From: an uncultured Ruminococcus sp.
Lineage (GTDB): Bacteria > Bacillota > Clostridia > Oscillospirales > Acutalibacteraceae
NCBI GenBank assembly: GCA_902785355.1
Contig: CACZYF010000016.1
Location: 1 to 37,981 of the forward strand
Reading direction: 5' to 3'
DNA: 37,981 bases
The position numbers were made by a program, and so were the translations under genes. Below, piece by piece: positions 1 through 37,981 of this stretch (its first letter is position 1; each line of letters begins with the position of its first letter). Below the pieces are notes generated by a model. It did not search any database. It had not been told where the DNA came from and saw only the letters and a list, made by a program, of their open reading frames with translations.

Positions 1-890
1 GTCTGCATCGCGTAGCCGACGCGGTCGGATATATCGCCGACCTTCATGTTGGTCTCCACCAGCCTGTCCGCTGCCCACTCCATGCGCACCTTGATCTGAT
101 ACTCCTTGAAGCCGTAGCCATACACCTGCTTGAAATACTTCTTAACGGTGGTATCACTCAACCCGTACTTCTCGCCGAACTGCGCCGCCGTGTACTTCGT
201 GCCGAAGTCACCGGTCAGACAGCGGTAGATGTCCGCGGCGATCTGCTTCTGCTTTTTGCTGAGCTGACCGTCCTGTTTGCTTTTCAAGTCAGACCCGAGG
301 TTATGACCGATCAAGACGGTCGCGGCGAGGATGACGATGCCCGCCTTGTTCTCGAAGCCCGCTTCAAGCAGCTTATCGAGAATCTGATCGGTCGACTTGG
401 AATAAGCAAACAAGTAACCGTCCGCGTCGAAGATATCCTCCTCCGGCAGTCCCATCGACTCGATCACCACGCGCAGCATGCGGAACATGGGGCTTTCCTC
501 CACCAGCGTGTCCACCTGCATCGTGATCTCGACGCCTGTGAAGCGGGCAGTCGTGAAATCAAAGCTGCGGTCGTCGCCGACGCTGTAGTCCATCATCACC
601 TGCCCCGCAGGGAGGATATTCTTTTTGCCGTTTACCGTAAATTCGCAGCTGCCGTGCTTGCAGATCAGCGTGCGCAGGTAACGCCCGCCGTCTCCGCGGC
701 GAAAGCCGAGCTTCCACAGATCAGGCAGCTCCGGTGAATAAATATCATAAAAGATGATCTGCATGCTCTTAAACGGATGGTAGGAAATGATCCGTCCCTC
801 ACCGTCCTCGAGCAGCAGCTCGACGCGCTTTTCGCGGTCGTTGTCCAGCAGCTCATGCTCGTCCAAATGACTGACTTTTTTGACTCCCAT
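1..890 (-). CDS. AraC-family transcriptional regulator (C-terminus cut by window edge)
   Basis: The reading frame opens at an ATG (888-890, minus strand) preceded by AGAGGAAAT and stays open for 296 codons to the window edge, so the C-terminal end is missing. The first ~150 residues look like a ligand-sensing or cupin-like region (ICKHGSCEFTVNGKKN, then LPAGQVMMDYS). From about residue 235 there is an AraC helix-turn-helix: TAAQFGEKYGLSDTTVKKYF, then a linking helix (KEYQIKVRMEWAADRL), then the start of the second helix-turn-helix (KVGDISDRVGYA). Known AraC proteins bind DNA through both units and respond to a small molecule through the N-terminal part. The ligand and targets cannot be read here. 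The family call is secure from the helix-turn-helix; the sensor domain type is inferred. Confidence 0.85.
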   Translation of the reverse strand, partial: MGVKKVSHLDEHELLDNDREKRVELLLEDGEGRIISYHPFKSMQIIFYDIYSPELPDLWKLGFRRGDGGRYLRTLICKHGSCEFTVNGKKNILPAGQVMMDYSVGDDRSFDFTTARFTGVEITMQVDTLVEESPMFRMLRVVIESMGLPEEDIFDADGYLFAYSKSTDQILDKLLEAGFENKAGIVILAATVLIGHNLGSDLKSKQDGQLSKKQKQIAADIYRCLTGDFGTKYTAAQFGEKYGLSDTTVKKYFKQVYGYGFKEYQIKVRMEWAADRLVETNMKVGDISDRVGYAMQ

Positions 891-1319
891 ATTTCCTCTC
901 CCTGTACGGGATCGGTCATGATGTAAAATAAACCTGTTTGATTGTAACATATTGGTTTTTCAATTACCACAACCCAAACAGTTTTTTGAACCTTTCAGAG
1001 CGATAATCGCGTCATTTTTGAAAATTTTTCCTATTACCTCTTACTAGTTGAAAGCTATTTCGGTAATAAAAACTATTTACAGTATTCTGAATAGTCTTAA
1101 CCATTGAAGCATGATGATTATCTGTCATTAAAACACGTTCCGTGAATATCACTTCAGCCGCAGATTAGCCGCACGAAGAGAAAATGTCGAAATGCGTTTG
1201 AAACAGAGGACTTGCGTGCAAAAATGATGTATCGGACGTGTATTTCGCCATATCCGACACACGTCCTGCGCAAGTATGTAGAATCGTTCGGCAAAAGCGA
1301 CACACTTTGCAAAAATGTC
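891..1319. other. gene-free AT-rich spacer
   Basis: This stretch lies between the AraC-type gene and the tRNA-Trp promoter. Short frames on both strands here have no ribosome site and no recognisable protein. The only structure seen is an imperfect dyad around 1234-1266 (GGACGTGT ... ACACGTCC, 17-base loop) just upstream of the tRNA promoter. It may be a remnant hairpin or a binding site. No other feature is supported. Confidence 0.5.
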
Positions 1320-1348
1320 TTGACTTTTCACACGTTCGATGGTATACT
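1320..1348 (+). promoter_or_regulatory. promoter of tRNA-Trp
   Basis: TTGACT at 1320-1325 and TATACT at 1343-1348 are separated by 17 bases, a near-consensus sigma-A promoter about 65 bases ahead of the tRNA. This is the expected strength for a single-tRNA transcription unit. Confidence 0.8.
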
Positions 1349-1411
1349 TATCCTCGCACGAAAGAAAGTGCCGCACGTTTATGCGACACCCACTCGTTCA
1401 ACTCAATATTT

Positions 1412-1487
1412 AGGGGTATAGCTCAGTTGGTAGAGCAGCGGTCTCCAAAACCGCGTGCCGAGGGTTCAAGTCCTTCTGCCCCTGCCA
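1412..1487 (+). tRNA. tRNA-Trp (anticodon CCA)
   Basis: A 76-base cloverleaf can be folded by eye. The acceptor stem is AGGGGTA with TGCCCCT, the D arm is GCTC/GAGC, and the anticodon stem is GCGGT/ACCGC around the loop CTCCAAA, giving anticodon CCA at 1445-1447. The T arm is GAGGG-TTCAAGT-CCTTC, and the 3' CCA is encoded at 1485-1487. It has its own promoter upstream and a terminator five bases downstream, so it is a monocistronic tRNA gene. Confidence 0.97.
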
Positions 1488-1491
1488 TCCT

Positions 1492-1526
1492 AAAAACGGC
1501 TTAAACAGTGAGTTTAAGCCGTTTTT
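1492..1526 (+). terminator. intrinsic terminator of tRNA-Trp
   Basis: An 11-base perfect stem (ACGGCTTAAAC / GTTTAAGCCGT, loop AGTGA), extended by flanking A/T pairs, is followed by a T run immediately after the tRNA. Confidence 0.9.
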
Positions 1527-1691
1527 CTGTTATGTATGTATTCGTGTTTGCAGCACTTTTTCTACCGCTTTTTCTACCAAAAAATCGCATGAAATGCTTT
1601 AAAATCCACCGTATTCGTCGGGTACACCATCAAAACAGCATCACTTTTTTGGGGGCAAAACCCGCCCAAAAAATCCGCTGATATTCTAATA

Positions 1692-1730
1692 AAAACTCCG
1701 CAACACCTGCGTATGGCGTTGCGGAGTTTT
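1692..1730 (-). terminator. hairpin downstream of decayed gene, terminator-like
   Basis: A perfect 13-base inverted repeat (AAAACTCCGCAAC / GTTGCGGAGTTTT, 13-base loop) reads as a GC-rich stem followed by a T run on either strand. It sits 13 bases past the stop of the minus-strand pseudogene and most likely was its terminator. Confidence 0.7.
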
Positions 1731-1743
1731 GCGTTATCTTTGT

Positions 1744-2005
1744 TTACAGCGTCGCAATTTTTGAGATTGCTTTACCTGCGCCAAAACCACTACAATAATC
1801 CTTTTTCGGATCCTTTGAAACAAACCATATATATTCATTGTTCACCAGATATTTCAGAAAATCGTAGTTTTCAAATTCCAGCGCATAGTCAATAATAGTC
1901 TTGTCGTATTCATCGGGATTTAAAAAATGCTCAGAATCCTTTTTGATTTCTTTCCAAAGCGTTCGTCAAGCGTCGTCTGCTTTTCCATAGGCTTTAATCT
2001 TCTGT
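1744..2005 (-). pseudogene. decayed fragment of a small unknown protein
   Basis: Read on the minus strand, one frame gives about 85 plausible codons ending at a TAA at 1744-1746. It is interrupted by an in-frame TGA near 1970 and is closed by another TGA just upstream. Visible pieces include YDKTIIDYALEFENYDFLKY and a Lys-rich, aromatic C-terminus. No ATG with a ribosome site opens this frame, although a good promoter lies just upstream (2026-2054). I do not recognise the family. The alternation of acidic and aromatic residues is compatible with a helical repeat protein, but that is a guess. It is probably a broken gene left beside tRNA-Trp. Confidence 0.45.
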
Positions 2006-2025
2006 CACTTTTTTGAACTGCTTTT

Positions 2026-2054
2026 ATTATACGACTGTTCTTCAAAAAGCACAA
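2026..2054 (-). promoter_or_regulatory. minus-strand promoter facing the decayed gene
   Basis: On the minus strand TTGTGC (2049-2054) and a perfect TATAAT (2026-2031) are separated by 17 bases. It is divergent from the MFS promoter at 2133-2161 and points at the decayed fragment. Confidence 0.55.
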
Positions 2055-2068
2055 GTACGATTTTTGAT

Positions 2069-2081
2069 GATACCCGGTATC
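2069..2081. promoter_or_regulatory. palindromic operator candidate between divergent promoters
   Basis: GATACCCGGTATC is a perfect 6+1+6 palindrome. A half-site (TTTTTTGATACC) recurs directly downstream. It lies between the divergent promoters at 2026-2054 and 2133-2161, a typical place for a shared operator. The regulator is not identified. Confidence 0.45.
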
Positions 2082-2132
2082 TTTTTTGATACCTGTGCGA
2101 ACGGCATAGTAAAGGCTGCCGTTTAATTTGAC

Positions 2133-2161
2133 TTGTCAGAAATACCGGAATATGCTATAAT
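2133..2161 (+). promoter_or_regulatory. promoter of the MFS permease gene
   Basis: TTGTCA (2133-2138) and TATAAT (2156-2161) are 17 bases apart, with the start codon only 19 bases after the -10. This shows that the open frame upstream of 2181 is not translated. Confidence 0.75.
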
Positions 2162-2180
2162 CGGCAGCGGAGATGAAACG

Positions 2181-3374
2181 ATGAACACGAAATATAAAAA
2201 GACCTTGCTGGCGTGTTATTTAGGCTTTGTGACGCAAGCCATAACCGCTAATTTTGCGCCGCTGCTGTTTATAACATTTTTTAAAACCTATCATATATCC
2301 TTTGGCGAGCTGGCGCTGATTCCCACCTGTTTTTACATTACGCAAATCATTATTGATTTCATCTGCACAAAATTCGCGGACAAAATCGGTTATCGAATCA
2401 GTATTGTACTATCGGAAATAACCTCCGCCGCCGGACTGATTGGTCTTGCGTTTTTACCGGATATTTTGCCCAATCCTTTTATCGGAATACTGATTTGCGT
2501 CGTTATTTATGCTGTCGGGAGCGGCTTGATTGAAGTGCTGTGCAGTCCGATTGTCGAAGCGTGTCCTTTTAAAAACAAAGAAGGCATGATGAGCTTGCTG
2601 CATTCCTTTTATTGCTGGGGCGCCGTCGGCGTTATTTTAGGCTCTACCTTATTCTTTACCCTATTCGGCGTAGAGCATTGGCGTATTTTAGCCTGCATTT
2701 GGGCGGTGATACCGCTCTTTAATATCGTTAATTTCGCCACCTGTCCGATGGAACCCATTGTGAAAGACGGAAAAGGAATGACGGTCAGGGAGCTTTTTAA
2801 ATCCCGCATTTTCTGGGTATTGATGCTTCTGATGGTTTGCGCAGGTTCCTCGGAGGCTGTCATAGCACAGTGGTCCTCCGCCTTTACGGAATCGTCCCTG
2901 CATGTGTCCAAAACAGTAGGCGACTTAGTGGGACCCTGCGGCTTCGCGTTTTTTATGGGACTGAGCAGGGTTTTGTATGTAAAAATCAATCAGGAAATCA
3001 ATTTAACCGTATTTATGACGTTTTCCGGGCTTTTGTGCTTTGGCTGTTATCTGCTGGCAGGCTTGGCGCCTATCCCGGTTCTGGGATTAATCGGCGTTAT
3101 GTTATGCGGCTTTTCTGTCGGAATTATGTGGCCGGGCTCCATCAGTATTTCCTCCTCTATTCTTCCCAAGGGCGGAACCGTACTGTTTGCTTTCCTGGCT
3201 TTAGCCGGAGATTTAGGCGGCTCAGCCGGTCCTATGATTGTCGGAAATGTATCACAACTGGCAGGCGACAACCTGCAAATTGGCATTCTTTCGGGAATCG
3301 GGTTTCCCATCCTGCTCGTCATATGCGTCTTAATCATCAGAAGCCGGAAAGAAAAAGAACAGAGCTCGCTCTAA
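2181..3374 (+). CDS. MFS transporter
   Basis: A 397-residue very hydrophobic protein with about twelve membrane segments and the length of a typical major facilitator permease. The start ATG at 2181 follows GGAGA at 2169; a TTG start 16 codons earlier is excluded because it falls in the promoter. Segment 1 begins at LLACYLGFVTQAITANFAPL, the first cytoplasmic loop contains FADKIGYR (the MFS motif-A position, D-x-x-G-x-R), and a central loop near residue 200 (VKDGKGMTVRELFKSR) separates the two six-helix halves. It resembles sugar-type or FucP-like MFS members, but the substrate cannot be assigned. It converges on the DUF5131 gene with a 5-base gap. Its codons look more A/T-rich than those of later genes, which could mean transfer. 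Confidence 0.85.
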   Translation: MNTKYKKTLLACYLGFVTQAITANFAPLLFITFFKTYHISFGELALIPTCFYITQIIIDFICTKFADKIGYRISIVLSEITSAAGLIGLAFLPDILPNPFIGILICVVIYAVGSGLIEVLCSPIVEACPFKNKEGMMSLLHSFYCWGAVGVILGSTLFFTLFGVEHWRILACIWAVIPLFNIVNFATCPMEPIVKDGKGMTVRELFKSRIFWVLMLLMVCAGSSEAVIAQWSSAFTESSLHVSKTVGDLVGPCGFAFFMGLSRVLYVKINQEINLTVFMTFSGLLCFGCYLLAGLAPIPVLGLIGVMLCGFSVGIMWPGSISISSSILPKGGTVLFAFLALAGDLGGSAGPMIVGNVSQLAGDNLQIGILSGIGFPILLVICVLIIRSRKEKEQSSL

Positions 3375-3379
3375 AGCGA

Positions 3380-4255
3380 TCACTGATTGCATTTTCCGCA
3401 TCGAGTGCAGCCGTTGCAGATCGGCTTCATTCCGCAGGTACTGCATTTCTCGCCAAAGTACGGCTGATAACGCCGCTCGTTTGAGATCGGCATACCGAGA
3501 AGGTTCGTGAGCTTAAAGTCAACAGCTTTTCCCCGGTAGCTTAACCCCGACTTGTATGCCTGCTGAGATTGAAGCTCGCTGCCTTCAATACAGTACATTC
3601 TGCCGTCCTTAACAAACCGCCGACCGGTTCCGCAAAACACAAAGGTCACATTATGCCGCTCGCACTCATCGCGCAGACGCTTCACCCACTCATACCGGCA
3701 GGGGCGAGCTCCGGCGTAGTTCTCTCCGTCACAGAGTACCTGCTCCACTTGACCCGTCGAAAGATATTCTTCGAGCGTGATCTCGCCGATCAGCGGCGCA
3801 CACATGACGCCCTTGTGCTTGAAGGGCAGTTCCAAGAGAATCGGAATACGCTCGTCGGCACGCTTTTGATTTTCACAGCTGACATTAAAGAATACATTCT
3901 CCCATCCCTCTCCCCAATCGTGCGGAAGGCAACCGCGAACACGTTCGGGGCGTTTGGTCAGGAGAAAGAACACCACATCGGGCCGTTGACGGATGATGCC
4001 CCACGCTTCGTCCCGCCACGGGTCGGCCTCCTGCAGAAAAAAGTCTGAGGTCATGCAGACGCGCAGCTGTTCCCCACTCTGTACCTTATAGCGGCCGAGC
4101 CTGTCCTTAGTCAGCGGATAACGAAAGCCGGCTTTGGTTCGGTAGATGTCCGCGCCGCTTTTGCCGCGCTGTTCATCAAGAAAGTACATGTAGCAGTTTT
4201 TGCAGCCTTCACTGCATTTTTTACACCCGTGCCACGGGTTCCAGATATCATGCAT
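3380..4255 (-). CDS. DUF5131 (phage Gp37/Gp68-type) protein, putative radical SAM-like
   Basis: A 291-residue protein of the family formerly called phage Gp37/Gp68. The start ATG follows AAGGTGACGCC. The N-terminus carries WNPWHGC followed by CSEGCKNC (Cys14, 18, 21), which matches the CxxxCxxC cluster motif of radical SAM enzymes and is the family signature. The C-terminal 21 residues hold six more cysteines (271, 274, 280, 283, 286, 289), suggesting a second metal site. FFLLTKRPERV and PRCxYEWVK-type segments fit the barrel seen in the family. Members occur in phages and as stand-alone chromosomal genes; the reaction is not established. No phage genes are nearby, so here it looks like a resident gene. 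Confidence 0.8.
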   Translation of the reverse strand: MHDIWNPWHGCKKCSEGCKNCYMYFLDEQRGKSGADIYRTKAGFRYPLTKDRLGRYKVQSGEQLRVCMTSDFFLQEADPWRDEAWGIIRQRPDVVFFLLTKRPERVRGCLPHDWGEGWENVFFNVSCENQKRADERIPILLELPFKHKGVMCAPLIGEITLEEYLSTGQVEQVLCDGENYAGARPCRYEWVKRLRDECERHNVTFVFCGTGRRFVKDGRMYCIEGSELQSQQAYKSGLSYRGKAVDFKLTNLLGMPISNERRYQPYFGEKCSTCGMKPICNGCTRCGKCNQ

Positions 4256-4410
4256 GGCGTCACCTTCTGTTCCCTATGTGTATCAGAATCATTCCACCCG
4301 ATTGCAAAATGACTGCCTCTGTTTTTTTCGGGCGCCGTATCGATCCTTCATTCAACTTTATTATATCATTTTCCGTGCTCCGTGTAAACCGGACAGTTCG
4401 GATTTAATAC

Positions 4411-4438
4411 GATTCAGAACTGAATCGGTTCAGTGAAC
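4411..4438. promoter_or_regulatory. two adjacent palindromes upstream of a lipoprotein gene
   Basis: GATTCAGAACTGAATC (4411-4426) is a perfect 7+2+7 dyad. It is followed at once by GTTCAGTGAAC (4428-4438), a 5+1+5 dyad sharing the TTCAG core. They lie about 40 bases ahead of the promoter at 4476 and look like paired operator sites. Confidence 0.4.
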
Positions 4439-4475
4439 AGAACAGGATATTATGTGAAACTTTGTGTCGAATGTC

Positions 4476-4504
4476 TTGCTATTTTGTCAAAAATGAGGTA
4501 AAAT
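4476..4504 (+). promoter_or_regulatory. promoter of the 4.5 kb lipoprotein gene
   Basis: TTGCTA (4476-4481) and TAAAAT (4499-4504) have 17-base spacing. A second TATAAT at 4504-4509 overlaps the first -10. Confidence 0.6.
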
Positions 4505-4540
4505 ATAATGGTTAAGGTATATTTCTTAGGAGGAATTATA

Positions 4541-5122
4541 ATGAAAAGAACATTAACCGTTATGCTTACCGTTCTGCTGACCCTGGCGCTTGTGTTCACG
4601 CTCGCCGCCTGCGGTGGAAATAAAACCGCTACCGAGGCTCAGACCGAGGCGACTGTCGCTGCTACCGAAGCAGCACCCGCCGCGACCGAAGCTGCTGCAC
4701 AAACCTCTTCCATCAGTCCCGACGACACCGTCTTTACACACGACGGCGTTTCCGTCGTACTCAACGATGAGGCGGAACCGATCATCGGCGCTCTGGGCGA
4801 TCCCGTCAACACCAGTTCTCAGCTGAGCTGCCACGGCGGCGAAGGCGACGACAAGACCTATGAGTACAACGGCTTCAGCGTAGGCACCTATCCCAAGGAC
4901 GGCGTTGACCGTATTCTCGAGGTCGTTATCTCCGGCGAAGGCATCCCAACCGCGAAGGGTATCCAGGTCGGCGATCCGCTCTCTAAGGTCACAGAAGCAT
5001 ACGGCGATGGCTACCGCACCGTCGGTATGTATTACGCCTATGAAGCGGGAGACGGCAAGTCGCTGCAGTTTTTCATCGAGAACGACACCGTTAAAGAAAT
5101 CGACTACTATTACGACGTATAA
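4541..5122 (+). CDS. small secreted lipoprotein of unknown function
   Basis: A 193-residue protein. The start at 4541 follows a strong AGGAGG (4528-4533); an upstream in-frame ATG at 4508 lies in the promoter -10 and is rejected. Residues 1-24 form a lipoprotein signal ending LAAC, with Cys24 as the lipidated residue. Residues 25-65 are a low-complexity Ala/Thr/Glu linker (ATEAAPAATEAAAQ), as in cell-surface tethers. The compact C-terminal domain (70-193) has repeated short strands and conserved-looking turns (GALGDPV, GIQVGDPLSKVTEAYGDG), which recalls SmpA/BLIP-like folds built from 'G...G.s...v...lG' repeats. The fold is an inference and the function is unknown. The gene has its own promoter and terminator. 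Confidence 0.85.
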   Translation: MKRTLTVMLTVLLTLALVFTLAACGGNKTATEAQTEATVAATEAAPAATEAAAQTSSISPDDTVFTHDGVSVVLNDEAEPIIGALGDPVNTSSQLSCHGGEGDDKTYEYNGFSVGTYPKDGVDRILEVVISGEGIPTAKGIQVGDPLSKVTEAYGDGYRTVGMYYAYEAGDGKSLQFFIENDTVKEIDYYYDV

Positions 5123-5134
5123 TCACTGAGTATC

Positions 5135-5181
5135 CGGCAGCGGCGTGAGACGGATCCCGCTTCACGCCCTGCCGTTTTTTT
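5135..5181 (+). terminator. intrinsic terminator after the lipoprotein
   Basis: CGGCAG-CGGCGTGA pairs with TCACGCC-CTGCCG with one bulge and is followed by seven Ts. Confidence 0.85.
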
Positions 5182-5192
5182 GAGGGAAAGCT

Positions 5193-6338
5193 ATGAAACG
5201 GTATCTACCGCGTGCCATCAAGATTGCGTGTTTTCTGCTGGCGCTGGCATTATGCGTAGGCGTGCTGCAGGAATATGTCCTCTGCCGCGCCGATCACAAC
5301 CGAGAGCGGCTCAAGGGCTTTTATGAAGAAGATAAGGACTCGCTGGATCTGGTGATCCTCGGAGCAAGCGAGGTCTACTCGGACTTTGCGCCGGGCTACG
5401 CTTACGCGCGCGACGGGATCAGCAGTTATCTCTTCGCTACACAGGCGAACTCTATCCTCAACTATCAAAGCCAGCTGGAAAACGTCCTGAGCCGACAGAA
5501 GGATCCGCTGATCGTTATCGAGCTCAACGGCGCTGTCTACGGCGACGAGGAGGAGGTCACCAAGGAAGCGAACCTCCGCAACTATGCCGATAACGTGCCG
5601 ACTGACCGCGTCAAGCTGGAGTGGATCGCCCGTAATATTCGCAAGAATCAAGTCGAGTACCTCTTCCCTATCATGAAATATCACGGCGTATGGAGCGACC
5701 TTTCCGCCGATCAAAAATACCGCAAGACGATCTGGCAGAACAGGCGCCGCGGCTACAACTACCTCAAAGGCATCCTCAACGAGACCGGCGTCTTCCGCAG
5801 TACCCAGCGCTCGATGAACAGCTCGCTCCCGCAGCTCGCCGACAGCAAGGCGCCGCTGACCGGGATCGAAGAAAAAGGTCTGCGCGATCTGCTCGAGTAC
5901 TGCCGCTCCCGGAACCTCACGAACGTCGTGTTCGCCCGCTTCCCGCATATTGTTGTCAAACGTACTTACTCACGCTTTGAGCGCGGCAACACCGTAGGCG
6001 ATATCGTGAAGGAATACGGCTTCGACTACCTGAATCTCGAGCGGGATATCGCTGAAACCGGGCTGGATGAAGCGACGGACTTCTACAACCTCGACCATCT
6101 GAATGTCAACGGTCAGCAAAAGTTCACCGCCTATCTGACGGACGTGCTCAAGACGCATTACGGACTCTCTCCGCGCGAGAAATCCGACAGCGTCAAAGCG
6201 GAATGGGACGAATGTCAGCGCTATTATCAGGCGTATGTCAACTACAGCAAAAGCCTGATCGAGAAGGGCGAAACGATCGAGCTTTCAGAGGACTGTGAGC
6301 TGATCGAAAAGCTCAGAGATTATTTGCCGAAGGAATAA
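5193..6338 (+). CDS. membrane-anchored SGNH-like protein
   Basis: A 381-residue protein starting 11 bases after the preceding T run, with GAGGGAAAG as the ribosome site. Residues 8-28 form one N-terminal membrane segment and the rest should be extracellular. LDLVILGASEVYSDF (51-65) is the SGNH/GDSL block I with Ser59. A DHLNVNGQQKF segment at 301-311 matches the C-terminal His block. These features resemble the DltD/AlgX-like proteins that work with MBOAT acyltransferases in cell-wall or exopolysaccharide acylation, but no MBOAT gene is in view. The residue three before His302 is Asn rather than the usual Asp, so activity is uncertain. It ends at a shared bidirectional terminator. Confidence 0.75.
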   Translation: MKRYLPRAIKIACFLLALALCVGVLQEYVLCRADHNRERLKGFYEEDKDSLDLVILGASEVYSDFAPGYAYARDGISSYLFATQANSILNYQSQLENVLSRQKDPLIVIELNGAVYGDEEEVTKEANLRNYADNVPTDRVKLEWIARNIRKNQVEYLFPIMKYHGVWSDLSADQKYRKTIWQNRRRGYNYLKGILNETGVFRSTQRSMNSSLPQLADSKAPLTGIEEKGLRDLLEYCRSRNLTNVVFARFPHIVVKRTYSRFERGNTVGDIVKEYGFDYLNLERDIAETGLDEATDFYNLDHLNVNGQQKFTAYLTDVLKTHYGLSPREKSDSVKAEWDECQRYYQAYVNYSKSLIEKGETIELSEDCELIEKLRDYLPKE

Positions 6339-6348
6339 TACCTGAAAA

Positions 6349-6386
6349 AACCGGAGCATTCAGCGCGAATGCTCCGGTTATCTTTT
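6349..6386. terminator. bidirectional terminator between convergent genes
   Basis: AACCGGAGCATTC / GAATGCTCCGGTT is a perfect 13-base stem with loop AGCGC. A-rich sequence lies on the left and T-rich sequence on the right, so it can stop transcription from both the SGNH gene (plus) and the transglutaminase-like gene (minus). Confidence 0.9.
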
Positions 6387-6398
6387 ATTTGATTCTAC

Positions 6399-7502
6399 TT
6401 ATTGAAACTGCTGATTCAGCTCAATCGCCTTGTGCTTCCACTCAGCGTCGTTGACGGTCGTGAAGTAAGCGACGTCGACCTCATCGTCGGGACCGACAGC
6501 AAAGTAGCTGTACTTGTCGCTGTGCATGCTCCACTCGGGATCATACATCTTTCCCTCAGCCTCAGCCCAGCCGTGACCGCCGCTGTTGCAGGCGTAAACG
6601 TCGGTGCAGCCGATCGCCTTGCACATGTAGGCAAACGCCGCGCCGTAGCTGAAGCAGTCTCCCTTGCCGTAAACAAAGAGGTCGTTGGCGCAGACGACAG
6701 GCCAGTCTGATTCGCGATAGGGCGGATCATGCGGAACACCTTCGAGATAATTCTGACGAATATAGTCAAAAGCCGCCTTGAGCTTCTCTTCCTTCGTCAT
6801 CGAGGAATTGGTACACTTCGCGATATCCTTCGCGGCGGAAAACAGCGCTCCGTCGGAATCGGTCAATACCTGTGTTGCTTTACCGTTGATAACGATCCAG
6901 TCAACGCCGTCAACGTTCACGCCGTCGACGTAGCCTTCGTCGACAACGCCCTGTTCATTGACATAGAAATAACCCTCGGTCTCATCGCCGACGACGGTGC
7001 TCGTCTGCATCACGCCGCCCTTGTAATAATGTCTGCCGGTCGCGTCGGTCACAAAGCCGTCAGCCTGCGCATCGGTCAGGGTGATGGTCATGCCGTCGGT
7101 CAGCGGCGTAGAAGCGTCGACGTCGGGAACAAAATGAGCGGCGTCAAAGCCCGCCTTGGCGATCGCGTCGGCGACCGTGCCGCCGAGAGCGACGTCAACA
7201 TCCTTGGGGCTCGTGCCGTCGGTGACCTTGACGCGCACCATGCGCTGGATCGTGATCGCGTGATCTTCATTCTCCTTGAAAACGGTTTCAAGCGAGGGCG
7301 TCACGACATCCCGAGGGTTCAGCTTAATCTGAGCCATATCGATGAACTGCTGTACATTCATATTGTCCTTGCCGATCACGGTATAGACCGCAGTGCTGTC
7401 CGTGATCGTGACCGTCATATCCTTAGCGCAGGCAGAAAACGAAAAAGCCATAGTCAAGACCATGACCACCGTTAAAGCACACGCAATTATTCTTTTTTTC
7501 AT
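6399..7502 (-). CDS. transglutaminase-like lipoprotein with ubiquitin-like N-domains
   Basis: A 367-residue exported lipoprotein; the start ATG follows AAAGGTGGTTC. The signal ends FSFSAC (Cys25). Residues 28-145 contain two short repeats that resemble the DUF348/YabE ubiquitin-like domains of cell-wall proteins. The C-terminal domain (about 240-350) is transglutaminase-like. It has the triad positions Cys283 (GKGDCFSYG), His310 (GGHGWAE) and Asp321 (KMYDPEW), all present, so it is probably an active papain-fold protease or peptide cross-linker acting at the wall. It lies 124 bases downstream of the radical SAM gene but has its own consensus promoter. The substrate is unknown. Confidence 0.85.
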   Translation of the reverse strand: MKKRIIACALTVVMVLTMAFSFSACAKDMTVTITDSTAVYTVIGKDNMNVQQFIDMAQIKLNPRDVVTPSLETVFKENEDHAITIQRMVRVKVTDGTSPKDVDVALGGTVADAIAKAGFDAAHFVPDVDASTPLTDGMTITLTDAQADGFVTDATGRHYYKGGVMQTSTVVGDETEGYFYVNEQGVVDEGYVDGVNVDGVDWIVINGKATQVLTDSDGALFSAAKDIAKCTNSSMTKEEKLKAAFDYIRQNYLEGVPHDPPYRESDWPVVCANDLFVYGKGDCFSYGAAFAYMCKAIGCTDVYACNSGGHGWAEAEGKMYDPEWSMHSDKYSYFAVGPDDEVDVAYFTTVNDAEWKHKAIELNQQFQ

Positions 7503-7519
7503 AATGAACCACCTTTGCA

Positions 7520-7537
7520 GAATATATCCGTATATTC
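7520..7537. promoter_or_regulatory. palindrome in the 5' leader of the transglutaminase-like gene
   Basis: GAATATATCCGTATATTC is a perfect 7+4+7 dyad between the promoter and the ribosome site. It could be an operator or a short mRNA hairpin. The core TCCGTATATT recurs upstream of the SGNH lipoprotein gene (around 18986). Confidence 0.4.
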
Positions 7538-7557
7538 TAATCTATCCGACAAGTACA

Positions 7558-7585
7558 ATTATAGGGCAAAAGTTAGCTTTGTCAA
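7558..7585 (-). promoter_or_regulatory. promoter of the transglutaminase-like gene
   Basis: On the minus strand TTGACA (7580-7585) and TATAAT (7558-7563) are both perfect consensus with a 16-base spacer. Confidence 0.8.
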
Positions 7586-7626
7586 TAAGATTACAAAATA
7601 ATTCTGTAAAAGAATATCTATTCAAT

Positions 7627-8619
7627 CTACCGCTTTTCTTGTGCAAAAAGACAATCAGGATCGGACAAGTCATAACGCCCCGTACGGGCATACGTCACGC
7701 AGCGGGCGCCTCCGCCGCACAACTCGGCGTAATCACAGCCCTTACAGCCCTCCGGGAGTCCCGCGCCGCGTATTGCGATCAGCTCGGGACTCGTTTTGTA
7801 GATCGTCAACAGATCGGAGTCATGCACGCTGCCGACGGTGATCGGCAGTCGGCGGCACGCCATCACGGAACCGTCGGCGAGAATCGTCAAAAGGCTCTCC
7901 CCCGCCGTGCAGCGGTAGATCTGCTTATTCTTACACGGAATGAACTGTAAAGCACGCTGACACGTTACGCGGTAGCGGCGGTTAAGCCGCGCCGCCTTTC
8001 GGCTGAGCTTGATGAAATCATCCGTCGTCAGGGACAGGTGACGTACATCCTCATCTGCGGGGATAATTACCCTGTCATACCAGAGCTTGTTCGCGCCGAT
8101 CTCGTCGCAGTAGCGAGCGAGCTTCGGCAGCTCCTTCAGATTCTCCCGCTGAGCAGTAAAGGAAACACTGGTGAAGATACCCTGAGAGCGCAGCGCAAAG
8201 ATACCCTTGACTGCCCGCTGAAAGCTCCCTTTCCCTCGGATCGCGTCATGCACCTGCTCGGTACCGTCGAGACTGACCTGAACATAGTCGACCCCGCAGG
8301 CGCGCAGGCGCTTCGCCTCACGCAAGCCGATCAGGGTGCCGTTGGTGAGCACCGCCGTGGTGATACCGCGCTTTCCCGCTTCTTCAAGCAGCCAAAACAG
8401 GTTGGGATGGAGAAGCGGCTCGCCTCCGGTGAAATTGATATGCCCTTTCCATCGGTACGCCTTCAACAGCGCCTCGTACTGATCGAGGATCTTCTCAAGA
8501 GAAGAACGGTCCTCAAAGGCGGAATAATCGTCCTGATAGCAGTGGGTACACCGCAGGTTACAGCGGTGCGTGATATGCCACTGGAGTGTGAAGAAGCCCT
8601 CGTATGATGTATCAGTCAT
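7627..8619 (-). CDS. radical SAM/SPASM protein, candidate peptide-modifying enzyme
   Basis: A 330-residue radical SAM enzyme. The catalytic cluster motif is CNLRCTHC (Cys20, 24, 27), followed by GGEP at 65-68. The C-terminal SPASM-type region has Cys237 and Cys255 (ILADGSVMACRR), then GCKGCDYAELCGGGARC (Cys292, 295, 301, 307) and Cys323, enough for one or two auxiliary [4Fe-4S] clusters. SPASM proteins are typically maturases of ribosomally made peptides or enzymes. The start ATG (8617-8619) shares one base with the stop of the upstream TPM gene (TGATG) and has no ribosome site of its own, so it should be translated by coupling. A longer open frame upstream overlaps the Cys-rich tail and is a frame shadow. 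The likely target is that tail; this is an inference from coupling. Confidence 0.88.
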   Translation of the reverse strand: MTDTSYEGFFTLQWHITHRCNLRCTHCYQDDYSAFEDRSSLEKILDQYEALLKAYRWKGHINFTGGEPLLHPNLFWLLEEAGKRGITTAVLTNGTLIGLREAKRLRACGVDYVQVSLDGTEQVHDAIRGKGSFQRAVKGIFALRSQGIFTSVSFTAQRENLKELPKLARYCDEIGANKLWYDRVIIPADEDVRHLSLTTDDFIKLSRKAARLNRRYRVTCQRALQFIPCKNKQIYRCTAGESLLTILADGSVMACRRLPITVGSVHDSDLLTIYKTSPELIAIRGAGLPEGCKGCDYAELCGGGARCVTYARTGRYDLSDPDCLFAQEKR

Positions 8620-9443
8620 CAGAACGACGAGCTGCCGCCGCCTCCGCAGCCGCCGCCTCCGCAGGAGCTGCCTGAGCTGCAGCCGCCGCCACCGCAGGAG
8701 CTGCCCGAGCTGCAGCCGCCGCTGCTGCACGAGGAGTGTTGAACGACGCGGGTCTTCTTACGCACGAAGGTGATATTCAGCTGATTGCCCGTCAGCGTAC
8801 CGACGCCCATCGGCGCAATCGAAGGAACACTCTGCTTTTTGCTGCCCTGACTGCGTGTACCGAGTGCAATAAGGATCGCGAACACCAGACCCGCCATCAC
8901 GGAGATGATCACGTAACTGCTGATCTTCATCGGCTCAGGGATATGATCGCCCTCGAGCACACGGTTGATCTGACTGTACACCTCTGACGCACATGCGTAA
9001 TAATTGCTCTTAGAAGCGTAACTGCTGGCGTTCGAGGTGATGGAACGCGCCAGAGAATCGCTGACGGAATCGTAGATCGTACCGTAGGACTGAACAGTCA
9101 GCTTGCGGATATCCATATTGATCGCGAAGATCGTCGCGCTATCGTACTCAAATAGCTCTTTGCGCTTTATTCTCGCCTGGTCGATCTCGTTATAGGTCGT
9201 TTCCTCGGTCGTCCAGAAAGCGACGTTGCCGAAACGCGTGATCGGTCGCATATCCTGTACGAGCTTGGTCTCCTCCTCGTCGGTCAGCAGATCGAGCTCG
9301 TCGATGATAACGACGCGGTAGCCGGTCTCGGGATCGGTATAAGGGGTATTCCCGGCGGCGGATGCGGAAACGGCGGAGAGCGCCGCAATCAGCACCGCAG
9401 CCGTCAGGAGCGCGAGCATACGTCTGAGTTTATTGTTCATCAT
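8619..9443 (-). CDS. TPM-domain membrane protein with six-Cys Gly/Ser repeat tail
   Basis: A 274-residue protein with a signal sequence (1-29), then a TPM-type domain (about 40-165; VVIIDELDLLTDEEETKL, TIFAINMD) that should be outside the cell. A membrane helix follows at 176-195, with a basic flank (TRSQGSKK) placing the C-terminus in the cytosol. Residues 236-274 are almost only Cys, Gly and Ser. Cys 239, 244, 250, 255, 261 and 266 alternate 5 and 6 apart, built from two copies of CSSGSSCGGGG, and the protein ends SSSF. Known TPM proteins often end in Gly-rich tails; a regular Cys ladder beside a SPASM enzyme is unusual. The start overlaps the upstream gene by 14 bases with AAGGGAG as ribosome site. 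A second ATG directly follows the first. Confidence 0.85.
   Translation of the reverse strand: MMNNKLRRMLALLTAAVLIAALSAVSASAAGNTPYTDPETGYRVVIIDELDLLTDEEETKLVQDMRPITRFGNVAFWTTEETTYNEIDQARIKRKELFEYDSATIFAINMDIRKLTVQSYGTIYDSVSDSLARSITSNASSYASKSNYYACASEVYSQINRVLEGDHIPEPMKISSYVIISVMAGLVFAILIALGTRSQGSKKQSVPSIAPMGVGTLTGNQLNITFVRKKTRVVQHSSCSSGGCSSGSSCGGGGCSSGSSCGGGGCGGGGSSSF
8649..8714. repeat. 33-bp tandem repeat encoding the Cys/Gly tail
   Basis: Two adjacent 33-base units (8649-8681 and 8682-8714) match at 31 of 33 positions and encode residues 244-265 of the TPM protein. The near identity at the DNA level suggests recent duplication and possible length variation among strains. Confidence 0.8.
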
Positions 9444-11058
9444 ACAGCGCTCCCTTCTTATTGAACTGAGGCGGCATGCGCTTTGCGACGTCGCGCTGGA
9501 AGCGGATGGTATAGAGCACGATGCCGAAGAGCTCGAACATCAGCACAAATCCAAACGCATACATCGTCCAGTTCGGCGCGTGGTCGGAGACCGACAGAAA
9601 AACAGCGATCAGGATCGATACGTAGCAGACGATACGCAGCCAGCGCTCGTCATGGATCAGTTTCATCGCCTCGGCAGCCGTACCCATACGGAACATATCG
9701 GGCGATTTTTTGATCCTGTCCTTGGTTTTTTTGTAAAGATTATGCAGATTCATGTATTTCACCGTCAGGATGAAGAACGAGACTGCCACGAGAATCATGC
9801 CGAACGCGCGATGAGCGCCGCTGTAGGAGCCGTCGATCGCGATCAACGTCATACCCGCCACCATACAGAGGAAGGGGATGATCTCGGACGGTTGGAGGAA
9901 TCGGGCAGGCTTAAGATCGGGATAGAGCAGGTAGCTCTCCATCGAACAGCACAGAGACTTACGGGTATAGAACAATCCCATCAGCATCAGACCGATGCCG
10001 ATACCGAGGGTGGGAGCACCCTTGATGGACGGGAGATTGCTCATCCCCACCATGAGGATACCGAAGATGATACCCGCGAAGAGAAGCGCCGCGATCAGGA
10101 TACGCGCGGGGCTCAGGGGAAGGTCGGCGCTGACCTTGCCCGTCTGACCGTTGACGACGGCGTAGGTGATCTTGTCATTATTGCGGTAGCTCATGAACCA
10201 CACGGGGCGCAGAACGCGCTTGTGGGATTTGATATTGATCGGGACATTCGTCTCGGAGGGATCGAGCCTGAGCTTTCGGCGCTTGAGCTCCTGCGTGATA
10301 TTTGGATCGTTGTTCAGCGCGTTGATGCTGTACTGCTTGAGCTCCTCGCGCGCGAGGTGACGGAACTCATTCTGCTGAACATCCGCGATCTCGGCATAAA
10401 AGCCGCTCAAATACCCGGGCGCGAAGGGCGTTCTCGCCTGCTCGTCAAAGGGCGCGATGCTCTCGCTGAGACTGTCGTCAAAGGCGGCGGAGGCGTCGTG
10501 GGTATAGCCCTCAACGGTCAGATCCATCTGACCCGTGACCTCAAAGATATCCGTTTCATATGTATTGAGGCTGACGCGCTTCTCGCGCGATTTTGCCTCG
10601 AGGACATAGCCGCCCTTCTGCTCCGCGACGTAGGTCCAGTACGGCATATAGATGCCGCGGAAGCTGTCGATCAGCTGTGGATCGCGGTATTTCTTCGACA
10701 CGAAAATGTGCTTTCTGACCTCTTTGATATAAGCTTCCTTACACTGCTCCTTCGTGATCTTGAAGGGAATCACGCTCTCGGGGATCCACTCCTTATGCGT
10801 CTTGTCAAAGATCATCGACGCGCCGCCGCAGTAGGGACAGAAGCCCACCGCGTCGTTCTTATCGGTCGTCATCAGCTCGCCGCCGCAGGAAGGGCATATA
10901 TAGATATAGCCCTCGTAGGTCTTTGCCGACTTCGCGTCATCCCTGACGCTGTCGCCGATCTGAGCGGGGTCATACTGACTGCCGCAGTAGTCACACTGCA
11001 TGCGCTGGGTCGCGATATCGAATCGCAGCCCGCCGCCGCAGGACGGACATTGTACCAT
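9430..11058 (-). CDS. double zinc-ribbon multi-pass membrane protein
   Basis: A 542-residue protein with a strong AAGGAGG ribosome site. Two zinc ribbons lie at the N-terminus: Cys4/7 with Cys22/25 (CPSCGG ... CDYCGS) and Cys55/58 with Cys74/77 (CPSCGG ... CPYCGG). Residues 90-310 form a soluble middle region (YMPYWTY, RPVWFMSYRNNDKITYAVVN) that resembles the interior of other 'TFIIB-type zinc ribbon' membrane proteins. About six membrane helices follow at 319-339, 347-365, 393-410, 418-435, 475-491 and 498-518. The function is unknown. Its 3' end overlaps the TPM gene by 14 bases, so the two proteins are probably made together. It could be a membrane platform for the TPM/radical SAM pair; that role is an inference. 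Confidence 0.8.
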   Translation of the reverse strand: MVQCPSCGGGLRFDIATQRMQCDYCGSQYDPAQIGDSVRDDAKSAKTYEGYIYICPSCGGELMTTDKNDAVGFCPYCGGASMIFDKTHKEWIPESVIPFKITKEQCKEAYIKEVRKHIFVSKKYRDPQLIDSFRGIYMPYWTYVAEQKGGYVLEAKSREKRVSLNTYETDIFEVTGQMDLTVEGYTHDASAAFDDSLSESIAPFDEQARTPFAPGYLSGFYAEIADVQQNEFRHLAREELKQYSINALNNDPNITQELKRRKLRLDPSETNVPINIKSHKRVLRPVWFMSYRNNDKITYAVVNGQTGKVSADLPLSPARILIAALLFAGIIFGILMVGMSNLPSIKGAPTLGIGIGLMLMGLFYTRKSLCCSMESYLLYPDLKPARFLQPSEIIPFLCMVAGMTLIAIDGSYSGAHRAFGMILVAVSFFILTVKYMNLHNLYKKTKDRIKKSPDMFRMGTAAEAMKLIHDERWLRIVCYVSILIAVFLSVSDHAPNWTMYAFGFVLMFELFGIVLYTIRFQRDVAKRMPPQFNKKGALYDEQ

Positions 11059-11098
11059 AGTTACCTCCTTAGGTTTTCAATGTTTCATTATCATAGTA

Positions 11099-11128
11099 AA
11101 AGCTGCCGCAAAGCGATACGGCAGCTTT
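11099..11128 (-). terminator. intrinsic terminator after the polysaccharide deacetylase
   Basis: AAAGCTGCCG / CGGCAGCTTT is a perfect 10-base stem. Read on the minus strand it is followed by a TTTTAC tail, just past the deacetylase stop and 41 bases before the zinc-ribbon start. Confidence 0.75.
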
Positions 11129-11136
11129 GTGTCAAG

Positions 11137-12804
11137 TTATCGGTATGCGCTGTAATACTGTGTGCCCGGCTCGGGGGTGATCCCGCCCTTCGCGACCATC
11201 AGATCGTGACAGGTAACGAGCTGGTAACCCTGCTGAATCAGCGAGGGGACGATCTGAACCAAAGCGTCGGCAGTCGTATCGTATATCTCATGCATCAGGA
11301 TGATCGCGCCGTCCTCGACATGGTTCATCGTTTCGTTATAGATCTCGTTCGCGTCGAGCGAATCCCAGTCGCGGGTATCGACCGTCCAGTAGTAGAGCGG
11401 CATACCCTCAGCGGCGCACTCGCGCTGTATCGCCTCGGTTGTAAGACCTCCCGGAGAGCGGAAGGCGGTGGGATACTGACCCGTCACGCTGTAGATCGCC
11501 TCGCTCGCCTTGCTGATATCCTCGGCGGTCACATCCTCACCGTAATTCTTATGATTCCACGTATGATTACCGAGTTCCATCCCGAGCTCGACTTTACGCC
11601 TGAGGTTATCTGCGTGCTCGGCGACGTTACAGCCGATCATGAAGAAGGTCGCCTTCGCGCCGTACTGCTCAAGGGTGTCAAGGATTCGTTCACCCGAATC
11701 CCCGCTGAGCGGCCCGTCGTCAAAGGTGAGCGCCACCATCGGGCGGCTCGGGTCGATCGATTCATCGAGCGGCTTATACGCTACCTCACGGATATCCATA
11801 TGCACCTGAACCGACTTGATATCGCTCATATCTCCGATGAGCTTATCGGGGGTGTTGATATAAGGAGCGACGCGGACGTTATAGGTGCTGTAGGGCTCGA
11901 CGCCCTCGATATCGGCGGCGCTGATACCGCCGTCGTCGATCCACTTCTGCTGATATTCCGCGTTCTCTGTATCCGCCTTCGCGTATTCGATACAAAAGCC
12001 CGCGGCTGAAGGATTCGTGAGCCATTCGACATGGATCACGCCCTCGGTATCGGAGGAAAGTGTGGTAATATCGGTTTTCTGCGGACGGGTCCAGACGGAA
12101 TCGACCGCCGTATGGCCGCCACTCTTTGACTTATCGTTGAACGCCGTGACATAGAAGCTGTACTCGCTCGCCTGATCGAGCTTAGACACCGTATAGGTCG
12201 GCGGGTTCGGCTCCATGACCACGCCCGCCTGGGCATAGTTTTCGTCGCCGATCTTTCGGGAATAGACGTTATAGCCGTCGGCGTGCTCGACCCGCTCCCA
12301 CTGTAGGGTAACGGAGTCGTTCGTCGTACCGGTCACCTCGAGCCCCTTTACGTTGCCGACATGAGATGAAGCGGCTGACGCGATCGTGAAGACTAAAACC
12401 ACGAGAGCCATCGCGGCAACGGCGACGACCGGCCACCTTCTTTTCCACGAAAAATCTCTGAAAAATCCCTTTGCACGTTCGATCGGCGAAATCTCAGGAT
12501 CGTTCAGCTTATCCTTTATTCTGTTTATGGCACCTTGCGTCCCCGAGTCCGCGTCAAGCTTATTTCTCCCGGGGAATGTAACCGTATCGGCGGCAGTATC
12601 CCGCACGACGTTGACGCGCGTCGCTCTGCGCGGCGCTGTGTTCTCTGTCGAAACGCGCACAGCCCTCTTCCCCGCCGCAGCCTTATCCGAAGCGCGGGAG
12701 GCGTTATCCGCTCGTCCCCTACCCGCCGCATGAGCGGGTCCGCTGCGTTTAGGAGCGGGAACAGGCTCTTCACGAAAATGCCGCGCCTGATGTTCTTTCT
12801 CCAT
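11137..12804 (-). CDS. membrane-anchored polysaccharide deacetylase with FN3 domains
   Basis: A 555-residue protein. Residues 1-122 are a basic, low-complexity cytoplasmic region rich in Arg/Ala, followed by one membrane helix at 124-146. Two fibronectin type III-like domains follow (about 152-240 and 243-335; SVTLQWERVEHADGYNVYSR is typical). The C-terminal NodB domain (355-540) carries the CE4 motifs TFDDGP (Asp362/363), NHTWNHK (His414/418), RSPGG (449-453) and LMHE (His505). The metal-binding Asp-His-His set is complete, so it should be an active de-N-acetylase, most likely on peptidoglycan or another wall glycan. The FN3 domains would hold it to carbohydrate. It heads the minus-strand run but a terminator separates it from the next gene. 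Confidence 0.92.
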   Translation of the reverse strand: MEKEHQARHFREEPVPAPKRSGPAHAAGRGRADNASRASDKAAAGKRAVRVSTENTAPRRATRVNVVRDTAADTVTFPGRNKLDADSGTQGAINRIKDKLNDPEISPIERAKGFFRDFSWKRRWPVVAVAAMALVVLVFTIASAASSHVGNVKGLEVTGTTNDSVTLQWERVEHADGYNVYSRKIGDENYAQAGVVMEPNPPTYTVSKLDQASEYSFYVTAFNDKSKSGGHTAVDSVWTRPQKTDITTLSSDTEGVIHVEWLTNPSAAGFCIEYAKADTENAEYQQKWIDDGGISAADIEGVEPYSTYNVRVAPYINTPDKLIGDMSDIKSVQVHMDIREVAYKPLDESIDPSRPMVALTFDDGPLSGDSGERILDTLEQYGAKATFFMIGCNVAEHADNLRRKVELGMELGNHTWNHKNYGEDVTAEDISKASEAIYSVTGQYPTAFRSPGGLTTEAIQRECAAEGMPLYYWTVDTRDWDSLDANEIYNETMNHVEDGAIILMHEIYDTTADALVQIVPSLIQQGYQLVTCHDLMVAKGGITPEPGTQYYSAYR

Positions 12805-12915
12805 ATTCTACCCCAACATACAGTGAGATTGTGCTAACTGATTTATTATAGATGATATTATATGTGCTATATTTACTTATTAGAATTATAAACAATATCT
12901 TGTCATATTTTGCAG

Positions 12916-12929
12916 AAAACGATCGTTTT
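12916..12929. promoter_or_regulatory. palindrome upstream of the GTPase-nuclease gene
   Basis: AAAACGATCGTTTT is a perfect 14-base palindrome. The embedded 11-mer CAGAAAACGAT (12913-12923) recurs directly at 13003-13013, 90 bases downstream and close to the ribosome site. It may be an operator pair or part of a regulated leader. Confidence 0.35.
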
Positions 12930-13046
12930 TAGCTCTAAATATGGTATCATTCTTCTTGCAAGGAGCATGGATTCATGGTAGAATAACAGCAGAATGATCC
13001 AACAGAAAACGATTACTTCACGGTTATGAGAAAGGAGGTTGCACAG

Positions 13047-15635
13047 ATGAAGCAGATCACCGTCGGGATGCTGGCGCATGTTGACTCGGGAAAAACCACC
13101 CTCACCGAAGCGATGCTGTACCTCTCGGGAGCGCTCAGTAAGCTCGGTCGCGTCGATCACAAGAACTCCTTTCTCGATAACTTTCAGCTCGAGCGCGACA
13201 GGGGCATCACCATCTTCTCGAAAATGGCGGTATTCACCACCCCCAACGCCCGCTATACCATCCTCGATACCCCCGGGCATGTGGACTTTTCCGCAGAGAC
13301 GGAGCGAGCGCTTCAGGTGCTTGACTACGCGATCCTCGTCATCAGCGGCACCGACGGCGTACAGAGCCACACCACTACCCTCTGGAAGCTCCTGCAAAAA
13401 TACCGCGTGCCGTGCTTCCTCTTCGTCAACAAAATGGATATGGACGGCGCCGATAAAAGCCGTGTGCTCAACGAGATCAAATCGAAGCTCAGCGACAGCG
13501 CCGTCGACTTCACCGCCGAGAGGAACGAGCTGTACGAGAATATCGCCTTATGCGATGAAAAGCTGCTTGAAAGCTACTACGAGACCGAGACGGTCGGTCA
13601 TGACGATATCGTCCGCGTGATTCGCGAGCGCAGGCTCTACCCCGTGCTGTTCGGCTCCGCGCTGAAACTCAGCGGCGTTGAAGAGCTTCTGCAAGCGCTC
13701 GACGCCTATACCGTAATGCCCCGCTGCGGCGACGATTTCGCGGCGAAGGTCTACAAGATCAGCGAGGACAATCAGGGCAACCGCCTGACCTTCATGAAGA
13801 TCACAGGCGGCAGTCTCAGGGTCAAGGATATCCCCGCCTCCCGCAAGAATACCGCCGGCGAGAAGGTCAACCAGATCCGCCTGTACTCGGGCGAGAAATT
13901 CACCGTCGCAGATACCGCCGAGAGCGGTACGGTCTGCGCGGTCACGGGACTGAGCTTCACGAGCCCCGGCGACGGCTTAGGTACCGAGAGCGACTCGGGG
14001 CTGCCGGTGCTCGAGCCGGTGTTGACCTACTCGGTGATTCTGCCCGATACCGTCGACGTACATACAGCGCTCGCGAAGCTGAGGATCCTCGAAGCGGAGG
14101 ATCCGACCCTGCACGTCAGCCTCAACGAACGCAGCGGCGACATCCAGCTGCAGCTGATGGGCGAGATCCAGCTCGAGATATTGCAGAGCCTGATCCCCGA
14201 GCGGTTCGGCTTCCGGGTCGGGTTCGGACAGGGCAGCATCATCTACAAAGAAACCATCCGAAACACGGTCGAGGGCGTGGGGCACTTCGAACCGCTCAGG
14301 CACTATGCCGAGGTACATTTGTTATTAAAGCCCGCCGAACGCGACAGCGGACTGCTGTTCAAAAGCGAATGTAAGGAGGATGAGCTCGACAAAAACTGGC
14401 AGCGGCTGATCCTCACGCATTTGTATGAAAAGACCCATCTCGGCGTACTGACGGGCTCGCCGATCACCGATATGGAAATCATTCTCAAGGCGGGCAAAGC
14501 CCACGCAAAGCACACCGAGGGCGGCGACTTCCGCCAGGCGACCTACCGCGCCGTACGTCAGGGTCTCCGCTCAGCCGAAAGCATACTGCTGGAGCCTGTA
14601 TATGACTTTGTTCTCTCTGTCCCCAGTGAGAATATCGGCAGAGCGATGACCGATATCACCCGCATGGGCGGCGCTTTCTCCCCGCCCGAGACCGACGGCG
14701 AGAACGCCCTGCTGATCGGCACCGCTCCCGTATCAGCGATGCGCGGGTACTCGAAGGAGGTCGTGCAGTACACCCGCGGCAACGGCAGACTGAGCTGTAC
14801 GCTCAAGGGCTATGAGCCCTGTCACAACGCCGACGAGGTGATTGCGCAGCTCGCCTACGACGCCGACAGCGACGTCGAGAATACTGCCGACTCGGTATTC
14901 TGCTCTCACGGCGCGGGTCATACCGTCAAGTGGGACGAGGTACCGAAGCACATGCACCTTCCGAGTATTCTTGATAATTCTAAAAAAGAATCATCAAGCT
15001 CTTCGCCCGATATCCGCGATCTCTCCCGCTACAAAAGTCAGAAGGACATCTTCGCGCTTGATAAGGAGCTGATGCAGATCTTCGAGCAGACCTACGGGCC
15101 GGTACGGCGCAAGGTCTACAGCGAGCCGAAGCGCTATAAAACGCCCGATTATCAGAAGCAGAAAAAGAGAAAGAACCTGCCCTCCGACTATAACGGCGTC
15201 GAGTATGTCTTAGTAGACGGCTACAACGTCATCCACTCTTGGGACAGCCTCAGAGAGCTTGTCGGCGAGCATATGGACACCGCCCGCACCCTGCTCGAGA
15301 ACACACTCTGCAACTATCAGGGCTACAGGAAGTGCGAGCTGATCCTCGTGTATGACGCCTACAAGATCAAGGGGCATGACCGCGAGGTCGAGAAGATCAA
15401 CAACATCACCGTCGTCTATACCAAGGAGGCGGAGACCGCCGATATGTACATCGAGCGCGCGTCGTATGAGCTCGCGAAGAACAACCGCGTGCGCGTCGTG
15501 ACCTCCGACGGGATGGAACAGCTGATCATCCTCGGCAACGGCGCCATCCGCGTAAGCTGCCGCGAATTCTTCGAAGAGATCCAAAAAGCCGAAGCAGAGA
15601 TCAGGGAGATCATTTCGGAGAACGGTGAACGGTGA
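13047..15635 (+). CDS. TetM/EF-G-like translational GTPase fused to a YacP/Rae1 NYN nuclease
   Basis: An 862-residue fusion. ATG 13047 follows AAAGGAGG with 8-base spacing; a start seven codons earlier overlaps that site and is rejected. The N-terminal GTPase has all motifs: AHVDSGKT (10-17), RGITI (52-56), DTPGH (74-78) and NKMD (128-131). EF-G-like domains II-V follow to about 650, as in ribosomal-protection proteins such as Tet(M), which are normally about 640 residues. A basic linker (RRKVYSEPKRYKTP, QKQKKRK) leads to an NYN/PIN-like domain at about 718-862 with VLVDGYNVIHSW, VYDAYKIKG, ETADMYIE and VTSDG, the acidic core of YacP/Rae1. Rae1 in Bacillus cleaves mRNA in the ribosomal A site. 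The last codons (ENGER) lie in the heptad repeat. Tetracycline protection cannot be claimed from sequence. Confidence 0.9.
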   Translation: MKQITVGMLAHVDSGKTTLTEAMLYLSGALSKLGRVDHKNSFLDNFQLERDRGITIFSKMAVFTTPNARYTILDTPGHVDFSAETERALQVLDYAILVISGTDGVQSHTTTLWKLLQKYRVPCFLFVNKMDMDGADKSRVLNEIKSKLSDSAVDFTAERNELYENIALCDEKLLESYYETETVGHDDIVRVIRERRLYPVLFGSALKLSGVEELLQALDAYTVMPRCGDDFAAKVYKISEDNQGNRLTFMKITGGSLRVKDIPASRKNTAGEKVNQIRLYSGEKFTVADTAESGTVCAVTGLSFTSPGDGLGTESDSGLPVLEPVLTYSVILPDTVDVHTALAKLRILEAEDPTLHVSLNERSGDIQLQLMGEIQLEILQSLIPERFGFRVGFGQGSIIYKETIRNTVEGVGHFEPLRHYAEVHLLLKPAERDSGLLFKSECKEDELDKNWQRLILTHLYEKTHLGVLTGSPITDMEIILKAGKAHAKHTEGGDFRQATYRAVRQGLRSAESILLEPVYDFVLSVPSENIGRAMTDITRMGGAFSPPETDGENALLIGTAPVSAMRGYSKEVVQYTRGNGRLSCTLKGYEPCHNADEVIAQLAYDADSDVENTADSVFCSHGAGHTVKWDEVPKHMHLPSILDNSKKESSSSSPDIRDLSRYKSQKDIFALDKELMQIFEQTYGPVRRKVYSEPKRYKTPDYQKQKKRKNLPSDYNGVEYVLVDGYNVIHSWDSLRELVGEHMDTARTLLENTLCNYQGYRKCELILVYDAYKIKGHDREVEKINNITVVYTKEAETADMYIERASYELAKNNRVRVVTSDGMEQLIILGNGAIRVSCREFFEEIQKAEAEIREIISENGER

Positions 15636-15838
15636 ATGGAGAACGGTGAATAGTGAATGGTGAATGGTGAATGGCGGACGCTGTCCGCACCTGATTGATA
15701 ATACTTTGATAAAGAAACAACGTCTGCGACCCTACATAGAGTCGCAGACGTTTGAATATAGAAGCTGTTATATCAATCCAAAAGCCATCAGGCTTTCCCA
15801 ACATCGTTAACCGTTAACCGTTCTCTGTTCTCCGTTCG
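15616..15838. repeat. heptad-bordered composite repeat element, copy 1
   Basis: The left edge is an array of 7-mers (GGAGAAC, GGTGAAC, GGTGAAT); the right edge is the inverse array (CGTTAAC, CGTTCTC, TGTTCTC), so the element has terminal inverted repeats of heptads. Inside are GGCGGACGCTGTCCGC, a hairpin ACGTCTGCGA / TCGCAGACGT (15720-15751), and the small hairpin AAAGCC-ATCA-GGCTTT. The same modules recur at 19.98, 28.56, 30.65, 34.37 and 37.75 kb. Both convergent neighbours end inside it. Confidence 0.85.
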
Positions 15839-17957
15839 CGGCTTGTTCCGCCTGCATGATGTCGGCGATCGCCGCCTTATCCAGCTCGAGGGTATCGTCA
15901 GCCGCCTTGCTCTCGTCGGCGAAGGCGTCGAACTCGCCCTGCTTCTCGGCGAGGATATCCATGATCCGCTCGTCGATGGTATCGTCACACAGCAGTCGGT
16001 ACACCAACACCGAACGCGCCTGACCCATACGGTAAGCGCGGGAGATCGCCTGGTTCTCGATCGAAGGCTTGAGCTGAGGCTCGCACAAGATGACGACCGA
16101 GGCGCTCTGGATGTTCAGCCCCGTACCGCCGGACTGGATCTGAGCGACCAGCGCGGTACCTGCGGGCGCCTTATCGACCTCGTCGATGATCTCCTGACGG
16201 CGCATCGGGGTCACGGAGCCGGTGATGGGCTCCATGGCATTTTCGCCGAGGAGCGCGCAGATCTTACCGACCGTATCGAGGAAGAAGGAGAAGATCAGCA
16301 CCTTGCGGTCCTGCTCACGCGCGTCCTCGATGATCTCCAGCATGCGCTGCGCCTTGGAGGACTTGGAGAGATCGTCCACGTTCCATGAGACGCGGCGTGC
16401 CGCCATGAAGTTCGACTCCGAAAGCGCCTCCTGATAGACCTTCTTCTCCTCGGGCTGCAGGTTGCACCACTCCATGCTCTCGACCAACTCGGGCAGCTCG
16501 GTGAGGACGTCCTCGCGCTTGCGGCGGTAATAGACCGGCGCGACCGCCTCGCGGAACTGAGGCGCGGAGGAAAGCGCCAGCATGGGCTGTATTGTCTTGG
16601 ACACATCGAGATTGAGAATGTTGATGAGGGTCGCCATCTCCCCTACCCGATTCTCGAGTGCGGTACCGGTCATAAACAGGAGTCGCTCGGCATGCTCGCA
16701 CAGGCGCTTGACGTTACCTGTCCGCTGAGCGGAGGGATTCTTGATATAATGCGCCTCATCCACGGTCAGCATGGTCAGTCGGAAGGCGTCGGCAAGATCA
16801 AATACGGCGGTCGTTTCATAGGTCGTGACCGCTACGCCGCCGTCGGTCAGCCACTGCTGTAAGGCGGCTTCCTTGCCGTTACCGTGAACCTTGATGACGG
16901 AGAGGTCGCTGTGCTTTGCGATCTCACGGCACCAGTTGGTCAGTACAGAAGCGGGACAGACGACCGCGAAGTGCGTACCGCCCTTGTTGCGCAGGTGTAC
17001 CATCACGGCGATCGCCTGCACGGTCTTGCCGAGACCCATCTCGTCGCCGAGAAGGATACGGCGCTGGGCGACCGCGTACTTCACGCCCCACTCCTGATAA
17101 CGGCGCAGGGTACAACGCAAGCCCGTCAGATCGAGCTCAACGTCGGCGACCGACTCGGCGAGTTCCTCGGGCAGTCCGTAAACGCCGTCGCCCGAGCCGA
17201 CGCGGTCGGGCTCGATGTTCTCGAGGATGTTGATATAGCTGATGCTGTCGCGGGAGAAATCATCCCACGCGTCCTTGGAGGTGGTAAAGGTGAACTGACG
17301 GAGCACCTCGAGCTCACGGTTCAGCGGGGCGAGGTTCGTATCGGACAGGATCTGCGCGAGCGCGTCACAGGCGGCGTCAGCTTCATTCTTCTTCGCGCTT
17401 GACGTAAAGAGCCAGCGGATGCCGCCCGAGGCGGGCTTGGAGGCTGTCATCGCCTGGGTCAGAACGGTATCGTAGTTCTGACGGAACTGCGACGCGGCTT
17501 CGACAGCGGAGCGGATATGCTTATACTTGCACAGCGCCGTCACCAGCGCGGTGGAGTCGGGATTCTTATCGTCGGCGCTCAGTCTGATCTTCGTGCCGCT
17601 CTGAGCGGTCTGCGCCAGCTCTGCCGCCGCCTGCTTGATCGCCTGCGCGCCCTCGGGGCTGATGCCGTTGATCGCGGAGATACGGTGTACATTCGCCTTG
17701 ACGATATCGGCGACGGTATGGAAGCCCGCGTCGTGCAGAGCCTTGACGCGGATGCCCTTCTTCTCGCGGTTGAGCTCGTCGACGGGGATAGCTTCGAGCA
17801 GCTCCATCGAGCCGCTGCCCGCGATCTTCGCGGTAGCCGCGGTGATCTCTTGATAAGAGCGGTCGGCAAGGCTGTCGAGCTTTCTGAGCTTTGCGTACAG
17901 CTCCTCATACTTCCGTCTGAGCCGCTTGACCTCGCCTGTACTGTAGTTGCGTGCCAT
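15807..17957 (-). CDS. SNF2-family DEAD/DEAH-type helicase
   Basis: A 716-residue ATPase. The ATG at 17955-17957 fits the AAAGGTGAG site; a GTG two codons earlier would be too close. The N-terminal part has a coiled segment (8-30) and a helix-hairpin-helix-like region (69-112, INGISPEGAQAI). The SNF2 motor follows: LRRYQEWGVKYA (Q-like), GDEMGLGKT (304-312), DEAH (400-403), FMTGTALENR, then the second lobe with FSFFLDT, GGTGLNIQ and ISRAYRMGQ. SNF2 proteins translocate on double-stranded DNA and remodel protein-DNA complexes. Bacterial stand-alone members are linked to transcription recycling (RapA-like) or defence, but no partner genes are seen. The C-terminal residues NGEQRTVNG are encoded by the heptad repeat, not by conserved sequence. 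Confidence 0.9.
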   Translation of the reverse strand: MARNYSTGEVKRLRRKYEELYAKLRKLDSLADRSYQEITAATAKIAGSGSMELLEAIPVDELNREKKGIRVKALHDAGFHTVADIVKANVHRISAINGISPEGAQAIKQAAAELAQTAQSGTKIRLSADDKNPDSTALVTALCKYKHIRSAVEAASQFRQNYDTVLTQAMTASKPASGGIRWLFTSSAKKNEADAACDALAQILSDTNLAPLNRELEVLRQFTFTTSKDAWDDFSRDSISYINILENIEPDRVGSGDGVYGLPEELAESVADVELDLTGLRCTLRRYQEWGVKYAVAQRRILLGDEMGLGKTVQAIAVMVHLRNKGGTHFAVVCPASVLTNWCREIAKHSDLSVIKVHGNGKEAALQQWLTDGGVAVTTYETTAVFDLADAFRLTMLTVDEAHYIKNPSAQRTGNVKRLCEHAERLLFMTGTALENRVGEMATLINILNLDVSKTIQPMLALSSAPQFREAVAPVYYRRKREDVLTELPELVESMEWCNLQPEEKKVYQEALSESNFMAARRVSWNVDDLSKSSKAQRMLEIIEDAREQDRKVLIFSFFLDTVGKICALLGENAMEPITGSVTPMRRQEIIDEVDKAPAGTALVAQIQSGGTGLNIQSASVVILCEPQLKPSIENQAISRAYRMGQARSVLVYRLLCDDTIDERIMDILAEKQGEFDAFADESKAADDTLELDKAAIADIMQAEQAANGEQRTVNG

Positions 17958-18032
17958 AGACACTCACCTTTCTGAACTGTATATCGGTTGGAATCGCATA
18001 GGCTAAAACCCTCGCGAGATGATGTTTAATCG

Positions 18033-18075
18033 GTTGAGATTGCCGCGTCGGGACGTTGTCCCTCCTCGCAATGAC
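18033..18075. repeat. short intergenic repeat (GAGATTGC ... GCAATGAC type)
   Basis: TTGAGATTGCCGCGTCGG ... CTCGCAATGAC is a short element with ATTGC/GCAAT inverted ends. A diverged relative lies between ptsH and ptsI (26073-26118). A third partial end (CTCACAATGAC) follows at once at 18089-18100. Confidence 0.6.
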
Positions 18076-18103
18076 AATTTGTATTCACTCTCACAATGAC
18101 ATT

Positions 18104-18137
18104 TTGAAAAAACGGCAGCGCAAACTACGCTGCCGTA
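18104..18137 (-). terminator. intrinsic terminator of the SGNH lipoprotein gene
   Basis: Read on the minus strand, ACGGCAGCG pairs with CGCTGCCGT around a 7-base loop and is followed by TTTTTTC. Confidence 0.85.
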
Positions 18138-18145
18138 AATCATGA

Positions 18146-18919
18146 TTAAGCGTTATTTTTCAGATACTCCACCCAGATCTGACAAGAAGTATCGTTGAAG
18201 TGCAGACCCATGTTATCGGGATCGCTGCAGTAATCAAGCGGCAGGTTACCATCCTGATCGGCAAGCGCGGAGAACACGTCGAGGTACTTGTAGCCGCTCT
18301 GTTCACAGTAGGTCTTGAGCATGCCGTTGAACTCCTTGACGAGGTTATTGTTGAAGTTTTCCTGCTGTTTATCGGCGATGATCGGCGTCACGGACTGGAT
18401 ATAGATCTTTGCCGAGGGGGTCTTTTGAAGGATGCGCTGAACGAGCTGTTTACAGCTGTCCATCGCGCCCGTGGTACCGTAGAGTCCGATATCGTTCATG
18501 CCCAGCATGATGAATACGTTCGGTTTACCAGTCAGCGAGCTGCACTCCTCGGTCAGGTGTACTTCTCCCTGATAGTAGGGATGCACCGCGTTGGGGTCGT
18601 CAAGCGTCCACAGGGCGTTGGTATAGCCCAGACTGCCCGCGCAGAAAAACTCCGCCTTACCCAGTGCCTCGGGATGATCGGCGCAGTAGTAACTGAGCTT
18701 GAGGGTGACGCTGTCACCGACCAGCACCGCGTTGTCAAACCATTCGGCGGTCTTGGGAGATGTATTGTCGTAGCCGTTATCGACTGCCGTCGTCTCGACG
18801 ACGACCGCTTCGGTCGGGGGCTCGGTGGCTCTCTGTTTATCGACGACCGCCTTGCATCCTGCGAGCGTCAGGATCAGACACAGCATGATCGCTGTAACGG
18901 TACAGCGGATTCCTTTCAT
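18146..18919 (-). CDS. SGNH/GDSL hydrolase-like lipoprotein
   Basis: A 257-residue lipoprotein with a signal ending LAGC (Cys22) and a Thr/Glu-rich linker (31-50). The SGNH fold is complete by motif: AVLVGDSVT (Ser70, block I), LGMNDIG (Asn142, block III) and DNMGLHFND (His240, block V). This points to an active extracellular esterase or deacetylase, probably on wall polymers or glycan acetyl groups. The gene stands alone between terminator and upstream AT-rich DNA; the latter contains ACAGATT ... AATCTGT arms (18978-19020) that could be regulatory. It is distinct from the SGNH protein at 5.2 kb, which has a membrane helix rather than a lipobox. Confidence 0.88.
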   Translation of the reverse strand: MKGIRCTVTAIMLCLILTLAGCKAVVDKQRATEPPTEAVVVETTAVDNGYDNTSPKTAEWFDNAVLVGDSVTLKLSYYCADHPEALGKAEFFCAGSLGYTNALWTLDDPNAVHPYYQGEVHLTEECSSLTGKPNVFIMLGMNDIGLYGTTGAMDSCKQLVQRILQKTPSAKIYIQSVTPIIADKQQENFNNNLVKEFNGMLKTYCEQSGYKYLDVFSALADQDGNLPLDYCSDPDNMGLHFNDTSCQIWVEYLKNNA

Positions 18920-19048
18920 CTATTACACATCCTCTCGGGTTTCGTTCGTTTCTTTGATGTGGAAAAGTATAGCACAACAGATTATCCGTATATTTCCAAT
19001 TTAGAATTATCACAATCTGTTAACAATTTTATTTTTTCTGTAATAGAA

Positions 19049-19948
19049 TTATAAAAGCGAGCCCTGAATCACCTGTCGGCGTTCAAATTCACGGTTGACG
19101 GCGTTCAGTACGCGTTTTTTGTCCGCGCTCCACAGCGGGGCGATCAGCCGGCTCTTTGCGCCGTCGCCCGTCAGCCGATGGATAACGACATCCGCGGGCA
19201 ACAGCCCGATACAGCGGCAGAGGATATCCGTGTACTGTTCGAGCGTGAGCGTTTCGAAAGCGCCTTTCAGATACACATCGGCAAGGTCGGTACCCTCGAG
19301 CACATGGAGCAGCTGGAGCTTGATCCCGTCGGTGACCCGACCGACATAGCGGACAGATTCTTCCATCATCTCGGGACTCTCCCCCGGTAAGCCGAGGATA
19401 AGGTGCGTGACGACCTCGAGCCCCGCTGCATGCAGATCGGCGACCGCCGTATCGTAGACCGACAGCGGATAACCGCGGCGGATATAGGAGGCGGTGGTCT
19501 CGTGGATGGTCTGGAGTCCCAGCTCTACGGTTACGGGCTTGCGTGCGTTCAGCTCCCGCAGCAGGGCGATCACGTCGTCGCCGAGGCAGTCGGGACGGGT
19601 CGCGATACTCAGCCCGACGATGTCATCGGGAGCGATCGCCTCACGGAAAACGCGCCGCAGATACGCAACGTCCGCGTAGGTGTTGGTATAGGGCTGGAAG
19701 TAGGCGATATAGGCGCCGCCGGGGGTCTTTTTCGCAACGCGGCTCTTGGCTCTTTCGAGCTGTTCGGACACAGACAGCGCACAGGACTCGGCGAAGTCAC
19801 CCGAGCCGCCCGCACAGAAGATACACCCGCGGGTATCCAGCGTTCCGTCACGGTTGGGACAGGTCATCCCGCCGCTGATCGCGAGCTTATAGACCTTCTG
19901 CCCGTATTTTCGATTGTAATATTCGTTTAAAGAATAATAGCGTAACAT
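19049..19948 (-). CDS. TIGR01212-type radical SAM protein (YtqA/YhcC family)
   Basis: A 299-residue protein of about the family's usual length. The cluster cysteines Cys30, Cys42 and Cys45 lie in CPNRDGTLDTRGCIFC, the unusual spacing that defines the YtqA/YhcC group within the Elp3-like radical SAM enzymes. AYFQPYTNTYADV, LSIATRPDC, VTVELGLQT and GLPGESPEMM are the following conserved strands. The reaction of this group is not firmly established; members are thought to act on RNA or a related substrate by analogy to Elp3/MiaB. The gene is a single-gene unit followed only by AT-rich sequence. Confidence 0.9.
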   Translation of the reverse strand: MLRYYSLNEYYNRKYGQKVYKLAISGGMTCPNRDGTLDTRGCIFCAGGSGDFAESCALSVSEQLERAKSRVAKKTPGGAYIAYFQPYTNTYADVAYLRRVFREAIAPDDIVGLSIATRPDCLGDDVIALLRELNARKPVTVELGLQTIHETTASYIRRGYPLSVYDTAVADLHAAGLEVVTHLILGLPGESPEMMEESVRYVGRVTDGIKLQLLHVLEGTDLADVYLKGAFETLTLEQYTDILCRCIGLLPADVVIHRLTGDGAKSRLIAPLWSADKKRVLNAVNREFERRQVIQGSLL

Positions 19949-19978
19949 ACTCTACTTCAATTCAATACTGACAGTTGG

Positions 19979-20130
19979 TATATAAATCGGGTGCGGACAG
20001 CGCCCACCCTTCACCATTCTCCGTTCACCGTTCTCCGAAAAAAGCCGTCACGCTTTCCGTAACTTCTTAGTTCTTAGTTCTTATTTCTTATTTCTTAGTT
20101 CTTAATTCTTAGTTCAACAAAGCCGTTCTC
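19979..20130. repeat. heptad-bordered composite repeat element, copy 2 (partial)
   Basis: It contains ATAAATCGGGTGCGGACAGC, an ACCATTCTCCGTTCACCG heptad array, an AAAGCCGTCACGCTTTCC hairpin, then a TTCTTAG/TTCTTAT heptad array and the end AGTTCAACAAAGCCG. The adjoining alpha/beta hydrolase gene ends inside it. Confidence 0.8.
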
Positions 20131-20905
20131 CGAAGAAGTCCATCATCCGCTGTTTGTAATCCGGCGCTTCATCGAATACACAGTGAGCGTACTCCGTGCC
20201 GTACATATACAGCTCGCCGCCGAGAGCATCGGCGATCGCGCGGGAATTCTCGGCAGGGATCAGCTTATCGCCCTCAGCACCGATCACCAGCGTCGGGCAG
20301 GTGATCGCAGGCAGCTCATCGAGCACATCGAACTCCTGTATCGCGTTACCTTGGATGATGAAGCGCGCGATATCGTTTTCGGTCGCGTCATCATTCATAT
20401 GGACAAGCAGGTCCTTGAACTGACCGAGCGTATTCTCGGAGAAGAGGTTGTCGAGAAAGCTCGCGGTCAGCCCCTCCATATCGCCTGAGCGCGCGAGCTC
20501 GAGCCACCTGCCGATGCCGCTGATCTCGGGGTTGATCCTCGCCATCGTGGAGCCGAGCACCATACGGCGAACCAGCCGGGGCTTCTCGAGCGCAAGGGAC
20601 ATCGCGATCATGCCGCCCAGCGACGCGCCGAACACGTCCGCACCCTCGATCCCGAGCGCCTCCATCACGACGGCGGTATCATGCGCGATCTGACGGATGG
20701 GGTACGGATCGGGCATATTCGACCGCCTGTCAAAGAGATACACCGTGTATTTTTCGCCGAACATACTGTACGCCGACTCGACCGCCTTCGCGGTCAGCAG
20801 AACACTCTTCACGCCGAGACCCGGGAGGATAACGAAAGCCCTTTCCCCCGTGCCGAAACGGTCATAATCCATCTCGATACCGTTTACGCTGATATGCTGT
20901 ACCAT
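20114..20905 (-). CDS. alpha/beta hydrolase
   Basis: A 263-residue hydrolase. Three ATGs cluster at the 5' end; the third (20903-20905) has the best distance to AAAGG, the first would lie directly on it. Counting from the first, the catalytic set is Ser98 in FGASLGG (nucleophile elbow), Asp216 in GAEGDKLIP and His244 in YAHCVFDEAP. The oxyanion strand is VILPGLG. A VYLFDRRSNMPDPYPI segment fits the usual cap-side loop. The substrate is unknown; such proteins include carboxylesterases and lactonases. The C-terminal codons GERLC and the stop come from the repeat element, so the native C-terminus may have been replaced. Confidence 0.85.
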   Translation of the reverse strand: MVQHISVNGIEMDYDRFGTGERAFVILPGLGVKSVLLTAKAVESAYSMFGEKYTVYLFDRRSNMPDPYPIRQIAHDTAVVMEALGIEGADVFGASLGGMIAMSLALEKPRLVRRMVLGSTMARINPEISGIGRWLELARSGDMEGLTASFLDNLFSENTLGQFKDLLVHMNDDATENDIARFIIQGNAIQEFDVLDELPAITCPTLVIGAEGDKLIPAENSRAIADALGGELYMYGTEYAHCVFDEAPDYKQRMMDFFGERLC

Positions 20906-21011
20906 CTTCATCATCCTTTCGTTTCACCGGTCATATTCTACCATATCGAACCTCAAAATACAAGAACTCGCCTCAATTCGCACAAGGATTACTACAATCT
21001 TGATACAATAT

Positions 21012-21040
21012 TTGATTTTCCGTATTCGATACGGTATAAT
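21012..21040 (+). promoter_or_regulatory. promoter with a palindrome inside its spacer
   Basis: TTGATT (21012-21017) and TATAAT (21035-21040) are 17 bases apart. The spacer holds the dyad CCGTAT-TCG-ATACGG (21020-21034), exactly where a repressor would block polymerase. It serves the DUF4358-like lipoprotein gene. Confidence 0.7.
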
Positions 21041-21073
21041 AAGGTCACTGAAAAAACAGAAAGAGGTATGAAA

Positions 21074-21538
21074 ATGAAAAGAATTACAGCAATCATATTA
21101 GCAGTCCTGATGATAACGGCGGTTCTCGCCGGCTGCGGCGGCGCAAAGAGCGTCGACCTGAACAGCGTGATGACCGGTATCAACAGCCAGTTCGGCTTCA
21201 GCGGCTTAAAGACCCTCGAGGACACCAAGGCGCTCAACCGCTACTACCAGATCAACGAGGCTGACGTCAAGAGCTTCGCGGGCGAGCTTTCCACCGCGGC
21301 TTCTCAGTACACCGAGGTCGTCATCGTCGAGGCGAAGGACAGCAACGCGGCTCAGAACATCAAGACCCAGCTCGACGCTCACCTGAGCTCTCAGCTCAAC
21401 AACGCGAAGAGCTACGACGCCGATCAGGTCGCGATGATCGAGGCTTGCTCCGCTAAGACAGTCGGCAACTACGCTTATCTGGTCGTCAGTGACAAGTTCA
21501 GCGAGATCACCGGCGTGATCGAAGCAGCGCTGAAATAA
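21074..21538 (+). CDS. DUF4358-like lipoprotein
   Basis: A 154-residue lipoprotein with a signal ending LAGC (Cys21). Two ATGs are six bases apart; the second (21074) has the proper distance to AAGAGG. The mature part reads like DUF4358: QINEADVKSF, then EVVIVEAKDSNAAQNIKTQL and a final strand NYAYLVVSD, with small strands alternating with Ala/Lys-rich helices. Members are common secreted clostridial proteins without an assigned function. It is monocistronic, with an operator-like palindrome in its promoter and a good terminator. Confidence 0.85.
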   Translation: MKRITAIILAVLMITAVLAGCGGAKSVDLNSVMTGINSQFGFSGLKTLEDTKALNRYYQINEADVKSFAGELSTAASQYTEVVIVEAKDSNAAQNIKTQLDAHLSSQLNNAKSYDADQVAMIEACSAKTVGNYAYLVVSDKFSEITGVIEAALK

Positions 21539-21552
21539 TCATAAGAAGCAGT

Positions 21553-21585
21553 AAAGGCTATCCGCTCATTCGGATAGCCTTTTTT
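21553..21585 (+). terminator. intrinsic terminator after the DUF4358-like gene
   Basis: AAAGGCTATCCG / CGGATAGCCTTT is a perfect stem with loop CTCATT and six Ts. Confidence 0.92.
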
Positions 21586-21596
21586 CTATGTAAGAA

Positions 21597-22184
21597 TTAT
21601 ATTTCGATGACCGCGTAGCCGAAGGCGTTGACCACCAGCGTACCGTTGTGGATGGTGCGCTGCGGGATATTGTGGTTATACTCGCGGTGAACATGACCGT
21701 GTACAAAGAGCGCGGGCTTGTACTTCTTCAACAGCTTATGAAAGCACTTAAACCCCCTGTGCGGGAGATCCTCGAGGTCGTTCAGCCCTCTCGCGGGCGC
21801 ATGGGTCAGGAGCACATCGATCCCGCCGTGGCGCATGATGCTGAATTTTCTGCGTAGGATACGCAGGCGCATCCTACGCTCCGAGTACATATACTTCCCC
21901 TCGCGGTACTTCATCGAGCCGCCGAGCCCCAGGATCCGCAGGCCCGCGACCTCGACCACCTTATCGTCCGCACAGATACACCCCAGCGGTACCTTCTTAT
22001 GGTTCTCGTCATGATTTCCGTGGACATACACCAGCGGACAGTCGGCAAGGGTCATCAGGAATTCCAGATACCCCTCGCTGAGGTCGCCGCAGCCCAGTAT
22101 CAGGTCGAAGCCGTCGAGCTTACCGGGATGGTAGTAGTCGTAGAGCGCCGCGGATTCCTTATCCGCTACTGCGAGGATCCTCAT
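21597..22184 (-). CDS. metallophosphoesterase
   Basis: A 195-residue calcineurin-like phosphoesterase. Visible metal-site motifs are GCGDLS (Asp34), GNHDE (56-60), THAPARG and HGHVH. The first motif, normally D-x-H near the N-terminus, is VADKES, so one metal ligand (His) is missing or supplied differently. The protein is short and compact, as in the small YfcE-like group, and could act on a nucleotide or phosphodiester. Its ATG overlaps the stop of the BMP-type gene (ATGA, 22181-22184), so the two are translationally coupled and probably share a pathway. Nucleotide or nucleoside signalling is a reasonable inference. Confidence 0.85.
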   Translation of the reverse strand: MRILAVADKESAALYDYYHPGKLDGFDLILGCGDLSEGYLEFLMTLADCPLVYVHGNHDENHKKVPLGCICADDKVVEVAGLRILGLGGSMKYREGKYMYSERRMRLRILRRKFSIMRHGGIDVLLTHAPARGLNDLEDLPHRGFKCFHKLLKKYKPALFVHGHVHREYNHNIPQRTIHNGTLVVNAFGYAVIEI

Positions 22185-24142
22185 ATCTCCTCTTCGGCTT
22201 TTTTCTCCGCCTCCTGCTCGGGGTCGTTCTGCGCCTTCTCGATACCGGCTGTGGTGACGGTTGCCTTGCCCATATCGTTGAGGTCGTTATACTTCGGGAT
22301 CTCGCCGATGACGTTCGAAGCGAGGTAATCCATGTTGATGATCTGGTCGAGGGTCAGTGACTTCTGTCCCTCGCCGATGACCTCGCCGCTCTGGGTGATC
22401 AGCGGAGTCAGGAACGGGATACAGATATTCTGCTTGATGCTCTCCTTGAGGAAGTCGACCAGTCGGCGGGTCGAGAGCGCGAGCTTGTCGGAATACCAGA
22501 CGTCGACAACACCCTCGGAGATGCCCCAGTAGTAGTTGAGCGCCTTATCGGACCTGCTGTACGCCGTCTGCAAACTCTTGTCGAGGATACGGGTGATGAT
22601 CTCCTCGTAGTACTTGCCCCAGCACCAGACGGAGTGCATCAACGACTCGCTTTTGTCATCCACAACAAAGGACAGACCGTAGGTCTCGCGGTCGTCGGCG
22701 AGGAAACGGGAGGTATCCTGCGACGAAATGAAGTGTATGCCCTGCTCCGCCAGCGCCTTCGCGGCGCCCTCGGCGCCCTTGACGGACGACCATTCGAGGT
22801 AGACCCGGGCGCGGGGATTGGTCATCTGAGCGCCTAAAGCAAAGGCATTAATGCCCGCGATCTGACCGTAGATCGGGTAGTCGCAGACGTAGCCGAGCTT
22901 ACCGCTGTCGGACAGCGTGCCCGCGACAGCGCCGAGGATGAACTTCGCCTCATACATGCGGGTATAGTAGGTCATGACGTAGCGGTGGCTGAGGTTCAGG
23001 GAGCAGTTGAGGATAATGACCTCGGGATGCTCCACGGCGGCGCGTACGCTCGCCTGGATCAGGCGCGGCGAGGTAGTGAAGATCACGTTACAGCCGTCCT
23101 CGATCGCCTGCAGGATCACCTGATAGGGGTCGTCTGCAAGAGCGTTCGGGTAGGTCACGGTGTCGATCTTATCCTCGAACTTCTCCTGCACATAGATCCT
23201 GCCCTCCTCGTGCTCATGCACCCAGCCGGAGCGCGCGGGCGTGCCGTCATAGACAAAGCCGACCTGCAGGGACTTCTCAACGACGTTCGACACGATACGC
23301 GAGATCAGACCCTGCGGCTTATCGACGGGAGGCTCGGTCTTGAGCTCGATGGGCTCTTCGGCGTCCTTGAGCCGGACGTCCTCCCACATCTTCTTGAGCT
23401 TCTTCCGTATATCTTCGGCGTCCTCGGCGATCAGCTCGTCGTAGCTGTAGACCTGCAGATAACCGAGCAGGGCGTCGCCGATGGTGGACTGCAGCTTATC
23501 GCCGCCGCTGAGCATGTATGCCTTCTCAAACTTGCTGTAAGCCGCGACAAAGGTGCGCTGATCGTCAACGCTCCATTCCTCGCTGAGCTCCTTGCCGAGC
23601 GCGGTGAGCAGCTCGGTGTAACAGCCGCGCTTAGAGAACTCGACAAAGTTGATCTTGGTATATTTATAGAAGGAGAGGAACTCGTAGTACATCTCGATGC
23701 GCCCGCTGCCGTCGCGTTCGGGCAGGATACGGGTGACCTCGCCCTCGATGAAATCGGCGTTGAAGAACTTGAGCACGCTGACGCGCTTGTTGCCCTCCTG
23801 AACGTAGAAGCGGTTCATGTACTCGAACGCCTTGATCGGGTCATGGATACCCTCTTCAATATGCGCTTCGCTCAGGTGCTGCCATTTGACGGCGAACTCG
23901 GTATTCTCCTCGAGGATCGGCATGAAATTCGCCGCGAAGGAGGTGGCACGGCCGGCGGTCTTGGTACCGACGACCTGCTTTAAGGGGATATGCACGAGGC
24001 CGAGACTGACCATAGAGGTGTTCTGATCCTCGGGAATAATGTCGTCAAGCGCCGGCAGATAGGGGCTGACGCCGTTTGCCTTGCAGGACTGGACTTCCTT
24101 CTGTCCCAGCTTCAGCGCGTCCTTATAATAGCTTTCTGCCAT
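22181..24142 (-). CDS. cytosolic ParB-like / BMP-family ligand-binding fusion
   Basis: A 653-residue protein with no signal peptide, lipobox or membrane helix. Residues 47-140 resemble a ParB/Srx-type domain (LVHIPLKQVVGTKTAGR, YVQEGNKRVSVLKFF), where known ParB relatives bind or hydrolyse nucleotides. Residues 140-285 are helical and charged. From residue 292 the protein is a BMP/Med-type periplasmic-binding fold (LQVGFVYDG, VIFTTSPRL, KLGYVCDYPIYGQIAGINAF, EWSSVKG), a family that in exported form binds purine nucleosides. As it stays in the cytosol, it is probably an intracellular nucleoside sensor or enzyme and not a transporter part. A promoter and operator-like dyad precede it, and a phosphoesterase is coupled behind it. 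Confidence 0.82.
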   Translation of the reverse strand: MAESYYKDALKLGQKEVQSCKANGVSPYLPALDDIIPEDQNTSMVSLGLVHIPLKQVVGTKTAGRATSFAANFMPILEENTEFAVKWQHLSEAHIEEGIHDPIKAFEYMNRFYVQEGNKRVSVLKFFNADFIEGEVTRILPERDGSGRIEMYYEFLSFYKYTKINFVEFSKRGCYTELLTALGKELSEEWSVDDQRTFVAAYSKFEKAYMLSGGDKLQSTIGDALLGYLQVYSYDELIAEDAEDIRKKLKKMWEDVRLKDAEEPIELKTEPPVDKPQGLISRIVSNVVEKSLQVGFVYDGTPARSGWVHEHEEGRIYVQEKFEDKIDTVTYPNALADDPYQVILQAIEDGCNVIFTTSPRLIQASVRAAVEHPEVIILNCSLNLSHRYVMTYYTRMYEAKFILGAVAGTLSDSGKLGYVCDYPIYGQIAGINAFALGAQMTNPRARVYLEWSSVKGAEGAAKALAEQGIHFISSQDTSRFLADDRETYGLSFVVDDKSESLMHSVWCWGKYYEEIITRILDKSLQTAYSRSDKALNYYWGISEGVVDVWYSDKLALSTRRLVDFLKESIKQNICIPFLTPLITQSGEVIGEGQKSLTLDQIINMDYLASNVIGEIPKYNDLNDMGKATVTTAGIEKAQNDPEQEAEKKAEEEI

Positions 24143-24176
24143 ATATAAAACCTCTTTTTCTGAATGTTATTGATGA

Positions 24177-24230
24177 GTCACACATATTATGTGACACCTA
24201 AAGTATAAAACATTCATCGAAAAATGTCTA
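24177..24230 (-). promoter_or_regulatory. promoter and operator-like dyad of the BMP-type gene
   Basis: On the minus strand TAGACA (24225-24230) and TATACT (24202-24207) have a 17-base spacer. Just downstream GTCACA-CATATTA-TGTGAC (24177-24195) forms a 6+7+6 dyad over the initial transcribed region, a likely operator. Confidence 0.65.
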
Positions 24231-24280
24231 TCGTTACATTATGAGATTTACACAAATTCCGACATCTTTTTTTGTGCAAA

Positions 24281-24310
24281 ATAAGGGTGCGAAATCTTCC
24301 GCACCCTTAT
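24281..24310 (-). terminator. terminator of the fru/pts operon
   Basis: ATAAGGGTGCG / CGCACCCTTAT is a perfect 11-base stem, 45 bases past the ptsI stop, and is followed by TTTTGC on the minus strand. Confidence 0.85.
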
Positions 24311-24354
24311 CATTTTGTCATTTATGAACCGTTATCAACGTTGCTCACGGATGA

Positions 24355-26055
24355 TCAGATAACGGATTTCAGATAGTCGGTGATCTCCTTCTCGGTGGTC
24401 ATCGCCATGACCTTCTCAGCGACCTTATCAGCCTCAGCCTTCGTCCACTTGGCGATATTCTTACGCACCTTGAGGACGGATACCGCGGAGACGGAAAACT
24501 CGGTCAGCCCGAAGCTCATCAGTAGCGGGATCATCATGGGGTTGGCGGCAGCCTCGCCGCACATACCGACCGGGATACCGGCGCGCACGCCGTTCTCGAT
24601 GATGCTCTTGATCAGTCTGAGGACGGACGGCTGGAACGGAGAGTACAGATAGCCGACGTTGGAGTTGCCGCGGTCGCAAGCCATCGTGTAGCCGGTCAGG
24701 TCGTTGGTGCCGATCGAGAAGAAGTCCGCTTCCTTCGCCAGCAGGTCGGCGATCACGCCGGAGGCGGAGGTCTCGGTCATCACGCCGACGGGGTTGTTCT
24801 CATTGAACGCGATACCCGAAGCACGCAGGTCGGACTTTGCTTCCTCTACAAGCGCTTTACCGGCGCGGAGCTCCTCGACCGCCGTGATCAGCGGGAACAT
24901 GATGCGAACGTCGCCAAACGCAGACGCGCGCAGGATCGCCTTGATCTGCGACTTGAACATATCGCGGTTCTGCAGGCAGTAACGGATCGCGCGGAAGCCC
25001 ATGAAGGGGTTCTCTTCCTTCTCAAGGCCGAGATAAGGGATCTCCTTGTCGCCGCCGATATCCAACGTGCGAATGATGAGGGGCTTGCCCTTCAGGACGA
25101 CGGCGGCAGCCTTGTACGCCTCGAACTGCTCGTCCTCGGTGGGCAGGGAGGTACGATCCATGAACAGGAACTCGGTACGGAAGAGACCTACGCCCTCGCC
25201 GTCCTTCTCCATCGCCTTCGCGGCGTCCTTTGGGGTACCGATATTACAGCACAACTCATACTCTTCGCCCGAGGCGGAGACGGTGGGTTTGCCTCTGAAC
25301 ATCTCGAGCTCACGCTTCTCACGCAGGTAGGTATCTCGCTTCGCGGTATATTCGTCGACCTGCTCCTGAGACGGAGCGGTGATGACGTCGCCGTTGTTGC
25401 CGTCGACGATGATCTGCTCGCCGGAGCTCAGCTGTGACAGGGCGTTCGGAACGCTCAGTACCGCGGGGATCTCCATCGCGCGCGCCAGGATCGCGGAGTG
25501 GGAGGTCTGGGAGCCGGTCTCGGTGATGATACCGACGATATTATCCTTCTTGATGCCCGCGGTCATGGAGGGAGTCAGCTCGTGGACGACCAAAACGGTG
25601 CCGGCGGGTGCGTCGCTGATCTTGACCTCCTGTACGCCTAAGAGAATACCAAGCAGGCTGTCGCGGATATCCTTGACGTCGGCGGCACGCTGCATGGTCA
25701 GCTCGTCGCCGGTCGCGGTGAACATATCTATAAACATCTGACAGATCTGCTCCACAGCCGCCTCGGCGCACTGGTGAGCCTTGATCAGATTCTCGATTTC
25801 GCCTTTCATAAAGGGGTCGCTGATGATCGCGATATGACCCTCTAAAATCTCTGCTTCCTTATCGCCGGTCGACTTGCGTACCGCGTCCGCCTGCTCAAGG
25901 GTATTCGCGGTAAAGGTCTCGACCGCACCGTGAAAGCGCTCGAGCTCCGCGTCGATATCGGCGACCTCACGGGGCGTATATGTGAGCTCGCGGTCGACGA
26001 TCAGCATCACTCTGCCGATGCCGTAGCCTTCGGAAGCGCCTAATCCTTTCATCAT
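24355..26055 (-). CDS. ptsI: PTS enzyme I (phosphoenolpyruvate-protein phosphotransferase)
   Basis: A 566-residue protein of typical EI length. It takes phosphate from phosphoenolpyruvate and passes it to HPr. The active His186 lies in GSQTSHSAILAR. The PEP/Mg barrel shows GLFRTEFLFMDR, GFRAIRYCL, FSIGTNDLTGYTMACDRGN and GMCGEAAANP with the catalytic Cys. The N-terminal HPr-binding helices are at about 30-130. The start ATG follows AGAGGTGATTACTT. It is the last gene of the fructose operon, placed after ptsH with an intervening hairpin and a short repeat, so its expression is tied to fructose use, or this is the genome's main EI under that control. Confidence 0.96.
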   Translation of the reverse strand: MMKGLGASEGYGIGRVMLIVDRELTYTPREVADIDAELERFHGAVETFTANTLEQADAVRKSTGDKEAEILEGHIAIISDPFMKGEIENLIKAHQCAEAAVEQICQMFIDMFTATGDELTMQRAADVKDIRDSLLGILLGVQEVKISDAPAGTVLVVHELTPSMTAGIKKDNIVGIITETGSQTSHSAILARAMEIPAVLSVPNALSQLSSGEQIIVDGNNGDVITAPSQEQVDEYTAKRDTYLREKRELEMFRGKPTVSASGEEYELCCNIGTPKDAAKAMEKDGEGVGLFRTEFLFMDRTSLPTEDEQFEAYKAAAVVLKGKPLIIRTLDIGGDKEIPYLGLEKEENPFMGFRAIRYCLQNRDMFKSQIKAILRASAFGDVRIMFPLITAVEELRAGKALVEEAKSDLRASGIAFNENNPVGVMTETSASGVIADLLAKEADFFSIGTNDLTGYTMACDRGNSNVGYLYSPFQPSVLRLIKSIIENGVRAGIPVGMCGEAAANPMMIPLLMSFGLTEFSVSAVSVLKVRKNIAKWTKAEADKVAEKVMAMTTEKEITDYLKSVI

Positions 26056-26072
26056 AAGTAATCACCTCTTAA

Positions 26073-26118
26073 TCAGTTGAGATTGCTACAGGGCTAAAGC
26101 CGCCCTTCGCAATATTCA
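26073..26118. repeat. short intergenic repeat inside the pts operon
   Basis: GTTGAGATTGCTACAGGG ... CCGCCCTTCGCAAT shares its ends with the element at 18033-18075 and has ATTGC/GCAAT inverted termini. It lies between ptsH and ptsI. Confidence 0.5.
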
Positions 26119-26136
26119 ATATTATAATATAAACAA

Positions 26137-26179
26137 TCACTGCGGGAAGCGTGCTGCCGCAGCGCACCGCCCGCAGTGA
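26137..26179 (-). promoter_or_regulatory. large intercistronic hairpin between ptsH and ptsI
   Basis: TCACTGCGGG / CCCGCAGTGA form a perfect 10-base stem around a GC-rich 23-base loop that can pair further. It starts 15 bases after the ptsH stop and is followed by AT-rich sequence without a clean T run. It is likely a partial terminator or 3'-end stabiliser giving more HPr than enzyme I. Confidence 0.55.
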
Positions 26180-26193
26180 CGGATGGATCGGAT

Positions 26194-26457
26194 TTATTCG
26201 CCGAAGCCGCTCTCGATCATAGCGGTAGCCTCAGCCAGAGCCGCCTCTTCATCGGTGCCGCTGCATACGACCTCAACCTCGTTGCCGCACTTGATGCAGG
26301 CGGCGATGATATTCATCAGGGACTTCGCGTTGACGTCCTTGCCGTTGACCTTGAGGGTCACGTCGCAGGCGTACTTCGCCAAAGCATTGGCAAAGGTGGA
26401 AGCGGGGCGCATGTGGAAGCCCTGCGCGTTTACGATCGTTACTTTTTTCGATACCAT
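26194..26457 (-). CDS. ptsH: HPr phosphocarrier protein
   Basis: An 87-residue HPr with both key sites: His15 in GFHMRPAS, which carries phosphate from enzyme I to EII, and Ser46 in VNAKSLMNI, the HPr-kinase site used in Gram-positive catabolite control. The ribosome site is AAAGGAG. Its place between fruA and ptsI is unusual, as ptsHI is often a separate unit. It could be either the main HPr or a fructose-dedicated one. The presence of Ser46 argues for a normal regulatory HPr. Confidence 0.95.
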   Translation of the reverse strand: MVSKKVTIVNAQGFHMRPASTFANALAKYACDVTLKVNGKDVNAKSLMNIIAACIKCGNEVEVVCSGTDEEAALAEATAMIESGFGE

Positions 26458-26484
26458 AGTGCATTTCTCCTTTTTCTTTTGCTT

Positions 26485-26513
26485 GGCGCGGGGAGGTCGC
26501 CCTCCCCATGCCT
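26485..26513 (-). promoter_or_regulatory. intercistronic hairpin between fruA and ptsH
   Basis: GGCGCGGGGAGG pairs with CCTCCCCATGCC (one mismatched step) around TCGC. It is not followed by Ts on the minus strand, so it is more likely an mRNA-processing or stability element than a terminator. Confidence 0.5.
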
Positions 26514-26531
26514 TGGATACTTATATAATGA

Positions 26532-28475
26532 TTATTGCTCTTCGTTCTTCTTGAATATGGAGAGAACCAGGCAGCCGACAACAGCGCCGATGACCAGTGC
26601 GAGGAAGTACATCAGGGGCTTGCCGATGGTGGGCAGTACGAAGATACCGCCGTGAGGAGCCATCAGGGTGCAGCCGAACAGAGCGGACAGAGCACCCGCA
26701 ACAGCGGAGCCTACGATACAAGCGGGGATGACCGGCCACGGATGACCCGCAGCGTAAGGAATCGCGCCCTCAGTGATGAACGACAGACCCATGATGAAGT
26801 TGACGGGACCGTTCTTTCTCTCTTCAGCAGTCCACTTCTTGCGGAAAATAGTGGTAGACAGAGCGATCGCGAGCGGGGGAACCATACCGCCGATCATAAC
26901 AGCAGCCATGATCATGAAGGGACCTTCGTTGGAGCCCATGACGCCGGACGCCAGCAGGCCGGTAGCGGTAACGTAAGCAGCCTTGTTGAAGGGGCCGCCC
27001 ATATCGATCGCCATCATACCGGCGAGCAGAGCGCAAGCGGGAACGATCAGAGCGGGGTTAGAAGCCATAGCGCCAACACCCTCGGTCAGCTTGCCGTTGA
27101 GCCAGCCGACGATCGGGTTGACAGCGCACATCATAACGGCAACCATGCCCAGACCCACGAGCGGGTAGATCAGAACGGGCTTGATGCCTTCAAGCGCATG
27201 CGGCAGATGATCGCAGATCTTCTCGACCATCTTCATCAGCCAACCGGCGAGGAAGCCGGCGAGCAGAGCGCCTAAGAAGCCGGATACAGCAGCGCCGTCG
27301 CCGCCGGGAGCAGCGAAGGTGGAGCCGGTAGCCGCCAGCGAACCGCCGACGAAACCGACGAGCAGACCGGGACGGTCAGCGATGGACTGACCGATGAAGC
27401 CGGCGAGGATCGGGAGCATAAAGCCGAACGCCACGCCGCCGATGGTCTTGAACCAGGCCGCTACGGGAGTTACCGAACCGAAGTTGCCGTCCTGGGGAGC
27501 GCCGGAGAGGGCGTCGATCAGGAACGCGATCGCGATGAAGATACCGCCCGCGACAACGAACGGAAGCATGTGGGAAACACCGTTCATCAGGTGCTTATAA
27601 AGCTTTCTGCCGAAGCTTTCATTACCGACCGAGCCGGAGCCGCCCTCGACCTTCTTGTCGCTGTGGAATACGGGGACTTCCTTGTTGACGATCTTGTTGA
27701 TGAGCTCCTTGGGCTTATGGATGCCGTCGGCAACCTTGGTGGAGTAGACGGGCTTACCGTCGAAGCGAGCGGTCTCAACGCTCTTGTCAGCCGCGATGAT
27801 GATACCGTCGCAGGCTGCGATCTCAGCAGCGGTCAGCACGTTCTTCGCGCCGCCGGAGCCGTTGGTCTCGACCTTGATGGAGATACCCATCTCGTCGCCT
27901 GCCTTCTGCAGCGCTTCAGCAGCCATGTAGGTATGAGCGATACCGGTGGGGCAAGCGGTGACGGCGAGTACCTGATAGCCGTCCTTCTTGGGAGCGGGAG
28001 CAGCAGCTTCCTCGGGGAACTGCGCAGCCTCCTGCTTGTTGATGATGTCAAGGAACTCCTGAGGAGTCTTTGCAGCCTTGAGCTTTGCGGTGAAGTCCTC
28101 GTGCATGAGCATCTGCATCAAACGTGCGAGAACCTCCAGATGGACGTCGCCGTCCATAGTAGCAGCGATCATGAAGATCAGCTTGCAGGGTGCGCCGTCG
28201 GGAGACTCATAGTCAACGCCGTCCGGCACGGTGATAGCGGCGAGAGCCGGAGCCTTGACGGCTTCGCTCTTCGCGTGAGGGATAGCGACCTCCATTCCGA
28301 TCGCGGTCGTACCCATCTCTTCTCGCTTGAGGATACCCTCCTTGTAAGCAGCAACGTCCTTGAGGTTGCCCGCCTTATCGTGCAGAGAAACCAGCAGGTC
28401 GATCGCCGCTTGCTTTGATGAAGGCGCCGCGTTCAGCTTGATCGCGTTCGCTTTCAACAAATCAGTAATACGCAT
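26532..28475 (-). CDS. fruA: PTS fructose-specific EIIABC
   Basis: A 647-residue fused permease in the order IIA-IIB-IIC. IIA (1-145) has active His67 in VAIPHAKS. IIB (165-270) has active Cys175 in VTACPTGIAHT. An Ala/Pro linker (155-163) joins them. IIC (about 290-647) is multi-pass membrane with GVSHMLPFVVAGG and GMMAIDMGGPFNKAAY motifs. It imports fructose and phosphorylates it to fructose 1-phosphate, the substrate of the upstream fruK product. A heptad repeat element separates it from fruK. The ribosome site is GAAAGGAGAG. Confidence 0.95.
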   Translation of the reverse strand: MRITDLLKANAIKLNAAPSSKQAAIDLLVSLHDKAGNLKDVAAYKEGILKREEMGTTAIGMEVAIPHAKSEAVKAPALAAITVPDGVDYESPDGAPCKLIFMIAATMDGDVHLEVLARLMQMLMHEDFTAKLKAAKTPQEFLDIINKQEAAQFPEEAAAPAPKKDGYQVLAVTACPTGIAHTYMAAEALQKAGDEMGISIKVETNGSGGAKNVLTAAEIAACDGIIIAADKSVETARFDGKPVYSTKVADGIHKPKELINKIVNKEVPVFHSDKKVEGGSGSVGNESFGRKLYKHLMNGVSHMLPFVVAGGIFIAIAFLIDALSGAPQDGNFGSVTPVAAWFKTIGGVAFGFMLPILAGFIGQSIADRPGLLVGFVGGSLAATGSTFAAPGGDGAAVSGFLGALLAGFLAGWLMKMVEKICDHLPHALEGIKPVLIYPLVGLGMVAVMMCAVNPIVGWLNGKLTEGVGAMASNPALIVPACALLAGMMAIDMGGPFNKAAYVTATGLLASGVMGSNEGPFMIMAAVMIGGMVPPLAIALSTTIFRKKWTAEERKNGPVNFIMGLSFITEGAIPYAAGHPWPVIPACIVGSAVAGALSALFGCTLMAPHGGIFVLPTIGKPLMYFLALVIGAVVGCLVLSIFKKNEEQ

Positions 28476-28560
28476 AAATACTCTCCTTTCATACTGTTTT
28501 CAGTACTAACGTTTCAATATCAAAAGCGTTATCTCACGATAACAATTATGACCAAAGGCA

Positions 28561-28826
28561 GTAGGAGTTAGGAGTTAGGAATGAGGAATGAGAAATTATG
28601 GGAAACGCTTCGCGTTTTGGATTCCTGTCAGATCATGCAATCGAACATTTCCTGTCGTTACACAATCGGGCGCAGGAAGCGCCCGCCCTTCAACATTCAC
28701 CGTTCTCCGAGAAAAGCCGTCAGGCTTTCCGTAACTTCTTACTTCTTACTTCTTACTTCTTATTTCTTATTTCTTAGTTCTTAGTTCAACAAAGCCGTCA
28801 GGCTTTCTCATCTCCGTTCTCCGTTC
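28561..28826. repeat. heptad-bordered composite repeat element, copy 3
   Basis: It starts with a TAGGAGT/TAGGAAT/GAGGAAT array, continues with a small hairpin (AAACGCTTCGCGTTT), ATCGGGCGCAGGAAGCGCCC, heptads of CACCGTTCTCCG, the AAAGCCGTCAGGCTTTCC hairpin, then a long TTCTTAC/TTCTTAT array and a second copy of the AAGCCGTCAGGCTT hairpin. It fills the gap between fruK and fruA, inside an operon. Confidence 0.85.
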
Positions 28827-29729
28827 TTACAGCTGCTTGAACACCTCGTCGATCTTCTCCCTTGTCGCAAGACCCGGGAGGAAGGAGGTCGCGTTGCCGC
28901 AGGCGGAGCCGAGCTTCAAGGCATAGCCGTAGTCGCCGGTCTTTTGATAACCTGCTACAAAGCCCGCTACCATGCTGTCGCCCGCGCCGACGGTGTTGAT
29001 GACCGGCTGCTTCAGGGTGCCGCAGGTATGGGTCTCGCCGTTCTCGTCAACGAGGAAGGCTCCCTGACGTCCGAGGGAGACGATGACGTTTCTCGCGCCC
29101 ATCTCCTGCAGCTTTCGGGCATATTTCTCAACGTCCTGAGCGTTCTCGACCTCCGCGTGGAAGATCTCGGAGAGCTCCTGACGGTTGGGCTTGATGAGGA
29201 AGGGGTGTGCGGAAAGCGAGTTGACCAGCAGCTGCTTGGTCGCGTCGACCACGATCATGATCTTCTTGTCCTTAACGCGCTCGAGCATACGCTCATAGAT
29301 ATCGTCGGGACAGGTCTTGGGGATGCTGCCCGCGAGCACCAGCGTATCGCCGTCAACGATACGGTCGAGCTTCTGCATCAGCTCCTCGAGCGCCTCGGCG
29401 GGAATATCGGGACCCTGTCCGTTGATCTCGGTCTCACCGCCGGACTTGATCTTGATGTTGATACGGGTGAAGCCTTCCTTGAGGCGGATGAACTCGGTGT
29501 GGATACGACTGTTCCGGATACCTTTTTCTATCGCGTCGCCGGTAAAGCCCGCGACAAAACCGAGCGCGGTACTGTTGAGGTCAAGCTCAGCGAGCACCTG
29601 CGACACGTTGATACCCTTACCGCCGTAATAGAACTCTTCGCTGTCGGTACGGTTGGTCACGTTGGTGCGCATGCTCGACATGCGTACGATGTAGTCGATC
29701 GAAGGACTGAGGGTCACGGTATAAATCAT
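28827..29729 (-). CDS. fruK: 1-phosphofructokinase
   Basis: A 300-residue PfkB-family kinase that turns fructose 1-phosphate into fructose 1,6-bisphosphate. The substrate loop YYGGKGINVSQVL and the C-terminal NTVGAGDSMVAGF (catalytic Asp and anion hole) are intact, and LAGSIPKTCPDDIY is the usual middle motif. The ATG overlaps the fruR stop by four bases (ATGA), giving coupled translation. Its position after fruR and before fruA is the classical fru order, which settles the specificity against tagatose-6-phosphate kinase. Confidence 0.94.
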   Translation of the reverse strand: MIYTVTLSPSIDYIVRMSSMRTNVTNRTDSEEFYYGGKGINVSQVLAELDLNSTALGFVAGFTGDAIEKGIRNSRIHTEFIRLKEGFTRINIKIKSGGETEINGQGPDIPAEALEELMQKLDRIVDGDTLVLAGSIPKTCPDDIYERMLERVKDKKIMIVVDATKQLLVNSLSAHPFLIKPNRQELSEIFHAEVENAQDVEKYARKLQEMGARNVIVSLGRQGAFLVDENGETHTCGTLKQPVINTVGAGDSMVAGFVAGYQKTGDYGYALKLGSACGNATSFLPGLATREKIDEVFKQL

Positions 29730-30475
29730 TTCTTTACCTCCTTGACGATGGTGATATTACTGTATCTGCTATCCGGACAAGCATCGGTGATGATGCAGCC
29801 GATCTTTAACGGTGCGAAGGTCGCGGCGCATACCTGATAGAACTTGGTATGATCCGCTACGACAAAGGTCATATAGCTGTTCTTGACGGCGGCATGCTTT
29901 ACGCGCGCTTCGTCGATATCCGGGGTGGTGAAGCCCGCCTTGACGTCGATGCCGTTGGTACCCATGAACGCCTTGGTGAAGTTGAGTCCCTCGAGGCTGC
30001 GGATACCCTCCGCGCCGACCACCGCTTCGGTCAGCGGCTTGATCTTGCCGCCGATCATGTAGGTGTTCAGCCCCTTTGCGATCAGCTTCTGCCCGTGGAG
30101 GATGCCGTTGGTGACGTAGGTCGCTCTGCGGTTCTCGATGAAGTCGATCAGCCGCGCCGTCGTCGTGCCCGCGTCAATATAGACGAAGTCGTCGTCGTGG
30201 ATCAGGGTCGCGGCATACGCGGCGATAGCGGTCTTTTCTTCGCTCATCGTGAGCGCACGGTTCGCGACGCCGGTTTCATAGACGCCGGAGCTCTGTTCCA
30301 GAGCGGTCGCTCCGCCGAACACCTTACGCAGCTTTCCCATCTCGGCAAGGGCGTTCAGGTCGCGGCGGATGGTAGATTCGGAGATATGCATAAGTCCTGA
30401 GAGCTCAGCTACCGTCACGGCGTTTCGGTCATTGAGGAGCTGTAAAATCAATTGATACCGTTCCTCGGTCAGCAT
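29726..30475 (-). CDS. fruR: DeoR-family fructose operon repressor
   Basis: A 249-residue regulator. The ATG (30473-30475) fits the AGAGGTGAG site; a GTG three codons earlier lies within it. The N-terminal DeoR helix-turn-helix reads LSGLMHISESTIRRDLNAL with the following wing GKLRKVFGGA. The C-terminal DeoR sensor has VYIDAGTTTARL and ATYVTNGI, a phosphosugar-binding fold; fructose 1-phosphate is the expected effector. It is the first gene of the operon and has a dyad bracketing its own -10 box, so it is probably autoregulated. Confidence 0.93.
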   Translation of the reverse strand: MLTEERYQLILQLLNDRNAVTVAELSGLMHISESTIRRDLNALAEMGKLRKVFGGATALEQSSGVYETGVANRALTMSEEKTAIAAYAATLIHDDDFVYIDAGTTTARLIDFIENRRATYVTNGILHGQKLIAKGLNTYMIGGKIKPLTEAVVGAEGIRSLEGLNFTKAFMGTNGIDVKAGFTTPDIDEARVKHAAVKNSYMTFVVADHTKFYQVCAATFAPLKIGCIITDACPDSRYSNITIVKEVKK

Positions 30476-30487
30476 GGAACTCACCTC

Positions 30488-30524
30488 TTTGATTAAATTA
30501 TACCACTCGGTTAATCAAAGTCAA
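30488..30524 (-). promoter_or_regulatory. fru operon promoter and FruR operator candidate
   Basis: On the minus strand TTGACT (30519-30524) and TATAAT (30497-30502) are 16 bases apart. A perfect dyad TTTGATTAA-14-TTAATCAAA (30488-30519) brackets the -10 box, as expected for a DeoR-type operator. Confidence 0.8.
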
Positions 30525-30650
30525 GCAAAATCGGTCATTTTCAGTCACCAAAACGTCGATTTGTTAGTTGTCATTATAGACATTGATATATTTTAGTAAA
30601 CTTTCACAAAATTTTTTCAACCGACTCTGCGCGAGTTTGCGCGAATACGG

Positions 30651-30929
30651 TAGAAGAACGGAGAACGGTGAACGGTGTCGGGAAAACCTGACGGCTTTGT
30701 TGAACTAAGAACTAAGAAATAAGAAATAAGAAATAAGAAATAAAAAGTTACAGAAAGCCTGACGGCTTTTGGATTGATATAACAACTTCTAAAGTAAAAC
30801 ATCTGCGACTCTATATAGGGTCGCAGATGTTTTTGTTCTATCATATTATACAAATCGGGTGTGAGCATCGCCCACCCTTCACCGTTCTCCGTTCTCCGTT
30901 CTCCGTTCACCGTTCTCCGGAAAAAGCCT
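30651..30929. repeat. heptad-bordered composite repeat element, copy 4 (fullest copy)
   Basis: Left to right: GAACGGAGAACGGTGAACGG heptads, AACCTGACGGCTT hairpin half, TAAGAAC/TAAGAAA heptads, AAGCCTGACGGCTT, ATTGATATAACAACTTC, a hairpin CATCTGCGACTC / GGGTCGCAGATG, ATACAAATCGGGTGTGAGC, then inverse heptads CCGTTCTCCGTTCTCCG. Outer heptads are inverse to each other. The element is in the opposite orientation to copy 1 for the inner modules. Confidence 0.85.
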
Positions 30930-30940
30930 TCAGGCGTGAA

Positions 30941-31321
30941 TTAATCAGTGGCTGCCTTGCTTTTATAATCCTCCAGCGCTGCCTGTATCGCTTCCTCCGC
31001 GAGTACGGAGCAGTGCATCTTATGCGGCGGGAGTCCGTCCAGCGCCTCGGCGACTGCCGCGTTGGTCAGCTTCAAGGCGTCGTCCACCTTCTGTCCCTTG
31101 ATCAGCTCGGTCGCCATCGAGCTCGAGGCGATCGCGCTCGCGCAGCCGAAGGTCTCGAACTTGACGTCGGTAATGATATCGTCGTCGATCTTCAGATACA
31201 TCTTCATGATATCGCCGCACTTGGCGTTGCCGACCTCCCCTACCCCGTCGGCGTTCTCGATGGTGCCGACGTTGCGCGGCTGTAAAAAGTGATCCATTAC
31301 TTTATCGCTGTATAAAGCCAT
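30941..31321 (-). CDS. iscU: Fe-S cluster scaffold protein IscU/NifU-type
   Basis: A 126-residue scaffold on which iron-sulfur clusters are built. The three ligand cysteines are Cys35 (NAKCGD, with Asp37), Cys60 (TFGCASAIASSS) and Cys104 (KMHCSVLAEEA). SVLAEEAIQAAL is the standard C-terminal helix. The N-terminus (LYSDKVMDHFLQPRNVGTIE) is typical of the short clostridial NifU-like form paired with NifS. The ribosome site is AAAGGAG. It follows the cysteine desulfurase gene on the same strand and should receive its sulfur. Confidence 0.95.
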   Translation of the reverse strand: MALYSDKVMDHFLQPRNVGTIENADGVGEVGNAKCGDIMKMYLKIDDDIITDVKFETFGCASAIASSSMATELIKGQKVDDALKLTNAAVAEALDGLPPHKMHCSVLAEEAIQAALEDYKSKAATD

Positions 31322-31344
31322 AGTTTTGTACTCCTTTCATACTA

Positions 31345-31430
31345 AGATTGTTGAGTCGCTTCGCTCCATTATTACAATCCCTCAGTCGCCTTAACGGCGA
31401 CAGCTCCCTTTACCAAAGGGAGCCACTTTT
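31345..31430. repeat. GGGAGC hairpin repeat between nifS and iscU
   Basis: CAGTCGCCTTAACGGCGACAGCTCCC... followed by TTTACCAAAGGGAGCC contains two hairpins, GTCGCC/GGCGAC and GGCTCCCTTT/AAAGGGAGC. It resembles a dispersed element I know from many clostridial genomes. It lies within the gap of a probable two-gene operon. Confidence 0.6.
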
Positions 31431-32616
31431 ATAGTATAAATTCCTTCTTGCCCTCTGTCAGATCGCGCCATACAGGCGAGAAGCTGCGCAGGTAGGCGAC
31501 GATCTCTCTGACGGAATCGATGATATAATCCGCCTCTTCGATCGTGATATCCTCGCCGATGCTTAGTCTGAGCGAGCCGTGGGCGACATCATGGATCCTG
31601 CCGATCGCAAGCAGAACGTGACTGGGATCAAGCGAGCCCGAGGTGCAGGCGCTGCCCGACGAGGCGGAGATGCCCTTCTGATCCAGCAGGATCAGGATGG
31701 ATTCGCCCTCGATACCCTCAAAGCTGAAATTCACGTTGCCCGCAAGCCGCTGTACCCTGTCGCCGTTGAGAGCGCTGTGCGGGATCTCGGAGAGTCCCTG
31801 TATCAGGTGATCGCGGACGTTCTGCATACGGGCGTTGTTGCCGTCCATATTTGCGACCGCCTCCTGTAACGCCGCCGTCATCCCGAGGATCGCGGGCAGG
31901 TTCTCGGTACCGGCTCGCTTGCCGCGCTCCTGAGCGCCGCCCTCGATCAGACTGTGCAGGATGATCCCCTTTCGAACGTAGAGGAAGCCGACGCCCTTAG
32001 GACCGTGGAACTTATGCGCCGAGGCAGAGAGCATGTCGATCTGCTGCGCCTTGACGTCGATGGGCAGGTGACCCACCGCCTGTACGGCGTCGGTATGGAA
32101 TACGACGTTATGCCTGCGGCAGATCGCGCCGATCTCGGCGATGGGCTGGATGGTGCCGATCTCATTGTTGGCGGTCATGACCGTGACGAGGCAGGTATCC
32201 TCGCGGATGGCTTCTTCCAGCTCCGACGGGCTGACGATACCGTTCTCATGCACCGGTAGGAGCGTGACCGTGAAGCCGTATTTTTCAAGCTTCTCCAGGG
32301 TATGGAGGACGGCGTGATGCTCAAAGGCGGTGGAGATGATATGGGTCTTGCCCTTCTTCTTCCCGTTCAGAGCGGCAGTCAGGATTGCCTGATTATCCGC
32401 CTCGCTGCCGCCGGAGGTGAAGATGATCTCGCGGGGCTCGGCGTTGATGATCCCGGCGATCGAAGAGCGGGCTTCCTCCAGCTTCTCCTTTGCGTGCTGA
32501 CCGATGGTATATAAGCTCGACGGATTGCCGTAGGTATTCTGCATGGCGTCCGTCATGACCTGTATCGCCGCGTCGCTCATGCGGGTAGTCGCGGCGTTAT
32601 CTGCGTATATTTTCAC
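31429..32616 (-). CDS. nifS: cysteine desulfurase
   Basis: A 395-residue PLP enzyme giving sulfur from cysteine for cluster assembly. I choose the GTG at 32614-32616, which follows AAAGGAG at 8 bases, and the N-terminus KIYADNAATTRM is then the family one. His100/101 (AFEHHAVLH), the PLP Lys202 (SASAHKFHGPKGVG) and the catalytic Cys324 (SGSACTSGSLDPSHVL) are present, with a short loop of the NifS/IscS class. It is transcribed toward iscU. A perfect consensus promoter precedes it, but no Rrf2-type regulator gene is in view. Confidence 0.95.
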   Translation of the reverse strand: MKIYADNAATTRMSDAAIQVMTDAMQNTYGNPSSLYTIGQHAKEKLEEARSSIAGIINAEPREIIFTSGGSEADNQAILTAALNGKKKGKTHIISTAFEHHAVLHTLEKLEKYGFTVTLLPVHENGIVSPSELEEAIREDTCLVTVMTANNEIGTIQPIAEIGAICRRHNVVFHTDAVQAVGHLPIDVKAQQIDMLSASAHKFHGPKGVGFLYVRKGIILHSLIEGGAQERGKRAGTENLPAILGMTAALQEAVANMDGNNARMQNVRDHLIQGLSEIPHSALNGDRVQRLAGNVNFSFEGIEGESILILLDQKGISASSGSACTSGSLDPSHVLLAIGRIHDVAHGSLRLSIGEDITIEEADYIIDSVREIVAYLRSFSPVWRDLTEGKKEFIL

Positions 32617-32643
32617 ATACTCAGCTCCTTTCTGTTCCCGCCT

Positions 32644-32672
32644 ATTATATACCAACTTAACTACTATGTCAA
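32644..32672 (-). promoter_or_regulatory. promoter of the nifS-iscU unit
   Basis: On the minus strand TTGACA (32667-32672) and TATAAT (32644-32649) are both perfect, with a 17-base spacer. Confidence 0.88.
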
Positions 32673-32706
32673 TAGGTTGTTAAAGCGAAAGGAGCCATAT
32701 AATTCA

Positions 32707-32742
32707 CTAAAAAAACGCCTGCGCAGGTTTCCCCACGCAGGC
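32707..32742 (-). terminator. terminator of the asparagine synthetase gene
   Basis: GCCTGCG / CGCAGGC stem around a 12-base loop; on the minus strand it is followed by a T run. Confidence 0.85.
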
Positions 32743-32753
32743 ATATTTCTCTA

Positions 32754-34292
32754 TCAGAATTTTAAATCATACCACAGCAGAAAAGCGTAGATCGCGTAGA
32801 TCCTGCCCCAGTACTGCTCCTCGCCGCCGATGAAGCTTGTCCACAGCTCTCTCAGCGCGTCCTGATCGAAGAACTTCTGCGAGGTCTCGCCGAAGAATTT
32901 TTCCTCGATCGGCTTATTGAAGCGCTCATCCGCGAGCCATTTGCGAACGGGTACGGGGAAGCCGACCTTCTTGCGGAAGGCGACCTCGTCGGGGAGCTTG
33001 GTGCTCGCCGCCTTACGGAACACGTACTTATTCTGCTCGTTCATGAACTTGTATGCCGCGGGGATCCTCCGCGCGACGTTGAAGAGTCTGAGATCGGAGA
33101 ACGGTGTATGCAGCTCGATACCGCAGGCGGTGGAGGTACGGTCGGTGTTGAGGTAGATATCGCCCTCGAGCCACAGCGAGATATCGACAGTCAGCTTCTG
33201 CGCGAGCGGATCCTGACCCTGTACCTCGTCCCAGAGCTCACGCACGGGATCCTCTGCTTTCACGGCGGGATCATAGTCCTTCATCAGTGATCTGACCACC
33301 TGCTCACTCATGATGTGGGAACAGGTCAGATAGACCCAGTCCGACGGGATCTCGCGCTTATGGGCGTTGTAGCCGCCGAAGAACTCGTCGATACCCTCGC
33401 CGGAGTAGACGACCTTCGCGTGCTCTGAGACCGCCGCACAGCCAATGGAGAAGGCGACAGCGGAGGCGTCGCCCAGCGGCTGACCCATCTTATCGATGGT
33501 GACGGGGAGTCGGTCGAAGTATTCCTCGGGGCTGATCATCTTGACGGAGATCTTCTTGCCGAGTATCTCGGCAGTCCGGCGCGCTAAAGCAGACTCGTCG
33601 AAGCCGCTCTCCACATAGCCGACGGTATTGGCGCCCTGCGCGTCGCTCGCCGCGAGCAGATAGGAGGAATCCACACCGCCCGAGAGGAAGGATTCCTTAT
33701 ACGGCAGCTCGGTATCGCCGCGCTCCTCGCTGAGGATCTCCTCGACGACGTCCTCGATCTCCTTTGCGAAATCATCGACGGACTTGGAAGAATCAGGCTC
33801 GAACTGCGGCTTGAAGTAGCGGGTATCGGTCAGCTTCTCACCGTCGAAGGTAAGGTAATGACCCGGGCGAAGCTTGTACACGCCCTCATAGAAGGTCTCC
33901 TCACCGATCGGGTAGCCGTAGAACAGGTACTGCTGCAGCATGCGCTTGTTGAGTGCCTTCTCGATATGCGAATCGGCGACGACTGCGTCGATATCGCCCG
34001 AGCAGAAGAGCTCGCCGCCGACAACGGCATAGAACATCTGCTTCTGACCGACCTGATCACGGAACACAAGCGTGATCTGCTTCTCTGTATCATACAAAGC
34101 GATTGCGAAAGCGCCGTAGAGGTGATCGGGGAGCGATGTCCCCCACTTCTCATAAGCGGCGGTCAGGATCGCTTCTTCACGCGCCTCACGCGGGAGCGAG
34201 GGCTCGATCCCCAGCTCGGCGCAAAGCGCCTTATAATTGCGGATATAACCGCTGAAATAACGGACTTGTACCTTTGCGGACTTCTTTTCCAT
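32754..34292 (-). CDS. asparagine synthetase-like protein lacking the glutaminase nucleophile
   Basis: A 512-residue AsnB-type protein. ATG 34290-34292 follows GGAGGG at 6 bases; an ATG two codons earlier would touch it. The C-terminal synthetase domain has the ATP loop FLSGGVDSS (204-210), VVYSGEGIDEFFGGY and ELHTPFSDLRL, so the aspartyl-AMP chemistry looks intact. The N-terminal glutaminase domain is cut short. The usual Met-Cys-Gly-Ile start and about 60 residues including the RGPD loop are absent, while later parts (GAFAIALYD, LVFRDQVGQK) remain. It should therefore use ammonia or a partner amidotransferase, or form another amide. A strong promoter with a palindrome precedes it. Confidence 0.88.
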   Translation of the reverse strand: MEKKSAKVQVRYFSGYIRNYKALCAELGIEPSLPREAREEAILTAAYEKWGTSLPDHLYGAFAIALYDTEKQITLVFRDQVGQKQMFYAVVGGELFCSGDIDAVVADSHIEKALNKRMLQQYLFYGYPIGEETFYEGVYKLRPGHYLTFDGEKLTDTRYFKPQFEPDSSKSVDDFAKEIEDVVEEILSEERGDTELPYKESFLSGGVDSSYLLAASDAQGANTVGYVESGFDESALARRTAEILGKKISVKMISPEEYFDRLPVTIDKMGQPLGDASAVAFSIGCAAVSEHAKVVYSGEGIDEFFGGYNAHKREIPSDWVYLTCSHIMSEQVVRSLMKDYDPAVKAEDPVRELWDEVQGQDPLAQKLTVDISLWLEGDIYLNTDRTSTACGIELHTPFSDLRLFNVARRIPAAYKFMNEQNKYVFRKAASTKLPDEVAFRKKVGFPVPVRKWLADERFNKPIEEKFFGETSQKFFDQDALRELWTSFIGGEEQYWGRIYAIYAFLLWYDLKF

Positions 34293-34310
34293 ATACATCC
34301 CTCCGTGTCG

Positions 34311-34351
34311 AATTCTGTCAGAATTATAACACGTTGCGGAGAGGTCGTCAA
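34311..34351 (-). promoter_or_regulatory. promoter and palindromic operator of the asparagine synthetase gene
   Basis: On the minus strand TTGACG (34346-34351) and TATAAT (34323-34328) have a 17-base spacer. The perfect 15-base palindrome AATTCTGTCAGAATT (34311-34325) overlaps the downstream edge of the -10 box and the start point, a classic repressor position. Confidence 0.75.
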
Positions 34352-34370
34352 TATTTCTTTATTTGTTTAA

Positions 34371-34608
34371 CGGAGAATGGTGAATGGTGAATGGTGAATG
34401 GTGGAGGGCGGGCAAAGCCCGCACCCGATTAATATACGTTTGATAAAAAACTGCGTACAAAACCCTATACAGAGCCATAGACGTTTGAAAAGCAGTCGTT
34501 ATACCAATCCAAAAGCCGTCAGGCTTTCCGTAACTTCCTATTTCTTATTTCATATTTCTTAGTTCTTAGTTCAACAAAGCCATCAGGCTTTCCCAACACC
34601 ATTCACCC
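34371..34608. repeat. heptad-bordered composite repeat element, copy 5
   Basis: GGTGAAT heptads, then GGGCGGGCAAAGCCCGC hairpin, CACCCGATTAATATACG, a decayed form of the ACGTCTGCGA hairpin (CCATAGACGTTTG), TTATACCAATCC, AAAGCCGTCAGGCTTTCC, TTTCTTA heptads, AGTTCAACAAAGCC, a second small hairpin, and an inverse ACCATTCACC end. It fills the whole gap between asparagine synthetase and the PPC/DUF296 gene. Confidence 0.85.
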
Positions 34609-34658
34609 CAAATATGCGTCCCTCTCCTGTCCCTTCGCCCCTGTACAGGCGGTCGGCG

Positions 34659-35093
34659 TCAGTCCTTGAAGCTCCACACGCGGATGCCCAGCTCCTCATC
34701 ATAGCGGCGGGTGATCCTACCCTGTGCGGGAGTCAGCACGATCTCGCCCGTCAGCCCGATCACAGCGTTCAGCAGATGACCTGTCAGCTGACAGAAGGCG
34801 TCGCCCTCACGATAGGCGAACGCCGCGTGAACATGCAGATACGGCTTGTCCTCATACTCGGTGACGTTGCCGTCTAAGGAGAGCAGCTCCAGCAGCGCTG
34901 TGACCTTCTTCTCCCGATAGGTGCGGGACTCTCCGTCAAACACGCCCACGGTCGCCTCACAGCAGCCGCCGATGCCCTGCACCTGAGCGACGCGGATATC
35001 CTCACGCTCGCACACACTCAAAAGCGAGCTGACGATCTCGTCACCCCTGTCCAGCCTGACATAAACCTTCTTGTCAAACACACGATATTCCAT
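34659..35093 (-). CDS. PPC/DUF296-domain protein
   Basis: A 144-residue protein made of a single PPC (plant and prokaryote conserved, DUF296) domain. The diagnostic strands are AQVQGIGGCCEATVGVFD, YLHVHAAFAYREGDAFCQL and the TGHLLNAVIGLTGEIVL core; the His pair in LHVHA and the His in GHL form the usual metal site. In plants the domain sits beside AT-hooks. The bacterial one-domain form is of unknown function, sometimes proposed to bind DNA or a small ligand. The ribosome site is AGGAGG. It is a single-gene unit flanked by repeats on both sides. Confidence 0.85.
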   Translation of the reverse strand: MEYRVFDKKVYVRLDRGDEIVSSLLSVCEREDIRVAQVQGIGGCCEATVGVFDGESRTYREKKVTALLELLSLDGNVTEYEDKPYLHVHAAFAYREGDAFCQLTGHLLNAVIGLTGEIVLTPAQGRITRRYDEELGIRVWSFKD

Positions 35094-35120
35094 AGTAACC
35101 TCCTATTGATTGATAGTGAT

Positions 35121-35318
35121 GTATAATCAGCCATCGCCCTTGTCGCGGAGCGATAAATCGGGCGGGCATATAAATCTGTATAACAGCCGGATTTATACGG
35201 TTATTATACCATAACTCCGAAGGAGATATGGTATAATCAGCCATCGCCCGTTGTCGCGAAGCGACAAACTGGGCGGGCATATAAAATAATAACCGGATTT
35301 ATGCGGTTATTATACCAC
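35121..35318. repeat. 110-bp tandem repeat with a strong hairpin
   Basis: Two units start with GTATAATCAGCCATCGCCC (35121 and 35231, period 110), continue with TTGTCGCG-AGCGA...GGGCGGGCATATAAA and end CCGGATTTAT-CGGTTATTATACCA. Between them ATTATACCATAACTCC and GGAGATATGGTATAAT (35203-35237) pair at 15 of 16 positions around a 3-base loop. Short frames across it have no ribosome site and are repeat translations. Confidence 0.8.
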
Positions 35319-35382
35319 GGGGTCACGGATGTTGCAATATTGGCAGTGAAGATCATGTACAGCGGATCGCAGGGACGCGTGT

Positions 35383-35905
35383 TAGGAGTTAGGAGTGAGG
35401 AGTTGTAGGGGACGGCGACTCGACGTCCCGCGTCCCGCAAGGGACATTCGCGCAGCGATCTCGTAGGGGCGGTCATTGACCGCCCGCTGTCGCAGAGCGT
35501 AGCATATCCTATCCGACGCTTTCGAGATGAATAACGCTCATCGTTCGCGGGCGACCGATGGTCGCCCCTACGGCACGATCAAGCTTTAGATGTTTGCGAG
35601 ACGTCAGGAGTATGGCTATATTGTAGGGCGGGGGCTTGCTCCCGCCGAGACGCTGCGGTGACATCAATGTGAAACGCGGAGCAAATCAAAGGCTTGTCAT
35701 ACTTCGCGTGAAAACGGCATTTAGAGGATAGGTTCCGGCGGGAGACAAGCCCCCGCCCTACGACTCGACCTAACGCTCGTCATTCGCGGGCGACCGATGG
35801 TCGCCCCTACGGCACGATCATACGTCGGAGTTTGCGGGTCGTCTTGGGAGCCGACCCCTGCAACTCGATCCGACGTTTATAACTCCTCACTCCTCCCTCC
35901 CCTAC
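35383..35905. repeat. nested inverted-repeat island
   Basis: The outer ends are GTTAGGAGTTAGGAGTGAGG and its inverse (ACTCCTCACTCCTCCCTCC). Inside are GTAGGGGCGGTCATTGACCG hairpins, two direct copies of GCGGGCGACCGATGGTCGCC (35548 and 35787), and an inverted pair GGGCGGGGGCTTGCTCCCGCC (35626) / GGCGGGAGACAAGCCCCCGCC (35738). No gene is seen. The right-hand end abuts the stop of the SpoIID-like gene. Confidence 0.8.
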
Positions 35906-37242
35906 ACTCTGTTTCCTCTCAGGATGATCTCAACCCATTCTACGGGACCGATCGCGCCGTTTTCCTCTACGCCGAGCTGCTTTTGGAGCGCGACGACGGC
36001 TCGCTTGGTCTGCGGCCCGAAGATGCCGTCCGCCGCGACGTCGGGGATCGCGGGATCGGTGCGGGAGATACGGCTCAGGTACCCTTGTATCACGCGGACT
36101 TCCTCTCCCCTGTCGCCCTCCACGAGGAACCGCCCGGGGTATGGCTCACCGATGGCGCTTTGGTAATTCGCGGGCAGCTGCGCGACGGTCTCCTTGTACG
36201 CGCGCTCGATGGTATAGTAGGTCTCGAGGTTGATCTCCCCCGTCACGGGCAAGCCGTAGGCGTTCTGGAAGGTAAAGACCGCGTCGCGGGTCATATCATC
36301 AAAGAAGCCGTTGATCGGTATCGGCGCCAGCTGGGGATAAAAGTAGCCGAGGAAGGCGAGGTAATACTGCACCGCCTCAACCTCAACGCCCCGATCGCCG
36401 AGAGAGAGGGTCGTGCGGAACACGCGCTCCACCTCGGGGATGGTCAGACCCTCGCTGGTCAGCTCCGCGAGGCGCTTCACCGCGGTATAGACGCGCTTGA
36501 TCTGGTACCACGTCGCCTTGCCGACGATACCGTCGGGCGTGAGGTTGAAGATGCGCTGGAACTCCCTCACCGCCGCCTCGGTCTCGCCGTCATACACGGA
36601 GGTCACCGTCAAGGCGGGGATCGCGGGATAATTGCGGCGGATACGACTCAACTCGTTCTTGATCGTCCTCACGTCGTCGCCGAAGGAGCCGCGAGACAAT
36701 GCCGTCCCGGGGTATGACTCCGTCTTGTCGGCAAGCGGCGCGTTCTCCACGATCTCGATATCGTCGCCGTAGTAGTATTTGAGGATCTCCAGGGTATCAT
36801 AGCCCTGATTCGCAAGCTCCACCGTCCCCCACTGCAGCAGCCCGTCACAGAGCGTGATCCTTCCATCGCAGAACTTTGCCGCCAGCGGCTCGACAGTCCC
36901 CTTGCGGCGGATATAGTTGTTGAAAAGCTCGTCAACGATCAGGCTGACGGTATCGAAAACCTCGCCGTTCTCGGTATAGGCGTGGTCGTAGCGGGTATCG
37001 TTGGTGATATCGAAGTCGTATCCGCGGCTGGGGTAGTACTCGGTATAGACGCGGTTGAGGGTATAGGAGATCTGGGCGAGGATATTCGCCCTCAGCGCCG
37101 CCTGCGGCCAGCTCGGGAAGATCTCGGAGGAGGCGACGTTCTTGATGTAATCGGTAAAGGGTACGGTCACGTTGCGCGCCTGTGTATTCGGCGCGCCGAG
37201 ATGGACGGTAACGTTAGTCGGGATCGTCGGCAGTTCAGCCAT
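35902..37242 (-). CDS. SpoIID-like protein with three peptidoglycan-binding domains
   Basis: A 446-residue protein. Residues 25-140 resemble a SpoIID-type domain (VPFTDYIKNVASSEIFPSWP with Glu40 at the catalytic position, then ALRANILAQISYTLNRVY), known in sporulation as a glycan-stripping lytic transglycosylase. Three PG_binding_1 repeats follow at about 185-250 (SFGDDVRTIKNELSRI ... DGIVGKATW), 280-345 (LGDRGVEVEAVQYYL) and 375-440 (GDRGEEVRVIQGYL ... DGIFGPQTKRAV). There is no signal peptide, unlike classical SpoIID, so it may act in the mother cell, be released on lysis, or load onto the spore coat. Its ATG overlaps the upstream gene by eight bases. Confidence 0.85.
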   Translation of the reverse strand: MAELPTIPTNVTVHLGAPNTQARNVTVPFTDYIKNVASSEIFPSWPQAALRANILAQISYTLNRVYTEYYPSRGYDFDITNDTRYDHAYTENGEVFDTVSLIVDELFNNYIRRKGTVEPLAAKFCDGRITLCDGLLQWGTVELANQGYDTLEILKYYYGDDIEIVENAPLADKTESYPGTALSRGSFGDDVRTIKNELSRIRRNYPAIPALTVTSVYDGETEAAVREFQRIFNLTPDGIVGKATWYQIKRVYTAVKRLAELTSEGLTIPEVERVFRTTLSLGDRGVEVEAVQYYLAFLGYFYPQLAPIPINGFFDDMTRDAVFTFQNAYGLPVTGEINLETYYTIERAYKETVAQLPANYQSAIGEPYPGRFLVEGDRGEEVRVIQGYLSRISRTDPAIPDVAADGIFGPQTKRAVVALQKQLGVEENGAIGPVEWVEIILRGNRV

Positions 37243-37702
37243 CTTCTCTCTCCCCCGTCAGCGGCACGAGCGAGATCGGGAGGATGGTCTCGGTCTTGTC
37301 GTGGATGATCACGGAGCAGTCGGTCAGCTCCTGAAAGTCGGGGTGAAAGATCGTCACCAGATACTCCGCCTCGGGGATCCGGGAGTCCTCGAAGTTGAGG
37401 GTACTCTCGATGGAGCGCGCGGGCAACACCATGTTGTCGACGATGCCGGAGATGTCGGTCACGTCGTTGTACAGGCTGTAGCGAACGCCCTGCCACACCT
37501 GCGACACATCCACCAGCACGTTCTTCAGCGGGAACGCCCCGCGCGCTACGCTGATCTGCACCTTGAGCGTGCCGCGCCCCGGGTACTCGCGGATGTATTC
37601 CTCGTATTCATCGCGAAAAGGCGTTTCTCCACGCGGCACGGTACGCGGCTGCGGATAGATCTCATCAGGTGAAACATCGCTGTTCAAATAATCTCTGTAC
37701 AT
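37235..37702 (-). CDS. small protein with a carboxypeptidase-regulatory (transthyretin-like) fold
   Basis: A 155-residue protein. ATG 37700-37702 follows GGAGG at 5 bases; a more upstream start is not needed. The first 50 residues are acidic and Pro-rich. The rest reads as a transthyretin-like beta sandwich: GTLKVQISVARGAFPLKNVL, then YNDVTDISGIVDNMVLPA and AEYLVTIFHPDFQ, the pattern of carboxypeptidase-regulatory and Cna-B-like modules. No signal peptide is present. It is coupled to the SpoIID-like gene by an 8-base overlap, so the two products probably work in one spore- or wall-related structure. Exact function is unknown. Confidence 0.75.
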   Translation of the reverse strand: MYRDYLNSDVSPDEIYPQPRTVPRGETPFRDEYEEYIREYPGRGTLKVQISVARGAFPLKNVLVDVSQVWQGVRYSLYNDVTDISGIVDNMVLPARSIESTLNFEDSRIPEAEYLVTIFHPDFQELTDCSVIIHDKTETILPISLVPLTGEREDG

Positions 37703-37744
37703 AGAAGCCTCCATAAAATGTGTTGACAAATATAGGCGAATAAG

Positions 37745-37981
37745 GGAGTTAGGAATGAGGAGTTAGGAGTTAGGAATTTTGGGAATGCCTGACGGCTTTT
37801 TGATTGGTATAACGACTGCTTATCATACGCATACGACCCTATATCAGGTTTTTCATGTAAGGAAGGGTCTTGACCCTCCCGCCTCCCGCAAGGGACATTC
37901 GCACAGCGACATCGTAGGGGCGGTCATTGACCGCCCGCTGTGACAGAATGTTGTAAGCCCTATCCGACGTTTTCGATATCA
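37745..37981. repeat. repeat island at the right edge (heptads plus GGGGCGGTCATTGACCG module)
   Basis: GTTAGGAATGAGGAGTTAGG heptads, a GCCTGACGGC module, ATTGGTATAACGACTGC (as in the heptad elements), then GGAAGGGTCTTGACCCTCC and the GGGGCGGTCATTGACCGCCC hairpin shared with 35.4 kb. It links the two repeat families in one island and continues past the window edge. Confidence 0.75.

Follow-up and report, generated by a model that had tools for sequence, protein, structure and literature searches.

Three overlapping genes encode a zinc-ribbon protein, a cysteine-tailed TPM protein and a radical SAM enzyme

The window (the whole stretch of DNA analysed here, 37,981 nucleotides from an uncultured Ruminococcus sp.) contains three overlapping genes on the minus strand, encoding a zinc-ribbon membrane protein, a TPM protein with a six-cysteine Gly/Ser tail, and a radical SAM/SPASM enzyme. 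The gene arrangement was as the first-pass annotation had described it: the zinc-ribbon and TPM genes overlap by 14 bases (9430-9443), and the TPM and radical SAM genes share a single base within a TGATG (8621-8617). The closest GGAGG to the radical SAM ATG ends 21 bases upstream, which is too distant for an ordinary ribosome site and in line with the earlier reading that this gene has none of its own. The features of the locus are as follows.

9430..11058, minus strand: zinc-ribbon membrane protein (542 aa); homologues adjoin TPM genes with and without the enzyme
8619..9443, minus strand: TPM-domain protein with Cys/Gly/Ser tail, the proposed substrate (274 aa; PF04536; AF2 model closest to 7tbr)
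9351..9443, minus strand: N-terminal signal or anchor helix, residues 1-31 (hydropathy peak at residues 9-27)
8961..9305, minus strand: TPM domain (PF04536 match)
8856..8912, minus strand: membrane helix, residues 178-196 (hydropathy 2.62; helix at 174-195 in the AF2 model)
8622..8729, minus strand: Cys/Gly/Ser C-terminal tail with six Cys, the last of them 9 residues from the end
7627..8619, minus strand: radical SAM/SPASM enzyme with its ATG inside the TGATG (330 aa; PF04055, PF13186; conserved Cys set)
7732..7911, minus strand: SPASM domain (PF13186)

A transglutaminase-like gene downstream and a deacetylase gene upstream were rejected as parts of the system because each lies beside the operon only in the sister species L025 among the compared loci.

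The middle gene product belongs to the TPM family. PF04536 was matched in a Pfam scan (E 4.9e-7; 30.2 bits against a cut-off of 22.1) and the best structure match of its AF2 model was to the TPM structure 7tbr (E 9.3e-5). Its hydropathy profile has an N-terminal hydrophobic stretch at residues 9-27 and one helix at residues 178-196. The annotated TPM domain, membrane helix and six-cysteine Gly/Ser tail were thus all recovered. Counts of K+R against D+E are 1/3 over the 15 residues preceding the helix and 7/0 over the 40 that follow it, so the positive-inside rule places the tail of the window protein in the cytosol, the predicted location also given in the earlier annotation. The charge signal is weaker in some of the 16 proteins tested (2/4 after the helix in L035, 4/4 in L036 and 4/6 in L069), and the L039 protein has a third hydrophobic stretch.

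The tail cysteines of the window protein are residues 239, 244, 250, 255, 261 and 266, with spacings of 5, 6, 5, 6 and 5. Six of the protein's seven cysteines fall within its last 37 residues, an arrangement reached by 1 in 100,000 shuffles of its own letters for a span that was picked after the tail had been seen. Between the window and L025 the tail has two synonymous and no amino-acid differences in 38 codons; the differences are few, yet in line with a constrained protein. The alternating spacing reported earlier is real in the window but is not a general feature: among 16 aligned TPM tails it is found only in the window and L025, the others having mainly spacings of 3, 5 and 6, and the 5/6 ladder was accordingly discarded as a structural code. 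The last cysteine is at the same position, nine residues from the end, in all 16 tails. It is this conserved cysteine that is the only one left in the tail of L069 (genome G154), where the enzyme ORF is intact.

The third gene product was confirmed as a SPASM radical SAM enzyme, with PF04055 (1.8e-27) and PF13186 (4.6e-7) both over cut-off. Cysteines C20, C24, C27, C237, C255, C292, C295, C301 and C323 are invariant in 23 aligned rows and C307 is nearly so, which means that the CxxxCxxC motif and seven SPASM cysteines are conserved or nearly conserved. The radical SAM match starts at residue 16. The best NCBIfam match was TIGR04082 (thio(seleno)oxazole maturase SbtM), at 159.7 bits, far under the cut-off of 350. 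The best structural fit of the enzyme model was to the anSME structure 4k39 (TM 0.78), which has a bound Cys peptide, and the best PDB sequence matches were SkfB (6efn) and 5wgg/5why, which we take to be CteB. No peptide-recognition domain was detected in the Pfam scan of the three proteins, a kind of scan that a cryptic one could escape. No separate precursor peptide was found at the window locus, and the overlap of the three genes leaves no room for a precursor gene between them. Sactipeptides, ranthipeptides and SCIFF are made from a short leader/core precursor; at the window the Cys segment forms the end of a membrane protein of 274 aa.

Zinc-ribbon matches on the 542-aa protein were all under the Pfam cut-offs, and two CxxC...CxxC modules are plain in its sequence. 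Zinc-ribbon/TPM pairs without the enzyme are common, with one in the window's own genome (L021), so the zinc-ribbon gene was rejected as a dedicated part of the system. Judging by gene neighbourhoods, the protein is a general partner of TPM proteins, whether the enzyme is present or not. The earlier view of it as a membrane partner therefore stands for TPM proteins generally, and in L029 the enzyme itself carries a zinc ribbon as an in-frame fusion, but the partnership is not specific to the enzyme.

One enzyme clade is paired with cysteine tails on different membrane proteins

Relatives were collected from genome samples at the level of order (394 genomes) and class (391 genomes), with E cut-offs of 1e-60 and 1e-55. 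Up to five candidates per genome were scored for the enzyme, so that some may be missed, and enzyme and TPM searches of one rank were assumed to draw the same genomes. One locus set was retrieved with exact peptide patterns taken from the window enzyme, which biases it towards close relatives. In a midpoint-rooted tree the enzyme group had support of 100/99; the tree program flagged long branches and four rows of odd composition, and L039 was left out since its enzyme ORF is broken in the record.

An adjacent Cys/Gly/Ser-tailed protein was present in 24 of the 32 clade members examined, five more had one elsewhere in the genome (in each case a Cys-tailed TPM protein at a separate locus from the enzyme), and three were without a clear one. 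Among these last three, no Cys-tailed partner was found for L040 (G155) or L111 (G856), and L115 (G883) has only a weak three-Cys protein two genes upstream of the enzyme; L115 is labelled with the uncharacterised group in the tree and left out of the tail counts. The 24 adjacent tails are carried by 12 TPM proteins, six DUF2207 proteins (five by Pfam scan and L042 by resemblance), one TIGR04222 protein (L110, 46.1 bits against a cut-off of 43) and five uncharacterised proteins. DUF2207 partners occur at two separate places in the enzyme tree, and in G651 the Cys-tailed protein beside the enzyme (L167) is not a TPM protein. In the 19 loci where the tail gene lies upstream, the enzyme match begins 6-36 bases beyond the stop codon of that gene. 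The gene order is reversed in L041-L045, and in L132 one enzyme gene is preceded by three consecutive tail proteins. Across the clade the number of tail cysteines ranges from 1 to 8 or more, with very different spacings. The pairing, adjacent in 24 of 32 members and in trans in five, supports the view that enzyme and tail belong together, and the distribution of partners shows that, at the level of gene and domain content, one and the same enzyme clade accompanies a tail that changes hosts among unrelated membrane proteins. DUF2207 proteins were considered as an additional substrate in genomes of the TPM type and rejected: none of 17 reached the cut-off, with one weak match below it (G024 lies outside the set).

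We read the tails of 64 TPM proteins, defined by E<1e-4 to the TPM core; they include L165, a 599-aa protein that passed this threshold without such a tail. Dropped at the same threshold were ten loci in one set, L071, L072, ten loci in another set, L151, L160 and L167; those tails that were read in the first ten-locus set and in the L071/L072 set had no cysteine. Tail cysteines were present in all 17 TPM proteins from genomes with the window-type enzyme and in none of the other 47, which include six (L003, L004, L006, L007, L010 and L013) from genomes not known to be enzyme-searched, with no adjacent enzyme at these loci, and five (L070, L073, L147, L149 and L153) from genomes whose clade member has another partner or none found. 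The TPM proteins read from G157, G840 and G714, where the enzyme is paired with DUF2207 or TIGR04222, also lack tail cysteines. The finding named beforehand as speaking against the proposal, the same TPM Cys tails being common without a SPASM gene, was thus not made in these samples. The enzyme-free Gly/Ser-tailed TPM proteins have 2-10 histidines in their last 50 residues (20 significant matches), and histidine replaces cysteine in many enzyme-free relatives.

Proposed mechanism and alternatives

Our preferred reading, to which we give a probability of about 0.7, is that the radical SAM/SPASM enzyme works in the cytosol, independently of a leader peptide, and modifies cysteines in the C-terminal tail of the TPM protein. 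The enzyme would act on the cysteines of the low-complexity tail of the membrane-anchored protein, recognising the Cys-Gly/Ser sequence, perhaps together with the conserved C-terminal end, and the product would be formed one cysteine at a time within the tail. Candidate products are a thioether to a neighbouring Gly or Ser, a formylglycine, or a thiooxazole-like ring; we lean slightly, and tentatively, towards the thioether. The finished tail may bind metal or serve as a membrane-tethered reactive segment, as suggested by the replacement of cysteine with histidine in many enzyme-free relatives. Several observations count against this explanation: the AF2 model draws the last residues of the tail as a confident strand, the charge signal is weak in some TPM relatives, three of the 32 clade members have no clear Cys-tailed partner, and the tails of TIGR04222 proteins are predicted to lie in the periplasm (PMC12452194). 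The earlier proposal that the tail is the substrate, with no leader/core precursor, gains strong comparative support from the pairing, from the variety of proteins that carry the tail and from the lack of tail cysteines in the TPM proteins read from genomes without the window-type enzyme, and we infer from it that the tail is the probable substrate. The Pfam scan without a recognition domain, the lack of a separate precursor at the locus and the structural fit to anSME agree with this proposal. A ladder of cross-links is not the necessary product, given that a single-Cys tail coexists with the enzyme in L069.

An unmodified tail, in which the cysteines form a metal- or cluster-binding segment and the enzyme acts elsewhere or is supplied by the tail with iron, sulfur or electrons, is unlikely. 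The histidines of the enzyme-free tails fit metal binding, and the enzyme and TPM genes are at separate loci in five clade members; however, a tail with one cysteine, as in L069, would make a poor metal site, and the variation in cysteine number and spacing fits a repetitive substrate better than a defined site. Nor did any other shared candidate substrate for an enzyme acting elsewhere come up, the systematic neighbour comparison covering the window's five proteins. Less probable still is a true RiPP, in which the modified tail would be cleaved from the protein and set free as a peptide. The fold of the enzyme resembles the RiPP maturases SkfB, CteB and SuiB, and a related enzyme has short, soluble ACGX peptides encoded next to it. 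Against release, the tail keeps a C-terminal aromatic end that most enzyme-free TPM tails share, and the alignment shows no evident conserved cleavage site between helix and tail. With neither a leader/core nor cleavage seen, the description as a RiPP-like system is not established.

By sequence score the Cys-tailed TPM proteins fall into a single group, and their association with the enzyme may therefore go back to one event passed on by descent; the independent support comes from the tails on other families. It is very improbable that the whole pairing arose because a single lineage handed down its operon and that it is uninformative about the substrate: this enzyme clade goes with tails on TPM, TIGR04222, DUF2207 (in two separate parts of the tree) and further proteins, the gene order is reversed in five loci, and the pairing is in trans in five genomes.

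Most radical SAM maturases described act on short peptides, and a few on enzymes. The clade examined here appears to serve the tails of membrane proteins from three or more named families (TPM, DUF2207 and TIGR04222). We know of no role for the tails of these proteins, and the proposal, if true, gives a handle on what they do. The single-Cys variant makes the chemistry directly testable.

Comparison with known systems

anSME, the best structural match and also a SPASM enzyme, acts on a cysteine in whole proteins without a leader. Its target is a sulfatase motif, which is absent from the window tail of Cys, Gly and Ser only. The sactipeptide and SCIFF maturases (SkfB; 5wgg/5why) are SPASM enzymes on Cys-rich sequences, as is proposed for the window enzyme, but they have N-terminal extensions and leader/core precursors, whereas the window enzyme begins at the core. 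Among its nearest relatives in the tree is the ACGX system (NCBIfam TIGR04340), a radical SAM/SPASM enzyme with ACGX-repeat peptides. Both systems have Cys-Gly repeats as the presumed target and the target gene directly beside the enzyme; the ACGX target is a short soluble peptide and that of the window a membrane-protein tail. The ACGX locus L123 scores 590.6 bits to TIGR04340, while the window enzyme reaches 145 bits, well short of the cut-off of 400.

In the open-licence PMC literature, a scope that does not imply absence from print, we found no paper on TPM or DUF2207 together with radical SAM and none on 'ACGX' with radical SAM, and a wider search of it, by listings, brought no paper on this system to notice.

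A further parallel is that of the TIGR04222 membrane proteins, whose Cys tails are proposed substrates of MNIO enzymes encoded beside them (PMC12452194). Both systems combine a membrane protein bearing a Ser/Gly-rich, Cys-containing C-terminal segment with an adjacent candidate modifying enzyme. TIGR04222 proteins are described as without a signal peptide, and their tails are predicted to be periplasmic, whereas the window tail is predicted to be cytosolic; the TIGR04222/MNIO pairs are mostly from Actinomycetota (PMC12452194). At the window the tailed protein has no match to TIGR04222 and the adjacent enzyme is a radical SAM/SPASM enzyme. Cys-bearing TIGR04222 clusters without MNIO are also reported, as are 490 of 1372 genomes with TIGR04222 and no MNIO gene (PMC12452194), so Cys tails may exist with neither enzyme. 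That text names radical SAM only among its references, and TPM and DUF2207 are not mentioned. By analogy, the window system may be a radical SAM counterpart of TIGR04222/MNIO, a parallel suggesting that the enzymes serving one end may differ between bacteria. A bolder and more doubtful extension is that this is a widespread system of anaerobic modification in Clostridia, in which one leader-independent radical SAM/SPASM clade would act on portable C-terminal tails carried by unrelated membrane proteins and turn their cysteines into a module that binds metal or is cross-linked, the counterpart of TIGR04222/MNIO with a product not seen before.

A radical SAM/SPASM operon with a Cys-tailed TPM protein

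Three minus-strand genes of the window, which belongs to a 2.2 Mb genome assembly of 73 contigs (completeness 98.98%), overlap by 14 bases and then by a single base, in the following order:

9430-11058, minus strand: zinc-ribbon membrane protein, 542 aa, with CxxC pairs in the sequence
8619-9443, minus strand: TPM protein, 274 aa, Pfam TPM over cut-off
7627-8619, minus strand: radical SAM/SPASM enzyme, 330 aa, Pfam Radical_SAM and SPASM over cut-offs

Matches of the first product to Pfam zinc ribbons are below cut-off, yet its CxxC pairs are plain from the sequence. At the C-terminus of the TPM protein is a Gly/Ser tail whose six cysteines are spaced 5, 6, 5, 6 and 5 apart, a degree of clustering that was reached in one of 100,000 shuffles of the protein's own letters. 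The overlaps, domains and six-Cys tail described by the first-pass annotation were thus all recovered. The one-base overlap, together with the lack of a nearby ribosome site, suggests that the TPM and enzyme genes are translated in a coupled fashion. No NCBIfam family exceeded its cut-off for the enzyme among the best 25 of 92 matched families; the top models were SbtM, a thio(seleno)oxazole maturase (159.7 bits, cut-off 350), and the enzyme of the ACGX system (TIGR04340, 145 bits, cut-off 400), which is encoded with an ACGX-repeat peptide. The SbtM name is a lead only.

Downstream of the operon (6399-7502) lies a gene whose transglutaminase-like product includes a G5-linked ubiquitin-like stretch (match below cut-off), and positions 13026-15635 encode a GTPase resembling elongation factor G, with a YacP-like NYN domain fused at its C-terminus. 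The same genome carries an ACGX-type system on contig C7 (loci L023 and L131), in which a related SPASM enzyme adjoins a short SACGTSDK-repeat peptide.

Enzyme relatives are encoded with Cys-tailed proteins of several families

A scan for relatives, with one genome per species, yielded 40 loci. In 16 of these (L025-L040) the enzyme shares 62-95% identity with that of the window, and in ten of the 16 a Cys-tailed TPM protein is encoded directly upstream. The remaining six have no adjoining TPM gene; in five of their genomes a search located one with a Cys tail at another place, preceded each time by a gene whose end resembles that of the zinc-ribbon protein, and the sixth (G155) gave no TPM match. 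Counting the genomes of the 16 loci, the window and genome G024, enzyme and Cys-tailed TPM co-occur in 17 of 18 and are adjacent in 12. Two longer TPM proteins (L030, 203-1537; L039, 1361-2701) have a second, N-terminal TPM-like stretch.

Some more distant enzymes have other partners. At five loci (L041-L045, including Ruminococcus flavefaciens; 43-46% identity) the enzyme gene comes first and is followed by a gene for a protein with a tail of the CSSCSSC...CGGGGAD kind, which matched DUF2207 over cut-off in all four of the five that were scanned. Across an order-level sample of 394 genomes (E<=1e-60), the enzyme was found in six: the window, G024, G285, G464 and two ACGX systems. G285 and G464 encode uncharacterised proteins with terminal Cys-Gly-Gly repeats immediately upstream of the enzyme, three consecutively in G285; the G464 protein has N-terminal zinc-ribbon-like CxxC pairs. 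A class-level sample of 391 genomes (E<=1e-55) gave matches in 22. Eight of these reach E<=1e-85. A Cys tail adjoins the enzyme in six of the eight (the window, L110, L112, L113, L114 and L116); it is carried by a TIGR04222 protein in L110 and a DUF2207 protein in L112, both over cut-off. Upstream of the L115 enzyme there is only a weak three-Cys protein, two genes away, and no Cys-tailed protein was found within about 6 kb of the L111 enzyme. Among the weaker matches are ACGX systems, whose peptides are short and soluble, and several others with neither tail nor peptide.

The uncharacterised tail proteins have no Pfam match, and the three tested out of the five (L077, L078 and L113, also listed as L132, L133 and L142) all contain several hydrophobic stretches. 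At L132 (223-4422), three consecutive such proteins, each with a Cys-Gly repeat and a CGD end, lie upstream of one radical SAM gene. The Cys-tailed protein of L133 (2809-4251) starts with CxxC pairs that resemble a zinc ribbon, as judged from its sequence (the Pfam scan gave no match). Locus L137 (2464-4573) has a second radical SAM gene of the SPASM type; the small protein encoded after it contains the segment CGSSCSGC and matches a FeoB-associated Cys-rich family weakly, below cut-off.

In a midpoint-rooted tree of 55 enzymes, for which the program warned of long branches, the tail-associated enzymes formed one group of 31 (support 100/99), and the ACGX enzymes formed their own group outside it (100/100). 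DUF2207 partners occur in two places in the tree, and one subgroup (100/98) mixes DUF2207, TIGR04222 and uncharacterised partners. Seventeen members have no assigned partner, two inside the clade (L040 and L111) and 15 outside; around these 15 the tail filter flagged a single 55-aa ORF (L050), not of the Cys-tail kind. With L039, left out of the tree for its broken ORF, the clade comprises 32 examined enzymes: 24 with an adjacent Cys tail, five with one in trans and three with no clear one. This association strengthens the earlier proposal that the tail is the enzyme's substrate.

Tail cysteines follow the partner

We pooled TPM relatives from several samples and read the last 50 residues of those matching the TPM core at E<1e-4, 64 in all. 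Where the genome has the window-type enzyme, all 17 TPM proteins have cysteine there (1 to 8 each), compared with 0 of the other 47. These Cys-free tails are Gly/Ser-rich, often contain His and mostly share the aromatic terminal residue of the Cys-tailed ones. Five of them come from genomes in which a clade enzyme is paired with DUF2207, with TIGR04222 or with no found partner, so cysteine follows the partner, not the genome. As the Cys-tailed TPMs form one group by score, a single inherited event could by itself account for the TPM contrast; the stronger evidence is that tails have moved from one protein family to another. In 20 significant Gly/Ser-tailed TPM matches without the enzyme (L144-L166), the last 50 residues contain 2-10 His and no Cys, which suggests metal binding.

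The last cysteine lies nine residues before the end in all 16 aligned TPM tails. The others vary in number and are mainly 3, 5 or 6 apart, so the regular 5/6 ladder first described is not a general feature. The L069 tail retains only the conserved last cysteine and the enzyme ORF of its genome is intact; the reaction, if any, therefore cannot need a second tail cysteine there, and any additional cysteines would repeat one and the same substrate unit. Tail ends differ with the partner (SSSF, AD, SW, GD), leaving the Cys/Gly/Ser make-up as the common feature. AF2 models the last residues of the window TPM protein (8622-8648) as a confident strand (last block pLDDT 88) after a disordered tail, which may mean that this end docks or may be an artefact arising from invariant columns.

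The zinc-ribbon protein accompanies TPM whether the enzyme is present or absent, and is therefore not supported as a dedicated partner. At L029 (4073-5155) the enzyme is joined in frame to the first 37 residues of a zinc-ribbon protein, which resemble the N-terminus of the window's; a zinc ribbon bringing enzyme and tail together is thus possible, although not as a general role.

A possible mechanism and comparison with known systems

Hydropathy and charge predict that the window TPM domain lies outside the cell and the tail inside, the charge signal being weak in some relatives. The enzyme model (mean pLDDT 87.8) begins at the radical SAM core, and its best structural match is anSME with a bound Cys peptide (TM 0.78), followed by PqqE, BlsE, SuiB, 5why and SkfB. 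anSME oxidises a cysteine inside a whole protein, with no leader. Together these points suggest that the enzyme would modify the TPM tail independently of a leader, on the cytosolic side; candidate products are a thioether, formylglycine or a thiooxazole-like ring.

We found no literature combining TPM or DUF2207 with radical SAM enzymes among open-licence papers. A 2025 paper on MNIO enzymes proposed a subset of TIGR04222 membrane proteins with Ser/Gly-rich, Cys-bearing C-terminal segments as MNIO substrates (PMC12452194); in its text, radical SAM is confined to the reference list, and TPM and DUF2207 are unmentioned. It reports TIGR04222 genes without MNIO in 490 of 1372 genomes, so tails of this Cys-bearing type may also occur alongside other enzymes or with none. 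The RiPP label is not retained here. The system appears to be a radical SAM/SPASM maturation of Cys-Gly sequences that has shifted from peptides to portable membrane-protein tails. It shares the same kind of tail with the MNIO/TIGR04222 system, in L110 even on a TIGR04222 protein, and differs in the enzyme, which is a radical SAM protein here and MNIO in the TIGR04222 pairs described in that paper.
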